From Sideroxyarcus sp. (GTDB lineage: Bacteria; Pseudomonadota; Gammaproteobacteria; Burkholderiales; Gallionellaceae): a stretch of DNA of 64,000 nucleotides. Below are positions 1-64,000 of the stretch, piece by piece (position 1 is the stretch's first letter; each line of letters starts with the position of its first letter). The stretch is taken from assembly GCA_030652215.1 (NCBI GenBank), contig JAUSBC010000004.1:1-64000 (forward strand), given 5' to 3'. A program made the position numbers and the translations under genes. Under the pieces are notes generated by a model. The model was not told the origin of the DNA. It ran no database searches and saw nothing but the letters and a program-made list of their open reading frames with translations.

Positions 1-32
1 CCGCGTGGGCACAAAAAACGTGCCCACCCTAC
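1..32. repeat. REP-like palindromic repeat (truncated by window start)
   Basis: A perfect 8-bp inverted repeat, GTGGGCAC at 5-12 and GTGCCCAC at 20-27, surrounds an A-rich 7-nt loop and is followed by CCTAC. Small palindromes of this kind with GTGGGC/GCCCAC arms are dispersed in many proteobacterial genomes. It sits just before the activase start and could also act as a weak terminator for a gene outside the window; the run of A in the loop reads as T on the other strand but does not follow the stem. Confidence 0.5.
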
Positions 33-56
33 CTAAAGACATATTAGGGTTTATTG

Positions 57-872
57 ATGAATTATTTTGCAGGAATAGACGTGGGCTCCACCGCCATCAA
101 GGTCGCGGTGGTGGATGAAAACGGACAAGTGGCCGGGGTGCACGTCACGCCCTCGGGCAGCCTGTTCCACAAGAACTCGACCGAGGCGCTACGTGTTCTG
201 CTCGACAAGCTGGGTCTGAAGCGCGAGGACGTGCGCTACCTGATCGCGACCGGTTATGGACGCAAGCTGTTCAAGGAGGCGGACGATTCCATCAGCGAAA
301 TCACCGCCAATGCCATCGGCGCTTTTGAATCAGGCAAAGCTTTCGGCGGTGTGCGCACCATCATCAACATCGGCGGACAGGACTCCAAAGCCATCCTGAT
401 CGACAGTAACGGCCATGTTGTGAATTTCGTGATGAACGACAAGTGTGCGGCGGGCACCGGGCGCTTTCTGGATGTGGCAGCACGCAATCTGGAGCTGGAC
501 CTGGAAGAACTGGGCGACTGCCATTTTCAGGCAGACAGCGCGCCGCTCACCATCAACAGCACCTGTACCGTGTTCGCTGAGTCCGAAATCATCGGCCTGC
601 TGGCCAAGGGACACGGCAAGGCGGAGATCATTGCGGGCATCCATTACTCCATCGCATCGCGCACGGTGCGCTTGGCCAAGCGCGTGGGTATCGAAGACCG
701 TGTGTACTTTGACGGCGGTCCGGCTCTGAACAAGGGGCTGGTTGCTGCGTTGCAGGACGAGCTGGGGCGCGAGTTGGTAATCCCCGAGCATCCGCAAACG
801 ACTACGGCGTTCGGTGCGGCGATGCTGGCGCGTAGCGAATTTCTGGACGAGCAACGACTGGAGTCGGTGTGA
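57..872 (+). CDS. BadF/BadG/HgdC-type acyl-CoA dehydratase activase (ASKHA ATPase with [4Fe-4S] cluster)
   Basis: Predicted 271-residue activator of the 2-hydroxyglutaryl-CoA dehydratase type. In this family a homodimer with one shared [4Fe-4S] cluster uses ATP hydrolysis to drive an electron to low potential for a partner enzyme. Visible motifs are the N-terminal phosphate loop GIDVGSTAIK (6-15), the second phosphate motif NIGGQDSK (104-111), DKCAAGTGRF with C130, INSTCTVFAESE with C170, and the adenosine motif FDGGPALN. C130 and C170 match the two cluster ligands per subunit. ATG at 57 is chosen over TTG at 54. The dehydratase or double-cubane partner is not in the window and may lie upstream. 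The stop overlaps the next start (GTGA), so the two genes are translationally coupled. The partner substrate is unknown. Confidence 0.88.
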   Translation: MNYFAGIDVGSTAIKVAVVDENGQVAGVHVTPSGSLFHKNSTEALRVLLDKLGLKREDVRYLIATGYGRKLFKEADDSISEITANAIGAFESGKAFGGVRTIINIGGQDSKAILIDSNGHVVNFVMNDKCAAGTGRFLDVAARNLELDLEELGDCHFQADSAPLTINSTCTVFAESEIIGLLAKGHGKAEIIAGIHYSIASRTVRLAKRVGIEDRVYFDGGPALNKGLVAALQDELGRELVIPEHPQTTTAFGAAMLARSEFLDEQRLESV

Positions 873-1552
873 TTGATATCGACATGGTGGTGGGCGCACC
901 GATGGCGGCCACCCTGGGCTTCGCTTACGGCATGGGGCCTTGCCTGATCAGTTGCCTGCCCTTTCTCGGGCCGGTTTTTCTCGCCAGCGACGGCGGCATC
1001 AAGAAATCATGGAAGATCATTCTGCCCTTGTCTCTCGGGCGCCTGACCGCTTACAGCGCATTCGGCGCGACAGTCGGCATGGCGGGGCATTACGTCAAGG
1101 ATACGATCACAACTGACAGCGTACGCATCGTGGTCGGTTGTGCCGTGCTGATGATGGGGTTGGCATTGTTGCTGCGCAAGCAGGAAAAGGTGTGTTCCTC
1201 GTCGAATTCGCAGAGTGCGCCATTGCAGCGCATGGACAGGAAAGAAAGTTCGCGCGCGCTGATGCCCGGCGGCCTGTTTCTGATGGGTGTCGGCATGACG
1301 CTGAGCCCCTGCGCCCCCTTGGGAATTGTGCTGTTCTCGGCATCAATGACCGGCAGCGCGGCGGGTGGATTGTTGCTGGGGCTGAGTTTCGGCCTGGGGG
1401 CAATCGTGATCCCCGCGATAGCCTATGGTATCGGTATGGCCTATCTGGGGACCCAATTGCGCGAGCAATTGCAGCATTGGCGCCCGAAGATCGAGCGCGT
1501 CAGCGCGCTGTTGCTGGTGGCAGTCGGGATCAGCAATCTGGCCAGATGGTAG
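869..1552 (+). CDS. CcdA/DsbD-like (TauE/SafE-superfamily) membrane protein
   Basis: 227-residue polytopic protein with about six hydrophobic segments in two halves. Each half carries a Pro-Cys motif: GPCLISCLPF (C25, C29) and LSPCAPLG (C148). This pseudo-symmetric arrangement resembles the transmembrane electron carriers CcdA and DsbD, whose two cysteines pass electrons from cytoplasmic thioredoxin to periplasmic thiols. Annotation pipelines often call such proteins sulfite exporter TauE/SafE family. GTG start at 869 overlaps the activase stop by 4 nt. A Cys/Ser-rich cytoplasmic loop (about residues 104-128) separates the halves. Electron transfer is inferred from motif positions only; transport of a metal or sulfur species is an alternative. 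Confidence 0.7.
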   Translation: MIDIDMVVGAPMAATLGFAYGMGPCLISCLPFLGPVFLASDGGIKKSWKIILPLSLGRLTAYSAFGATVGMAGHYVKDTITTDSVRIVVGCAVLMMGLALLLRKQEKVCSSSNSQSAPLQRMDRKESSRALMPGGLFLMGVGMTLSPCAPLGIVLFSASMTGSAAGGLLLGLSFGLGAIVIPAIAYGIGMAYLGTQLREQLQHWRPKIERVSALLLVAVGISNLARW

Positions 1553-1555
1553 GGG

Positions 1556-1574
1556 CTGCGGCGAAATGCCGCAG
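1556..1574 (+). terminator. hairpin after the activase/CcdA-like pair
   Basis: Perfect 7-bp stem CTGCGGC/GCCGCAG with loop GAAAT, starting 3 nt after the stop codon. No T-tract follows, so it may stabilise the mRNA 3' end rather than terminate by itself. Confidence 0.3.
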
Positions 1575-1642
1575 GCGGAAAGCAAGGTTGTTTGTAATAA
1601 TCAGCCAATCAATATCTTGATATGCATTTTTTGGGAAGAACG

Positions 1643-3790
1643 ATGAAATCTGCACCAATGTCAGTACCCGTCAAAGCAAACACTGCAAATCGCAATGCAG
1701 GGTTTCCGGTCATTCAGTCCAAGCGCTTGTTACAGTTGGCCGGTTTGTTTGTTTGCATTTCGGCCGTCGGCAGCGTGCATGCGGACGACCCGCAAACACT
1801 TCAGGAAATCAAGGTGACCGGCAAGACCGAAGATATTGCAGAGCGCCGCGAAGCCACTACGCAGAAGATCATTCTGGATCGCGCGGAGATCGAGAAGATG
1901 AGCGTCATGACCATCGGCGAAGTGCTCGGCAAATTGCCGGGTGTGGAAATGCCTGCGGGTGGCATGGGGCAGCGTACGCGCGGCATGTCGCGCGATTCGG
2001 TACAGGTGCTGGTGGACGGTGAGCGTTCGGCAGGGGGCGGCGCGATGGTGGGCGTCATCGGGCGTCTGCCATCCGGTGATCTGGATCGCGTTGAGATCGT
2101 GCGCGGTTCGTCGGCGGAGTTCGGCGGTGCGGCCTCGGTTACGGTGAACCTGATCATGAAGAAGGCGATACCCAAGAGTTCGACGGAAATCAGGGTGGGG
2201 CTGGGCAAGCGCGGTAGCGAATCCTATAGCCAGCTTGCCATCACCCAGAACGGAGGCGAGGGCGGATTCGCCTGGTCGCTGCCGATCGGTCTGGTCTGGA
2301 ACAATTCCCCGATTTCGAACAGCGCAGAAAAGCAGGACTCGACTCTCGCGCATACCTATGAAAGCGAGAGCGGCGCTACCAAATTCGGCCATCACACCAT
2401 TACGCCGCGCATGACCTGGAAAGATGGCAGCGACAGTCTGACTGTTGCGCCGATGATGTTCCTGGGCCCGAAAGAATCGAACAGCGAAACAACGTTGACG
2501 GGTTCTGCCACGCCCGCAGAGAACGGAGTGCGTGCGAATTCAGTGAAGAGCCTGATGCGCACAACCCGGGTTCGCGTCGAGGGTGAAAAACACATCAACG
2601 ATTCCAAGCTGACCGGCCGTACTGCGGTCAACAGAACCAAGAATACGGCTGATACGGTACGTACCGGTCTGACGAATACGACAGATCACACCGAGAGCAC
2701 GGATATCGAAACCAACTTCGCTTTGCGTCTGGACAAGCCGCTGGGCGGCGAGCATCTGGTGGCGGTGGGTGTGGAGTATGTCAATCTGCGCCGCACGCAG
2801 GACCAGAATTTCAACGGCAGTGTTGCCGCCTACGAGGCGAAAGAGCGTCAAAGCATTGCCTGGGTGCAGGACGACTGGATGGTGCAACCCAAAACCACAC
2901 TGACCTACGGTTTGCGCGGGGAATCCATCTCGTTGAACTCTGCGGGTATTTCGCAACAGCGCGGGCAATTGATGCCTTCCGTGGCGGTACGCTGGGAGCC
3001 GATGGAGCAATGGGTGGCGCGTTCGTCGTTGGGCACGGGTTTGAAGATGCCCAAGCTGGACGAGATCAGCAATGCAGATACTCGCAGCATTATCAATACG
3101 CCGGTGGATGCGGACAAGCGCGGAAATCCGGATCTGCAGCCGGAGCGCAGCGTCAATTTCGAGGCGGTGCTGGAACGCTATCTCGATAAAGAAGCGGGCG
3201 TGCTGGGTGCCAATTTGTATGTTCGTTCCACTCGGGACTTTACCGAGCGTCGCGTGCAGCAGGAATTGCAGGAGGATATGACCTTGCGCTGGGTCGACAG
3301 GCCGCAGAACGAAGGTAAGGCGCTCCACTGGGGCCTGGAACTGGACGGCAAAGTGCGTACCGACAGCTTTGGATGGAAAGGTGCTACCGTGAAATCGCAT
3401 CTCACCTTGCCGCATGCCAAAGTGAACGACGAGCGCCTCGGCATCACACGCATGGCGCGCGATACACCCAAATACGTATTGTCTGGCGGTCTGGACGGGA
3501 GCCTGCCCAAACTGCAATCCAGTTATGGCATGACGCTGCAACTATCCGGGCGTAGCGTGACTGATATTCCCGGCGAGCAATACGTTGTAACCAAAGCGCG
3601 AACCACGCTGGATGCGTTCTGGCTTTACAGGATCAATGCACAATTCAAGTTGCGCCTGAGCGGGCAGAATCTGCTGGCAGCGGATTCGGTGCGGGATACC
3701 CGGTTCACTTCTGCGGGAAATACGTGGCAATTGCACTCCGTGGATGATGGATATCGCTCGCTCATGGCGACTTTAGAGGGGCGCTGGTAG
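1643..3790 (+). CDS. TonB-dependent outer membrane receptor
   Basis: 715-residue outer membrane transporter. The signal peptide has hydrophobic core LLQLAGLFVCISAVG and probable cleavage after SVHA (residue 47). Next comes a TonB-box-like segment, LQEIKVTG, and a plug domain with the typical pattern VLVDGE, DLDRVEIVRG and SSAEFGG. A long C-terminal beta-barrel ends in aromatic W, as expected for BAM recognition. ATG at 1643 is chosen over ATG at 1622 because GGGAAG lies 6 nt upstream of it. The gene is followed directly by tonB-exbB-exbD, so the whole uptake system is probably one operon. The ligand (siderophore, metal chelate or other) cannot be told from the sequence. Confidence 0.92.
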   Translation: MKSAPMSVPVKANTANRNAGFPVIQSKRLLQLAGLFVCISAVGSVHADDPQTLQEIKVTGKTEDIAERREATTQKIILDRAEIEKMSVMTIGEVLGKLPGVEMPAGGMGQRTRGMSRDSVQVLVDGERSAGGGAMVGVIGRLPSGDLDRVEIVRGSSAEFGGAASVTVNLIMKKAIPKSSTEIRVGLGKRGSESYSQLAITQNGGEGGFAWSLPIGLVWNNSPISNSAEKQDSTLAHTYESESGATKFGHHTITPRMTWKDGSDSLTVAPMMFLGPKESNSETTLTGSATPAENGVRANSVKSLMRTTRVRVEGEKHINDSKLTGRTAVNRTKNTADTVRTGLTNTTDHTESTDIETNFALRLDKPLGGEHLVAVGVEYVNLRRTQDQNFNGSVAAYEAKERQSIAWVQDDWMVQPKTTLTYGLRGESISLNSAGISQQRGQLMPSVAVRWEPMEQWVARSSLGTGLKMPKLDEISNADTRSIINTPVDADKRGNPDLQPERSVNFEAVLERYLDKEAGVLGANLYVRSTRDFTERRVQQELQEDMTLRWVDRPQNEGKALHWGLELDGKVRTDSFGWKGATVKSHLTLPHAKVNDERLGITRMARDTPKYVLSGGLDGSLPKLQSSYGMTLQLSGRSVTDIPGEQYVVTKARTTLDAFWLYRINAQFKLRLSGQNLLAADSVRDTRFTSAGNTWQLHSVDDGYRSLMATLEGRW

Positions 3791-3803
3791 CATGGAGGCT
3801 GTC

Positions 3804-4430
3804 ATGGACATGGTGGGAACGCTGGAAATGTATTCGCAATTATCCAATGAACCGGAGAAATCGCCGCTGAGCGAGCGTTTTATCGTCGTCGGTTTGGTCG
3901 TTTTGCTGCATCTGCTGGTGTTTGCATCCTACTTCTTGCAGCCTGAGTCACCGGCCGTGCTGGTCAACGAGATGTCGATTTCTTTTGCCAACATGCAGAT
4001 GCAGCAGGCAGACGTCGTGCCGCAGCCCAAACCCAAGCCGCGTGAACCGGAACCGGTTCCGGCGGAAGAGCCGGCGGTGCAGGAAGTTGCCGAGCCCGTG
4101 GCGCAGGATGCCACACCGCCTTCCCCGGTGGTGCTGGATGCCGAGCCGGATTACAAAGCCGATTACCTGAACAACCCGCGTCCGCCTTATCCCATGGTGG
4201 CCAGACGCATGGGGTACCACGGCAAAGTGGTGCTGGATGTCGAAGTGCTGGCCGAAGGCAAGGCAGGGGATGTAAAACTGCATCAGAGTTGCGGCCATGA
4301 CATCCTCGACAATGCCGCACTGCAGACGGTCAAGACCTGGCGTTTTTCGCCGGCGCGCCGTTTCGGTCAGGCCGTTACACAACGGTTTCTGGTCCCGATC
4401 AAATTTTCACTAGAGGATAGCGAAGCATGA
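3804..4430 (+). CDS. tonB: energy transducer TonB
   Basis: 208 residues. An N-terminal membrane anchor at about 25-44 (RFIVVGLVVLLHLLVFASYF) is followed by a Pro/Glu/Lys-rich periplasmic spacer (QPKPKPREPEPVPAEEP). The C-terminal TonB domain has RPPYPMVARRMGYHG and a TVKTWRFSPAR segment. It passes proton-motive-force energy from ExbBD to outer membrane receptors by binding the TonB box. ATG 3804 is preferred over ATG 3792 because GGAGG (3794-3798) is 5 nt upstream. The gene lies 13 nt after the receptor and its stop overlaps the exbB start (ATGA). Confidence 0.93.
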   Translation: MDMVGTLEMYSQLSNEPEKSPLSERFIVVGLVVLLHLLVFASYFLQPESPAVLVNEMSISFANMQMQQADVVPQPKPKPREPEPVPAEEPAVQEVAEPVAQDATPPSPVVLDAEPDYKADYLNNPRPPYPMVARRMGYHGKVVLDVEVLAEGKAGDVKLHQSCGHDILDNAALQTVKTWRFSPARRFGQAVTQRFLVPIKFSLEDSEA

Positions 4431-5083
4431 ATAACTTTTTTTCTGTCAACTCCACCATCGTTTTTGCCACGCTGCTACTGCTGATTGTTCTGTCAATCGC
4501 CACCTGGTCCATCGCCCTGTTCAAGTTGTGGAAGCAATTGCAGGGGAAGAAGGATGATCGCGCATTCAACGACAGCTTTTGGTCGGTGCGTGAATGGAGT
4601 GCAGCAGAGAAGGCGGCGGAGAACAGCAAGGGTGACATCGCCCGTTTGGCACAGGCCGGGTTTTCCGAGTTGAAGGCCTTGAGCGAAACGCAGCATGACT
4701 TGAAACACATAGGTACTCCGCACGAAGTGCTGGAGCGCCAGTTGCGCCAGCAACTGCAGAACATCCAGCGCTTCCATGAACGCGGTCTGGCGGAATTGGC
4801 CACCATCGGTTCCACCGCACCCTTCGTCGGCTTGTTCGGCACGGTATGGGGCATCATGCACGCGCTGCAGGAGATCGGGAAAAGCGGCTCGGCTTCGCTG
4901 GATATCGTGGCGGGCCCCATCGGCGAAGCGCTCATCGCCACTGCCATCGGTATCGCCACCGCACTGCCCGCCGTGCTGGCCTACAACTTCTTCCTGCGTC
5001 GCCTGAAAGTGCATGTGACCGATCTGGAGAACTTCGCGCACGATTTCATGCGTTTGGCACAGAAGCACAATTACAAACAGTGA
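4427..5083 (+). CDS. exbB: MotA/TolQ/ExbB proton channel family protein
   Basis: 218 residues with three membrane segments: N-terminal (about 8-30), and a conserved pair around STAPFVGLFGTVWGIMHAL and IGEALIATAIGIATALPAV, which form the family's proton-channel core. A cytoplasmic loop of about 90 residues separates the first and second. ExbB pentamers with ExbD dimers power TonB. Its position between tonB and exbD argues for ExbB rather than TolQ. ATGA overlap with tonB. Confidence 0.93.
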   Translation: MNNFFSVNSTIVFATLLLLIVLSIATWSIALFKLWKQLQGKKDDRAFNDSFWSVREWSAAEKAAENSKGDIARLAQAGFSELKALSETQHDLKHIGTPHEVLERQLRQQLQNIQRFHERGLAELATIGSTAPFVGLFGTVWGIMHALQEIGKSGSASLDIVAGPIGEALIATAIGIATALPAVLAYNFFLRRLKVHVTDLENFAHDFMRLAQKHNYKQ

Positions 5084-5090
5084 GGCCGGT

Positions 5091-5501
5091 ATGAGTTTCG
5101 GAAACAATTCCTCCGAGGAAGGCAGCATGATGAGCGAGATCAACGTCACGCCGCTGGTGGACGTGATGCTGGTGCTGCTGGTGGTGTTCATCATCACCGC
5201 GCCTTTGCTGGCGCCGCAGTCGCTCAAGATCAACCTGCCCAAGACCGAATCGGTCATCCACGACGACAAACTGCAGAAGGTCAGTCTTGCCATCGACGCC
5301 AAAGGCGAGGTCTCGCTTGAAAATGCACATCTCAGCGATGAAGGCTTGGCCGAGCTGCTGAAAAATCGCGCCGTCGATCCGCAATTCCAGTTGCAGATCC
5401 AGGCGGACGAGGCGGTGAACTACGGCCGCGTGGCGCAGGTGATGGCCATAGCGCAAAAGGCGGGTGTTGCCAAACTGTCGTTTCTGACGATTACCAAGTA
5501 A
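5091..5501 (+). CDS. exbD: biopolymer transport protein ExbD
   Basis: 136 residues. The cytoplasmic N-tail SEINVTPLVD is followed by one membrane helix (about 22-42). D24 falls where the essential protonatable Asp of ExbD/TolR lies. The periplasmic domain ends with a TolR-like pattern (INYGRV-type segment followed by a terminal strand). Starts 7 nt after exbB with a GAGG ribosome-binding site and closes the receptor-tonB-exbBD cluster. Confidence 0.93.
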   Translation: MSFGNNSSEEGSMMSEINVTPLVDVMLVLLVVFIITAPLLAPQSLKINLPKTESVIHDDKLQKVSLAIDAKGEVSLENAHLSDEGLAELLKNRAVDPQFQLQIQADEAVNYGRVAQVMAIAQKAGVAKLSFLTITK

Positions 5502-5766
5502 TGAATGGTGGCTGACTATCCGGCTAATCCCTTATCCCCCATTGCCCGAGCGAGCTTGTTCGCGAATGCGGCAAACATATTCACCTGCAGGTATTGGTTA
5601 ACGCGCTGATTATTAGTTGTTTTGCTTGTCTGGTGTTGGCGCCGCATGGTGTGTGTGTCGGCGGGTTTCCGGCATGCCGGTTGTCGCCATGCATCGGCAA
5701 TACCAGATAAGCATTGCCGAAATTGGGTTAGGATTGCGCAAAATATAACTATTCGGCCAATCAGTC

Positions 5767-8673
5767 TTGCCTATAGCCTGGAACATCCCGCTGGTCGCAT
5801 TGTCCGTGCTGGTCGCCATGATCGGTTCGTTCACCGCACTCACTCACGCGCAGCGTATGCGCGAGAACAGCGGGCGGGCGGCGATGTGGTGGATGATTGT
5901 CGGCAGTTTCACGCTGGGCACGGCGATTTGGTCCATGCACTTCATCGGCATGCTGGCCATGCATCTGCCCATCCCGCTCTCCTACGATTTGTCCCTGACG
6001 CTGCTTTCCGTGGTGCCCTCGATTGCCGCGGCCTTGCTCGGTTTCCGGGTGTTGCGCGATGAGCATGTCAGTACTTTGCGCCTGTTCGTCAGCGGACTGG
6101 TGATGGGGACGGGCATCTGCGTGATGCACTACACAGGCATGGATGCGCTCAAGATGTCGCCGCCGATTTCCTATGATCCGCTGATTTTCGTCCTGTCGGT
6201 CGTGATTGCGGTGGTTGCGTCCTGGGGGGCGTTGCTGATGATGTACCAGGGGCAGCGCATCAGGCTGAAACCGGTACCGCGTTTCTTGCTCGGCGCTGTG
6301 GTCATGGGGGCGGCGATTTCGGGCATGCACTATACCGCCATGCAGGGCGTGCACATTCAGTCCGGCAGCATGTGCCTCTCCGCCGCTTCCAGCATAGAAC
6401 CGCACATTCTTGTGTTGCTGGTGTCGCTGACCTCGATGTTCTGGTTCGGCGGCGGCATACTCGCCACGCTGTTCGACCAGCGCATGGCGCGGCAGAACGA
6501 GCTTGCCCTGGCCGAACTGGCCAAGGTGCACAGCGAGTTGAAGCAGCGCGCCGAGCAGCATGCCGCAGAAATGACGCAATCCCTGCGCGATTCGCACGAG
6601 GCGTTGCAGCGCGTGCTCGATTCGGTTGCCGAAGGCATTTACGGCGTGGACATGGAAGGGCGCTGCACGTTCATTAACGCCTCGGGTGTGGCCATGCTGG
6701 GCTATGCCGATGCGGGAGAGTTCGTGGGAAAACGTATCCATCAGCTCATCAATCACTCGCGGCCGGATGGTTCTCCCTACCCGGAGAACGAATGCCGCAT
6801 GTGTAACGTGTTCGCGAACAAGCAGGATGTCCAGGTGGATGACGAAGTGTTCTGGCGCAAGGACGGAACCTCGTTCCCGGTCGAATACTGGGCGCACCCC
6901 ATCGTCAAGGACGGTGCGTTGGGCGGCGCCGTCGCCACCTTTTTCGACATTTCCGAGCGCAAGCGCAGCGAGGCCGCGTTGCATGAGAGCGGGGTGTTTA
7001 CCGAATCCCTGCTGCAGACGATGCCGGTGCCGGTGTTTCACAAGAACACGCAGGGCCGCTATACAGGCTGCAACGGCGCGTTCGCCGAATTCATCGGAAA
7101 AACCAAGGAAGAAGTCGTCGGCAAGACGGTGTTCGAGATTGCGCCGCAGCCGCTTTCCGCCGGTTACCGCGACAAGGATCTCGATTTGCTGGATCACCCG
7201 CAGGGGGTGCAGGTGTACGAAGGCCGCGTCATGCATGCCGACGGAACGCTGCACGACGTGATCTTCCACAAGGCGCGCATGGTCGGCAGCAACGGCGATC
7301 CCACCGGCATCATCGGCGTCATCCTGGACATCACCGAGCGCAAGAAAACGGAGCTGCAAATCCACCAGTTGGCTTTCTACGACGCGCTGACGCAGTTGCC
7401 GAACCGCCGCCTGCTGATGGACCGGCTGCATCAGGCGTTCGCGGTGAGCGCGCGCAATTCGCAGCACGGCGCGATCATGTTTCTCGACCTGGATCATTTC
7501 AAGACGCTCAACGATACCAAGGGGCACGAGATCGGCGACCTGTTGCTGATCGAAGTGGCGGCGCGCTTGTCGGATTGCGTGCGCGACGGCGACACGGTGG
7601 CGCGCCTGGGCGGGGATGAGTTCGTGGTGGTGTTGGAGACGCTCAAGAACAACGCCCAGGAGGCGGCCAACCAGGCGGAACGCGTGGCCGAGAAGATACA
7701 GGCCGCGCTGAACCGGCCTTTTCAGATCAAGGGACGCACCCACCACTCGACCTCCAGCATCGGCATCGTGATGTTCATTGGGCACGACGACGGCGTGGAC
7801 GATTTGCTCAAGTACGCCGACATTGCCATGTATCAGGCCAAGACGGCGGGGCGCAACGCCATTCGCTTTTACGACCCCGCGACGCAATCGGCCATCGAAG
7901 CGCGTGCGGATATGGAAACCGAACTGCGGCTGTCGCTCGAGCACCGCCAGTTCGTGCCTTATTACCAGATCCAGGTGGACAGCTCTTTCCGCGCGGTGGG
8001 GGCGGAGTTGCTGTTGCGCTGGATGCATCCGGAGCGCGGGCTGATTAGTCCGGCGCAATTCATCCCGTTGCTGGAGGAAAGCGGCATGATCGTGCCGGTC
8101 GGGATGTGGGTATTGCAGGCCGCCTGCGAGCAGTTGCGCGCCTGGCAGGGCAGTGCGCAGACCCGCGACCTGACGCTGGCGGTGAATGTGAGTGCCAAGC
8201 AGTTCCGCCAGCCCGACTTTGTCGCGCGGATTCAGCGTGTACTGCTGGAAACCGGCGCCAAACCCTCGCATCTCAAGCTGGAGCTGACGGAGAGCATCGT
8301 GCTGGAAAACGTGGAAAGCACCATTGCCCGCATGCGCGAGCTGAAACTGCTGGGCGTGAGCTTCTCCATGGACGATTTCGGCACCGGCTATTCCTCGCTG
8401 CAATACCTCAAGCAGCTGCCGCTGGACCAGATCAAGATCGATCGTTCCTTCGTGCGCGATATCGCCTCGGACGTGAACGATGCCGCCATCGTGCAGACCA
8501 TCATCGCCATGAGCGATGCGCTGGCGCTGAACGTGATCGCGGAAGGCGTGGAAACCGTGGCACAACGCGAATTCCTCGAAAAACACGGCTGCCACGCGTA
8601 TCAGGGCTTTTTGTTCGGCAAACCACTGCCGCTGGAGGAATTCGAGCAGTCGCTGCGCCGGGACACGCATTAG
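5767..8673 (+). CDS. MHYT-PAS-PAS-GGDEF-EAL cyclic-di-GMP signalling protein
   Basis: 968 residues. The membrane domain of about 230 residues has three MHYT repeats (SMHFIGM, VMHYTGM, GMHYTAM), a sensor proposed to bind copper and sense O2, CO or NO. A coiled coil and two PAS domains (about 285-525) follow, then GGDEF with intact RLGGDEF (about 610-617), then EAL. In the EAL domain the signature reads AELLLRW (about 745) instead of EALLRW. The other phosphodiesterase motifs look intact: ELTES, DDFGTGYSSL, KIDRSF and AEGVE. The only in-frame start after a stop at 5746 is TTG 5767, without a clear Shine-Dalgarno; a weak TATAAC (5744-5749) lies close, so the leader may be very short. Whether it makes or degrades c-di-GMP cannot be told. 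The 265 bp before it holds nothing else I can assign. Confidence 0.9.
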   Translation: MPIAWNIPLVALSVLVAMIGSFTALTHAQRMRENSGRAAMWWMIVGSFTLGTAIWSMHFIGMLAMHLPIPLSYDLSLTLLSVVPSIAAALLGFRVLRDEHVSTLRLFVSGLVMGTGICVMHYTGMDALKMSPPISYDPLIFVLSVVIAVVASWGALLMMYQGQRIRLKPVPRFLLGAVVMGAAISGMHYTAMQGVHIQSGSMCLSAASSIEPHILVLLVSLTSMFWFGGGILATLFDQRMARQNELALAELAKVHSELKQRAEQHAAEMTQSLRDSHEALQRVLDSVAEGIYGVDMEGRCTFINASGVAMLGYADAGEFVGKRIHQLINHSRPDGSPYPENECRMCNVFANKQDVQVDDEVFWRKDGTSFPVEYWAHPIVKDGALGGAVATFFDISERKRSEAALHESGVFTESLLQTMPVPVFHKNTQGRYTGCNGAFAEFIGKTKEEVVGKTVFEIAPQPLSAGYRDKDLDLLDHPQGVQVYEGRVMHADGTLHDVIFHKARMVGSNGDPTGIIGVILDITERKKTELQIHQLAFYDALTQLPNRRLLMDRLHQAFAVSARNSQHGAIMFLDLDHFKTLNDTKGHEIGDLLLIEVAARLSDCVRDGDTVARLGGDEFVVVLETLKNNAQEAANQAERVAEKIQAALNRPFQIKGRTHHSTSSIGIVMFIGHDDGVDDLLKYADIAMYQAKTAGRNAIRFYDPATQSAIEARADMETELRLSLEHRQFVPYYQIQVDSSFRAVGAELLLRWMHPERGLISPAQFIPLLEESGMIVPVGMWVLQAACEQLRAWQGSAQTRDLTLAVNVSAKQFRQPDFVARIQRVLLETGAKPSHLKLELTESIVLENVESTIARMRELKLLGVSFSMDDFGTGYSSLQYLKQLPLDQIKIDRSFVRDIASDVNDAAIVQTIIAMSDALALNVIAEGVETVAQREFLEKHGCHAYQGFLFGKPLPLEEFEQSLRRDTH

Positions 8674-8756
8674 CGGAGTGCAGGCCTGCGGATGACAAGA
8701 GACAAAAGCCTGAAGTACACTGCGCCGGCATTTACAACCAACCGGGGGAGAGTCAC

Positions 8757-9200
8757 ATGAATCGCAGGGAACTACTATTGGGCGCAGCCGCAATGGCCGC
8801 CACAGCAACTGCAGGACAGGCCTTCGCGGCCGAACACGACCACTCGATGCACAATCACCAGGCCATGGCGTCGCGCAACGACAGCTTGATTGCGGCAGCG
8901 GCGGATTGCGTGCTCAAGGCGAACCTCTGCCTGCAGCATTGCCTCGACCTGCTGGGGAAGGGCGACTCGAGCATGGCCGCCTGCGCCAAATCCTCCAGCC
9001 AGACTGCCGCCGTCTGCACCGCTTTGCAGCAACTGGCTATGGCAGATTCCAAGCATTTGCCCAAGCTGGCCAGGGCGACAATGGATGTGTGCAAGGAATG
9101 CGAGGAAGAATGCAGGAAAACCGAGAAACATCCCGAATGCAAGGCCTGCAAGGAAGCCTGTGCGGCTTGTTACGCGGAATGCAAAAAGGTCGCAGCTTAA
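8757..9200 (+). CDS. Tat-exported four-helix-bundle copper storage protein (Csp1-like)
   Basis: 147 residues. A twin-arginine signal (NRRELLLGAAAMAATATA) with cleavage near FAA-EHD is followed by a His/Met-rich stretch and a helical Cys-rich bundle (CxxxC spacing such as CLQHC, KECEEEC, CKACKEACAACYAEC). There are exactly 13 cysteines in the mature part. In the Csp1 family, cysteines lining the bundle core bind many Cu(I) ions, and exported forms carry Tat signals. The start is set by ATG 8757 with GGGGGAGAG upstream; longer upstream reading in this frame is only the shadow of the preceding gene. It stands alone, 83 nt after the MHYT gene. A perfect 7-bp hairpin (CTTAAGG/CCTTAAG, 9196-9212) overlaps the stop codon. 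Confidence 0.85.
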   Translation: MNRRELLLGAAAMAATATAGQAFAAEHDHSMHNHQAMASRNDSLIAAAADCVLKANLCLQHCLDLLGKGDSSMAACAKSSSQTAAVCTALQQLAMADSKHLPKLARATMDVCKECEEECRKTEKHPECKACKEACAACYAECKKVAA

Positions 9201-9325
9201 GGATTCCTTAAGGTGGATGATGAAAAGTACGCTCGACTAGCCTTTTTGTTGGCGCGGGACAATAGGTGCGGTTGAGCAAAAAGCTCGTATATAATCAGAG
9301 CAGAATTTCTTGTAGAAAAAATACG

Positions 9326-9348
9326 CGCCCGGTCACCCGGGCGTTTTT
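9326..9348 (+). terminator. intrinsic terminator-like hairpin in the pntA leader
   Basis: Stem CGCCCGG (9326-9332) / CCGGGCG (9337-9343), loop TCAC, then five T. It lies between a TATAAT hexamer at 9290-9295 (no good -35 seen at standard spacing) and the pntA start at 9382. It may end transcription from csp, or attenuate pntAB if the TATAAT is a real promoter element. Confidence 0.6.
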
Positions 9349-9381
9349 CAGAATAGCGTTAACAGTAAAGAGGAAGACTAC

Positions 9382-10965
9382 ATGGCTCTGACGATAGGAA
9401 TTCCGCGTGAAACAGCGGCAGGGGAGAAACGCGTTGCGACAGTGCCGGAGGTCGTAGAGAAGCTCATCAAGCTCGGTTTCAAGGTTGCGGTTGAATCCGG
9501 CGCCGGAGACGGGGCGAATTGCAGTGACGATGCCTACCGTACCGTAGGCGCCGAAATCATCGTTGGCGCTCCCAAACTGTGGGCGGCTTCCGACATCGTT
9601 TTCAAGGTAGGCGTACCAACCCAGGAAGAAGTCGGTCTGCTGCGCGAAGGCGGCAACTTGATCGGCTTTATCTGGCCCGCGCAAAATCCAGAATTGATGC
9701 AGCAACTGGCGGCGAAGAAGGCCACCGTGCTGGCCATTGACTGTCTGCCGCGCATGCTGAGCCGCGCCCAGAAGATGGACGCGCTGACCTCGCAGGCCGG
9801 CGTCGCCGGCTACCGCGCCGTTATCGAGGCCGCGAATGCCTTTGGTCGCTTCTTCAATGGACAGATCACGGCTGCAGGCAAAGTGCTGCCAGCCAAAGTC
9901 TTCATCGCCGGTGCCGGTGTGGCCGGTTTGGCTGCGATCGGTACCGCTGCGGGTCTGGGTGCCATCGTGCGCGCCAACGATACGCGCGCCGAAGTGGCCG
10001 ATCAGGTCAAATCGCTGGGCGGCGAATTCGTGAAGGTCGAGTATGAGGAAGAAGGCGGCGGCGGCGGCGGTTACGCCAAGGTGATGAGCGAGGGCTTTCA
10101 GCAGGCGCAGCGCGAGATGTACGCCAAGCAGGCCAAGGAAGTGGACATCATCATCACGACCGCATTGATTCCGGGTAAGCCCGCGCCCAGGTTGATCACC
10201 GCCGAGATGGTGCAGAGTATGAAGCCGGGCAGTGTCATCGTCGACATGGCGGCGGAGCGCGGCGGCAACTGCGAACTGACCGAACCTGGCAAGGCCGTGG
10301 TGAAGCACGGTGTGACCATCGTCGGTTACACCGACCTGAACAGCCGTTTGGCCAAGCAGTCTTCCACCCTGTATGGAACGAACCTGTTCCGCCTGACCGA
10401 AGAATTGTGCAAGACCAAGGACGGCATCATCAACGTCAACATGGAAGACGACGCCATTCGCGGCCTGACGGTCATCAAGGATGGCGTGATCACTTGGCCT
10501 GCGCCTGCACCAAAACTGCCGGCGGCCGCAACCAAACCTGCTGCGGCCAAGCCCGCGCCGGCGCCTGCGCACGGACACGGCGGCGGTGGCGCTCCGACCT
10601 CGGCTGGAAAAACAGCAGTCATATTTGGTATCGCCGCCCTGATGTTCCTGCTTGTAGGTGCCTATGCGCCTGCGGCGTTCCTGGGACACTTCACCGTGTT
10701 CGTACTCGCCTGTTTCGTCGGCTACATGGTGGTGTGGAATGTCACACCGGCCCTGCATACGCCGCTGATGAGCGTGACCAATGCGATCAGCAGCATTATC
10801 GCCATCGGTGCGCTGGTGCAGATCGCCCCGCCACTCACGGAAGGGCTGGATCGCCCGGATGGCTGGATACGCTGGTTGGCGGTGGTGGGCATCGCGCTAA
10901 CTGCGGTCAATATGTTCGGCGGCTTCGCCGTTACCCGACGCATGCTGTCGATGTTTCGCAAATAA
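9382..10965 (+). CDS. pntA: NAD(P) transhydrogenase subunit alpha
   Basis: 527 residues, full-length PntA organisation: NAD(H)-binding domain I (about 1-375, with [16 protein letters not shown] at the N-terminus and the [13 protein letters not shown] nucleotide fold), an Ala/Pro/Gly-His linker, then a C-terminal membrane part of about four helices. With PntB it couples hydride transfer from NADH to NADP+ to proton entry. The region EEEGGGGGG carries a (GGC)5-GGT run at 10054-10071 where E. coli PntA has a mixed Gly/Ser/Asp loop. SD AGAGGAAG precedes ATG 9382. pntB follows after 11 nt. Confidence 0.96.
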
Positions 10966-10976
10966 GGATAAATAAT

Positions 10977-12398
10977 ATGTCTGCAAGCTTGGCAACTGTT
11001 GCGTATATCGGCGCGATCATTCTCTTTATTCTCAGCCTGGGCGGCCTGTCCAGCCCCGAATCTTCGCGCCGAGGCAATCTCTACGGCATGATAGGCATGG
11101 CGCTTGCCGTGCTGGCGACGGTGTTCGGCCCGCGCGTTTCGATGGCCGGCATTCCCTGGATCATCGGCGCAATGGTGGTGGGCGGCAGCGTCGGACTCTA
11201 TGCCGCGCGCAAAGTGCAAATGACACAGATGCCGGAACTGGTCGCGCTGATGCACAGCCTGGTCGGTCTCGCTGCCTGTCTGGTCGGATTTGCGAACTAC
11301 ATCGACCCGCTGGCGGCGCAGCACCTGACCAGTGCTGAAAAAGGCATCCACGAAATCGAAGTCTATCTGGGCATTCTGATTGGCGCGGTGACCTTCTCCG
11401 GTTCGCTCATCGCCTTCGGCAAGTTGGCGGGCAAAATCGGCGGCAAGCCGCTGTTGCTGCCGGGACGCCACTTCATGAATCTGGTGGGCCTGCTGGTTGT
11501 CATCGCGTTCGGCTGGCAATTCCTGCATGCGGAAACGATCAGTGCGGGCATGATCGCACTGGCCGTGATGACGGTGATCGCACTGCTGTTTGGTATCCAC
11601 ATGGTGATGGCCATCGGCGGTGCCGATATGCCGGTGGTGGTGTCCATGCTCAACAGCTACTCCGGCTGGGCGGCAGCGGCAACCGGTTTCATGCTGAACA
11701 ACGACCTGCTGATCGTCACCGGCGCACTGGTGGGCTCCAGCGGCGCCATCCTTTCCTACATCATGTGTCGCGCGATGAACCGCAACTTTATCAGTGTGAT
11801 TGCGGGCGGATTCGGCAGCGGCGGCGGCAAGCCCGCCAAGAAGGCAGACGGCGATGCGCAACCGGCGGGTGAAGTGGTGTCCATCAGTGCGCTCGAAACG
11901 GCAGAACTGTTGCGTGAAGCCAAGAGCGTGATCATCGTGCCGGGTTACGGCATGGCGGTGGCGCAGGCACAGCACACGGTCAATGAGATCACCCAGTTTT
12001 TGCGCGAGAAAGGCGTCAACGTACGCTTTGGTATCCACCCGGTTGCGGGCCGTATGCCCGGCCACATGAACGTGTTGCTGGCCGAAGCACGGGTGCCTTA
12101 CGACATCGTGATGGAAATGGACGAAGTCAATGCGGACTTTCCGGATACCGATGTTTCCATGGTGATCGGTGCCAACGACATCGTGAACCCGGCTGCCCAG
12201 GAAGATCCGACCAGCCCCATCGCCGGCATGCCGGTGCTGGAAGTGTGGAAGGCCAAGACCTCCATCATGATGAAGCGCAGCATGGCGACCGGCTATGCGG
12301 GCGTGGACAATCCGCTGTTTTACAAAGAGAACAACCGCATGTTGTTCGGCGATGCCAAGAAGATGCTGGAAGAAGTATTGGTAGCGCTGAGAGCATAA
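10977..12398 (+). CDS. pntB: NAD(P) transhydrogenase subunit beta
   Basis: 473 residues. About nine N-terminal membrane helices (domain II) lead into the cytosolic NADP(H) domain III, seen in [32 protein letters not shown] and the terminal [11 protein letters not shown]. It forms the proton-translocating channel with PntA and supplies NADPH. ATG at 10977 ([10 protein letters not shown]) is chosen; the frame is open further upstream only inside pntA. Length matches the family (E. coli about 462). Confidence 0.96.
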
Positions 12399-12450
12399 GC
12401 GGGCGGAGTCGCATCGCGCCGGTCCGCACTGGTGCGATCAAGTTGTTTGA

Positions 12451-12484
12451 ACGGAAGTCAGAGCGATCCGGCTTCCGTTTTGTT
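12451..12484 (+). terminator. intrinsic terminator after pntAB
   Basis: Stem ACGGAAG (12451-12457) / CTTCCGT (12472-12478) with a 14-nt loop and a TTTTGTT tail, 52 nt after the pntB stop. Confidence 0.75.
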
Positions 12485-12560
12485 ATGAGGTTCTGGTATT
12501 GGAATCGATTCGTAGCGTCACTTGCGGTGGAGCCCCCCTGATCCAGGTTTCTTGTATGAT

Positions 12561-15491
12561 ATGCAGATGATACAAAAAGACTGGGTGCGGGGCGGCTTGC
12601 TCGCCATCGTATTCTTCATCGCGGCCCAGATCGGGCTTTCGCTTGCTTTGCTGGGACATTCGGTTACGGTGTTCTGGCCCTCTTCCGGAATCGCTCTCGC
12701 CGTTTTGCTGTTGTACGGCTCGCGCCTGTGGCCGGGCGTATTTCTGGGCGCATTCTGCGCCAACTGGGTTTCGGGCTTGCCGCTGTTATCCGTGTTCGGC
12801 ATGGCGACCGGAAGCACATTGGAGGCTTTGTTCGGCGCTTACCTGCTTAACCGGCATGCGCGCTTCGGCGTGGATTTGAACGAGGCGCGCGACATCTTTC
12901 GCCTGATGTGGCGCGGGGGAATCCTCAGCACCCTGCTGAGTGCCGTCATCGGCGTCCTGAGTCTGAAATGGGCCGGAGCGATCGCATGGGATCAATATGC
13001 GCAGACCGTGGTGCTGTGGTGGATGGGTGACGGTTTGGGCGTGGTGCTGTTCGCCCCCGCAGTGATTGCGTTCCTGCGGCATCGTCCTTTCGCATGGACG
13101 CCTACCTACCGCAAACAAGCCGTGTTGCTGTTCGTCATCCTGTCGCTGATGTGCCTGATGATTTTCACCGGATTGAGCCATGAGCTGTTCGGGCATCAGC
13201 CCAGAGTATTCATGCTGGTACCGGTGGTTGTGTGGGCGGCACTCAGTTTCAATTCGCGCGTTGTCAGCGTGGTGCTGGCAATCATTTCCCTGTCAGCTTT
13301 GTTCAGCGCCGCAAGCGGACAGGGCTTCTTCCACGCCCACACCCTGTCCAACGTATTCGATCTATGGGGATTCCTGTTTGTGTTGGGGATACTCGGCACC
13401 ACGCTTTCCACAGTCAACAGCCAGCGCAATCATGCACGCATCCTGCTGGAGCGCAACGAACGCAATTTGAAGCGTGCCCAGCAAATCTCGAAAGTGGGGA
13501 GTTGGGAGCTGGATATCCCAAGGAACGAACTGGAGTGGTCGGAAGAGGCTTACCGCATATTCGGCATACCCCAGGGAGCAAAGCTGACGCTGGAAAAATT
13601 CCTCGGCTTCATTCATCCCGACGACAAGGAGAAAATGTTGTCCGCATGGCAGGCAGCCCTGCAGGGCGCGCCCTACGATATCGAACACCGCATCGTCGTC
13701 GGCGGCGGCACCAAATGGGTGCGCGAACAGGCGACCCTGGATTTCGACAAACCCGGCGGGAAGCCCGTTTTTGCGCTCGGCACGGTGCACGACATCAGCG
13801 AACACAAAGCGGAGGAAGCCGCGCTGCGCCTGGCGGCCAGAGTGTTCGAGAGCAGCGGTGAGGCGATTCTGATCACGGATGCGAAGGGGAATGTCGTGGC
13901 CGTCAACCATGCTTTTGTCGAGATGAGCGGCTTTCGCTCCGACGAAATGCTCGGCCACAATCCGCGCATCCTGGCATCGGGCAGGCACGACGTCGCATTC
14001 TATCGGGCCATGTGGGACGACATCGTCAAATACGGATACTGGCAGGGCGAAATCTGGGACAAGCACAAGAACGGGCGCATCTATCCCAAGTGGATGTCGA
14101 TCACGGCGGTGCGCGACGACAAGGGCGAGGTGACCAACTATATTTCCATCGCGCGCGACACCACCGAGCAGACCGAGGCGGAGAAGAACATCCATTTTCT
14201 TGCCTATTACGATGTGCTGACCGGTTTGCCCAACCGCACGCTGCTGCGCGACCGTCTGGGTCAGATGATCGCGGTATCGCATCGCGACAAGCACCAGTTT
14301 GCGCTGCTGTTCATGGATCTGGACCGCTTCAAGTACATCAACGATTCGATGGGGCACTCGGTGGGCGACCGCCTGTTGCAGGCCGTCTCCCTGCGCATCC
14401 AGGAGCATGTGCGCGAGGAAGACACCGTGGCACGCCTGGGCGGCGACGAGTTCATCGTGCTGCTGCGCGATACCGGCGAACGGGGAGCCTCCGTCGTGGC
14501 GGCCAAGTTGCTGGAAACCTTGGCCACGCCCTACGATCTGGACGGACACGTCATCTCCACGCAGGCCAGCATCGGCATCTGTATTTTTCCCGAACATGCA
14601 CAAGATGCGGACACGCTCATCAAGAACGCGGACATGGCGATGTACAGCGCCAAGGAGGAAGGGCGCAACAACTTCCAGTTCTTCAAGCCGGAGATGAACT
14701 TCCGCGTCGATCTGCTGTTCTCCATGGAAAAGGATCTGCGCCTGGCGCTGGAGCGCGGCGAGTTCTACCTGCATTACCAACCGCAGGCCGATCTGGCGAC
14801 GGGAAAACTGTGCGGCGTCGAGGCGCTGGTACGCTGGAAGCATCCGGAAAAGGGTGTGGTTTCTCCCGCAGAGTTCATCCCGGTGGCGGAAGAGACCGGG
14901 CAGATCATTCCCATCGGCGAATGGGTGTTGCGCACGGCCTGTGCGCAAATGGTGGAATGGCGCAAAGCGGGACTGGCCGACATTTCTCTCGCGGTCAATC
15001 TGTCGATGCGCCAGTTGCGCCAGCCTATGCTGGTGGAACTGGTCAAGAACGTGCTGGCCGAATCCGGCCTGGAAGCGCAGTACCTGGAACTGGAAATCAC
15101 CGAAGGCATCATGATGGGCGACAATCAGGCGGCAATGCGTTTCCTGGCCGAGATGCACGATCTCGGCGTGCATCTGTCCATCGACGATTTCGGCACGGGC
15201 TTTTCCAGCCTGAACTATCTGAAGAAACTGCCGGTGGACAAGCTCAAGATCGACCAGTCCTTCGTGCGCGACATCGAAACCGACGAAAGCGATGCCGCTA
15301 TCATTCGTTCCATCATCAGCCTGGGACACAGGCTCAATCTGCGCGTGATTGCGGAAGGCGTGGAGACGCAGGAGCAGCTTGATTTCCTGCGCATACGCGG
15401 CTGCGACGAAATGCAGGGTTATTTCTATGCGCGCCCGATGCCGGCCGCGGAGTTCGCCAAATTCTTCACGGCACCGCCGAACCTGACGTAG
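12561..15491 (+). CDS. MASE1-PAS-PAS-GGDEF-EAL cyclic-di-GMP signalling protein
   Basis: 976 residues from ATG 12561 (ATG 12567 and a longer TTG 12522 start are possible; no clear Shine-Dalgarno). The MASE1 integral-membrane sensor (about 1-300, VTVFWPSSGIALA signature) is followed by a PAS/PAC pair (about 310-545), GGDEF with intact RLGGDEF (about 622-628) and EAL with intact VEALVRW (about 753). EITEG, DDFGTGFSSL, KIDQSF and AEGVE are all present, so the phosphodiesterase site looks complete. It is probably membrane-bound and bifunctional or PDE-dominant. It ends in a 26-bp tail-to-tail overlap with comEC. Confidence 0.92.
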   Translation: MQMIQKDWVRGGLLAIVFFIAAQIGLSLALLGHSVTVFWPSSGIALAVLLLYGSRLWPGVFLGAFCANWVSGLPLLSVFGMATGSTLEALFGAYLLNRHARFGVDLNEARDIFRLMWRGGILSTLLSAVIGVLSLKWAGAIAWDQYAQTVVLWWMGDGLGVVLFAPAVIAFLRHRPFAWTPTYRKQAVLLFVILSLMCLMIFTGLSHELFGHQPRVFMLVPVVVWAALSFNSRVVSVVLAIISLSALFSAASGQGFFHAHTLSNVFDLWGFLFVLGILGTTLSTVNSQRNHARILLERNERNLKRAQQISKVGSWELDIPRNELEWSEEAYRIFGIPQGAKLTLEKFLGFIHPDDKEKMLSAWQAALQGAPYDIEHRIVVGGGTKWVREQATLDFDKPGGKPVFALGTVHDISEHKAEEAALRLAARVFESSGEAILITDAKGNVVAVNHAFVEMSGFRSDEMLGHNPRILASGRHDVAFYRAMWDDIVKYGYWQGEIWDKHKNGRIYPKWMSITAVRDDKGEVTNYISIARDTTEQTEAEKNIHFLAYYDVLTGLPNRTLLRDRLGQMIAVSHRDKHQFALLFMDLDRFKYINDSMGHSVGDRLLQAVSLRIQEHVREEDTVARLGGDEFIVLLRDTGERGASVVAAKLLETLATPYDLDGHVISTQASIGICIFPEHAQDADTLIKNADMAMYSAKEEGRNNFQFFKPEMNFRVDLLFSMEKDLRLALERGEFYLHYQPQADLATGKLCGVEALVRWKHPEKGVVSPAEFIPVAEETGQIIPIGEWVLRTACAQMVEWRKAGLADISLAVNLSMRQLRQPMLVELVKNVLAESGLEAQYLELEITEGIMMGDNQAAMRFLAEMHDLGVHLSIDDFGTGFSSLNYLKKLPVDKLKIDQSFVRDIETDESDAAIIRSIISLGHRLNLRVIAEGVETQEQLDFLRIRGCDEMQGYFYARPMPAAEFAKFFTAPPNLT

Positions 15492-17832
15492 CGCCGTGCT
15501 GCCAGTAGCGCGGGCGGGTCTTGCGGTAGCTTTCCACCCGGAACTTCTGCGCGTTCATTAGCAAGCTGATGGCGCCGTCCTCGTCCGAACGCAGCACTTC
15601 GCTGCCCGCCGAGCGGTAGCGCTCTTCGGATTCAGCTCCCGGATGCCCGAAACGGTTGAGATAACCCGCGGTGAACACCGTGTAGCGAGGATGAATCGCA
15701 TCCACAAACGCCTGCGAGGAAGAATTCTTGCTGCCGTGATGCGGCGCGACCAGCAGCAGCGTAGAGGAGAGTGTCTGTGCATGCAGCCGTGCGATTCGCG
15801 CTTCGGATTTTTTTCCGATGTCGCCGGCAAGTAACACACTGTGTTCTCCGACGCCGATGCGCAGCACGCAGCTGCGCTCGTTGTCGTGTTCGTCGGTAAC
15901 AGGGGCGGATGCCTCGGCGGGATGCAGCATGTCGAAGCGCACGCCGTCCCACTCCCACGATTGCCCGTCCGCACAGGCTTCGTTATGCGCGGCAAGTCGC
16001 AGAAGGGGATGCGTGTTCGGCAGCGAGGAGATGACGTTTACCACCGGCAGTCCGCGCAACACCGAATCCGTGCCGCCGATGTGATCCATGTCGCCGTGCG
16101 ACAGCACGAGCGCGTCCAGTTGCGCGATGCCCATGCCGCGCAGGGCGGGCAGCAGGATGCGGTTGCCGCTGTCGGCTTCGCCGGAAAAATCCGGGCCGGT
16201 GTCGTAGAGCAGGGCGTGGTTGCGCGTCTGCACGGCAACGGCCAGTCCTTGCCCCACGTCGAACACGGTCACGCGCGCGCTGTTTTCGGCCGGTTTTTCG
16301 GGGGCGATCAGGAACATCGGCAGCAGCATCAGGACACCCGCGCCGCGCATGGGAAAGCCGCGCGGCGCCAGCATCCACAAGGCGCCGACCGCGCCCGCGA
16401 AAACGGTCCAGGCGGGCGGCGCGTGCTGCCCCCACACGACATAAGGCAGGTCATCCAGCAGTTTGAGCAGGAACATGCACAAGACCATCGCCTGATGCGC
16501 GACATAGAGCGTCCACTCGAACGGCGGCAGGGTGCCGAGCAGCGTGAGCGGCACCACCACAAAACTCACCAGCGGGATGGCAAACGCATTGGCGACGGGC
16601 GAGACCAGCGACAATTGCTGGAACATGGCCAGCAGGGGCGGGATCAGGCCTATCGTCATGGCCCATTGCACCTTGCCGTACTCTTTCAGCCAGTGCGATT
16701 TGTGCAGGCGATTGGCAGTGACATAGAAAATCAGCGCCACGGCACCGAACGATAGCCAGAAGCCGGACGACAGCACCGCCCACGGATCGGCGAGCAGTAC
16801 CACCACGAGTGCGGCGGCCAGCATTTGCGACGGTGCGACGTTGCGCGAGAGCAGCAGCATCGCGGTGAACGTCGCCACCATGTACAGCGTGCGCTGCGCG
16901 GGCACTTCGAAGCCGGACACCAGGGTGTAGAAGAGCGCGGCGCAGAGCCCGGCCAGCGCCGCCGCCTTGCGCGCCGGGAAGCGCAGCGTGAGGCGCGTGC
17001 TGCGCCGCCACAGCCAGTACACAATGGCGAAAACCAGCCCGGCGAGCATGGTGATATGCAGTCCCGAGATACTCATCAGGTGGTTGACGCCGGTGCGCGT
17101 GAACACCTGCCAATCCTCCTGCGAGATGCCGGACTGGTCGCCGATGGCCAGTGCTACAAGCACGCCCGCATACGGTGTTTCGCCCAGTGTCTTGCGGAAA
17201 TGGGCGCGCACCGTTTCGCGCAGGTGCTGCACGAAATAGGCCGGGCTGGAGGTCTGTTCCGACAGGCGCCGGTTGTCTCCCTTGGCATGCACATAGCCGA
17301 TGGCGCGCACGTTGCGTTCCAATGTCCAGGCTTCGAAATCGAAGTTGAACGGATTGCTGGTGCCGTGCGGCTGCTTCAGGCGCACGGTGAGCTGCCAGCG
17401 TTCGCCCGCACTCAATTGCAACGGCTGCCTGGCGTTGCTGTCATAGGTTGCGAGCTGAATATGTTGCGGAACATACGCGCCTTCGGTCTGCACGCTTTCC
17501 ACGTCGAATGTGAAACGCAGGCCGCGTTCGTGCAGACGCGGCATCTCCGCCACGATGCCGGTGAGGGCAATATCCTTGCCTTGCCATGCGTCGGGCAGCC
17601 GGTCGGACAAACGCTGCTGGGCAATCCAGGCCGCATAGCCGAAGCCCAACGCTGCGGCGCCGGCCAGCAACGCGATGCTGCGCGCAACTGCGGGTGCTTT
17701 GCCGTTGGTGCGCGGTAGCAGCAGAACCAGAGCGGCCAGCGGCCAGTAGGCGGGGAGCGAAGGCAATTCGGCCTGCTGTTGCAGATACCACACGCCGATG
17801 GCGAAGGAGAATGCGCAAGAAACCATATGCAT
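15466..17832 (-). CDS. comEC: DNA internalisation competence protein ComEC/Rec2
   Basis: 788 residues, full-length three-part ComEC: N-terminal membrane/OB region (DUF4131), central Competence domain with many helices (MSISGLHITMLAG, ALIDPWAVLSSGFWLSFGAV-like segment), and a C-terminal metallo-beta-lactamase-like domain (VFDVGQGLAVAV, SHGDMDHIGG, HHGSKNSS). It forms the inner membrane channel that imports single-stranded DNA during natural transformation; the lactamase-like domain may degrade the second strand. The start (MHMVSCAF) lies 29 bp from the divergent DUF2062 gene. Type IV pilus genes pilW and pilU elsewhere in the window fit natural competence. Confidence 0.93.
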   Translation of the reverse strand: MHMVSCAFSFAIGVWYLQQQAELPSLPAYWPLAALVLLLPRTNGKAPAVARSIALLAGAAALGFGYAAWIAQQRLSDRLPDAWQGKDIALTGIVAEMPRLHERGLRFTFDVESVQTEGAYVPQHIQLATYDSNARQPLQLSAGERWQLTVRLKQPHGTSNPFNFDFEAWTLERNVRAIGYVHAKGDNRRLSEQTSSPAYFVQHLRETVRAHFRKTLGETPYAGVLVALAIGDQSGISQEDWQVFTRTGVNHLMSISGLHITMLAGLVFAIVYWLWRRSTRLTLRFPARKAAALAGLCAALFYTLVSGFEVPAQRTLYMVATFTAMLLLSRNVAPSQMLAAALVVVLLADPWAVLSSGFWLSFGAVALIFYVTANRLHKSHWLKEYGKVQWAMTIGLIPPLLAMFQQLSLVSPVANAFAIPLVSFVVVPLTLLGTLPPFEWTLYVAHQAMVLCMFLLKLLDDLPYVVWGQHAPPAWTVFAGAVGALWMLAPRGFPMRGAGVLMLLPMFLIAPEKPAENSARVTVFDVGQGLAVAVQTRNHALLYDTGPDFSGEADSGNRILLPALRGMGIAQLDALVLSHGDMDHIGGTDSVLRGLPVVNVISSLPNTHPLLRLAAHNEACADGQSWEWDGVRFDMLHPAEASAPVTDEHDNERSCVLRIGVGEHSVLLAGDIGKKSEARIARLHAQTLSSTLLLVAPHHGSKNSSSQAFVDAIHPRYTVFTAGYLNRFGHPGAESEERYRSAGSEVLRSDEDGAISLLMNAQKFRVESYRKTRPRYWQHGATSGSAVP

Positions 17833-17861
17833 AGCCTAACCCAAAACCATAGAATTCACCC

Positions 17862-18386
17862 ATGCGCAGATTCTTCCGAAAATACTTGCCCGACCACGAG
17901 AGCATCCGGCGTCAACGCTGGCTGCAACCGGTGCAGCATTGGCTGAAACATCCCAACTTGTGGCATCTGCACCGGCGTTCGGTGGCGGGCGGGGTGGCGA
18001 TAGGCTTGTTCTGCGGCCTCGTTCCCGGACCATTGCAGATGATCTCGGCCGTGCTGCTGGCGGTGCTGTTTCGCGTCAATCTGCCCGTGGCGGCCGTCAC
18101 CACCCTGTACACCAACCCGTTTACCATCGTGCCCCTGTACCTGCTCGCGTACGAGATCGGCGTGCGGGTCATCGGCGCGTCAAACGCGGCTGCGGTGCAG
18201 GCTTTTCCGGAAATTCACTGGACCGAAGGGTTTGCCGAGGTCTGGGCCTGGATGGTGGCGCTGGGTAAGCCGCTGCTGATCGGATTGCCCCTGCTGGGAG
18301 TAGTGCTGGCGATCTGTGGTTATATCTGCGTGCGTGTGGCATGGCGCCTGCTTGTGGTGTGGAAGTGGCACAGGCGGCATGGGTAA
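17862..18386 (+). CDS. DUF2062 domain-containing membrane protein
   Basis: 174 residues. A basic N-terminus (MRRFFRKYLPDHESIR) leads to the characteristic SVAGGVAIGLFCGLVPGP and NPFTIVPLYLLAYEIG segments of DUF2062, and two further hydrophobic stretches near the C-terminus. Function is not established. Divergent from comEC with a 29-bp gap, so their promoters must overlap the coding ends. A weak TCCGGA/TCCGGA hairpin followed by TTTT (18428-18451) lies about 40 nt downstream. Confidence 0.85.
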   Translation: MRRFFRKYLPDHESIRRQRWLQPVQHWLKHPNLWHLHRRSVAGGVAIGLFCGLVPGPLQMISAVLLAVLFRVNLPVAAVTTLYTNPFTIVPLYLLAYEIGVRVIGASNAAAVQAFPEIHWTEGFAEVWAWMVALGKPLLIGLPLLGVVLAICGYICVRVAWRLLVVWKWHRRHG

Positions 18387-18474
18387 TAACTAGGAACCAT
18401 AGTCAACTATTGGCGTCTGACATCGGGTCCGGAAGCTGTAATCCGGATTTTGCGTTAACCAAGCGAGGTGTCAG

Positions 18475-18585
18475 ATGAAAAAAGCATATGAAGACGCTGC
18501 CAAGCTAGTCCGTTGGGCGTTAATCGGTGCGGCTGCGATTATCATCGCGCTACCGATGGTTACCTCCGTCGGAGCTTCCCTCTAA
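18475..18585 (+). CDS. 36-residue single-span membrane peptide
   Basis: A small open frame from ATG 18475, preceded by AGCGAGGTG, encoding a basic/acidic amphipathic head (MKKAYEDAAKLVRW) and one hydrophobic helix (ALIGAAAIIIALPMV), ending at TAA 18583. It has a usable ribosome-binding site and its own strong terminator 15 nt later, as for an independently transcribed small gene. No family recognised. It could be a stress-induced small membrane protein; translation is unproven. Confidence 0.6.
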   Translation: MKKAYEDAAKLVRWALIGAAAIIIALPMVTSVGASL

Positions 18586-18600
18586 ACTCCATAAAGCAAA

Positions 18601-18630
18601 CGCCCCGGTACGCAAGTACCGGGGCGTTTT
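18601..18630. terminator. strong, probably bidirectional intrinsic terminator
   Basis: Perfect 11-bp stem CGCCCCGGTAC/GTACCGGGGCG closed by a GCAA tetraloop, with TTTT after it on the + strand and TTTGCTTT after it on the - strand. It separates the small peptide gene from the convergent cytochrome c peroxidase gene. Confidence 0.88.
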
Positions 18631-18649
18631 CATGAAACGGCCGAAACGA

Positions 18650-19645
18650 TTATTTCTTCGTGAACGGCTGCGAACGCGGCGTGCTGTCCGATGACGGCGG
18701 CAGGATTGGCAGCTTGAAGTCCGGTTGATCGCCGGTGAGCGTCTTCAGGAAAGCGACGATCTTGGCATTCTCGTCCTCGGTGAATTTCTTGCCCAACTGG
18801 ACGCGTCCCATCGTATTCACGGCTTCTTTCAGCGTGTCGGCAGCACCGTCGTGGAAGTACGGATACGTCATTTCCACGTTGCGCAGTGTCGGCACCTTGA
18901 AGTTGAAGCGGTCGGCATCGACACCGGTGACGGCGAAACGGCCCTCGGCAGGACTGCTGGCCTTGTACGGCTCGACCAGGCCCATCTTCTGGTAGGAATT
19001 GCCGCCGACGGCGGGGCCGTTGTGGCAGGCTACGCAGCCGCTATCCTTGAACAGTTTGTAACCGGCCAGTTCGTTGGCCGTGAGCGCCTTCTTGTCTCCC
19101 TTGAGCCATTTGTCGAAACGCGAATTGGGCGTTGTCAGTGTTTCTTCGAAAGCGGCGATGGCCTTGGTCACTTCCTCTATCGTCACCTTGTCGTTGCCGA
19201 AGACTTTCTTGAACTCCGCGACGTAGGCCGGAATGGACTGCAGCACTTCGACCGCGAGCGCATGGTTGGACGCCATTTCGCCCGGATTGGCAATCGGACC
19301 GCCAGCCTGCGCCTGCAAATCCTTGGCGCGGCCGTCCCAGAACTGGGCGAGGTTCATGCTGGAATTGAGCACGGTGGGGGCATTGATCGGGCCTTCGTTC
19401 CAGTTATGGCCGATGGAAGTTTTCAGGTTGTCAGTTCCGCCCATCGACAGATTGTGGCAGGAGTTGCAGGAAATGAAGCCCGACTTGGACAGGCGCGGAT
19501 CGAAGAAGAGTTTCTTGCCGAGTTCCACCAGAGCCGGGTTGGCGATCTTGATTTGCGGGATAGGCTGGATCGGTTCGTCGGTGGCAGCCCAGGTGCTGGA
19601 AGAGCCGGCCAAAAGTAGACTTGCGATGAGGATGCGGATTTGCAT
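18650..19645 (-). CDS. ccpA: di-haem cytochrome c peroxidase (MauG/CcpA family)
   Basis: 331 residues with a signal peptide (ILIASLLLAGSSSTWA, cleavage near residue 20). Two c-type haem sites: CNSCH (60-64, low-potential peroxidatic haem) and CVACH (204-208, high-potential haem), with NTMGRVQLGK supplying the probable distal Met ligand. It reduces periplasmic H2O2 to water with electrons from cytochrome c. AAGGAG precedes ATG 19645. Divergent from oxyR; the 138-bp spacer carries an FNR-type box about 70 bp upstream of the start and an OxyR operator, a pairing also known for the E. coli ccp (yhjA) gene. Confidence 0.94.
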   Translation of the reverse strand: MQIRILIASLLLAGSSSTWAATDEPIQPIPQIKIANPALVELGKKLFFDPRLSKSGFISCNSCHNLSMGGTDNLKTSIGHNWNEGPINAPTVLNSSMNLAQFWDGRAKDLQAQAGGPIANPGEMASNHALAVEVLQSIPAYVAEFKKVFGNDKVTIEEVTKAIAAFEETLTTPNSRFDKWLKGDKKALTANELAGYKLFKDSGCVACHNGPAVGGNSYQKMGLVEPYKASSPAEGRFAVTGVDADRFNFKVPTLRNVEMTYPYFHDGAADTLKEAVNTMGRVQLGKKFTEDENAKIVAFLKTLTGDQPDFKLPILPPSSDSTPRSQPFTKK

Positions 19646-19686
19646 GTTTAGCTCCTTCTACGTTGAAAAGTCTTACACTGCATGCC

Positions 19687-19727
19687 ATGCTACTATTCGA
19701 GAGATGATTAATATTGATATATATCAA
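19687..19727 (-). promoter_or_regulatory. FNR/ANR-type box and putative ccpA promoter
   Basis: TTGAT-ATAT-ATCAA at 19714-19727 matches the FNR consensus TTGAT-N4-ATCAA perfectly and is the core of an 18-bp palindrome (19712-19729). On the - strand a TAGCAT hexamer (19692-19687) would put the transcription start near 19680, making the box centre about -41, the class II activation geometry. The match and spacing are seen; oxygen-responsive control of ccpA is inferred. Confidence 0.75.
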
Positions 19728-19736
19728 TAACTTATG

Positions 19737-19773
19737 ATAGTTTTTCCGTATAGTGTATATAGGTATTCCCTAT
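19737..19773. promoter_or_regulatory. OxyR operator
   Basis: The pattern ATAG-N7-GTAT-N7-ATAG-N7-CTAT matches the E. coli OxyR tetramer motif (four elements on 11-bp steps) at 15 of 16 defined positions. It ends one base before the oxyR ribosome-binding site (AGGAGG 19774-19779), so bound OxyR should repress its own gene, and it is placed upstream of the FNR box with respect to ccpA. Confidence 0.82.
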
Positions 19774-19783
19774 AGGAGGATGC

Positions 19784-20692
19784 ATGAAGCTTTCAGCATT
19801 GCGGTACCTGGTGGCTTTCGCGGACGAGAGTTCCTTCAGTCGGGCGGCAGAGCGTTGCCAGGTCAGCCAGCCGACACTGAGTGTCGCGTTGCAGAACCTG
19901 GAGACGGAATTGGGCGTGGCGCTGATCGAGCGCAGCAAGGGGCATCTGGGGCTGACCGATGTCGGTTTTCAGGTCACGGCGCAGGCGCGCCGCGCGCTGG
20001 AAGAAACACGGCGCGTGGAACTGGTGGCGCAGATGGGCAAGGACCCGCTGCACGGCGAATTCCGTCTGGGCGTCATTCATACCATCGGCCCCTATCTGCT
20101 GCCGGAACTGATCTCGTCCATGCGCCGCACCGCACCGCACATGTCTCTATATATAGAGGAGAGCATGACGGCCTTGCTTGCCGATTACCTTAAATACGGA
20201 ACTGTTGATGCTGTCATCGTTGCATTGCCGTTCGACGTGCCGGGCATCGAGACCAGGGCGCTGTACGACGAACCGTTTCAAGTGGTCGTTCCGCGCAGCC
20301 ACGCTTTCGCAAGACGCAAAAGCATTGCCGCCGAGGAAGTGCGCGGAGACGACGTGCTGGTGTTGAAGGCAGGCAACTGTTTTCGCGAGCAAGTGCTCGA
20401 CGCCTGCCCGGACATCAGCCATGCGGAAGGCTCGTTGCATCAGGGGCATTCCATTGAAACGATACGCTGCATGGTTGCATCCGGCTACGGCATTTCCGTG
20501 CTTCCGGCCGGTTCGCTGATCGGTCCGTACCGAACCGACATGGTACGTTCTATTCCCTTCGAGGCGCCGGAACCGGCGCGGCGTGTGGCCCTGGCTTGGC
20601 GCCGTGGATATACGCGGATGGAGGCGATCGAGGCGATTGTCGATGCGGTGTCCGCAATCGACAATCCAAGCTACATCCATATTGGCTCCTGA
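19784..20692 (+). CDS. oxyR: hydrogen peroxide-sensing LysR regulator OxyR
   Basis: 302 residues. An N-terminal winged helix-turn-helix (SFSRAAERCQVSQPTLSVAL) is followed by a LysR substrate domain. The redox pair falls at C199 and C208 (KAGNCFREQVLDAC), the same numbering as the disulfide-forming cysteines of E. coli OxyR, which separates it from ordinary LysR proteins. RBS AGGAGG, ATG 19784. It probably activates ccpA on peroxide stress and represses itself through the operator at 19737-19773. Confidence 0.93.
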   Translation: MKLSALRYLVAFADESSFSRAAERCQVSQPTLSVALQNLETELGVALIERSKGHLGLTDVGFQVTAQARRALEETRRVELVAQMGKDPLHGEFRLGVIHTIGPYLLPELISSMRRTAPHMSLYIEESMTALLADYLKYGTVDAVIVALPFDVPGIETRALYDEPFQVVVPRSHAFARRKSIAAEEVRGDDVLVLKAGNCFREQVLDACPDISHAEGSLHQGHSIETIRCMVASGYGISVLPAGSLIGPYRTDMVRSIPFEAPEPARRVALAWRRGYTRMEAIEAIVDAVSAIDNPSYIHIGS

Positions 20693-20706
20693 GCTACCGC
20701 CGCTAT

Positions 20707-21207
20707 TCAGACCCGGGTTTTCTCCAGGCGCAGTTCGGCCTGCCGCAGCACATTCTCCATCGGTCTGGACAGCATGCTGCGCGCTTCCAGATGCGCATTC
20801 GATTGCTCGTCCAGAAACAATCCTTCCAGATACGAGATGCGTATCGCGTCGTAGAGTTCGGCATCGGCGCGTTCGAAGATCTCGGCAATCAGAAACAGGT
20901 ATCTGCGCACTTTGGCGAAATCGCGGTTGGCAATGGCGTCCGCAGTGGCCAGTTTCAAAGCGCCCACTTCCAGGTGCACGACGCCGAAGTCGCACTCCGC
21001 GATGCGCGCGGCAACTTCGGGCAGATACAGCGTGATCTGCTGCATGAAGTCGCTACGTTTGAGCAGCGGCTTGCTTTGCTGGTGGGAAACCATGCGACGC
21101 AACGAGGCGAAGGTCTTGAAGTCGAGCAGGTGTTCGAAAGGCTGCATGGCGCCGTCGGCAGCGTTTGGGTCGTTGCGCGGCTGTGTGCGTGCGGGGAATG
21201 TGATCAT
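20707..21207 (-). CDS. conserved hypothetical protein, helical
   Basis: 166 residues with no recognised domain; predicted mostly alpha-helical (EVAARIAECDFGVVHLEVG, AKVRRYLFLIAEIFERAD). AGGAG lies 10 nt before ATG 21207, supporting this strand over an overlapping forward frame. Convergent with oxyR (14-bp gap) and upstream of nothing on its own strand. The C-terminal half mentions a repeated Leu/Glu heptad-like pattern that might be a small coiled coil. Function unknown. Confidence 0.65.
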   Translation of the reverse strand: MITFPARTQPRNDPNAADGAMQPFEHLLDFKTFASLRRMVSHQQSKPLLKRSDFMQQITLYLPEVAARIAECDFGVVHLEVGALKLATADAIANRDFAKVRRYLFLIAEIFERADAELYDAIRISYLEGLFLDEQSNAHLEARSMLSRPMENVLRQAELRLEKTRV

Positions 21208-21313
21208 GTTCGTCGCTCCTGTGGTTAGGACGACGCAGACTCTATTCCTGCAGTGTTACATGGTGATGACGAAAAGTAGCCCGCATGGAGTGCAGCGTAA
21301 TGCGGGAATTTTG

Positions 21314-21997
21314 CTAATTTGCCTGCAGCACCCCGTCCACCAGACGCATCTGGCGCTGCATCCTGCCCGCGAGTTCGAGGTCGTGGGTGACGATGATGAA
21401 GCTGGTGTTGAGTTTGGCGTTGAGTGTTTGCATCAGATCGAACAGCGTGGAGGCCGAGGCGCGATCCAGATTACCGGTGGGTTCATCGGCCAGCACGCAG
21501 GCAGGCTGGGTGACCAGTGCGCGTGCCACGGCGACGCGCTGGCGTTCGCCGCCCGAGAGTTCGGCAGGCGTGTGGCGCACGCGCTGCGCCAGTCCGACTT
21601 GCTCCAGCATGGCGGCCGCTTGCGGATGCGCTTCGGCGGGCTTCATGCCGCGTATCAGCAGCGGCATGGCCACGTTTTCCAGCGCGGTGAATTCCGGTAA
21701 CAGGTGGTGAAACTGATATACAAATCCGAGCGAGCGGTTGCGCAGTACGCCGCGCTGCGTTTCGTCCATCGTCGTGACGTCCTGTCCCAGGATGCTCACG
21801 CTGCCGCCGGTAATCGTGTCGAGTCCGCCCAGCAGGTGCAGCAGGGTGCTCTTGCCGGAACCGGATGCGCCCACGATGGCAATGCGCTCGCCGCGCGCCA
21901 CATCCAGATTCACGCCGTTCAATACGCTGACGCTCAAGTCGCCCTGTGCATAAGTCTTGCGCAGATCGCGGCAGGAGATGACCAAGTCTTTATTCAT
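21314..21997 (-). CDS. lolD: lipoprotein-releasing system ATP-binding protein LolD
   Basis: 227-residue ABC ATPase: Walker [11 protein letters not shown]-loop at [13 protein letters not shown] (the [10 protein letters not shown] motif typical of LolD), signature [15 protein letters not shown], Walker [13 protein letters not shown]-loop THD. Powers release of outer-membrane lipoproteins to LolA. Its start overlaps the end of lolC by 8 nt, so the two are co-translated. Confidence 0.95.
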
Positions 21998-23234
21998 AGC
22001 GCAACGCCTCCGCCGGCTGGATATTGGCCGCGCGCCAGCTCGGATAAAGCGTGGCCAGCAGGCTGATCAGGAAAGACATGCCCGCGACCACGAACACGTC
22101 CGCCTTTTGCAGGTCGGACGGCAGTTCGCTGATGTAGTAAAACTCCTTGGACAGGAATTGCACGCCGAACAACTGTTCGATGAAGGGCACTATGGTACTG
22201 ATGTTGAGCGCGAGCAGCACGCCGCCAAGCACGCCCGCCGCCATGCCGATCAGGCCGATCAGCATGCCCTGTACCATGAATATCTGCATGATGCTCTTGG
22301 GCGAGGCGCCCAACGTGCGCAGGATGGCGATGTCGGCCTGCTTGTCGGTGACCGCCATCACCAGCGTGGAAACGATGTTGAAGGCGGCAACCAGCACGAT
22401 GAGTGAGAGGATGATGAACATCATCTTCTTCTCCATCGCCACCACGGCGAAGTAGTTGGCATTCTGGCGCGTCCAGTCGCTCACATAGGTGTTGTTCGGG
22501 AACTTGTCTTCCAGCTCGTAGGCCACTTTGGGGGCCAGATCGAGATTGTGCAGGCTGCCGCTGATGCCGCTCACGCTGTCGCCCATGCGGTAGAGTTTCT
22601 GCGCGTCCTCGATGTGGATCAGCGCCAGCGCGTTGTCGTAGGGCGACATGCCGATCTCGAATATGCCGGCCACGTGAAATTGCTTGAGGCGCGGCATCAT
22701 CCCGGCAGGGGTGAATTGCCCCTGCGGCGTGATGAGCAGCACGCTGTCCCCGACATGCGCCCCCAGCGAGCGGGCCAGATCGACGCCGAGCACGATGTTG
22801 AATTCTCCGGCGCGCAGGTCTTTCAATGCGCCGTGTTTCATCTTGTCGCCCAGGGCGATGAGTTTCTGCTCCGCATCCGGCAGGATGCCGCGCACCATCA
22901 CACCCTGCACGCTCTCGTTCAGCGAAACCATGCCCTGGCCGTTGACGTAGGGCGCTGCGGCGCGCACTTCGGGATGGTTTTCCACGATCTCCAGAGCCTG
23001 CGTCCAATTGTTCAGCTGGCCGCTGTCGCTGCTGATCTGCAGATGCGGCGTGATGCCCAGGATGCGGGCGCGAATTTCTTTCTGGAAGCCGTTCATCACC
23101 GACAGCACCACGATCAATGCCATCACACCCAGGCCGATGCCCAGCATGGAGATCATCGAAATGAAGGAGATGAAATGGTTGCGGCGTTTGGCGCGGGTGT
23201 AACGCAGGCCGATGAAAAGTTCGTAAGGTTGCAA
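21990..23234 (-). CDS. lolC: lipoprotein-releasing ABC transporter permease LolC/E
   Basis: 414 residues: N-terminal helix after a cytosolic lead ([20 protein letters not shown]), a large periplasmic MacB-like domain (about 45-265), and three C-terminal helices with the FtsX signature ending in [19 protein letters not shown]. With LolD it extracts mature lipoproteins from the inner membrane. Only one permease is present, so it may act as a homodimer (LolF-type) or pair with a gene elsewhere. Divergent from the RpfE-like gene. Confidence 0.93.
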
Positions 23235-23307
23235 GGCGGGTGCTCGAAATGGCGACGGGCGCTAGTGTGCCATAAGAGCCCGTGCTGCGGGATGGTAAAC
23301 TGCGCGC

Positions 23308-24300
23308 ATGAAACAACTCCATCTGCTGATTCCCGATTTGATCCCGCCGCAGGAAATTGCCGCCGAAGTGTGTGCCGGGTTGCACTTGCCCGCGCTGGAA
23401 AAGTTGCTCGCGCGCGCAAATGCGGGTTCGGCACCTGTCGAGACACTGGAGGATAGTCTTTGTGCCGCGTTTGGTGTGCGCTCCGCCGCCCCGGTGCGAG
23501 CCGCATACGACGGACTGGAAGTGGGCGACACCTACTGGCTGTGCGCCGATCCGGTGAGTCTGCATTTGCAGCGCGCGCAGGTGCTGGTGCAGCCCGAAGC
23601 GATGCCGAAGAAAGAGGATGCCGAGGCCATGTGCGACGCGCTGAATGCGCATTTCGCCGACACGGGGCTGCGCTTCGTTGCGCCGCATCCCCGGCGCTGG
23701 TATGTGCAGGTGGATACGGAGCCGCAGATGACGACTTCGCCCTTGCGGCAGGCGCTGGGGCGCGATGCGCGGCATTTTCAGCCGCAGGGGGCGGATGCAT
23801 TGCGCTGGCAGCGTATCGTTACCGAGATGCAGATGCTGTTGTATGCGCACCCGCTGAACCGGGCGCGCGAAGCGCGCGGCGAGACTGTCCTGGGCAGCCT
23901 GTGGCTGTGGGGCGGCGGTCGGGCCATGCCCCTGCAAAAGACCTATGCTGCGGTCGGCGGCGACAGCGAGCTGGCGGCCGCCTGTGCCGAGGCGGCGGGG
24001 CTGCCGCGCATCGGTTCCTTGCAGGCGATGCTGGAGGCGCAATATGAAAGCGGTTTGTGGGTGTGCGTTGCCGCCGCAGATGCGCTGCAGCGCGCCGATC
24101 TCCACGCGTGGCGCGAAGCGGTGCTGCGTATCGAGCACGAAATTGCGCGGCCGCTGCTGGCAGCGTTGCAGGCCGGACGGTTGCAGCGCCTCACGCTGGA
24201 AGTGTTGCGGGAAAACGGTTCGCGGCGATATTCGGCGACGCGCGGGGATGTATGGAAGCTGTGGCGTCCACAGCGCTCCCTGGCCCGGTACGCGGTGTAG
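23308..24300 (+). CDS. RpfE-like / COG4255-type regulatory protein of unknown function
   Basis: 330 residues starting MKQLHLLIPDLIPPQ. The family, found widely in beta- and gammaproteobacteria and often beside recJ, resembles Xanthomonas RpfE and the alkaline-phosphatase/phosphoglycerate-mutase fold; features seen here are GLEVGDTYWLCADPVSL, HPLNRAREARG, NSLWLWGGG-like LGSLWLWGGGRAMP and a C-terminal WKLWRP. No enzymatic role is established. Here the neighbour is a channel gene rather than recJ. The start codon lacks a clear ribosome-binding site. Confidence 0.7.
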   Translation: MKQLHLLIPDLIPPQEIAAEVCAGLHLPALEKLLARANAGSAPVETLEDSLCAAFGVRSAAPVRAAYDGLEVGDTYWLCADPVSLHLQRAQVLVQPEAMPKKEDAEAMCDALNAHFADTGLRFVAPHPRRWYVQVDTEPQMTTSPLRQALGRDARHFQPQGADALRWQRIVTEMQMLLYAHPLNRAREARGETVLGSLWLWGGGRAMPLQKTYAAVGGDSELAAACAEAAGLPRIGSLQAMLEAQYESGLWVCVAAADALQRADLHAWREAVLRIEHEIARPLLAALQAGRLQRLTLEVLRENGSRRYSATRGDVWKLWRPQRSLARYAV

Positions 24301-24330
24301 AATGCGTCGACAATATAAGGGTGCGGTGCC

Positions 24331-25869
24331 ATGAGTTTCTGGGACAAGCTGATGAGTTTCTTCTGGAGCGACGTGTCGCTCCCCTTGCTGATCATGGTGG
24401 CGTTTCTTGCGGCCGTGCTGCTGCATTTTCGCCGCGAGGAGCGCGCCAGCCTCTTTAATACGGTCAGTTTCTTCCTGGTTTGCCTGTTCGGGCAATTCGT
24501 CGGTGGACTGTTGCATGCGTTCGATTTTTTGCGCGCTGCGGACGTCACGCACGAAGTCTTCATCATCGGCGCTGGGGTTGCAGTAATCCGGCTGTGGGGG
24601 TTGCTGGTGTTCCGCATCCTGTTGCCCGCAGTCAAGCTCACTCCGCCGCGCATCACCGAGGACATCTTCGTCATCATCGCTTACATCGCCTGGTTCATGG
24701 TGCGGCTGCGCTATGCTGGCCTGGATCTGGGCAGCATATTGGCCACGTCCGCGATGATCACGGCCGTCGTGGCGTTCGCCATGCAGGACACGCTGGGCAA
24801 CATCCTGGGCGGCCTGGCGCTGCAACTGGACAATTCGGTCGAGGTCGGCGACTGGATCAAGGTGGACGATATCTCGGGCCGCGTGGTGGATATACGCTGG
24901 CGCTCCACGCTGGTGGAAACGCGCAACTGGGAGACGGTGGTGTTCCCGAACAGCCAGTTGATGAAGAACAAGTTCATGGTGCTGGGGCGGCGCACCGACC
25001 AGCCGGTGCAGTGGCGGCGCTGGGTGTGGTTCAACGTGGGACTCGATGTAGTCCCGACACGGGTGGTGAGCGTGGTCGAGAATTCCATCCTGCACACCGA
25101 TATCGCCAATGTGGCGAAGAATCCCGCGCCGAACTGTCTCCTGATGGATATGGACAGCAAGGGCTATGCGCGCTACGCGCTGCGTTACTGGCTGACCGAT
25201 CTGGGGCCGGACGATCCCACCGATGCCATGATGCGCTGGCATATCATGACCGCTCTGCAGCGCGCGGGCATCAGGCTGGCGATGGAAGAGCACAGCATTC
25301 ACCTGACCAAAGAGAACGAGAAATACGACGAAGTGGTGCGCCAGCGCGAAGTGCTGTTGCGCATCAAGACCTTGCGCAAGGTCGAGCTGTTCTCGCAACT
25401 CAACGATGCGGAGCTGACGCGGCTGGCGGAACGCCTGCGCTATTCCCCGTTTGCCAAGGGCAACGTCATCACCAAACAGGGCGACGAACGCTCGCATTGG
25501 TTGTACGTCATCATCAACGGCGAGGCCGAGGTCTTCGTCGATCTGCCCAACGGCAAACGGCGTTCCGTGCGCACGCTGGAACGCGGCAATTTCTTCGGCG
25601 AGATGGGGCTGCTGACCGGGGCGCCGCGCTCGGCGTCCGTGATCGCCAAGTCGGATGTGGAGTGCTACCGCATCGACAAGGATGTGGTGGAAGAGATACT
25701 GCATGCGCGGCCGGGCATTGCCGACGAGATATCGCATATCCTGGTCGTGCGCCGGGCAGAGCTGGATGTGGCGATGCAGAATCTGGATGCGACCGGCGCG
25801 CACAAGGATTTGTCGCAGCAACGCAACGAGATACTTGACACTATTAAGCGGTTTTTTTCGCTGAGTTAA
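24331..25869 (+). CDS. MscS-family channel with C-terminal cyclic-nucleotide-binding domain
   Basis: 512 residues. Four N-terminal membrane helices (about 15-160) end in the pore helix region ILATSAMITAVVAFAMQDTLGN. The MscS beta domain (ILGGLALQLDNSVEVGDWI) and a cytosolic alpha/beta region follow. From about residue 355 there is a Crp-like cNMP domain with cassette GNFFGEMGLLTGAPRSASV, in which the conserved Glu and the RSA arginine needed for the cyclic phosphate are present. This is the bacterial cyclic-nucleotide-gated (bCNG) design. It may be ligand-gated rather than tension-gated. Follows the RpfE-like gene by 30 nt. Confidence 0.92.
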   Translation: MSFWDKLMSFFWSDVSLPLLIMVAFLAAVLLHFRREERASLFNTVSFFLVCLFGQFVGGLLHAFDFLRAADVTHEVFIIGAGVAVIRLWGLLVFRILLPAVKLTPPRITEDIFVIIAYIAWFMVRLRYAGLDLGSILATSAMITAVVAFAMQDTLGNILGGLALQLDNSVEVGDWIKVDDISGRVVDIRWRSTLVETRNWETVVFPNSQLMKNKFMVLGRRTDQPVQWRRWVWFNVGLDVVPTRVVSVVENSILHTDIANVAKNPAPNCLLMDMDSKGYARYALRYWLTDLGPDDPTDAMMRWHIMTALQRAGIRLAMEEHSIHLTKENEKYDEVVRQREVLLRIKTLRKVELFSQLNDAELTRLAERLRYSPFAKGNVITKQGDERSHWLYVIINGEAEVFVDLPNGKRRSVRTLERGNFFGEMGLLTGAPRSASVIAKSDVECYRIDKDVVEEILHARPGIADEISHILVVRRAELDVAMQNLDATGAHKDLSQQRNEILDTIKRFFSLS

Positions 25870-25891
25870 GTTTCGGTCCGAAATTTTTGCC

Positions 25892-25920
25892 TTAATCCGC
25901 GGGGCGGCTTCCTGTATCAT
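25892..25920 (+). promoter_or_regulatory. possible accA promoter
   Basis: TTAATC (25892-25897) and TATCAT (25915-25920) are spaced 17 bp apart, with TG just before the -10 element. The leader to ATG 25951 would be about 24 nt. The -35 match is weak. Confidence 0.35.
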
Positions 25921-25950
25921 TCGCCCCCGGACAACACGGATATAGTGCAG

Positions 25951-26919
25951 ATGAAAGTTACCTTTCTGGATTTCGAGCAATCTGTCTCCGAGCTGGAGAA
26001 CAAGATCGAGCAATTGCGTTTTGTGCAGGACGATTCCGCACTCGATATCTCCGACGAGATCGGCAGGCTGCAGAAGAAAAGCCAATCGCTGACCAAAGAT
26101 ATCTATGCCAAGCTCACGCCCTGGCAGATTTCGCAGGTCTCGCGCCACCCGCAGCGCCCCTACACGCTGGATTACATTCAGCACCTGTTTACGGATTTCG
26201 AAGAATTGCACGGCGATCGCAACTTCGCGGACGACCCTGCCATCGTCGCCGGTCTGGCGCGCTTCAACGGGCAAAGCGTGATGGTTATCGGCCATCAAAA
26301 GGGCCGCGACACCAAGGAACGCCAATACCGCAATTTCGGCATGCCGCGCCCCGAGGGTTATCGCAAGGCGATGCGCCTGATGCGCCTGGCCGAGAAATTC
26401 GGTATTCCCATCATGACTTTCATCGACACACCCGGCGCCTATCCCGGCGTGGGCGCGGAAGAACGCGGTCAATCCGAAGCAATCGGCAAGAATCTGTATG
26501 TCATGGCCGAACTGAAGGTGCCCATCATCTGCACCATCATCGGCGAAGGCGGTTCCGGCGGCGCGCTGGCGATTGCGGTGGGCGATGCCATGCTGATGCT
26601 GCAATACGCGACTTACTCCGTCATTTCGCCGGAAGGCTGCGCTTCCATCCTGTGGAAGAGCGCGGACAAGGCACCGGATGCGGCCGAGACCCTGGGCATC
26701 ACCGCCACGCGCTTGAAGACTCTGGGGCTGGTCGACAAGATCATCAGCGAACCGCTGGGCGGTGCGCACCGCGACTATCCGGCGATGATGCAGTCCCTGA
26801 AGAAGGCTTTGCAGGACGCGCTCAAACAGGTGCAGGCGCAAGCCACCGACGAGATGTTGCAGACTCGTTTCAGCCGTCTGATGAGTTATGGCAAGTTCAA
26901 GGAAATCGAACTTAACTGA
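25951..26919 (+). CDS. accA: acetyl-CoA carboxylase carboxyltransferase subunit alpha
   Basis: 322 residues beginning [19 protein letters not shown], aligning with the N-terminus of E. coli AccA, so ATG 25951 is preferred over GTG 25945. Motifs: [50 protein letters not shown] and [11 protein letters not shown]. With AccD it transfers CO2 from carboxybiotin to acetyl-CoA, the first step of fatty acid synthesis. The tilS start lies inside the last 32 nt. Confidence 0.97.
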
Positions 26920-28273
26920 CAGCGTCGCGGCGCGCCTCGCGCCGCTTCTTCCCCCACACAGTCACATCCTCATTGGCTTGAGCGGCGGCATGGATTCGGT
27001 CGTGCTGCTGCACCTGCTGCACGGTCTTGCGCCGCGTTTCGCGTGGCGGCTTTCCGCTCTACATGTGCATCACGGCATCAGTCCGAATGCAGATATGTGG
27101 GCGAATTTCTGTACCGAATTTTGCGCACGTCTGGATATTCCCCTGCATATCGAGCGCGTCGATATCGCTCCCCTGCGAGCCGACCACGGCATCGAGGCCG
27201 CTGCGCGCAAGCTGCGTCATGCCGCTTTCCGCAAACAAAGTTGCGACTTTGTCGCACTGGCGCACCATGCGGACGACCAGGCGGAAACGCTGCTGTTGCA
27301 ACTGTTGCGCGGTGCCGGCATCAGGGGCGCCGCCGCGATGCCTGTCCTGAGCAAGGTCGAAGGGTCTGTGTCTGGTTCGGCTCCGGCGACCGTGCGCCCC
27401 TTGCTCGATATTCCGCGCGGCACGCTGTACGAATACGCGGTGCAACATGCGTTGCAATGGGTGGAAGACGAGAGCAATACCGACGAGCGTTATCCACGCA
27501 ACTTCCTGCGGCACCGCGTGCTGCCCTTGCTGGAGCGGGAATTTCCCGCTTACCGCAGCACGCTGATGCGCGGCGCCCGGCATTTCGCCGAGGCGGCGGC
27601 GTTGCTGGACGAGTTGGCGCAACTGGATGCGCAGGACCAGGCGGAAAGTGCGGTGCTGGATGTGTCCCGACTGCGGGCGCTTTCTCCGTCGCGCGCCAGA
27701 AATCTGCTGCGATTTTTCCTGCACCGGCAGGGCGCGCCCATGCCGCAGGAGGTGCAGACGGAACAGATGCTGCATCAATTGCTGCATGCGCGGGATGATG
27801 CGGCGGTTTGCGTCGGCTTCGGCCACTGGCAGTTGCGCCGCTATCAAGGCAAGGTTTATGCCTTTCCCGCGTTGGAAGCGGTAGACACCGGCTCGGCTGC
27901 GCACTGGTTGGGCGAGCGCGAATTGCATTGGCCTGCGCTGAACATGCGCATTGCCTTTAACCGCGTACTGGGCTCGGGTATCAGCTTGGCGAAATTACAG
28001 CGTGCGCCGGTGACATTGCGCCTGCGCAGCGGCGGAGAATCGTTGCGTCCGCGCCCCGGGGCCGCGACTCGCAGCCTGAAAAATTTGTTGCAGGAACATC
28101 ATGTTCCGCCCTGGCATCGCGAGCGATTGCCGTTGCTGTATTGCGGCGGCGAGTTGGCGAGCGTGGTGGGCGTGGCGGTCAGTGCAGAATTTCAGGCCGC
28201 GCAAAATGAAGAGGGCGTGTTGGTGTGCTGCGAACAATTGGATTATGATGGTCGGCAAAATTATTTGTTGTAG
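26888..28273 (+). CDS. tilS: tRNA(Ile)-lysidine synthase
   Basis: 461 residues. N-terminal PP-loop ATPase with [13 protein letters not shown], the [11 protein letters not shown] and [20 protein letters not shown] motifs, then TilS substrate-binding and C-terminal domains ([33 protein letters not shown]). It converts C34 of tRNA-Ile(CAU) to lysidine so that it reads AUA. Between GAAAMP and VRPLLD there is an in-frame insert of about 14 residues derived from a dispersed repeat (27341-27364). ATG 26888 overlaps accA by 32 nt. Confidence 0.95.
27341..27364. repeat. dispersed repeat inserted in frame in tilS
   Basis: The core CCTGAGCAAGGTCGAAGGG belongs to the widespread bacterial repeat family with consensus near CCTGAGCTTGTCGAAGGG. 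It encodes PVLSKVEG plus a short tail within TilS, between the PP-loop domain motif and the conserved VRPLLD segment. A reverse-orientation copy is in rlmN at 32261-32287. Confidence 0.65.
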
Positions 28274-28284
28274 TGCCTGTGTAG

Positions 28285-29334
<1,050 letters not shown>

Positions 29335-29353
29335 ATTGCCGCACGCATCAATC

Positions 29354-29378
29354 GACCCCGACCAGTTCGGGGTCTTTT
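29354..29378 (+). terminator. intrinsic terminator between dctP and dctQ
   Basis: Stem GACCCCGA (29354-29361) / TCGGGGTC (29367-29374), 5-nt loop, TTTT. A partially read-through terminator here would give more binding protein than permease. Confidence 0.75.
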
Positions 29379-29390
29379 CTGGGAGATTCC

Positions 29391-29918
29391 ATGAAATATC
29401 TCAAACGCCTGGATGAGTGGCTGATCGCCCTGATGCTGGCAGCCATGACATTGCTGACGTTTTCACAGGTCGTCATGCGCTATGTGTTCAATTCGGGCTT
29501 CACGTGGGCGCTGGAGCTCACCACGGTCCTGTTCGCCTGCATGATCTTTATCGGAATTTCTTACGGTGTGCGCGTAGGCGCGCATATCGGGGTTGATGCA
29601 CTGGTCAAATTGTTTCCGCCCAAGCCTCGCCGCGTGGTTTCCGTCGTCGCGGTGCTGCTATGCCTGGTCTATGCCGGCATGGTGATTTACGGCTCCATGC
29701 AATACGTGCTGAAAATGAAGTCGGCCGGCATTGAGCTCGAAGACATGGCAATACCGATGTGGATGGTGCGCGCAATATTGCCTGTCGGTTTCGTGCTGCT
29801 CGCCTTGCGTTTTCTGCCGGTGCTGATGAATCTGGTGACCGGCAAGTCGGACCGTCTGCATCTGGCCGACGAAGTTGAGGAAGCGCTCAAGCTGAAGACG
29901 ATGGAGGAGAACAAATGA
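29391..29918 (+). CDS. dctQ: TRAP transporter small permease DctQ
   Basis: 175 residues with four membrane helices (about 12-32, 45-65, 85-107, 130-150) and the family pattern LLTFSQVVMRYVFNSGFTWALEL and ISYGVRVGAHIGVDAL. It forms the membrane scaffold with DctM. GGGAGATTCC precedes the start; its stop overlaps dctM (ATGA). Confidence 0.93.
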   Translation: MKYLKRLDEWLIALMLAAMTLLTFSQVVMRYVFNSGFTWALELTTVLFACMIFIGISYGVRVGAHIGVDALVKLFPPKPRRVVSVVAVLLCLVYAGMVIYGSMQYVLKMKSAGIELEDMAIPMWMVRAILPVGFVLLALRFLPVLMNLVTGKSDRLHLADEVEEALKLKTMEENK

Positions 29919-31195
29919 ACACGATTTTCCTCTTCACCTGCCTGTTTTTCTGCATGGCCATCGGCATGCCCATCGCCATCAGTCTCGGTTTGTCCAGTCT
30001 GCTGACGATTGCCTTTTTTGCCCAGGATTCGCTGGCGTCGCTCACCATCAAATTGTACGAAACCAGCGAGCATTACACTCTGCTGGCCATTCCGTTCTTC
30101 ATTCTGGCGGGCGCCTTGATGACGACCGGCGGCGTCGCCAGGCGCATGATCGACTTTGCCATTGCGGCGGTCGGGCATTTGCGCGGCGGGCTTGCTATCG
30201 CCTCCATCCTGGCATGCATGCTGTTTGCGGCGGTATCCGGCTCCAGTCCGGCCACGGTGGTCGCGGTGGGCTCGATTGTGATTGCGGGCATGGTGCGTAG
30301 CGGCTATCCGAAAGAGTTTGCGGCGGGCGTGATCTGCAATGCGGGAACGCTGGGCATACTGATCCCCCCTTCCATCGTGATGGTGGTCTATTGCGCGGTC
30401 ACCGAGCAATCGGTAGGTCGCATCTTCATGGCGGGCGTTGTGCCGGGCATCATGCTGGGCTTGATGCTGATGCTGGCGGTGTATTTCCGCGCGGGAAAAC
30501 TCAATCTGAAACCCGCTCCGCGGGCGAGTCTGGGCGAAGTGCTGACCAAGTTCAGGCAGTCGCTATGGGGGCTTGCGTTGCTGGTCATTATCATGGGCGG
30601 CATCTATGGCGGTGTGTTCACCCCCACGGAGGCGGCTGCCGTGTCGGCCGTGTATGCGCTGGTCGTTGTGGTTTTCATTTACCGCGACCTGAAATTTCAC
30701 CAGCTTCCCACGGTCTTTGTGGAAGCCAGCCGCACCACGGTGATGCTGATGTTTATTGTTGCCAATGCCATGCTGTTTGCGCATGTGCTGACCACGGAAC
30801 GCATCCCGCAAACCATCGCCGAGCAAATCATGGCGTTCGGCATGGCGCCGTGGATGTTCCTGCTGGTGGTGAACATCATCCTGCTCATCGCGGGCAATTT
30901 CATGGAACCTACGGGCATCATCCTGATCCTGGCGCCGATTTTCTTTCCGATCGCGATGCAACTGGGTATCGACCCCATACACCTCGGCATCATCATGGTG
31001 GTGAATATGGAGATTGGCATGGTCACGCCCCCGGTGGGACTCAACCTGTTCGTAACCAGCGGTATTACCGGCATGAGCATCGTAGATGTCACCCGGGCGG
31101 CCTTGCCCTGGCTAATGGTGTTGCTGACCTTTCTGGCAATGGTCACCTACATTCCGCAAATCTCACTGTTCCTGCCCGACTTGCTGTTCAATTAA
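29915..31195 (+). CDS. dctM: TRAP transporter large permease DctM
   Basis: 426 residues, about 11-12 membrane helices, with FFILAGALMTTGGVARRMIDFA, GSSPATVVAVGSI, LGILIPPSIVMVVY, GGIYGGVFTPTEAAAVS and GMVTPPVGLNLFV. It is the Na+-coupled translocating subunit. The DctPQM set sits between tilS and ndk as a self-contained operon; the substrate is probably a C4-dicarboxylate or other small carboxylate, not determinable here. Confidence 0.95.
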   Translation: MNTIFLFTCLFFCMAIGMPIAISLGLSSLLTIAFFAQDSLASLTIKLYETSEHYTLLAIPFFILAGALMTTGGVARRMIDFAIAAVGHLRGGLAIASILACMLFAAVSGSSPATVVAVGSIVIAGMVRSGYPKEFAAGVICNAGTLGILIPPSIVMVVYCAVTEQSVGRIFMAGVVPGIMLGLMLMLAVYFRAGKLNLKPAPRASLGEVLTKFRQSLWGLALLVIIMGGIYGGVFTPTEAAAVSAVYALVVVVFIYRDLKFHQLPTVFVEASRTTVMLMFIVANAMLFAHVLTTERIPQTIAEQIMAFGMAPWMFLLVVNIILLIAGNFMEPTGIILILAPIFFPIAMQLGIDPIHLGIIMVVNMEIGMVTPPVGLNLFVTSGITGMSIVDVTRAALPWLMVLLTFLAMVTYIPQISLFLPDLLFN

Positions 31196-31219
31196 GGCAG
31201 TTTGATATCCGGCATCGAA

Positions 31220-31248
31220 TGGAGCAGCCCCGAACCGGGGCTGCTCCA
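31220..31248. terminator. long perfect hairpin after dctM
   Basis: 13-bp perfect stem TGGAGCAGCCCCG/CGGGGCTGCTCCA with loop AAC, 24 nt after the dctM stop. No T-tract, so termination may need Rho or the stem may protect the 3' end. Confidence 0.55.
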
Positions 31249-31301
31249 TCAACTTGCGGCCTGTTTGCCCCGCCAAAGGCGCTTTGTCCGGCATGCCGTC
31301 T

Positions 31302-31351
31302 GCGACAGGGACGGCAAACCCTGCTAGAATCTCGCCCTCAGAAATTTCTGA
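31302..31351 (+). promoter_or_regulatory. ndk promoter and adjacent palindrome
   Basis: GCGACA (31302-31307), 17-bp spacer, TAGAAT (31325-31330) with an extended -10 TGC before it. A perfect 14-bp palindrome TCAGAAATTTCTGA (31338-31351) lies at about +1 to +14 and could be an operator. Regulator unknown. Confidence 0.6.
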
Positions 31352-31378
31352 ATTACATTAATCATTTGGAGAAGAAGC

Positions 31379-31804
31379 ATGTCCGTCCAACGCACCCTTT
31401 CAATCATCAAACCCGATGCCGTGGCAAAGAATGTCATCGGCCAAATCTATAGCCGTTTCGAAGGCGCCGGCCTGAAGATCATCGCCGCACGCATGACGCA
31501 ACTGTCGCGCGCCGAAGCGGAAGGTTTCTACGCCGTGCACAAGGCACGTCCTTTCTTCAACGACCTGGTCAGCTTCATGATCTCCGGCCCGGTGATGATC
31601 CAGGTGCTGGAAGGCGAAGGCGCCATCCTCAAGAATCGCGACCTGATGGGCGCAACCGATCCCAAGAAGGCCGACAAGGGCACCATCCGCGCCGACTTCG
31701 CCGACAGCATTGATGCCAACGCAGTGCACGGTTCCGATGCGCCCGAAACCGCAGCCGTCGAAATTGCCTATTTCTTCCCGGCATTGAACGTCTACTCGCG
31801 TTAA
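31379..31804 (+). CDS. ndk: nucleoside diphosphate kinase
   Basis: 141 residues, standard Ndk: [52 protein letters not shown] and the phosphohistidine motif [12 protein letters not shown]. It equilibrates NTP and dNTP pools. GGAGAAGAAGC ribosome-binding site. First gene of the conserved block through der. Confidence 0.97.
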
Positions 31805-31814
31805 GTCACGACCG

Positions 31815-32918
31815 ATGAAGCAAAACCTCCTCGATTTTGAACCGGCTGCAATGACCGCCTGGTTTGCGGAACAAGGCGAAAAGCCGTTCCGCGCCAAGCA
31901 GGTGTTGCGCTGGATTTACAAAAGCGGGGAGTCCGATTTCGATGCGATGAGCGATCTGGCGATCTCTCTTCGCGAAAAACTGAAACAGATCGCCTGTGTT
32001 CGCGTTCCCTCGGTGGTGCGTGAAGAAACCGCCACCGACGGCACGCGCAAGTGGCTGCTGGATGTGGGGACGGGCAATGCGGTGGAGACCGTGTACATCC
32101 CGGAAGAGGATCGCGGCACGCTGTGCGTCTCTACCCAGGCCGGATGCGCGCTGGATTGCGCGTTCTGTTCCACCGGCAAACAGGGCTTCAACCGCAACCT
32201 GTCGACGGCCGAGATCATCGGCCAGGTGTGGTGGGCGAACCATGAGCTCGGCAAGAACTCTTCGACCGGCTCAGGGCAGGCTCAAGGCAACTGGCCAGTC
32301 ACCAATGTGGTGCTGATGGGCATGGGCGAGCCGTTGCTCAATTTCGACAGTACGGTGAGCGCCTTGCGCCTGATGCTGGATGACAATGCCTACGGCCTGT
32401 CGCGCCGCCGCGTGACGGTGTCCACTTCGGGCGTGGTGCCGGCCATGGACAGGCTGCGCGAGGAGTGTCCGGTTGCGTTGGCGATTTCGCTGCATGCACC
32501 CAACGACGCGTTGCGCAACGTGCTGGTGCCGATCAACCAGAAATATCCGCTGAAGGAATTGATGGCGGCGTGCCTGCGCTACCTGGAAAAAGCACCGCGC
32601 GACTTCGTGACCTTCGAGTATGTGATGCTGGCCGGCGTGAATGACGGCGTGCAGCATGCGCGCGAACTGATCGAGCTGGTGCGCGACGTACCGTGCAAGT
32701 TCAATCTCATTCCGTTCAATCCTTTTCCGCAGGCGCCGTATCAACGCTCGGATATGGAAGCGGTGAAACGTTTCCGCGACGTGCTGATGCAGGCCGGTAT
32801 CGTGACCACCATCCGCAAGGTGCGCGGCGACGACATCGCGGCGGCCTGTGGGCAACTGGCAGGTCAGGTGCAGGACAAGACGAAGCGAAATCATCGATTG
32901 GTGGAGGCAAATCAATGA
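31815..32918 (+). CDS. rlmN: dual-specificity 23S rRNA/tRNA adenine C2-methyltransferase RlmN
   Basis: 367 residues. Radical-SAM motif [14 protein letters not shown] (C111, C115, C118), GMGEPLLN, the SLHAPND segment, the mechanistic C-terminal Cys in [12 protein letters not shown] and a second catalytic Cys region near TPCK-like [14 protein letters not shown]. It makes m2A2503 in 23S rRNA. Between HELG and WPVTNVV there is a stretch [12 protein letters not shown] encoded by an inserted repeat (32261-32287); E. coli has a different, shorter segment here. Its stop overlaps pilW (ATGA). Confidence 0.96.
32261..32287. repeat. dispersed repeat inserted in frame in rlmN
   Basis: TTCGACCGGCTCAGGGCAGG is the reverse complement of the same repeat family seen in tilS (CCTGAGC-N2-GTCGAA core). 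It is in frame and codes for a Ser/Gly/Gln-rich loop just before the [10 protein letters not shown] motif. Confidence 0.65.
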
Positions 32919-33679
32919 AGCTATTCAGACTGATTCTTATTGTGCTGTTGTTGACGGGGTGCGCCTCGTCGGGCGGCGGTTCCTCCGGTACTCCGGTGCC
33001 GGACAAGACGCGCGCCCAGGCCAGCGCCAGGATACATACCGAATTGGCCGCCTCGTATTACGAGCGCGAGCAATATGCAATCGCGCTGCAGGAGGCGGGG
33101 GTGGCGCTGCGGGCGGATGCGGATTTTGCGCCGGCCTACACCGTGCGCGCCATGGTGCGCATGGCGTTGCGCGAAGACGATCTGGCCGAAGCCGATTTCC
33201 GTCGCAGCCTGGATCTGGACGATGAAAATTCCGAGGCGCATAACAATTACGGCTGGTTTCTGTGCCAGCGCGGTCGCGTCACGGAATCTTTGGCGCAGTT
33301 TCGCGACGCGCTGAAGAATCCGCTTTATGCCACACCCGAAATGGCTTATGTGAACCTGGGCTTGTGTTCCAAGAAGGCAGGCAAGATGCAGGAAGCCGAA
33401 AACAATCTGCAGCGCGCTCTGATTATCCGGCCCGGCATGCGCGAGGCGCTGTACGGTATGGCGGACTGGAGTTACGACAGCGGCGACTATGCCGGTGCGA
33501 AGTCTTATTTTTTGCGCTTCTCGCAAGTGTCAGGCGACTTGAATGCCGAGCAACTGTGGCTGGCGGTGCGCATTGAACGCAAAATGCGCGACCGCAATTC
33601 CGAAGCCAGCTACGAGTTGCAATTGCGCAAACGCTTCCCCACCTCCCGTGAGACTCAACTGTTAATGCAAGGCGAATGA
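32915..33679 (+). CDS. pilW: type IV pilus biogenesis TPR lipoprotein PilW/PilF
   Basis: 254 residues with a lipoprotein signal ([14 protein letters not shown], lipobox LTGC) and about six TPR-like helical repeats ([61 protein letters not shown]). In the PilF/PilW family it is the outer membrane pilotin that helps PilQ secretin assembly. ATG 32915 overlaps the rlmN stop by 4 nt; its own stop overlaps rodZ. Confidence 0.93.
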
Positions 33680-34602
33680 TGGATACTACCGACACTGTCG
33701 CTAACCCGGAAAAAGATACCGCTCCCAAGCCGCTCAACGTCGGCATGGCATTGCGCGAAGCGCGCGAGGCTCAGGGAATGAGCGTGCATGACGTTGCGGA
33801 CCGGGTCAAATTCGCGCCCAAGCAGGTGGAGGCGCTGGAAGCAAACGATTTTGCCCATCTGCCGCAGACCACCTTTTTGCGCGGTTTTGTGCGCAGCTAT
33901 GCGCGCGTGCTGCAATTGGACGAGGCGCCGCTGCTTGCCGCTCTGCCTGCCGATCCGGCAAAACAGCCGGTTGCCAGGAATCCCGCCGTGAATGTGGATT
34001 TCCCGACCGTGCGCTCGCTGCGCCGTATCAACGTGCTGTGGCTGGCCGGGGCGCTGGGCGTTGCGCTCGTGCTCGGGCTGTTTGTGTTGCTGGGCGATAG
34101 CGGTGAGGCGACGCAGACGACCAGCGTTGTCGAATCCGTCTCCCTGCCCATGTCCCAGCCCGATGCGGCGGCTTCCGCCGTGGCGGATGCCGGCGTTCAG
34201 CCCGCACTACCCGTGCCTGACAAAGCGGCAACCCCGGAACCGGCAGCCAAACCCGTCAAGGCCGGCGAACCCGTTGCTGCGGCAGTCGCGCCGCAAATCG
34301 GGGCCGCGTCCGCGCCGGTAGCGGCAGTCAAGCCGCCGATTCCCCTAGAGATTCTCAGGCGCCGTCCGCTGCACTTTGTATTCAGTGTGACGGCATGGGC
34401 GGAGGTAGTAGACGTTAACGGCTCCATATTGCTCTCAAGGACAAATCCGGCCGGCAGCGAACAATGGGTCGGCGGACCGGGGCGCGCACCCTACGACATA
34501 TCCATTGCCCATCCGGGCAGCGTCAAGCTGTATTACAAGGGCAAGGAAATAGATCTTTCAGCCTACGCGGCGATGGAAGTTGCGCACTTGAAAGTGGAGT
34601 AG
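33676..34602 (+). CDS. rodZ: cytoskeletal protein RodZ (Xre HTH, membrane, DUF4115)
   Basis: 308 residues. An N-terminal Xre-like HTH (about 25-90: [45 protein letters not shown]) is followed by one membrane helix (about 117-138), an Ala/Pro-rich linker and a C-terminal DUF4115 domain ([18 protein letters not shown]). It links MreB to the envelope and controls rod shape. Overlaps pilW by ATGATG; either ATG could start it. Confidence 0.93.
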
Positions 34603-34607
34603 CGCGC

Positions 34608-35849
34608 ATGAGCCATTTCGCCATCCCGCGTCACCGGACGCAGTGCGTGCATGTTGGGAATATCGCCATCGGCGGCGATGCGCCCATCGTGGTGCAATCC
34701 ATGACGAATACCGACACGGTTGATGCCGAAGGCACTGCGCGCCAGGTATTCGAACTGGCGCAGGCGGGTTCCGAACTGGTGCGCATCACCGTGAACACTT
34801 CCGAGGCCGCCGTGCAGGTGCCGCGCATACGCAAGCTGCTGGACGACATGGGCTGCGCAGTGCCGCTGATCGGCGACTTTCACTACAACGGGCACCGCCT
34901 GCTCACCGAGTTTCCGGAGTGCGCGCAGGCGCTGGCGAAATACCGCATCAATCCCGGTAATGTGGGCAAGAATCGCAAGGGCGAAGACCAGTTCGCCATG
35001 ATGATCGCGGTGGCGAAGCAGTACGACAAACCGGTGCGCATCGGCGTCAACTGGGGAAGCCTGGACCAGGACCTTGTGGTGCGCCTGATGGACGAGAACG
35101 CCAAGCTTGCGCAACCGAGGGATGTGGCCGAAGTGACGCGCGAGGCGCTCATCGGTTCCGCGCTGGACAGCGCGAAACGCGCCGAAGAACTGGGCTTGCC
35201 GCACGACCGCATCGTGCTGTCCTGCAAAGTGAGCGATGTGCAGGACCTGATCGCAGTATACCTGTCGCTGGCCGGGCGTTGCGATTATCCGCTGCATCTG
35301 GGGCTGACCGAGGCGGGAATGGGCTCGAAAGGAATTGTGGGTTCCACTGCGGCGCTTGCGGTGCTGCTGCAGCAGGGAATAGGCGACACGATACGCGTTT
35401 CCCTGACACCCGCACCGGGCGGTGCACGCACCGAAGAGGTGGTTGTGGCGCAGGAGATTTTGCAGACCATGGGATTGCGTGCGTTCGCGCCCATGGTGAC
35501 GGCCTGCCCCGGTTGCGGGCGCACGACCAGCACCGTGTTCCAGGAGTTGGCGCAGGATATCCAGAATTATCTGCGTGCCCAGATGCCGGTGTGGCGTGGG
35601 CGATACGTTGGCGTGGAAGAAATGACTGTTGCAGTGATGGGCTGCATCGTCAACGGACCGGGCGAAAGCAAGCTGGCGAATATCGGCATCAGCCTGCCGG
35701 GCACGGGCGAAAATCCTGCCGCGCCGGTGTATGTGGACGGCGAAAAAGTGACCACATTGCGTGGCGACCATATCGCCGAGGAGTTCACGCAAATCGTCAA
35801 TGAATATGTGGCAAGAAAGTATGTGAAGAGGGAAAAGCGGGAAGGGTGA
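34608..35849 (+). CDS. ispG: (E)-4-hydroxy-3-methylbut-2-enyl-diphosphate synthase IspG
   Basis: 413 residues. TIM-barrel part ([36 protein letters not shown]) and C-terminal [4Fe-4S] domain with [11 protein letters not shown] and [13 protein letters not shown] giving the three Cys ligands plus Glu. It converts MEcPP to HMBPP in the MEP isoprenoid pathway, the supply for hpnCDE. The last codons (KREKREG) come from the purine-rich inverted repeat that follows. ATG 34608 is 5 nt after rodZ. Confidence 0.96.
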
Positions 35850-35917
35850 AGGGGAAGAGGGAAGGGTAGAGGCAGTGCGCCGGTTTTACCCTTCTCCCTT
35901 TACCCTTCTCCCTTCCC
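35838..35917. repeat. polypurine/polypyrimidine inverted repeat between ispG and hisS
   Basis: The left arm (about 35840-35870) is almost pure A/G; the right arm (35885-35917) is almost pure C/T and contains two tandem 14-mers TTTACCCTTCTCCC (35885-35898, 35899-35912). The arms are imperfect inverted repeats of about 30 bp around a 14-nt centre. The left arm includes the end of ispG; the right arm occupies the hisS ribosome-binding site region. Confidence 0.7.
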
Positions 35918-35925
35918 CGAAAAAA

Positions 35926-37194
35926 ATGAGCAACGAAACATTACAAGCCGTAAAAGGCATGAACGATATCCTGCCGGAAGAGGCGGGGCTTTGGTTGTGG
36001 TTCGAAGACACGGTGCGCGACTGGCTGGAAGGCTACGGCTATCGCAACATCCGCATGCCGCTGGTGGAACCGACCGCGCTGTTCAAGCGCGCCATCGGCG
36101 AAGTCACCGATATCGTGGAAAAAGAGATGTACAGCTTCGAGGACAGTCTCAACGGTGACCAGCTTACGTTGCGCCCGGAAGGCACAGCGTCCTGCGTGCG
36201 CGCGGCTTTGCAGCACAATCTGCTGTATAACGCGCCGCAACGGCTGTGGTATGCGGGGCAAATGTTCCGCCACGAGCGTCCGCAGAAGGGGCGCTATCGC
36301 CAGTTCCACCAAGTCGGCGTGGAAGCACTGGGCTTTGCCGGACCGGACATTGATGCCGAGCAGATCGTGATGTGCGCGCGCTTGTGGAAGAAGCTGGGTA
36401 TCCGCGATGTGGCTTTGCAGATCAACACGCTGGGCGATGCGGCTTCGCGCCAGCGTCATCGCGAGAAGCTGATAGCGTATTTCGAGCAGCATAAGGATGC
36501 GCTGGATGCCGATGCGCAGCGCCGTCTGTACAGCAACCCGCTGCGGATTCTCGACACCAAGAATCCTGCCATGCAGGGACTGGTGAGTGCGGCGCCCAAG
36601 CTGATGGACGAACTGGAGCCGGATGCGATTCAGCATTTCGAAGCAGTGCAGACGATTTTGAAGCAACACGGCATCGCGTTTGAGATCAACCCGCGTCTGG
36701 TGCGCGGACTGGATTATTACAACCGCACCGTGTTCGAGTGGGTCACCACGCGCCTCGGCGCGCAGGGCACGATCTGCGCCGGAGGCCGTTTCGACGGCCT
36801 GATCGAGCAGATCGGCGGCAAATCGGCTCCCGCGTGCGGTTTTGCAATGGGCGTGGAGCGTTTGCTGGCGTTGCTGCAGGAAGACGGCATGCAGAATCCG
36901 CCGGCACCCTTGGATGTGTATGTGGTGCATCAGGGCGAGCAGGCGCAGAATCTGGCATGGCGGGTGGCGGAAAGCCTGCGCGATGGCGGCTTGCGCGTGC
37001 TGTTGCATTGCGGCGGCGGCAGTTTCAAATCGCAAATGAAAAAAGCGGATGGCAGCGCCGCAGTGTGCGCTGTCATCATAGGCGACGACGAGGCGGCGGC
37101 GAATGCGGTTACGCTCAAACCTTTGCGCGGCGGCGAGCAACAGCGTGTCGCTTTGGAAGAATTGCAGCAGAAAATTCGTGAATTGATCAAGTGA
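35926..37194 (+). CDS. hisS: histidyl-tRNA synthetase
   Basis: 422 residues. Class II synthetase: motif 1 around [17 protein letters not shown], motif 2 [11 protein letters not shown] and [17 protein letters not shown], histidine motifs [15 protein letters not shown] and [13 protein letters not shown], then the anticodon domain. ATG 35926 ([16 protein letters not shown]) matches the family N-terminus; longer in-frame reading runs through repeat sequence. No Shine-Dalgarno precedes the start, because a pyrimidine tract plus six A fills that place. Confidence 0.95.
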
Positions 37195-37204
37195 GGGAAT
37201 AACA

Positions 37205-37840
37205 ATGTCTAGTTTGGATCTGCAGGAACAGGAACAAGTCGACGCGCTGAAGGCGTGGTGGAAAGAGAACGGCAAATGGGTAATCGGTGCCCTGGTGGTC
37301 GGTCTGCTCGGGTTTGCCGGCATTCAGTACTGGAAGGGTTACCAGGCAGGCCAGTCGGCCGAAGCCGCCAAGCTCTATTCGGAAGTGGTGAAACAGGTGG
37401 GCAGCAACGATGCCAAGCGCATCGGCGATGCTGCGGACGCGCTGGTCAGCCGTTACGGCAGCAGCGCATACGCACCCCGCGCGCAATTGCTGGCGGCGCA
37501 GGCCAGCTTGCAGGCGCGCGACGTGGCGCACGCAAAAGTGCAACTGCAATGGGTGATCGAACATGCGAGCGAAACCGGCCTGCAGGATACGGCGCGCCTG
37601 AAAATGGCCAGCGTGCTGCTGGACGAGAAGAAGTACGACGATGCGCTCAAGCAACTCGACGCCGCGCATCCCGAGTCCTTTACCGGTTTGTATGCCGACC
37701 TCAAAGGCGATGTGTTGAGCGCGCAGGGCAAGGTCGCCGAGGCGCGTGCCGCGTATCAGCAGGCTTTGGACAAGACCGATGCCAAGAGCACCTATCGCAA
37801 TCTGATCCAGTTGAAGCTGGACGGGTTGGGTGCCAAATGA
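37205..37840 (+). CDS. YfgM-like TPR membrane protein
   Basis: 211 residues. A short cytosolic N-terminus (LDLQEQEQVDALKAWWKENGK), one membrane helix (about 24-43, WVIGALVVGLLGFAGIQYW) and a periplasmic TPR-like domain ending in YRNLIQLKLDGLGAK. In E. coli YfgM is an ancillary SecYEG/PpiD partner and precedes bamB as here. GAGGGAA ribosome-binding site; its stop overlaps bamB (ATGA). Confidence 0.92.
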   Translation: MSSLDLQEQEQVDALKAWWKENGKWVIGALVVGLLGFAGIQYWKGYQAGQSAEAAKLYSEVVKQVGSNDAKRIGDAADALVSRYGSSAYAPRAQLLAAQASLQARDVAHAKVQLQWVIEHASETGLQDTARLKMASVLLDEKKYDDALKQLDAAHPESFTGLYADLKGDVLSAQGKVAEARAAYQQALDKTDAKSTYRNLIQLKLDGLGAK

Positions 37841-38967
37841 CCATGAATAGCCGTTTTGTTGCCGCGCTGTTGCCGGTGCTGCTGGTCGCCTGCAGCAGCG
37901 ACAAGCCCAAGATCGAGCCGAACAAGCTGGTCGAATTCAAGCCGTCCGCCAGGATAGAAGTGCTCTGGAGTGTGGATGTCGGCGCTGCCGGGCAGAGCGT
38001 GTTGTCGCCTGCCGTAACGCGCGAAGCGGTGTTTGCGGCGAATGCAAAAGGCCAATTGGTCCGTCTCGACCGCAATAGCGGAAAAGAAGTCTGGAGCAGC
38101 GAATGCGGCTTTGCCGTCACCGGAGGCGTGGGGGCGGGCGAGGGGCTGGTACTGGTCGGCGGCGAAAAAGGCGAGCTGGCCGCTTTTGACGAGGACAGCG
38201 GCAAGTTGAAATGGCAGGTCAAGGTATCCAGCGACGTGCTGAGCGCGCCCAAGGTTGCCGACGGCGTGGTCGTGGTGCGCACCGGCAATCAGCGCATCAC
38301 CGGTTTGAGCGCGAAAGACGGCGGACGCCTGTGGTTGTATGAGCGAGCCACGCCGACGCTGATCGTGCGCAGCCATGCGAGCGTGGTGATACGCAACGGT
38401 TTGGTGTATGCGGGGTTTGCGGCAGGCAAGCTGGCGGCGATCAGCCTGAAGAACGGTGTAGTGGTGTGGGAATCCTCGGTGTCGCAGCCACGCGGCAATA
38501 CCGAACTGGAACGCATCAGCGACATTACCAGCCTGCCCGTGGTCGACAATGCACAGGTGTGCGCGGTTGCCTTCCAGGGGCGTCTGGCATGTTTCGATGC
38601 CGTGCAGGGCGGTGCGTTGTGGACGCGCGATATCGCCAGCGACAAGGGGCTGGCGCTGTCCGGCAAGACTTTGTACGTTGCCGACTCGGACAGCAACCTG
38701 GTAGCGCTGGACAAGAACAGCGGTGCCACGCTATGGAAGAACAACCAACTCCTGCTGCGCAAGGCGACCGCAGTCTATCCGCTGGGCGATTACCTGCTGC
38801 TGGGCGATTTCGAAGGTTACCTGCATGCGCTGAAGAGCGATGACGGCAGCTTCGTTGCGCGTAGCAGCACCGACGGCAGCGCCATTCAGGTTGCGCCGCT
38901 TACTTTGGGCAACGGAGCGCTGCTCCAAACCAGCGGCGGAAAACTGTATTCCGTCGCCATAAACTAG
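37837..38967 (+). CDS. bamB: outer membrane assembly lipoprotein BamB
   Basis: 376 residues with a lipoprotein signal (FVAALLPVLLVACSS, lipobox LVAC) and an eight-bladed PQQ-like beta-propeller, with repeats such as GQLVRLDRNSGKEVWSS, GELAAFDEDSGKLKWQV and SNLVALDKNSGATLWKN. It assists BamA in folding outer membrane proteins. ATG 37837 or 37843; the frame open further upstream overlaps yfgM and is not coding. Confidence 0.95.
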   Translation: MTMNSRFVAALLPVLLVACSSDKPKIEPNKLVEFKPSARIEVLWSVDVGAAGQSVLSPAVTREAVFAANAKGQLVRLDRNSGKEVWSSECGFAVTGGVGAGEGLVLVGGEKGELAAFDEDSGKLKWQVKVSSDVLSAPKVADGVVVVRTGNQRITGLSAKDGGRLWLYERATPTLIVRSHASVVIRNGLVYAGFAAGKLAAISLKNGVVVWESSVSQPRGNTELERISDITSLPVVDNAQVCAVAFQGRLACFDAVQGGALWTRDIASDKGLALSGKTLYVADSDSNLVALDKNSGATLWKNNQLLLRKATAVYPLGDYLLLGDFEGYLHALKSDDGSFVARSSTDGSAIQVAPLTLGNGALLQTSGGKLYSVAIN

Positions 38968-38973
38968 AAAAAA

Positions 38974-40371
38974 ATGCTACCTACTCTCGTACTTGTCGGC
39001 CGCCCCAACGTCGGAAAATCCACGTTGTTTAACCGCCTCACGCGCAGCCGTGACGCACTGGTGGCGGACTTGCCCGGTCTGACGCGCGACCGCCACTACG
39101 GTCGCGGCCGCGTCGGCGAGCGGCCGTTCCTGGTTGTGGATACTGGCGGGCTGGAGCCCGTGGCCAAGGAAGGCATCATGCACGAGATGGCCAAGCAGAC
39201 CCGGCAGGCGGTGGACGAGGCGGACATGGTACTGTTCATCGTCGACGGTCGCGATGGCGTCACGCCGCAGGACCGCATCATCGCCACCCAGTTGCGCAAA
39301 ACCGGGCGTCCGCTGCTGCTGCTGGTGAACAAGGCCGAGGGCATGCAGAGCGCGCGCGTCACCGTCGATTTCCACGAACTCGGACTGGGTACACCCATCC
39401 CTATTTCTTCCGCGCACGGCGACAATGTCGCCGAGATGATCGAAGTGGCGCTGGACGAGTTGCCGGCCGCAGTAATCGAAGTCGAGGAGAAATCCGACCA
39501 TCCGAAGCTGGCCATCGTCGGGCGCCCCAACGTTGGAAAGTCCACGCTGGTCAATGCCATTCTGGGCGAAGAGCGCGTCATTGCGTTCGACCAGCCGGGC
39601 ACCACGCGCGATTCCATCTATATTGATTTCGAGCGCGAAGGCAAGAAATACACCATCATCGACACCGCCGGCGTGCGCCGCCGCGGCAAGGTCGACGAGG
39701 CCGTCGAAAAGTTCTCCGTGGTGAAAACGCTGCAGGCCATCGAGGATGCCAATGTGGTTGTGCTGGTGGTGGATGCGCGCGACCAGATCACCGAGCAGGA
39801 TGCGCACCTGGCCGACTTCGTGCTGCAGGCAGGCCGTGCGCTGGTGCTGGCGATCAACAAGTGGGACGGGCTGGACGAATACAAACGCGACACGACAAAG
39901 CGCGACATCGAGCGCAAATTGCATTTCCTGAGTTTTGCCAAGCATCACTTCATTTCCGCGCTGAACGGCACCGGCGTGGACGCGCTGTTGAAATCGGTGA
40001 ATCAGGCTTACACCGCCGCGATGGCAAAGCTGCCGACGCCGCAACTTACGCGCGTGCTGGAAGAGGCGCTGCAGAAGCAGCAGCCGCCGCGCGTGGGTTC
40101 TTTCCGTCCGAAGATGCGCTATGCCCACCAGGGCGGCAGCAATCCGCCGCTCATCATCATTCATGGCAGCGCTCTGGACAAGGTGCCGGACAGCTACAGT
40201 CGTTACCTGGAGAAGGTCTTCTGCGATGCGTTCAAGCTGCAGGGCACCCCGCTGCGTATTGAATTCAAATCCGGCAAAAATCCCTTCGCCGACAAAAAAC
40301 ACGTGCTCACCGAGAGCGAGGAGCGCGCCGCGCATCGGGCGCGAATTCGCGGGCGCAGGCTGTACGGTTGA
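38974..40371 (+). CDS. der: ribosome biogenesis GTPase Der (EngA)
   Basis: 465 residues with two tandem GTPase domains ([15 protein letters not shown] at about 8 and [15 protein letters not shown] at about 184; DTGG/DTAG switch II; NKAE and NKWD specificity motifs) and a C-terminal KH-like domain ([19 protein letters not shown]). Needed for 50S subunit maturation. 6 nt after bamB. Confidence 0.97.
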
Positions 40372-40422
40372 TTTGTATTTGTGTCATCATTTTGCCAATA
40401 AGCATTGTCGGGATCGTTGAGC

Positions 40423-41124
40423 ATGAACCAGTCAAATAATGAAATGAGCAGTTTCCTGGCGGAGCTGGCAGGCGAGGCAACGCAAAAGATGGAAGCGAAC
40501 CGTACCCGGCAGCAAGACCGCCAGGCGATGACGCACAGCGTGAATGCCGCGCTTGAGCGCACCTTCAAGTTTTTCAACCTGTTTGCCCAGCATCTGAATG
40601 CGCTGGAGCCCGATGTGCCGCGTGTCTACGCGCTGGATGGCAAGACCCAATTCTCGCGTCTGAAATGGAAAAGCGGGATGGCCGAATACCGCAAGCAGAG
40701 CATTGCGGATAACGCGCTGATGAACCATGTGTACTTTCAGGTGCGGCTGACCGCTCCCGAGCCGGTGACCGTCACGCGCCGCTTCGAGCAGTTCGACGAG
40801 ATCAAGAAAGATCTGGACGCCTACGGCCTGAAACCCAAGGAAGATATGCACGATCTGTGGCGGAACAGGGCGCAGAAAGCCATATTCCAGGTCGAGCTGG
40901 AGCCGGAATTCATAGTCTGGATGCGCTTCCTGGGCAATTACACGGACGGCAGCATCGAACTCGAGAGCAATAACCTTGACGGTTTCGGTGTCATGAAGGG
41001 CAAGTTGAATCCGGAGCTGCTGCAGACACCCATGCTGGACGGGATAGGCAAGTTCCTGATGGGGCGCACGAATGCCCTGCCGCAAGAGTTGGAACTCGTC
41101 CGGGATTTCTCCCGCAATCGATAA
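40423..41124 (+). CDS. conserved hypothetical protein
   Basis: 233 residues from ATG 40423 (TTG 40405 is an alternative). No signal peptide or membrane segment. The N-terminal 60 residues are helical and polar (FLAELAGEATQKMEANRTRQQ); the rest looks alpha/beta (ALDGKTQFSRLKWKSGMAEYR, PEPVTVTRRFEQFDEIKKDL, IVWMRFLGNYTDGSIELESNN). No family recognised. Sits alone between der and the hfq block; cytosolic role unknown. Confidence 0.75.
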   Translation: MNQSNNEMSSFLAELAGEATQKMEANRTRQQDRQAMTHSVNAALERTFKFFNLFAQHLNALEPDVPRVYALDGKTQFSRLKWKSGMAEYRKQSIADNALMNHVYFQVRLTAPEPVTVTRRFEQFDEIKKDLDAYGLKPKEDMHDLWRNRAQKAIFQVELEPEFIVWMRFLGNYTDGSIELESNNLDGFGVMKGKLNPELLQTPMLDGIGKFLMGRTNALPQELELVRDFSRNR

Positions 41125-41216
41125 TCCGGCATCTGATGCCGGTATCCGCCTCAAGTAACGCCGATTTGTGCCGCAATAATACTCATGCGAGTTGTATCCC
41201 TGTTGCAGGAGGTTGA

Positions 41217-41357
41217 GTGAATTATTTTTTGCCGGTAGTGTTAGCGACGCTGTTGCTGTCCGCATTCATGTTTGCTTTCATGAAGAATGCGGTGTTTGCC
41301 GAATTGCGCGAGCGGGCCGGAAGAGGCAGATCCGGGCGCGGAGATGGGGCTGAATAG
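41217..41357 (+). CDS. 46-residue single-span membrane peptide upstream of hfq
   Basis: GTG start at 41217 with a perfect AGGAGG (41207-41212) 4 nt before it. It encodes one N-terminal membrane helix ([21 protein letters not shown]) and a basic, Gly/Arg-rich tail ([16 protein letters not shown]). The strong ribosome-binding site and signal-anchor layout argue for real translation. No family recognised; it ends 80 bp before hfq. Confidence 0.55.
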
Positions 41358-41437
41358 GCGTCAACTCCTTCAAGCTCTTCCGTAGTGAAGGGTTTTCCAG
41401 TAAAGTAGCCGCCCCAAGAACAACAAGAGCGGACATC

Positions 41438-41668
41438 ATGAGTGCAAAAGGGCAACAACTACAAGACCCGTTCCTGAACGCGTTGCGTAAGGAGCATGTG
41501 CAGGTCGCCATTTACCTGGTCAACGGCATCAAGCTGCAGGGCCAGGTCGAGTCGTTTGATCAATATGTGGTGCTGCTGAAGAACACCGTCACCCAGATGG
41601 TCTACAAGCACGCCATTTCCACCATCGTCCCCGCACGCGCCGTCACCATCCCGTTCGACGCAGAGTAA
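41438..41668 (+). CDS. hfq: RNA-binding protein Hfq
   Basis: 76 residues, short-tailed Hfq: Sm1 ([39 protein letters not shown]) and Sm2 ([11 protein letters not shown]). Hexameric RNA chaperone for small RNA-mRNA pairing. The stop overlaps the hflX start (TAATG), the usual order. Confidence 0.98.
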
Positions 41669-42810
41669 TGCACGAGTCAACGACTGTCGCCAATACGGCG
41701 GTTTTGGTCAGTCTGGATTTCGGCGCACCGGATTACGCAGAGAGTTTGGAAGAGCTACGTTTGCTGGCAGAAAGCGCTGGCGTGCGTACGCTTGCGCTGA
41801 TAGAGGGCAAGCGACAGCGCCCCGATCCCGCCACCTTCGCCGGCAGCGGCAAGGTGGACGAGATCGCAGCCTTGGTCGAGCAGCTGGAAGCGCCGCTGGT
41901 GATTTTCAATCACGACCTGTCTCCCGCGCAGATGCGCAATCTCACCGCCAAAATACAGACGCGCGTGATCGACCGCACCATGCTGATCCTGGATATCTTC
42001 GCCTTGCGCGCCCAGAGCCATGAAGGCAAGGTACAGGTGGAGCTGGCGCAGCTCAAATACCTTTCCACGCGGCTGGTCGGCATGAATATGGACATGGGGC
42101 AGCAGAAGTTCGCCGTGGGTGCGCGCGGTCCGGGTGAGACGCAACTGGAGCTTGACCGGCGCAAGCTGGATAGACGCGTCCATTTGCTCAACGAACGGCT
42201 GAAGCAACTCAAAAGGCATCGCGCATTGCAGCGCAAGGCGCGCAACCGTTCCGACGTGATGTCGGTCTCCATTGTCGGTTATACCAACGCTGGTAAATCC
42301 ACGCTGTTCAACCGCTTGACCAACGCCAACGTCTACGTCGCCAACCAGTTGTTCGCCACACTGGATACCACGGCGCGCAAGATATTCCTGGAGGGCGACA
42401 GCCTGCGCCAGGTGGTGTTGTCCGACACCGTGGGCTTCATTCGCCATCTGCCGCACGGGCTGGTGGCGGCCTTCCGCAGTACGCTGGAAGAGACGGCGCA
42501 GGCCGACCTGCTGCTGCATGTGGTGGATGTGAACAGCCCCGAGCGGCACGACCAGGTTGCCGAGGTGAACAAGGTTCTGGCCGAGATCGGGGCGCAGCAT
42601 ATCCCGCAGATCGTGGTCTACAACAAGATCGACCTGCAGGGCCTGGAACCGGGCGTGAAGCGCGACGAATATGGTAAAATCGCCAGCGTTCACTTGAGCG
42701 CTATTACGGGTGCCGGCCTGGCGGAATTGCGGGCCGCCCTGGCCGAAGTGCGCGATGCGCCGGAATCGGATGTGCAAGAGCAGGAATGGCACCCCCTGAA
42801 TGACAATTAA
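41668..42810 (+). CDS. hflX: ribosome-splitting GTPase HflX
   Basis: 380 residues: N-terminal HflX domain (LALIEGKRQRPDPATFAGSGK, FNHDLSPAQMRNL), coiled linker (GPGETQLELDRRKLDRRV), and a GTPase domain with [25 protein letters not shown] and NKID. It splits stalled or heat-damaged 70S ribosomes. Confidence 0.96.
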   Translation: MHESTTVANTAVLVSLDFGAPDYAESLEELRLLAESAGVRTLALIEGKRQRPDPATFAGSGKVDEIAALVEQLEAPLVIFNHDLSPAQMRNLTAKIQTRVIDRTMLILDIFALRAQSHEGKVQVELAQLKYLSTRLVGMNMDMGQQKFAVGARGPGETQLELDRRKLDRRVHLLNERLKQLKRHRALQRKARNRSDVMSVSIVGYTNAGKSTLFNRLTNANVYVANQLFATLDTTARKIFLEGDSLRQVVLSDTVGFIRHLPHGLVAAFRSTLEETAQADLLLHVVDVNSPERHDQVAEVNKVLAEIGAQHIPQIVVYNKIDLQGLEPGVKRDEYGKIASVHLSAITGAGLAELRAALAEVRDAPESDVQEQEWHPLNDN

Positions 42811-42831
42811 TTTGACTTCGAGGTAAAGACT

Positions 42832-44025
42832 ATGGGATTGAACGACCCGCAATGGGGCAACAAAAACAACGGCGGCCCTCCTGATCTCGAGGAGGTGATG
42901 CGCAAACTCAACCGCAAGATCGAATCGCTGTTCGGCAAGTCCGGCGGCGGTGCGCCCAAGGGCGGAAGCGGCAGCACGTCCGGTGGCACAGGTGGCGGCA
43001 TCGGCATCGGCCTGATCGTGCTGATCGTGGCGCTGGTGTGGATTGCCAGCGGCTTCTACATTGTCGATGCCAGCCAGCGCGGTGTAGTGCTGCGTTTCGG
43101 CAAGCTGTCCGAAATCACGGAATCCGGCCCGCGCTGGCACTTGCCCTATCCCTTCGAGACGGTGGAAGTGGTCAACCTGAGCCAGGTGCGCACGGTTGAA
43201 GTCGGCTATCGCGAGAACGTGAAAAACAAGATGCTGAGAGAATCGCTGATGCTGACTGACGACGAGAACATCATCGACATTCAGTTTGCGGTGCAGTATT
43301 TCCTGAAAGACCCCGCCGAATACCTGTTCAACAATCGCATGTCCGACGACAGGGAGATTGTGCGCCAGGCTGCCGAGACTTCGATACGCGAGGTTGTGGG
43401 CCGCAGCAAGATGGACTTTGTGCTGTACGAGGGCCGCGAGCAGGTTGCGGCATCGACGACCGCCCTGATCCAGGAAATCCTCGACCGTTACAAGGCGGGC
43501 ATCGTGGTGAGCAAAGTCACCATGCAAAATGCGCAGCCGCCGGAGCAGGTTCAGGCCGCGTTCGACGACGCGGTGAAAGCCGGGCAGGATCGTGAGCGCC
43601 AGAAGAACGAAGGCCAGGCTTATGCCAACGACGTGGTGCCCCGCGCCAAAGGTGCGGCGGCGCGCCTGATGCAAGAGGCGGACGGTTACAAGCAAAGCGT
43701 GATTGCCAGCGCGGAGGGTGATGCCAGCCGCTTCAAGCAGATTCTGGTCGAATACGAGAAAGCCCCGCAGGTGACGCGCGAGCGCATGTATCAGGATATG
43801 AAACAGCAGATACTGACCAGCACCAGCAAGGTGATCGTGGATCAGAAGAGCGGCGGCGGCAATCTGCTGTTCCTGCCACTGGACAAGCTGATCCAGAGCA
43901 CCAACCCGGTCGTTGAATCGTCCGCGTCAAGACCAACGGAGCAGTTGAACTCGGTACCGGGCGAAGCGGCGCTTGCCCCGCGTGTTCGCGAATCGCTGTT
44001 CGGTCGTGAAAGGGAGTCCCGCTAA
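42832..44025 (+). CDS. hflK: FtsH protease modulator HflK
   Basis: 397 residues. Gly-rich N-terminus (SGGGAPKGGSGSTSGGTGGG), one membrane helix (about 58-78), SPFH/prohibitin domain (SQRGVVLRFGKLSE, YPFETVEVVNLSQVRTVEVGY) and an Ala/Glu-rich coiled coil. HflKC forms a periplasmic cage around FtsH and tunes proteolysis. Overlaps hflC (TAATG). Confidence 0.96.
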   Translation: MGLNDPQWGNKNNGGPPDLEEVMRKLNRKIESLFGKSGGGAPKGGSGSTSGGTGGGIGIGLIVLIVALVWIASGFYIVDASQRGVVLRFGKLSEITESGPRWHLPYPFETVEVVNLSQVRTVEVGYRENVKNKMLRESLMLTDDENIIDIQFAVQYFLKDPAEYLFNNRMSDDREIVRQAAETSIREVVGRSKMDFVLYEGREQVAASTTALIQEILDRYKAGIVVSKVTMQNAQPPEQVQAAFDDAVKAGQDRERQKNEGQAYANDVVPRAKGAAARLMQEADGYKQSVIASAEGDASRFKQILVEYEKAPQVTRERMYQDMKQQILTSTSKVIVDQKSGGGNLLFLPLDKLIQSTNPVVESSASRPTEQLNSVPGEAALAPRVRESLFGRERESR

Positions 44026-44903
44026 TGAAACCGAATGTAACCAATTTCCTGGTGGCCGGCGTGGTCGTGCTGATCCTGGCCAGCATGAGCATCTTCATCG
44101 TGGACCAGCGTCAGACCGCCATTGTGTTCCAGTTGGGCGAAGTGATGCGGGTTGAGACTGAGCCCGGAATCAAGATGAAAATGCCGCTGGTGCAGAACGT
44201 GCGCTTTTTCGACTCGCGCATCCTGACGCTGGATGCAGACGAACCCGAGCGTTTCATCACCGCAGAGAAGAAGAACGTGCTGGTCGACTCCTTCATCAAG
44301 TGGCGTATTTTTGACGTCAAGCAGTATTACATCAGCGTGGGCGGTGACGAAGCCCGCGCCCGGACGCGCTTGATGCAGACGGTGAATTCGACGCTGCGCG
44401 AGGAATTCGGCAAGCGCACCATTCACGAAGTGGTGTCGGGCAAGCGTGACGAATTGATGCGCATTGTGCAGGAAAAAACCGACGGCGATGCACGCAAGAT
44501 CGGCGTGGAAGTACTGGATGTGCGCCTGAAGCGTGTCGACTTCCCGGTGGAAATCAGCGACTCTGTATATCGCCGCATGGATGCGGAGCGCAAACGGGTG
44601 GCCAACGAATTACGCGCGACGGGTAATGCCGAAAGCGAAAAAATCCGCGCCGATGCCGACCGGCAGCGCGAGGTAACACTGGCGCAGGCCTACCGCGATG
44701 CGCAGAAGATCAAGGGCGAGGGCGATGCACGGGCTGCGTCTCTGTATGCCGCCGCCTTTGGCCGCAATCCCGAGTTCTATGCCTTTTACCGCAGCCTGGA
44801 CGTCTACAAACAGAGCTTCAAGAGCAAGAGCGACGTGATGGTGCTGGATGCCGGTTCTCCGTTCTTCAAGTATCTGAAGGGTTCCGGCAGGGACGGCAAA
44901 TAA
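44025..44903 (+). CDS. hflC: FtsH protease modulator HflC
   Basis: 292 residues with an N-terminal anchor (about 6-24, FLVAGVVVLILASMSIFIV) and SPFH domain (RQTAIVFQLGEVMRVETEPG, DVRLKRVDFPVEISDSVYRRM), then a coiled coil (RADADRQREVTLAQAYRDAQ) and C-terminal FFKYLK. Partner of HflK. Confidence 0.96.
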   Translation: MKPNVTNFLVAGVVVLILASMSIFIVDQRQTAIVFQLGEVMRVETEPGIKMKMPLVQNVRFFDSRILTLDADEPERFITAEKKNVLVDSFIKWRIFDVKQYYISVGGDEARARTRLMQTVNSTLREEFGKRTIHEVVSGKRDELMRIVQEKTDGDARKIGVEVLDVRLKRVDFPVEISDSVYRRMDAERKRVANELRATGNAESEKIRADADRQREVTLAQAYRDAQKIKGEGDARAASLYAAAFGRNPEFYAFYRSLDVYKQSFKSKSDVMVLDAGSPFFKYLKGSGRDGK

Positions 44904-44909
44904 TAGCGC

Positions 44910-45095
44910 ATGGGCAATTACTGGCTGGCCGCTTTGGGCTTGATGCTGGTGCTGGAGGGAATCATGCCGTTCCTGTTTCCCTCTGCCTGGCGCGAAACGT
45001 TGCGCAAAGTGGCTCAATTCCAGGACGGACAGGCCCGATTTATCGGGCTGACACTGATGCTGAGCGGGCTGCTGCTGATTTACTGGATGAAATAA
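44910..45095 (+). CDS. DUF2065 small membrane protein
   Basis: 61 residues with two membrane segments (WLAALGLMLVLEGIMPFLF and FIGLTLMLSGLLLIYW) around WRETLRKVAQ. DUF2065/YjeT proteins usually lie between hflC and purA or hisZ, as here. Function unknown. It starts 6 nt after hflC. Confidence 0.9.
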   Translation: MGNYWLAALGLMLVLEGIMPFLFPSAWRETLRKVAQFQDGQARFIGLTLMLSGLLLIYWMK

Positions 45096-45108
45096 TGGAA
45101 TTGTTTAG

Positions 45109-46266
45109 ATGAACTGGCTGCTGCCGGAATATATCCAAGACATGCTGCCGGATGAAGCATGGCGCATCGAGAACATCCGCCGAGATGTGCTCGAGTTGTT
45201 GCGCCGCTCCGGTTATCAACTCGTTTCCCCCCCCCTGCTGGAATACGCCGAATCGCTGTTGATCAGCGACAGCGCGGACATGGATCTGCGCAGTTTCAAG
45301 CTGGTCGATCAACTGAGCGGCCGCACGCTGGCCGTGCGCGCCGACATCACGCCGCAAGTGGCGCGCATCGATGCCCACCTGCTGAATCGCCAGGGTGTCG
45401 CGCGTTTGTGTTACGCCGGCAGCGTGCTGCATACGCAGCCAGCCGGACTGATGCGCACGCGCGAGCCGTTGCAGATCGGCGCCGAACTGTACGGTCACGC
45501 GGGCCTGGAAAGCGATCTGGAAGTGCAGCGCCTGATGCTGCAAGCGCTGGCCTTGATCGGCATCGAAGGCGTGCATCTCGACCTGGGCCATGTGGGTGTA
45601 TTCAATGCCCTGGCAAGCCGCGCCTCGATTTCGCCCGAACTGGAAGCGGACTTGTTCGGCGCCCTGCAAAGCAAGGATGTGCCCACCCTGCGCGGCCTGG
45701 TGCAGGGGCTGCCGCAGGAAGTGCAGGCGGCGCTTCTGGTTTTGCCGCAGCTATACGGCGGCGTCGAAGTGATAGACCGCGCCCGCAAGATGTTGCCTGC
45801 CTATCCCGAAGTGACGGCAGCGTTGAACGAACTGGAACAGGCCGCCGCGCACCTGAAGGATCTGGCGCGCGATATCGGCATTGATCTGGCCGAACTGCGC
45901 GGATACCACTACCACAGCGGAATGGTGTTTGCGGCTTACCATGCGGGCAGCCACGATGCCATCGCGCTGGGCGGTCGCTACGACGACGTGGGCAAGGCCT
46001 TCGGGCGCGCCCGTCCGGCCACCGGTTTCAGCATGGATTTGCGCCAATTGCACGGCCTGCTGTCCAAGCAGGCACAGCCGCTGGGGATACGCGCGCCCTA
46101 TCGTCAGGATGCTGCACTGGACGAGGCTATCGCCAAGCTGCGCGGGCAGGGCGAAATCGTCGTGGTCGATCTGCTGGACAAGAGTGAATATCATTCGGAA
46201 CTGGATTGTGATCGCGAGTTGGTGTCACGAAATGGCAAGTGGGTCGTCGTTGGAATTAAAATTTAA
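45109..46266 (+). CDS. hisZ: ATP phosphoribosyltransferase regulatory subunit HisZ
   Basis: 385 residues, class II synthetase-like HisZ: LPEYIQDMLPDEAWRIENIRR, RADITPQVARIDAHLLN, RLCYAGSVLHTQPAG, and a degenerate GGRYDDVGKAFGRARPATGFS. It lacks the anticodon domain of HisS and acts with a short HisG in the first step of histidine synthesis. Implies a short-form hisG elsewhere. Located before purA as in other betaproteobacteria. Confidence 0.95.
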   Translation: MNWLLPEYIQDMLPDEAWRIENIRRDVLELLRRSGYQLVSPPLLEYAESLLISDSADMDLRSFKLVDQLSGRTLAVRADITPQVARIDAHLLNRQGVARLCYAGSVLHTQPAGLMRTREPLQIGAELYGHAGLESDLEVQRLMLQALALIGIEGVHLDLGHVGVFNALASRASISPELEADLFGALQSKDVPTLRGLVQGLPQEVQAALLVLPQLYGGVEVIDRARKMLPAYPEVTAALNELEQAAAHLKDLARDIGIDLAELRGYHYHSGMVFAAYHAGSHDAIALGGRYDDVGKAFGRARPATGFSMDLRQLHGLLSKQAQPLGIRAPYRQDAALDEAIAKLRGQGEIVVVDLLDKSEYHSELDCDRELVSRNGKWVVVGIKI

Positions 46267-46279
46267 GCTAATTACTTAG

Positions 46280-47602
<1,323 letters not shown>

Positions 47603-47626
47603 GGTGGGGCTGACGAAAAAAACGGG

Positions 47627-47655
47627 CACGCATCGCCATCGCGGTGCGTGTTTTT
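47627..47655 (+). terminator. intrinsic terminator of the hfq-purA block
   Basis: 10-bp stem CACGCATCGC (47627-47636) / GCGGTGCGTG (47641-47650) with one G-T pair, CATC loop, five T. Confidence 0.85.
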
Positions 47656-47678
47656 ATTTGAAAGCAGACGGTGTACAT

Positions 47679-47704
47679 GAAAACGGCCCGCTTGCGCGAG
47701 CCGT
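47679..47704 (-). terminator. distal terminator-like hairpin downstream of tRNA-Leu
   Basis: Stem ACGGCTCGC / GCGGGCCGT on the - strand with a GCAA loop and one mismatch, then TTTT. Its core is a near copy (15 of 16) of the proximal tRNA terminator. The 106 bp between the two hairpins hold no open frame I can support. Confidence 0.5.
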
Positions 47705-47810
47705 CGAATCGGGATGCCGGGACAGGGCCGGTTCAGGCTTGCTCAATTCCGGCGCCGGATGTTTTTTGAACCTTGGCGCGCAGCACGCAGGTGCAACGCC
47801 TTTTCGGGGC

Positions 47811-47841
47811 ACAAAACAAAAATGGCTCGCTTGCGCGAGCC
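47811..47841 (-). terminator. intrinsic terminator of tRNA-Leu
   Basis: On the - strand, GGCTCGC-GCAA-GCGAGCC (47841-47824) is a perfect 7-bp stem with a GNRA-type loop followed by ATTTTTGTTTTGT, 15 nt after the tRNA 3' CCA. Confidence 0.88.
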
Positions 47842-47855
47842 AACTTGTTGAATCT

Positions 47856-47940
47856 TGGTGCCCAGAAGAGGACTCGAACCTCCACACCTTGCGGCACACG
47901 GACCTGAACCGTGCGCGTCTACCAATTCCGCCATCTGGGC
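47856..47940 (-). tRNA. tRNA-Leu(CAG)
   Basis: An 85-nt class II tRNA with encoded CCA. Acceptor stem GCCCAGA pairs with TCTGGGC; D-arm GGCGGAATTGGTAGACGC; anticodon stem CACGG/CCGTG with loop TTCAGGT, so anticodon CAG reading CUG; long variable arm TGCCGCAAGGTG-type; T-arm GGAGG-TTCGAGT-CCTCT. It is the only RNA gene seen in the window and lies antisense between purA and rnr. Confidence 0.97.
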
Positions 47941-47958
47941 AATGCTTCGAGGGTGCGC

Positions 47959-47987
47959 ACTTTAATTGTTAAAGGATTTTGTGTCAA
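47959..47987 (-). promoter_or_regulatory. tRNA-Leu promoter
   Basis: On the - strand, TTGACA (47987-47982), a 17-bp spacer and TAAAGT (47964-47959) give a strong sigma70 promoter. A GC-rich discriminator (GCGCACCC) follows, as in stringently controlled stable-RNA promoters. The first base of TTGACA pairs with the first base of the rnr start codon, so the two divergent genes share DNA here. Confidence 0.8.
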
Positions 47988-50293
47988 TGATGAAAAAGAA
48001 AAAAAATATCCGCGAACTCGACCCGTTTCTGGAACGCGAGCGCGAAACATACGAACAACCCCTGCCGAGCCGGGAATATATCCTGCAAATGCTGGCGGAA
48101 AAGGGCGTGCCGCTGGAACAGGACGAGCTATGCGCCCTGCTGCAGATCGAACACCATGAGGAAGAGTTGTTTTTGCGCCGCCTGCGCGCCATGGAGCGCG
48201 ACGGCCAGATCATGCGCAACCGCAAGCGCGCCATTTGCGTGGTGGACAAGCTGGATCTGATCAAGGGCAAGGTGCAGGGTCATCCGGATGGCTTCGGTTT
48301 CCTGATCCCGGAAGACGGCAGCCCCGACCTGGTGCTCAGCGAGAAGGAAATGCACAAGGCGCTGCACGGCGATACCGTGATGGCGCGCATCGGCGGCGAA
48401 GACCGGCGCGGACGTCGCGAAGCCAAGATCGTCGAGGTGCTGGAGCCGGCAAATACGCGCGTGGTCGGGCGTTTGTACGAGGAACACGGCATCCAGTTCG
48501 TGGTGGCCGAGAACCGCCGCATCAGCCAGGATTTCCTGGTCGCGCCGGGCGCCTCCGGCGGCGCCAAGGCCGGACAAGTGGTGATGCTGGAGATCATGCA
48601 GCAGCCATCCAAACACGCACAACCCATCGGCCGCATCGTAGAAGTGCTGGGCAACTATGCCGATCCCGGCATGGAGATCGAGATCGCCCTGCGCAAGCAC
48701 GACCTGCCCAACGAATTCCCGCACGACGCCGAAAAGCAGGCCAAGGCGTTCTCGCCCGAGGTGAAACCCGCCGACTACGCCGGACGCGAAAGCGTGGCGA
48801 AGCTGCCGCTGGTGACCATAGACGGTGAGACTGCGCGCGATTTTGACGACGCCGTGTATTGCGAACCGAACGCCCAGGGCTTCCGCCTGGTGGTGGCCAT
48901 TGCCGACGTGAGCGCTTATGTGAAAGCGGGCGACGCGCTGGACAAGGAAGCGATCAATCGCGGCAACTCGGTATATTTCCCGCGCCGCGTGATTCCGATG
49001 CTGCCGGAAGAACTGTCCAACGGCCTGTGCTCGCTGAATCCCAATGTCGAACGCCTGTGCATGGTGTGCGATATGCAGATTAGCACCGAAGGCGAGATCC
49101 TGAAGCACCGCTTTTACCAGTCGGTGATGTTCTCGCACGCGCGCCTGACCTACACCAAGGTCGCCGACATGCTGGAGAATCCGCAGGGCGAGAATGCGCG
49201 CGAATATGCCGCCGTATTGCCGCATATCAACAACCTTTACAAGCTGTTCCAGGTTCTGCTGCAGGCGCGCGCCAAGCGCGGCGCCATCGACTTCGAGACG
49301 GTCGAGACGCAGATGATCTTCAACGACCAGGGCAAGATCGAGAAGATCGTGCCGGTCATCCGCAACGATGCGCACAAGCTGATCGAGGAATGCATGCTGG
49401 CAGCCAACGTGTGCGCGGCGGCATTCCTGAAGGAGCATGAGCATCCGGTGCTGTACCGCGTGCACGAAGGCCCGACGCCCGAGAAACTGGAAGCGGTGCG
49501 CGAATTCTTCAAGGAATTCGGCCTGCAACTGGGCGGCGGTGACGATCCGCAGGCGGGCGACTATTCCAAGCTGCTCAAGCAGATCAAGGGCCGTCCCGAT
49601 GCCGGGTTGCTGCAGACCGTGATGCTGCGTTCGCTGCGTCAGGCGGTGTATGCGCCGGAGAATCTGGGGCACTTCGGCCTCGGTTACGAGGCCTATGCGC
49701 ACTTCACTTCGCCCATCCGCCGTTATCCCGACCTGCTGGTGCATAGAGCCATCAAGGCGGTGCTGGACGGCAAGCAATATAAGCCGCAACTCAAGTGGGC
49801 GGAACTCGGCGTGCATTGCTCAATGACCGAACGCCGCGCCGACGATGCCACGCGTGATGTCGAGGCCTGGCTCAAGTGTTTCTACATGCGCGACCACTTG
49901 GGAAGCGTGTTCAACGGCACCATTTCCTCGGTCACCGGCTTCGGCCTGTTTGTGGCGCTGGACGATCTCTATGTCGAAGGGCTGGTGCACGTGTCCGAAT
50001 TGGGGGCAGACTATTACCACTTCGATCCGGCCAAGCACCAGATGTTGGGCGAGCGCACCGGCAAGCGTTACCGCCTGGGCGACCGCGTGCGCGTGAAAGT
50101 GGTGCGCGTGGATATGGAAAGCACCAAGATCGACTTTGTGCTGGAAGGCGAAACTGCAGCTTCGAACTCGGATATTTCCGCAGGTGGTGAAGGTGTCGAC
50201 GTAGGCGCATGGGGCGCTACAACGCCGAAGAAAGCCGTCAAACCGGCAAAATCCGGGAAACCGTCTGGCAAGGCAGGAAAACGTCATGGCTGA
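47987..50293 (+). CDS. rnr: ribonuclease R
   Basis: 768 residues: N-terminal helix-turn-helix and cold-shock OB domains, RNB catalytic domain ([16 protein letters not shown] with the metal-binding Asp set; [21 protein letters not shown]), S1 domain ([26 protein letters not shown]) and a basic C-terminal tail ([21 protein letters not shown]). Processive 3'-5' exoribonuclease for structured RNA. ATG 47987 or 47990; AAAGGA is the nearest ribosome-binding site. It overlaps rlmB by 8 nt. Confidence 0.96.
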
Positions 50294-51026
50294 GTCGCGC
50301 ATCATTCATGGTTTTCATGCGGTAACCGCACGCATCCGCCAGAACGCCGACAGCGTGCTGGAAGTATTTGTTGATACGCAACGCAAAGACCCGCGCGCGC
50401 GCGACCTGCTCAAGTTGGCCGAAAGCAACGGCGTGCGCATCATCCAGGTGGACGGCAAGCGGCTCGACGGCATGGCCGGCAGCACACGCCATCAGGGCGT
50501 TGCGGCGCGGGTGGATGCGGCGCAGAAGGTGCAGCACCTGGACGACGTGCTGGATACGCTCACCGAACCGGCCCTGCTGCTGGTGCTGGACGGCGTGCAG
50601 GACCCGCATAACCTGGGCGCCTGCCTGCGCAGTGCCGACGCTTTCGGTGTGCATGCGGTGATCGCCCCCAAGGACCGCGCCGTGGGCATCAATGCCACGG
50701 TGGAAAAAGTGGCCTGCGGCGCCGCGCAGACCGTGCCTTACATCACCGTTACCAATCTTGCGCGCACCCTGCGTGAGTTACAGGAGCGCGACATCTGGGT
50801 CATCGGTATGGATGGTGAAGCCGAAACAAATCTGTATGATGTACAGCACAAAGGTGCGGTGGCCTGGGTGCTGGGTGCAGAAGGCGAAGGCTTGCGCCGG
50901 TTGACCAAGGAAACCTGCGATCAGCTGGTGCGCATTCCGATGCAGGGCAGCGTGGAAAGCCTGAATGTATCGGTGAGTACCGGCGTGTGTCTGTACGAAG
51001 CAAGAAGACAGCGCGCAGCTACATAA
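50286..51026 (+). CDS. rlmB: 23S rRNA (guanosine-2'-O-)-methyltransferase RlmB
   Basis: 246 residues: substrate-binding N-domain ([19 protein letters not shown]) and SPOUT domain with deep trefoil-knot motifs [16 protein letters not shown]-like [26 protein letters not shown] and [18 protein letters not shown]. It methylates G2251. Follows rnr with overlap, the usual pair. Confidence 0.96.
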
Positions 51027-51052
51027 AAATGAATTGGTAGGAGGGGAAGGTG

Positions 51053-51265
51053 ATGGAGAAATTCGATTTTTCAATTCTGACCCGGGACGGACAAAAGATT
51101 GACAGTATTGTCATCGCCGGGCGCGACGAGGCGGAAGCGGAACGCAAGCTGCGGCAGATGTATCGTTATTGCGAAATAGTGAGTTGCAATGCCAAAGGCG
51201 CGGGCGATGGAAAAGGCCCGCAAGTCATGTCAGTCGAGGATATTCTTTCCTTGATATCCAAGTGA
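51053..51265 (+). CDS. conserved hypothetical small protein
   Basis: 70 residues from ATG 51053 (GTG 51050 possible), preceded by AGGAGGGGAAGG. Sequence MEKFDFSILTRDGQKIDSI suggests a beta-strand opening, followed by a helix rich in Glu/Arg (DEAEAERKLRQMYRYCE) with two Cys. It resembles the short domain found in some type II/IV pilus and secretion proteins that begins with a similar FxFxIxTxDG pattern, but this is a weak resemblance. Probably co-transcribed with rlmB. Confidence 0.7.
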   Translation: MEKFDFSILTRDGQKIDSIVIAGRDEAEAERKLRQMYRYCEIVSCNAKGAGDGKGPQVMSVEDILSLISK

Positions 51266-51277
51266 GCCGGTCGGGCA

Positions 51278-52045
51278 TCACTCGATAAAGCCGTCTTCCA
51301 GCAACTCTTTCAACAAATCGTCGTGATCGTGCGCGCCCCGGCTGTCCGGCGCGTGTTCATACACCGTCTTGTTCATCGCCGGACTTTCCGCCAGGCTGAC
51401 GTTCTCCGCGATGCGGGTGCGGCAGACATCGGTACCGAAGTGCTCCTCCACCAGTTTCAACACATCCCAGGACATGCGGCGCCGTCCATCGAAACGGGTC
51501 AGCAGATAGCGGCGCGGTACGCGGCGCTTGAGCACCTGTTCCAGCGCGTTCAGGGTTTTCTCGATCTGCAGCGCGCCTTTGGTGGAAAGATGGTCGGCCG
51601 AGATCGGGACGATCAGGCCGGTACACGCGAAGATCGCGTTCAGGGACAGAACGCCCACCATGGGATTGCAGTCGATCACCACCGGGTTTTCCTTGCCGCC
51701 GAAGTGCTCGGTCAGCAACGCGCTGTTGAGCTTGTTCACCACATTGAAGCCCTTGCCGTAGAGCGCATCCACTTTGGACAGCTCGGTGTGCGCGGGGATG
51801 ACATTGATGGAGTTGGACGAAACTTTGACCAGTTGGCGCAAGGGGCGGTTGCTCTGGAACATGCTCAATACCGTGTCGGCCCCGGACTTGGCCGTGACAT
51901 TCATGATCGAACTAAGCTGCGCCTGCGGATCGAGATCGATACCGTAGGCCGCGCGTCCGATGCGTGACAAGGCAGCAGCGAGGTTGACGGCGGTTGTGGT
52001 CTTGCCGACCCCGCCTTTGTGATTGAAAACAGCAATGATGCTCAT
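51278..52045 (-). CDS. orphan ParA-family ATPase
   Basis: 255 residues beginning MSIIAVFNHKGGVGKTTTA, the deviant Walker A (KGGVGKT) of ParA/MinD/Soj ATPases, with YGIDLDPQAQLS (Walker A') and VVIDCNPMVG (Walker B). No parB follows; the closest genes are DUF1161 and a cNMP protein. The C-terminal DDLLKELLEDGFIE is acidic. It may position a protein cargo rather than the chromosome. Convergent with the 70-residue gene (12-bp gap). Confidence 0.9.
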   Translation of the reverse strand: MSIIAVFNHKGGVGKTTTAVNLAAALSRIGRAAYGIDLDPQAQLSSIMNVTAKSGADTVLSMFQSNRPLRQLVKVSSNSINVIPAHTELSKVDALYGKGFNVVNKLNSALLTEHFGGKENPVVIDCNPMVGVLSLNAIFACTGLIVPISADHLSTKGALQIEKTLNALEQVLKRRVPRRYLLTRFDGRRRMSWDVLKLVEEHFGTDVCRTRIAENVSLAESPAMNKTVYEHAPDSRGAHDHDDLLKELLEDGFIE

Positions 52046-52101
52046 ACGGCTGGGATTCTAGCCGAAAACGCCGGAGCGTATAGGGGAATAAGACGGGAAA
52101 G

Positions 52102-52130
52102 CAGGCTCGGCCCGTGTCGGGCCGAGCCTG
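52102..52130 (-). terminator. long perfect hairpin between DUF1161 and parA
   Basis: 13-bp stem CAGGCTCGGCCCG/CGGGCCGAGCCTG with loop of three nt, 9 nt after the DUF1161 stop on the - strand, followed by CTTTCCC rather than a clean T-tract. Probably terminates DUF1161 transcripts before parA. Confidence 0.6.
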
Positions 52131-52138
52131 AAAATGCA

Positions 52139-52396
52139 TCAATTGCGCTTGTAGACGATCAGCTTGGTTTCGCCTTCGCAATTGCCGACCACCTTGCCGT
52201 CAATTGCCGGAGCGGCCGCAGCGCCCGAGGCGGCAACCGGATCTGCGGCAGGGGCGGCGGAGACGATGTCCAGCGTGTAGGAAACGACGCCCTTGGCTTG
52301 CAGTTTGGCATCGATTTGCGCCTTGACGTCTTCGCAGGAAGACATTGCGGGAACGGAGAAGCTGAGCAGACAGGCTGCGAGTAGCATATTACGCAT
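52139..52396 (-). CDS. DUF1161 domain-containing secreted protein
   Basis: 85 residues. The signal peptide (MLLAACLLSFSVPAMS) is cleaved just before the family's SCEDVKAQIDAKLQAKGVVSYTLDIV; the C-terminal half contains VVGNCEGETKLIVYKRN. Two cysteines remain and may form a disulfide. An Ala/Pro-rich insert (PAADPVAASGAAAAPAIDG) separates the halves. Function unknown; periplasmic. Confidence 0.88.
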   Translation of the reverse strand: MRNMLLAACLLSFSVPAMSSCEDVKAQIDAKLQAKGVVSYTLDIVSAAPAADPVAASGAAAAPAIDGKVVGNCEGETKLIVYKRN

Positions 52397-52472
52397 AGAT
52401 GACTCCTTTTATTATTGGATTAAAAAAACACCACCAGCCACAACATGCACCTACCGTCCGAATGCAGCCGGA

Positions 52473-52970
52473 TCAGCGCAATAACTCTTCAATCTTGCGG
52501 TTTGCTCCCTGCAGTTTCTTGAACAGTGCCAGCAACAACGCCTTGTCCATGTAGGTCTTGGATTCGCCCTGCAAACGATTAATGCCCGCTTTTTTAATCT
52601 CCGCCGCAATCACCTGGGTATCGGGAATCACCGTGGCCGAGCGCAGGATATTCTCGTTGGCGAAAAACATCGCTTCGCCGATACACTCGCCGCTGCGTAT
52701 GGTGCCGACGATCTTCTTGTTGTAGTAAACGGTGGCTGTGCCGAACAGGATGACGTAGAAGGCACTCATGTCTTCGCCCTCGGAGGTGATGTGTTCGCCC
52801 GCTGCAAACGTGCGGATATCGGCCTGGTCCGAGATGGGCCTCAGCCAGTCGCTCGGAATGGGATCAAAAAAGGAGCATTTTCGCAGTTCGTTGAAACGGT
52901 CAGTGGAGACCTCGTCGAGGCGTTTGGTAAAGCTGGCGAGACTGGCTTGAATTGCATCTAACTCGTTCAT
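52473..52970 (-). CDS. cyclic-nucleotide-binding (Crp-like) domain protein without HTH
   Basis: 165 residues. A helical N-terminus (ELDAIQASLASFTKRLDEVS) leads to a cNMP fold (FAAGEHITSEGEDMSAFYVILFGTATVYY, IRSGECIGEAMFFANENILRSATV). The phosphate cassette has Glu and Arg-Ser-Ala, so nucleotide binding is plausible. There is no DNA-binding domain; the C-terminal helix (ALLLALFKKLQGANRKIEELL) may mediate dimerisation. AAGGGAGT precedes ATG 52970. Longer in-frame reading upstream overlaps the divergent DUF3025 gene and is rejected. Confidence 0.85.
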   Translation of the reverse strand: MNELDAIQASLASFTKRLDEVSTDRFNELRKCSFFDPIPSDWLRPISDQADIRTFAAGEHITSEGEDMSAFYVILFGTATVYYNKKIVGTIRSGECIGEAMFFANENILRSATVIPDTQVIAAEIKKAGINRLQGESKTYMDKALLLALFKKLQGANRKIEELLR

Positions 52971-53081
52971 TCTTACTCCCTTTGCATGCCAATCCAACGA
53001 CACTATCCGGTGAATAGGGCGAAACTTACCACAAGCCGTCAAGTATGTGTTGTACGGCGCGATTCGGCTAAACTGCGCCCC

Positions 53082-53960
53082 ATGAAACCGACTCCAGAAT
53101 GGAACAAGGAAGCACTGCTGAAGCTGCCTGCTTTTGCTCCCCTGCATCCCGTCATTTCCAGAATCGGGGATGAGGGATTCCCGACATTGCGCGACTGCAA
53201 TTCGCTGCTCGCGGAGCAGCGGCCGACCATTGTCGTTCTCGGCGGTCACCCGGTGCGTTTCGTGCCGCAGGAATACGGCAAGCTGCCTTTTGAGGCGCAA
53301 TACGAACCGCGTTGTTATCTCAAGGGCGAAGTGCCGACACGGGAAGACAACTGGCACGACCTGCTCAATGCGCTGGTGTGGCTCACCTTTCCCCAAGCCA
53401 AGGCCGCCATCAATGCGCGGCATTACCGGGCGCTGACAGAGGAAGGAGATTCTGCGCTGCATAGCCAGCGCGGCGCCGTGCGCGATACCAATACCCTGCT
53501 GGACGAATCGGGCGTTGTCGTGGCCTGCGCGGATGCCGAACTGGCCGAACTGCTGCGCAACTTCCAGTGGAAAGAGTTGTTCTGGCAGCGGCGCGCGCAG
53601 GTCATGTCCGGGATGGGCTTCTACTTGTTCGGCCACGGGCTGTACGAAAAGACGCTACGTCCGTATATCGGAATGACAGGGCAGGGACTGCTCCTGCCGG
53701 TGGAGCCAGCATTCTTTACCTGGCCGCAGTCGCAGCAACTGGCACATATGGACCGATTGCTGGCCGACTACCTGAATGCAGACGCGCACTGCCGCAGTCC
53801 GCGAGAACTGACGCCGGTGCCTTTGCTTGGTGTGCCGGGTTGGGCGGCGGAAAACAACTGCGAGGCGTACTACGAAAATACGGACTATTTCCGGCCCGGA
53901 AGGCACATGCGCGCGCAACGTACGCCGCTGATGACTGCACCCTCCAGCGTGGCCGGATAG
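53082..53960 (+). CDS. DUF3025 domain-containing protein
   Basis: 292 residues from ATG 53082. Family pattern: RFVPQEYGKLPFEAQYEPRCYLKGEVPTREDNWHD region, ALVWLTFPQAKAAINARHY, RDTNTLLDESGVVVAC and ENTDYFRPGR near the end. No function known. The 3' end overlaps hpnE on the opposite strand by 76 bp, and the conserved NTDYFRPGR segment lies just before that overlap. Confidence 0.88.
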   Translation: MKPTPEWNKEALLKLPAFAPLHPVISRIGDEGFPTLRDCNSLLAEQRPTIVVLGGHPVRFVPQEYGKLPFEAQYEPRCYLKGEVPTREDNWHDLLNALVWLTFPQAKAAINARHYRALTEEGDSALHSQRGAVRDTNTLLDESGVVVACADAELAELLRNFQWKELFWQRRAQVMSGMGFYLFGHGLYEKTLRPYIGMTGQGLLLPVEPAFFTWPQSQQLAHMDRLLADYLNADAHCRSPRELTPVPLLGVPGWAAENNCEAYYENTDYFRPGRHMRAQRTPLMTAPSSVAG

Positions 53961-55186
53961 TCGCCCGCAGTATAGTCGCCCGCCAGCAGAAGATTGACCA
54001 GTGCAGTCTGCTGAGCGGGACGTTGCAGACCGGGCGCGCAACAGAAAGTGGCGCGCTTTTCCGCGATGACCTTGAACCACTCCGGCGTCTCCGCAATGCC
54101 GAACTCTTCCTTCAGTTCGGCGATGACTCTCTGCGCCAGTTCTTCCTGGCTCAATTCCTGATGCAAACCTTCGGCGCTGATGACGGAAGCCAGCAAGCCC
54201 GGCTGCGCCGCGATTCGTCCTTTATCGAACAACCATTGACTGAAACGCCGGTGCAGTCCGAGCATGGGGTGGGGCAGCGTGACGTGCGCGGGATACTGCA
54301 GGTACACGGTGTAAATCGGCTGGTGTTCCAGCTTGTCGATTAGTGCGGCGCTGTTTTCAAGCGCGGCGATGGGACGCAGCAGTTTGGCGGCAACGACGGG
54401 CGGTGCTGCGCAAATGACATGGCTGAAGGTATGCGTACCTTGTCCCGTGACCAGTTCGATGGCTTCGTCCCGGGGGACGATGGCCTCCACTCCACAGGAG
54501 GTATGCACCCGGCCTCCGTGCTGTTCGATATAGTCAGCTGCGCGTTGCGGAAACAGGGAGGTGAAGTCCAGGCGCGGCAGCAGCATGTCGCTGTCGGCGC
54601 GGGTGCGGTTCAGGGCATCCCTCAGTACGTTCAGCAGCACTTGCGCGGAGGCTTTGTGCAAGGGCGTGTTCAGGGCGGCGATGCATAACGGTTCCCACAG
54701 CTTGAACGCCAGGTCGGAGTCCTGCCCGTGCTGTGCCAGCAGTTCGGAGGCCGTCATATCGCGGGGCAGTCTGAAATCCATGCCGCGCAAGGCGAGCATG
54801 AAGCGCACGGATTTCATGCGCTCGTTCCAGGTTAGCCCATGCGCCTTGAGCAGTGCGACCAGAAGATGAAGCGGGGCGGGCAGGCGGGGCGCTTTGAGGG
54901 CGAAATGTCCGTGCAGATCGAGTTGCAGCGGTAGCCGCAGGAAATCTTGTTCTTCATTTCCGCCGACCAGTTTGATGAGGCGCAGGGTTTCGCGGTAGCA
55001 GCCGAGCAGCAGATGCTGGCCGTTGTCCAATTGCGTATCGTTGTGCAGTACGCTGCGTGCGCGTCCGCCGAGTTGCTTGGCGCTTTCGAAGACGGTGACC
55101 GGGATACCGCGCGAGGACAGTTCCACCGCGGCTGCCATGCCGGCGTAACCTCCGCCGACGACGGCCGGTTTCAGTTCTTGAGCCAT
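53885..55186 (-). CDS. hpnE: hydroxysqualene dehydroxylase HpnE
   Basis: 433 residues, FAD amine-oxidase/desaturase fold: AVVGGGYAGMAAAVELSSRG, LGGRARSV, NGQHLLLGCY, and a C-terminal FAD motif LLAGDYTAGDYPATLEGAVISGVRCA. It reduces hydroxysqualene to squalene in the HpnCDE route. ATG 55186 lies inside the end of hpnD (16-nt overlap); longer reading upstream shadows hpnD. Confidence 0.93.
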   Translation of the reverse strand: MAQELKPAVVGGGYAGMAAAVELSSRGIPVTVFESAKQLGGRARSVLHNDTQLDNGQHLLLGCYRETLRLIKLVGGNEEQDFLRLPLQLDLHGHFALKAPRLPAPLHLLVALLKAHGLTWNERMKSVRFMLALRGMDFRLPRDMTASELLAQHGQDSDLAFKLWEPLCIAALNTPLHKASAQVLLNVLRDALNRTRADSDMLLPRLDFTSLFPQRAADYIEQHGGRVHTSCGVEAIVPRDEAIELVTGQGTHTFSHVICAAPPVVAAKLLRPIAALENSAALIDKLEHQPIYTVYLQYPAHVTLPHPMLGLHRRFSQWLFDKGRIAAQPGLLASVISAEGLHQELSQEELAQRVIAELKEEFGIAETPEWFKVIAEKRATFCCAPGLQRPAQQTALVNLLLAGDYTAGDYPATLEGAVISGVRCARMCLPGRK

Positions 55187-56004
55187 GCCTTGAAAGCCAG
55201 CCACAGTTTGTAGCGCGGCGTGAGCGAGACGCGCTCCGTCAACACATGACAACCGCTGGCCACGACTTCGTCGAGCGTGGCGCGGTAGATTGCTGCCATG
55301 ATGAGGCCGGTGCGCTGTGTCTTGCGATCCACTGCGGGCAGTTGGTCGAGTGCCTGCTGGTAATAGTGTTGCGCGCGTTCGATCTGGAATGCCATCAGCT
55401 TCCGGAAATTTTCGGTCTCGCGTGCATTGAGGATGTCGGCTGCCGTAACGCCGAACTGCTGCAGTTCGTCCATGGGCAGGTAGATGCGGTTGCGCCGCGC
55501 ATCCTCGCCCACGTCGCGGATGATGTTGGTGAGCTGCAGGGCGATGCCGAGGTCGTGCTCGTATTTCAGCGTCTGCCGGTCGGTGTAGCCGAAAATCTCT
55601 ACCGACAGCAGACCCACCACCGAAGCGACGCGGTAGCAATAGAGTTGCAGCGACTTGAAGTCGGCGTAGCGCGGCTGGTCCAGATCCATCTCCATGCCAT
55701 CGATGATCTCCAGCAGGTGTTCCTGCGCCAGATTGAATTGTTTGACGATGGGTACCAGCGCCTGGCACACGGGATGCTGCGGCTGGCCGCCGTATATGGC
55801 GGCAGCTTCGTCGCGCCACCAGTTGAGCGTGGTGCGCGCCACACCGGCGTCCGAGCATTCGTCCACCACATCGTCCACTTCGCGGCAAAAGGCATACAGC
55901 GCCGTGATGGCGCGGCGTTTGTCTTTGGGCAGGAAGCGGAAGCTGTTGTAGAAACTGGAGCCGCTGGCTTTTGCTTTGTCCTGGCAGTATTGGTCTGGTG
56001 TCAT
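55171..56004 (-). CDS. hpnD: presqualene diphosphate synthase HpnD
   Basis: 277 residues, trans-isoprenyl diphosphate synthase (squalene/phytoene) family: SSFYNSFRFLPKDKRRAITALY, first Asp-rich motif REVDDVVDE, and the second motif LTNIIRDVGEDARRNRIYLP. It condenses two farnesyl diphosphates to presqualene diphosphate. Its start and ribosome-binding site (AGAGG) lie at the end of a MITE-like element that fills the space to hpnC. Confidence 0.94.
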   Translation of the reverse strand: MTPDQYCQDKAKASGSSFYNSFRFLPKDKRRAITALYAFCREVDDVVDECSDAGVARTTLNWWRDEAAAIYGGQPQHPVCQALVPIVKQFNLAQEHLLEIIDGMEMDLDQPRYADFKSLQLYCYRVASVVGLLSVEIFGYTDRQTLKYEHDLGIALQLTNIIRDVGEDARRNRIYLPMDELQQFGVTAADILNARETENFRKLMAFQIERAQHYYQQALDQLPAVDRKTQRTGLIMAAIYRATLDEVVASGCHVLTERVSLTPRYKLWLAFKAWLKN

Positions 56005-56151
56005 ATGGCCACCTCTAAAAATCCAAATTTCGTCGCAATACTGCGTTGCTCACAAAAAATTACTCCTTACATATTACACATATGCCGCGTCGCAATTTTT
56101 TGCTCGCGCCTTGTCTTGCTTAGAACTTTGAATTTTTAGAGGCGGCCATAT
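56003..56151. repeat. 149-bp MITE-like palindromic element between hpnC and hpnD
   Basis: 29-bp terminal inverted repeats (56003-56031 and 56123-56151) agree at 26 of 29 positions and both begin ATATGGCC-N-CCTCTAAAAAT. Inside, CAAAAAATT (56049-56057 area) is repeated in inverted form as AATTTTTTG (about 56096-56104), so the element can fold along most of its length. No open frame. It starts within the hpnD start codon region and ends at the hpnC stop codon. Confidence 0.78.
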
Positions 56152-56966
56152 CAGAAACGTAAAGGGGCGCTTTTCGCAAGCATGATAACCCAGTCGAAGG
56201 GCTTCAATACCGGGCGGCGCTGGAACATGTCATAGTCGGCCGCTTGCAGTTTGTCGAGAATGCGCAGGCCGCCCGCGATGATCATGCGCATCTCCAGTCC
56301 GATGCGCCCGCCCAGTATCGAGCCCAGCGGTGCACCTTGCAGCATCAGCGCACGGGCACGATCTACTTCGAACTTCATCAATGCGCGCCAGGCTGCATCC
56401 GTACGGCCTTCGGCAATTTGCATTTCGTTGACGCCGAAGCGGGCCAGGTCGTCCTGCGGCAGGTAGACGCGCCCGATGCGCCAGTCCTTCGCCACGTCCT
56501 GCCAGAAGTTGATGAGCTGCAATGCCGTGCAGATCGCATCGGAATAGGCGAGGTTGACCGTTGTGGCTTCCCCGTACAGATGCAGCAACAGGTTCCCGAC
56601 CGGGTTGGCGGAACGGCGGCAATAGTCCAGCAGCTCGTCGTAATCGGCGTAGCGCTTTTTCACCACGTCCTGCGAGAAGGCATCCAGCAGGTCATGCAGG
56701 GGCTGCATGGGCAGTTTGTGTTGCCTGATTTCGTTTGCGAGACTCAGGAACAGCGGGCGCTGCGGTGTTTCATTCGCCGCAATATGTTTTAGCTCGCTGC
56801 GGAACTCGTCCAGTTGCCGCAGGCGATCCGCGTTGCCCTGATGGCCCTCGTCGGCGATGTCATCGGCCGCGCGCGCGAAATGATAGATGGCTGCAACCGG
56901 CTTGCGCAGCCGCCGGGGCATGAGTACGGAGGCAACGGGGAAATTCTCGTAGTGATCGACCGACAT
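56151..56966 (-). CDS. hpnC: hydroxysqualene synthase HpnC
   Basis: 271 residues of the squalene/phytoene synthase family: HYENFPVASVLMPRRLRKPV, AIYHFARAADDIADEG (first Asp-rich motif), and LQLINFWQDVAKDWRIGRVYLP (second motif). It converts presqualene diphosphate to hydroxysqualene. The start overlaps prmB stop (TAATG). Confidence 0.94.
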   Translation of the reverse strand: MSVDHYENFPVASVLMPRRLRKPVAAIYHFARAADDIADEGHQGNADRLRQLDEFRSELKHIAANETPQRPLFLSLANEIRQHKLPMQPLHDLLDAFSQDVVKKRYADYDELLDYCRRSANPVGNLLLHLYGEATTVNLAYSDAICTALQLINFWQDVAKDWRIGRVYLPQDDLARFGVNEMQIAEGRTDAAWRALMKFEVDRARALMLQGAPLGSILGGRIGLEMRMIIAGGLRILDKLQAADYDMFQRRPVLKPFDWVIMLAKSAPLRF

Positions 56967-57871
56967 TACCGCAGATCGTTCCGGTGCAGCATGAACACGT
57001 ATTCGTCACCCGCACTCACCTCCAGCCAGATGAAGGGCAGTCCGGGGTAGGCGGCTTCTAGCGCGTCGCGGTTGTGGCCGATCTCGACCACGAGAATGCC
57101 GTTGTCGCTGAGGTGTTCGCCCGCGTGCTCAAGGATCATGCGGGTGGCATTCAGGCCGTCCGCGCCGCTACCCAGCGCGAGTTTGGGTTCGTATTTGTAT
57201 TCCTGCGGCAGCGCGGCGACCGAGGGCGCATCCACATAGGGAGGGTTGCTGATGATGAGGTCGTATTTCCGGCCTTCGAGTTTGGCAAACAGATCGGATT
57301 CGACCAGGGAAATGCGGTCTTCCAGACCGTAGTCGGACACGTTGTATTGCGCGACATCCAGCGCGTCGGCGGAAAGATCGACCGCGTCAACGTGCGCGTT
57401 GGGGAAAGCATGTGCAGCGAGAATGGCGAGGCAGCCGCTGCCGGTGCACATATCCAGCACGTTGCCGATGCGGTCTGCGTCGGCGATCCACGGAGAAAAT
57501 TGCTCGCGTAGCAATTCGGCGATGAAGGAACGTGGCACGATGACGCGTTCGTCCACATAAAAGGAAAGCTCGCCTAGCCAGGCCTGATTGGTCAGGTAGG
57601 CAGCCGGAATGCGTTGCTCGGTGCGTCTTTTGATGACGTCCAGCACGTCGTAGATCTCGGATTGCGTGAGCCTGGCATCGAGGAATGGATCCAGCCGGTC
57701 CAGCGGCAGGTTCAGTGTATGCAGGATGAGGTAGGCGGCTTCGTCGAAAGCGTTTTCGCTGCCGTGGCCGAAAAACAACTCGGCTTCATTGAAGCGGCTC
57801 ACCGAGAAGCGCAGGCAGTCGCGTACCGTCTTGAGCGAGGCGCTGGCTTCGGAAAAGTGATTGATGTCCAT
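56966..57871 (-). CDS. prmB: 50S ribosomal protein L3 N5-glutamine methyltransferase PrmB
   Basis: 301 residues from ATG 57871, preceded by AGGGAA; an earlier ATG at 57904 overlapping dapE is possible. SAM fold (VLDMCTGSGCLAILAAHAF, VDAVDLSADAL) and catalytic NPPY in IISNPPYVDAPS, which binds the Gln side chain. VPRSFIAELL motif fits PrmB. It methylates Gln150 of ribosomal L3. Confidence 0.94.
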   Translation of the reverse strand: MDINHFSEASASLKTVRDCLRFSVSRFNEAELFFGHGSENAFDEAAYLILHTLNLPLDRLDPFLDARLTQSEIYDVLDVIKRRTEQRIPAAYLTNQAWLGELSFYVDERVIVPRSFIAELLREQFSPWIADADRIGNVLDMCTGSGCLAILAAHAFPNAHVDAVDLSADALDVAQYNVSDYGLEDRISLVESDLFAKLEGRKYDLIISNPPYVDAPSVAALPQEYKYEPKLALGSGADGLNATRMILEHAGEHLSDNGILVVEIGHNRDALEAAYPGLPFIWLEVSAGDEYVFMLHRNDLR

Positions 57872-57900
57872 TTTGTGTTCCCTGTCTACGCCGGAGAGTG

Positions 57901-59389
<1,489 letters not shown>

Positions 59390-59393
<4 letters not shown>

Positions 59394-60562
59394 GTGCCGG
59401 AACCCGGCACGTCGATGTTGAGTTTGATACCGTCGAATTTGACAGCCGGCTTGGCCGACTGGCCGGCATGGTTCGCATTCGGGTCGTAAGCTTTGACCTT
59501 GCTGGTCTGTGAGTAGTCGATGAGCGAGGACAAGTTGCTGGCCGAGTCGGCATTGCGCAATGCCTCTTCCTTGGTGATGTGGCCGGACTTGAACAGCTTG
59601 TACAGGGCCTGTTCAAAGGTCTGCGAGCCGGGCGACACGCTTTGCTCGATGGCGTCGCGGATCTGGTCGATCTGGTCGGTCTTGATGAGATCGGCGATCA
59701 GCGCCGAGTTCAGCAGCACTTCCACGGCCGGCATGAGCTTGCCCTGGGAGTTGCGGATCAGGCGTTGCGAAATGACCGCACGCAGGCACAGCGACAGGTC
59801 GGACAGAATGCTGTTGCGCGCATCGTAGGGGAAGAAATTCACCATGCGGTTGAGCGCGTGGTAGCTGTTGTTGGCGTGCAGTGTGGACAGGCACAAGTGG
59901 CCGGTTTGCGCGAAGATCAGCGCGTGCTTCAGCGTATCGCGGTCGCGGATTTCGCCGACCATCAGCACGTCCGGCGCTTCGCGCATGGCGCTGACCAGCG
60001 CGCTGCCGTAATCGGCGGTGTCGGTCCCGACTTCGCGCTGGTTCACGATGGACTTGTTGTGCCGGAACATGTATTCGAGCGGGTCTTCGATGGTCAGGAT
60101 GTGTCCGCTCTGGGTCTCGTTGCGGTGCTGGATCATCGCGGCCAGCGTGGTTGATTTACCGGAACCCGTGGCGCCGACCATCAGCACCAGTCCGCGCTTT
60201 TCCATCACGAGTTCTTTCAGCACCAGCGGCAGGTTCAGCTCCTCCACATTCAGCACATCGCCGCGCACATAACGGATGACCATGGCGACGCTGCTGCGCT
60301 GGCGGAACACGTTGACGCGGAAGTTGCCGATGCTGGCCACGCGGAAGGAAAAGTTCATTTCCATGCGCAACTCGAACTCGGTGATCTGCTGCTCGGTCAT
60401 CATCTCGTAAACGATGCGCTTGACCGTCTCTTCGTCGAGCTTCTGGGCGTTCACCGGCATCACCACGCCGTCGATCTTGATGTTGATTGGCGCGCCGACA
60501 GAGAGGAACAGGTCGGAGGCCTTTTTGTCGGCGGCGAGTTGGAGCAGTGGCGTGATGATCAT
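59390..60562 (-). CDS. pilU: PilT/PilU-family twitching motility ATPase
   Basis: 390 residues: N-terminal PAS-like domain (DLFLSVGAPINIKIDG), Walker A GATGSGKST, Asp box and His box regions (TIEDPLEYMFRHNKS, HLCLSTLHANNSYHALNRM), Walker B-like VLMVGEIRD. A long C-terminal tail after the ATPase core (QTSKVKAYDPNANHAGQSAK) favours PilU, which assists PilT in pilus retraction. Its place between dapD and dapE is outside the usual pilTU pair. Confidence 0.9.
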
Positions 60563-60578
60563 TTATTCACCTCGGATG

Positions 60579-60648
60579 CAGGATTTGGGATTTTGGAACC
60601 GGGATTTGGGGCGGGGGTTAAATCCCAATTCCCAGCTCCCAAATCCTG
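60579..60648. repeat. G-rich/C-rich inverted repeat between dapD and pilU
   Basis: Arms around CAGGATTTGGGA (60579-60590) and its complement TCCCAAATCCTGG (60637-60649), with further partial pairing of GGGATTT (60601-60607) to AAATCCC (60620-60626). Imperfect hairpin of about 70 bp placed exactly in the intergenic gap of the operon. Confidence 0.65.
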
Positions 60649-60649
60649 G

Positions 60650-61471
<822 letters not shown>

Positions 61472-61556
61472 GGTTTATTCCCTGTTTAATAAATGTTGGT
61501 AGTCGTTGACCACCGGTTAATGCAACAAATGCCCGGAAAGAACAGGCGGTTGGCGA

Positions 61557-62759
61557 CTAGATACCGGCGGCCAGTTGGCGGCTGAATTTAACCGTTCTTT
61601 GTGCCGCTTCCAGCGTTTCGTCCAGGCTGGCGACCAGCGCCAACCGCACGAAATTTGCGCCGGGGTTGATTCCGTGCGCTTCCCGCGCAAGGAAGCTGCC
61701 GGGCAATACGGAGACATTATAGTCGCGGTATAGCTGTTGCGCGAAGACAGTATCGGCCACGGGCGTCCTGATCCACAGGTAAAAACCGGCATCCGGCCTG
61801 GATACGGGCAGTACGGTACCCAGGATGGCGATGACCTTGTCGAACTTTTCCGCGTACTGGCGGCGGTTTTCGGCGACATGCGCCTCGTCCTGCCAGGCGG
61901 CAATCGTCGCGCTCTGGATTGCCGGATTCATCGCGCAGCCGTGATAAGTGCGGTACAGCGCGAATTTCTCCAGTATCCGGGCATCGCCCGCGACGAAACC
62001 GGAACGCATGCCGGGCACGTTGGAACGCTTGGACAGGCTGGAGAACACCACGAGATTCCTGTATTCGTCGCGTCCCAGTTGTCGGGCGGCCTGCAGCGCG
62101 CCCAGCGGCCGGTCTTCGCCGAAATAAATTTCGGAATAGCACTCGTCAGCGGCGATGACGAAGCCGTAACGGTCGGACATCTCGAATAGCGTTTTCCATT
62201 CCTGCAGTGGCATCACGCGCCCGTTCGGGTTGCCCGGCGAGCAGACGTAGATGAGCTGGGTGCGTTGCCAGACCGTTTCGGGCAATTGCGCGAAGTTCAG
62301 CGCGAAACCGTCTTCCGGCAGCGTGTTGAGGAAGTGCGGGGTAGCGCCCGCCAGTATCGCGGCGCCTTCGTAGATCTGGTAGAAAGGGTTGGGGCAGACG
62401 ACGGCGGCATCGCTTTTGTTGCGGTCGATTACCGCCTGCGCAAAGGCGAACAGGGCTTCGCGGCTGCCGTTTACCGGCAACACCTGGGTCTTCGCATCCG
62501 GTGCCGGAATGCCGTAGCGAGCGGCCAGCCAGGCGGAGATGGAAGCGCGCAACGCGTCGCTGCCGGCGGTTGTGGGATAATTCGCCAGCCCGCCCAGGCC
62601 CGCGACCAGCGCGTCCTTGATGAACTGCGGCGTGGCGTGTTTGGGTTCGCCGATATGCAGGCTGATCGGTTTCAATGCGGCATTCGGCGTCACCGCGCCG
62701 AACAACTTGGCGAGTTTCTGGAACGGGTAGGGTTGAAGCAGTTGCAAATCCGGATTCAT
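61557..62759 (-). CDS. dapC: succinyldiaminopimelate transaminase
   Basis: 400 residues from ATG 62759 (MNPDLQLLQPYPFQKLAKLF). Fold type I PLP aminotransferase with YVCSPGNPNGRVMPL, the substrate-binding DECYSEIYF and Schiff-base Lys in SSLSKRSNVPGMRSGFVAG. A TTG at 62783 would add eight residues and is less likely. It makes N-succinyl-LL-DAP, the substrate of DapE. Confidence 0.94.
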   Translation of the reverse strand: MNPDLQLLQPYPFQKLAKLFGAVTPNAALKPISLHIGEPKHATPQFIKDALVAGLGGLANYPTTAGSDALRASISAWLAARYGIPAPDAKTQVLPVNGSREALFAFAQAVIDRNKSDAAVVCPNPFYQIYEGAAILAGATPHFLNTLPEDGFALNFAQLPETVWQRTQLIYVCSPGNPNGRVMPLQEWKTLFEMSDRYGFVIAADECYSEIYFGEDRPLGALQAARQLGRDEYRNLVVFSSLSKRSNVPGMRSGFVAGDARILEKFALYRTYHGCAMNPAIQSATIAAWQDEAHVAENRRQYAEKFDKVIAILGTVLPVSRPDAGFYLWIRTPVADTVFAQQLYRDYNVSVLPGSFLAREAHGINPGANFVRLALVASLDETLEAAQRTVKFSRQLAAGI

Positions 62760-62833
62760 TTTGAACGGTTTTATCGGTGGCAAGAACGTTGCGCATTATA
62801 AGGGTCGGGCAAGTGCCATCAAAACAAAATGTA

Positions 62834-63700
62834 ATGCCCGTATTGGGCGTCCTGAGCGGTGCGCTGGTGTGGGGTTTGATCTGGTATCCCTATCGCTTCC
62901 TGCAGGATTCCGGCGTTTCCGGCGCCATGGCGACGCTCATCACCTATGTGCTGGCAATGCTGAGCGGGGCATTCATGCTGCCGCGCATCTGGCGCGAAAG
63001 ATCCACCTTCGGCTGGTGGGCCCTGTTGCTGGTGTTCAGTGCGGGCTGGGCAAACCTGGGCTATGTGCTGGGCATGCTGCAGGGCGAGGTGATGCGCGTG
63101 CTGCTGTTGTTCTACCTTGCCCCGGTGTGGACCATCCTGTTTTCGTTCTGGCTGCTGGGCGAGCGCCTCAACCGCTACGGATATTTCATTATTGCCCTGT
63201 CCCTGGGCGGGGCAATGGTCATGTTATGGGAACCCGAACTTGGCGTGCCCGTGCCGCAGAATCTCTCCGAGTGGCTGGGCCTTTCCGCAGGCATGGGATT
63301 CGCGCTTTCCAACGTGGTCTCGCGCCGTGCGGCGCATCTTTCCGTGCAAATGAAGTCATATAGTCTGTGGATGGGCACGGTGGTGCTCACATTGCCGTTC
63401 CTGTTGTGGCAGGGCGGCGTGTCCGGTCTGGCGGCGGCGATCTCCGCATCATCCTGGCTGTTGCTGGCGTTGATGGGTATTGTGCTGTGCGCAACGAGTT
63501 TTGCCGTGCAATTCGGAGTGACGCACCTCCCGGCAAATCGCGCGGTGGTGCTGTTCCAGTTCGAATTGGTGATTGCGGCGATTTCTTCCTATTTCCTTGC
63601 GCAGGAAGTGATGGAATTGCGCGATTGGCTCGGTGCCGCGCTGATTGTTTCCGCCAGCCTTCTGTCGGGGAAATTGTATTCCGGTGAGCGGGTGGGGTAG
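62834..63700 (+). CDS. EamA/DMT-family transporter
   Basis: 288 residues with ten membrane helices in two EamA repeats (first repeat ends LLGERLNRYGYFIIALSLGG; second ends FLAQEVMELRDWLGAALIVSAS). Likely an exporter of an amino acid or metabolite; substrate unknown. ATG 62834 is preferred to a GTG at 62777, because the first hydrophobic helix then begins directly after the start. Divergent from dapC. Confidence 0.9.
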   Translation: MPVLGVLSGALVWGLIWYPYRFLQDSGVSGAMATLITYVLAMLSGAFMLPRIWRERSTFGWWALLLVFSAGWANLGYVLGMLQGEVMRVLLLFYLAPVWTILFSFWLLGERLNRYGYFIIALSLGGAMVMLWEPELGVPVPQNLSEWLGLSAGMGFALSNVVSRRAAHLSVQMKSYSLWMGTVVLTLPFLLWQGGVSGLAAAISASSWLLLALMGIVLCATSFAVQFGVTHLPANRAVVLFQFELVIAAISSYFLAQEVMELRDWLGAALIVSASLLSGKLYSGERVG

Positions 63701-63763
63701 ACTCGACATGGTTTTGAACGCGGTGACTTTAATAAGGTTGCGAAATGCGAGGAATTGCCGGAC

Positions 63764-64000
63764 ATGAGAAATAGCCCGACGCAGGCCGAGATCAACGATC
63801 TTTTCAACAACGCCGACGATCCCGAAATCGTCTGGTCCAAGGTGGTCGATACCGTACGGCGAGTCAATCCCGATTACGACTTTTTACTCGTCCGCTCCGT
63901 ATTCGACGACATCATGCGCCTGTTTCGCGGTGAATATCCCGGCTACGGTCCCATCAGGACGCTGTACCACGATCTGGCGCATACGCTGGAAGACCTGATT
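63764..64000 (+). CDS. start of a gene with an HD-type motif (cut by window end)
   Basis: 79 residues visible, from ATG 63764 with GAGGAA upstream. Sequence MRNSPTQAEINDLFNNADD opens a helical region and reaches GPIRTLYHDLAHTLEDLI, where HDLAHT resembles the metal-binding HD motif of HD-domain or cyclic-nucleotide phosphodiesterases. The rest lies beyond the window, so the product is not certain. Confidence 0.55.
   Translation, partial: MRNSPTQAEINDLFNNADDPEIVWSKVVDTVRRVNPDYDFLLVRSVFDDIMRLFRGEYPGYGPIRTLYHDLAHTLEDLI

Follow-up and report, generated by a model that had tools for sequence, protein, structure and literature searches.

The window analysed here, a stretch of 64,000 nucleotides from a contig of Sideroxyarcus sp. 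(JAUSBC010000004.1, assembly GCA_030652215.1), carries a divergent gene pair: ccpA, which encodes a di-haem cytochrome c peroxidase, on the reverse strand, and a gene for an OxyR-type regulator on the forward strand. We call the latter oxyR2, a name given in this analysis that implies no orthology to the OxyR2 of Vibrio. The spacer between the two is 138 bp long and holds the following features, which are listed together with the two genes.

18650..19645, − strand: ccpA, di-haem cytochrome c peroxidase, 331 aa (Pfam and solved-structure matches, CxxCH motifs)
19652..19657, − strand: AAGGAG, likely ribosome-binding site of ccpA (sequence reading)
19687..19692, − strand: TAGCAT, candidate −10 of ccpA, 4/6 (offset 22 from the FNR box)
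19714..19727, no strand assigned: perfect FNR box TTGATATATATCAA (TTGAT-N4-ATCAA; FNR-like box of at least 9/10 in 32/39 loci)
19737..19773, no strand assigned: OxyR tetramer box, 15/16 (ATAG-N7-GTAT-N7-ATAG-N7-CTAT; at least 12/16 in 37/39 loci)
19774..19779, + strand: AGGAGG, likely ribosome-binding site of oxyR2, abutting the OxyR box (sequence reading)
19784..20692, + strand: oxyR2, second OxyR-type regulator, 302 aa, with Cys199 and Cys208 (domains, match to 4x6g, own clade)

CcpA has both marks by which di-haem peroxidases were recognized, a CCP_MauG domain (Pfam, 212.8 bits, cut-off 25.6) and two CxxCH haem sites (CNSCH at 60 and CVACH at 204). Its top solved matches are di-haem peroxidases, with 1iqc the best (E 5.9e-153) and 3o5c, which we take to be the Shewanella CcpA structure, the second best; it is 48% identical to E. 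coli Ccp over 287 residues. An earlier note on this DNA had described a spacer of 138 bp between a di-haem peroxidase and an OxyR with C199 and C208, and the coordinates, the CxxCH motifs and both cysteines bear this out. At 18475–18582 the window has a 36-codon reading frame with no Pfam or NCBIfam match, followed, before the end of ccpA, by a 12-bp perfect hairpin (18600–18627), which is likely the shared terminator of ccpA and the small frame; this hairpin is absent from the output of the terminator scan.

Three perfect FNR boxes, that of the ccpA–oxyR2 spacer included, are present in the assembly, which has 3.64 Mb and is about 90% complete; the second lies within a phospholipase-D-like gene (named by eye), and the third stands in an AT-rich region, 108 bases from the contig end, on a contig that also bears cas1/cas3-like genes (by eye). 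The spacer OxyR box is the only site in the assembly with at most two mismatches to the consensus, and at three mismatches the pattern is no more frequent than in the reversed control (five vs five per strand). An OxyR box scoring 15/16 or better turned up 3 times in 20,000 first-order Markov resamples of the 138-bp spacer, and a perfect FNR box turned up 8 times. The assembly-wide counts and the resamples rule out a chance origin of the two boxes, which are present where the earlier note had placed them. As an aside, the short AT-rich contig G000:C117 (L080; G000 is the window genome), with cas1/cas3-like genes, has a base composition unlike that of the other contigs (by eye) and is possibly a mobile element or contamination.

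Conservation of the ccpA–oxyR2 spacer

We compared 39 betaproteobacterial oxyR2 loci, that of the window among them. A divergent di-haem peroxidase gene is present at 36 of these (35 with at least 63.9% identity, and L094 with 48%), L096 and L103 have no ccpA, and the contig of L113 stops 288 bp upstream. An OxyR box of 12/16 or better is found at 37 loci, where Markov resamples lead one to expect 0.58 (the remaining two, L110 and L096, score 11 and 8), and its information content is 1.56 bits in the motif columns and 0.57 in the spacers. A box that follows the wider rule TTGAY-N4-RTCAA at 9/10 positions or more, termed FNR-like here, is found at 32 loci (0.81 expected from Markov resamples), with 7/39 missing the rule. 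These conserved sites and the divergent pair justify the term compact module, which the earlier note had used. Both sites are retained in both genus-mates that bear the pair (G004 and G010, the genomes of L083 and L161), so that the check on the spacer of close relatives goes in favour of the note. Further afield its two motifs fare differently: both are conserved as sites, but the strict TTGAT-N4-ATCAA is special to the genus, being found in 3/39 loci (the window, L083 and L161), and 19 of the 32 FNR-like boxes have the form TTGAC-N4-GTCAA. A perfect FNR box conserved across relatives is accordingly rejected.

A degenerate composite of the FNR and OxyR patterns was searched in 399 genomes of the order; 3 matched, none did with the reversed control, and every match is a ccpA–oxyR2 pair: that of the window, that in the genome of L117 and that of a further member, G184. 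Where ccpA homologs of at least 70% identity adjoin oxyR2, all three carry both boxes; where homologs of 70–81% have no adjoining oxyR2, none of the five has an OxyR box of 11/16 or better in the 350 bp before the match. Of the latter five, L040 carries TTGACTTTGGTCAA, a sequence that satisfies the wider FNR-like rule. Conversely, the ccpA-less L103 keeps an OxyR box of 14/16 and has lost the FNR-like box (best 6/10), and the ccpA-less L096 has neither. L103 and L096 suggest, as two cases only, an FNR site that pertains to ccpA and an OxyR site shared by the two genes.

In most of the 39 loci an AA in the centre of the FNR-like box and a TGATT to its right appear as conserved as the box itself (by eye), and both are absent from the three loci with a perfect FNR box. 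The stretch perhaps marks a further protein or a promoter element; by its sequence it seems to exceed what an FNR box needs, and to that extent would count against the FNR reading.

A wider operon shared around the pair was considered and rejected, since, apart from the pair itself and overlapping frames, no neighbour cluster is common to more than 8 of the 39 loci (a Dps-like gene, by eye). Individual loci show further features. L109–L112 and L114, of Comamonadaceae type, have a second FNR-like box, e.g. TTGATCTGGATCAG, 139–151 bases before the oxyR2 start, nearer ccpA and past its predicted start. In L096 and L103, which have oxyR2 and no ccpA, a rubrerythrin-like gene lies just downstream of oxyR2 (by eye); in L094 (2883–5610) the peroxidase of another subfamily (48%) lies upstream and an AhpC-like gene downstream of oxyR2 (by eye); and in the genome of L117 a second ccpA-like gene (75%) lies just downstream of oxyR2, at about 4976–5965 of L117.

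OxyR2 as a second OxyR-type regulator

OxyR2 consists of the Pfam domains HTH_1 and LysR_substrate, has the OxyR structure 4x6g as its best solved match, and shows a 15/16 match to the operator ATAG-N7-CTAT-N7-ATAG-N7-CTAT at its own gene. Cys199 and Cys208 are present in the window protein and in 37/37 aligned OxyR2 sequences (L108 and L115 were omitted as short). With the NCBIfam model of the OxyR equivalog (NF008361) it scores 221 bits, below the cut-off of 329, and we therefore term it an OxyR-type paralog and not an OxyR equivalog; however, the other OxyR of the same genome, OxyR1, also falls below the cut-off (250 bits) and E. coli OxyR scores 633, which suggests a cut-off fitted to OxyR proteins of the E. 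coli kind. OxyR2 may bind DNA in a peroxide-dependent manner and activate transcription.

OxyR1 is encoded on contig C105 and is 47% identical to OxyR2. A LysR-type match was obtained in all 61 genomes searched (the window genome, G000, and 60 relatives), and a match to OxyR2 of at least 78% was obtained only in G000, G004 and G010 among the 34 genomes of the genus and in none of the 27 others, several of the 61 genomes being incomplete. A scan of a collection of species genomes with two short peptide patterns, which will have missed members, gave among its best 80 loci 38 with a relative of at least 67% and 42 with one of at most 33%. Cultured carriers include Azoarcus sp. L1K30 and Rhodoferax sp. 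U11-2br. In the tree, a single clade with support 100/100 holds 37 OxyR2 sequences and excludes the 28 OxyR1 sequences; the bootstrap had not settled, and there was a long-branch warning where the OxyR2 clade meets its neighbour. The two groups also differ around the first cysteine, OxyR2 having Asn198, Cys199, Phe200 and Arg201 in 37/37 sequences and OxyR1 having His198 in 27/28 and Ser201 in 26/28, and substitutions at positions 31, 34 and 38 set their recognition helices apart. By sequence and phylogeny, the OxyR of the window is a second, monophyletic OxyR paralog and not the main one of its genome; that it could be the only or main OxyR is ruled out by OxyR1 on C105 together with the separate clades.

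Promoter geometry and the proposed control of ccpA

On the ccpA strand a hexamer with at least 4/6 identity to TATAAT lies at offset 22 (66%) or 23 (25%) from the FNR-like box, in 29/32 loci altogether, and at any other offset from 8 to 47 such a hexamer occurs in at most 19% of the 32 loci; L095, L105 and the genus-mate L161 have none at offset 22 or 23. The distance from box to −10 would thus suit a class II activator in 29/32 loci, the transcription starts being predicted ones; an FNR-controlled promoter is expected to have its box at about −41.5. In the window, TAGCAT (19692–19687, − strand) would place the start near 19680 and the FNR centre, at 19720.5, near −41, which agrees with the activator geometry proposed in the earlier note. 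The spacing between the centres of the OxyR and FNR-like boxes is likewise constrained: it is 35.5 bp in 19 loci, 34.5 in seven (the window included), 43.5 in five and 42.5 in one, that is 34.5–35.5 bp in 26/32 loci, with six loci 8–9 bp longer. An IHF site over the right FNR half-site, judged by eye from the IHF core, would fit some loci only.

The same layout is known from E. coli, where ccp (yhjA) is controlled by FNR and OxyR (PMC10301912). Like the window, ccp of E. coli K-12 has a perfect FNR box with an OxyR box (14/16) upstream of it; the centres are 33.5 bp apart, compared with 34.5 in the window, and a TATGAT −10 stands at the same offset of 22. The E. coli protein is longer (465 aa), and is described as tri-haem and membrane-bound (PMC10301912). 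As the promoters match in geometry, two peroxidases of different build share one promoter plan. In E. coli the record coordinates put oxyR at a distance of about 489 kb from ccp, and the OxyR is the global one, whereas in the window a dedicated OxyR2 adjoins; the earlier note was right that E. coli ccp is under both regulators with no regulator next to it.

Considering these likenesses, we think it probable that FNR and OxyR2 jointly switch on ccpA while OxyR2 limits its own synthesis. The scheme would be that of E. coli ccp, but served by an OxyR dedicated to it; we propose the joint activation, its AND logic and the autorepression by OxyR2 on this analogy. Under low oxygen, FNR would bind at about −41 and recruit RNA polymerase to ccpA; in the presence of peroxide, OxyR2 would be oxidized (Cys199–Cys208) and would aid the polymerase from about −76, and the two together would give more CcpA, which may then draw on respiratory-chain electrons to reduce H2O2 in the periplasm. 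Bound to the same box, across its own leader, OxyR2 would restrain oxyR2, as has been reported for the repression of oxyR by E. coli OxyR. The arrangement suggests that CcpA is produced in response to peroxide under oxygen scarcity.

The two sites could also both act on ccpA with no AND gate, either because FNR alone suffices for anaerobic expression and OxyR2 is merely additive or because reduced OxyR2 mainly represses ccpA. The FNR box has class II geometry by itself, and elsewhere each signal can do without the other, given that the Shewanella oneidensis di-haem peroxidase gene ccpA is described as OxyR-activated (PMC6416212) and that of Neisseria gonorrhoeae, ccpR, as FNR-regulated (PMC6172773). 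We nevertheless regard the absence of a gate as unlikely, since both sites and their spacing are retained together in 32/39 loci and a requirement for both conditions is described for the E. coli promoter, which shares this plan (PMC10301912).

The identity of the protein that reads the FNR-like box bears on the first of the two signals. The FNR of the window genome scores 237 bits with NF008365 (cut-off 228) and has C-x2-C-x5-C and a Cys before EIP, the pattern of oxygen-sensing FNR (by eye). An FNR above the NCBIfam cut-off is found in 36 of the 39 genomes that hold the loci, the window's included; none is above it in the genomes of L095, L103 and L108, which may be incomplete. Many of these genomes have further, weaker Crp/Fnr matches, and 19/32 boxes have the TTGAC-N4-GTCAA form, which HcpR, another Crp/Fnr protein, can use (PMC1274295). 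According to the same source, DNR of Betaproteobacteria uses an FNR-like box, and a regulator such as the nitric-oxide-sensing DNR type might therefore be the reader, the first signal then not being low oxygen. Yet the window box is the exact FNR consensus, FNR passes the cut-off in nearly all of the genomes, and the FNR-model search of G000 returned, besides the one FNR over the cut-off, one distant homolog whose recognition helix has no E-x2-SR (by eye); we consider such a reader improbable and FNR the better candidate.

It is formally possible, finally, that the sites serve oxyR2 more than ccpA, with FNR and OxyR2 acting on an oxyR2 promoter to set the level of the regulator. The OxyR box lies close before oxyR2, L103 keeps its box at 14/16 in the absence of ccpA, and on the + strand a promoter-like match, TTGATA-16-GATAGT (9/12), overlaps both boxes (two matches there vs 1.1 expected). 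This overlapping pattern occurs in 14/32 loci and in 1–16/32 with shifted controls, and is thus not clearly conserved, so that an oxyR2 promoter made of the left FNR half-site and the first ATAG, which would speak for autorepression, was set aside; the conserved weak −10, for its part, points to ccpA, and the two ccpA-less loci (L103 with no FNR-like box, L096 with neither box) point the same way, being two cases only. We give this explanation little credence and retain joint control of ccpA by FNR and OxyR2 as the preferred reading.

Target range of OxyR2 and related systems

A model of the OxyR box (R1), built on 37 of the 39 sites (L096 and L110 left out), was searched in 14 of the 39 genomes, with at most 150 first-look candidates scored per genome, so that degenerate targets may escape. 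The site of the module itself ranked first in 14/14 genomes, as is expected by construction, and no other site in these genomes reached E 0.05 or better; G457 has seven further weak matches (E 0.055–0.66). Upstream of oxyR1 a different block, AATTGATTG...TGATTT-N7-AAATCA, is found at 16/19 or better in 22 of 28 regions; it is unlike the ATAG operator. Its OxyR-type spacing and the helix changes at positions 31, 34 and 38 hint at an altered DNA specificity. When 17 of the 28 sites were used to model the OxyR1 block, this model, too, gave one strong site per genome in 5/5 genomes, and the single-site behaviour of OxyR2 may therefore partly reflect the method.

It is quite possible, if short of probable in our view, that OxyR2 is a private OxyR that split from the main one, with a recognition helix of its own and essentially one operator, in the ccpA–oxyR2 spacer, and that cytoplasmic defence (rubrerythrin, Dps) is left to OxyR1, which uses another operator. 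If OxyR2 is private, the cell would keep peroxide respiration at low oxygen separate from its general response to peroxide.

A second OxyR with a peroxidase target of its own is also described for Vibrio vulnificus, where OxyR2 is paired with Prx2; there the target, a peroxiredoxin, is geared to low levels of H2O2, and the parts of the account drawn on here mention no FNR (PMC8115020). In what we have drawn from the accounts of S. oneidensis ccpA (PMC6416212) and N. gonorrhoeae ccpR (PMC6172773), likewise, no adjoining dedicated OxyR is described. Among the matches listed in a search of the open literature, with most subscription journals outside its scope, there is no report of a ccpA–oxyR pair in Betaproteobacteria. 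Of known systems, E. coli ccp, which shares the promoter plan, and V. vulnificus OxyR2–Prx2, which shares the second OxyR with a target of its own, stand closest.

A bacterial group other than that of E. coli thus has the FNR-plus-OxyR layout of the ccp promoter, at near-equal spacing and coupled to a dedicated OxyR. The two promoters make a natural comparison for two questions: is a two-signal gate encoded in the spacing, and do two OxyRs allow cells to treat peroxide that accepts electrons separately from peroxide that does harm?

The gene for OxyR1 in the window genome (L071, about 3240–6745, on G000:C105) is divergent from rubrerythrin-, reductase- and Dps-like genes (by eye).
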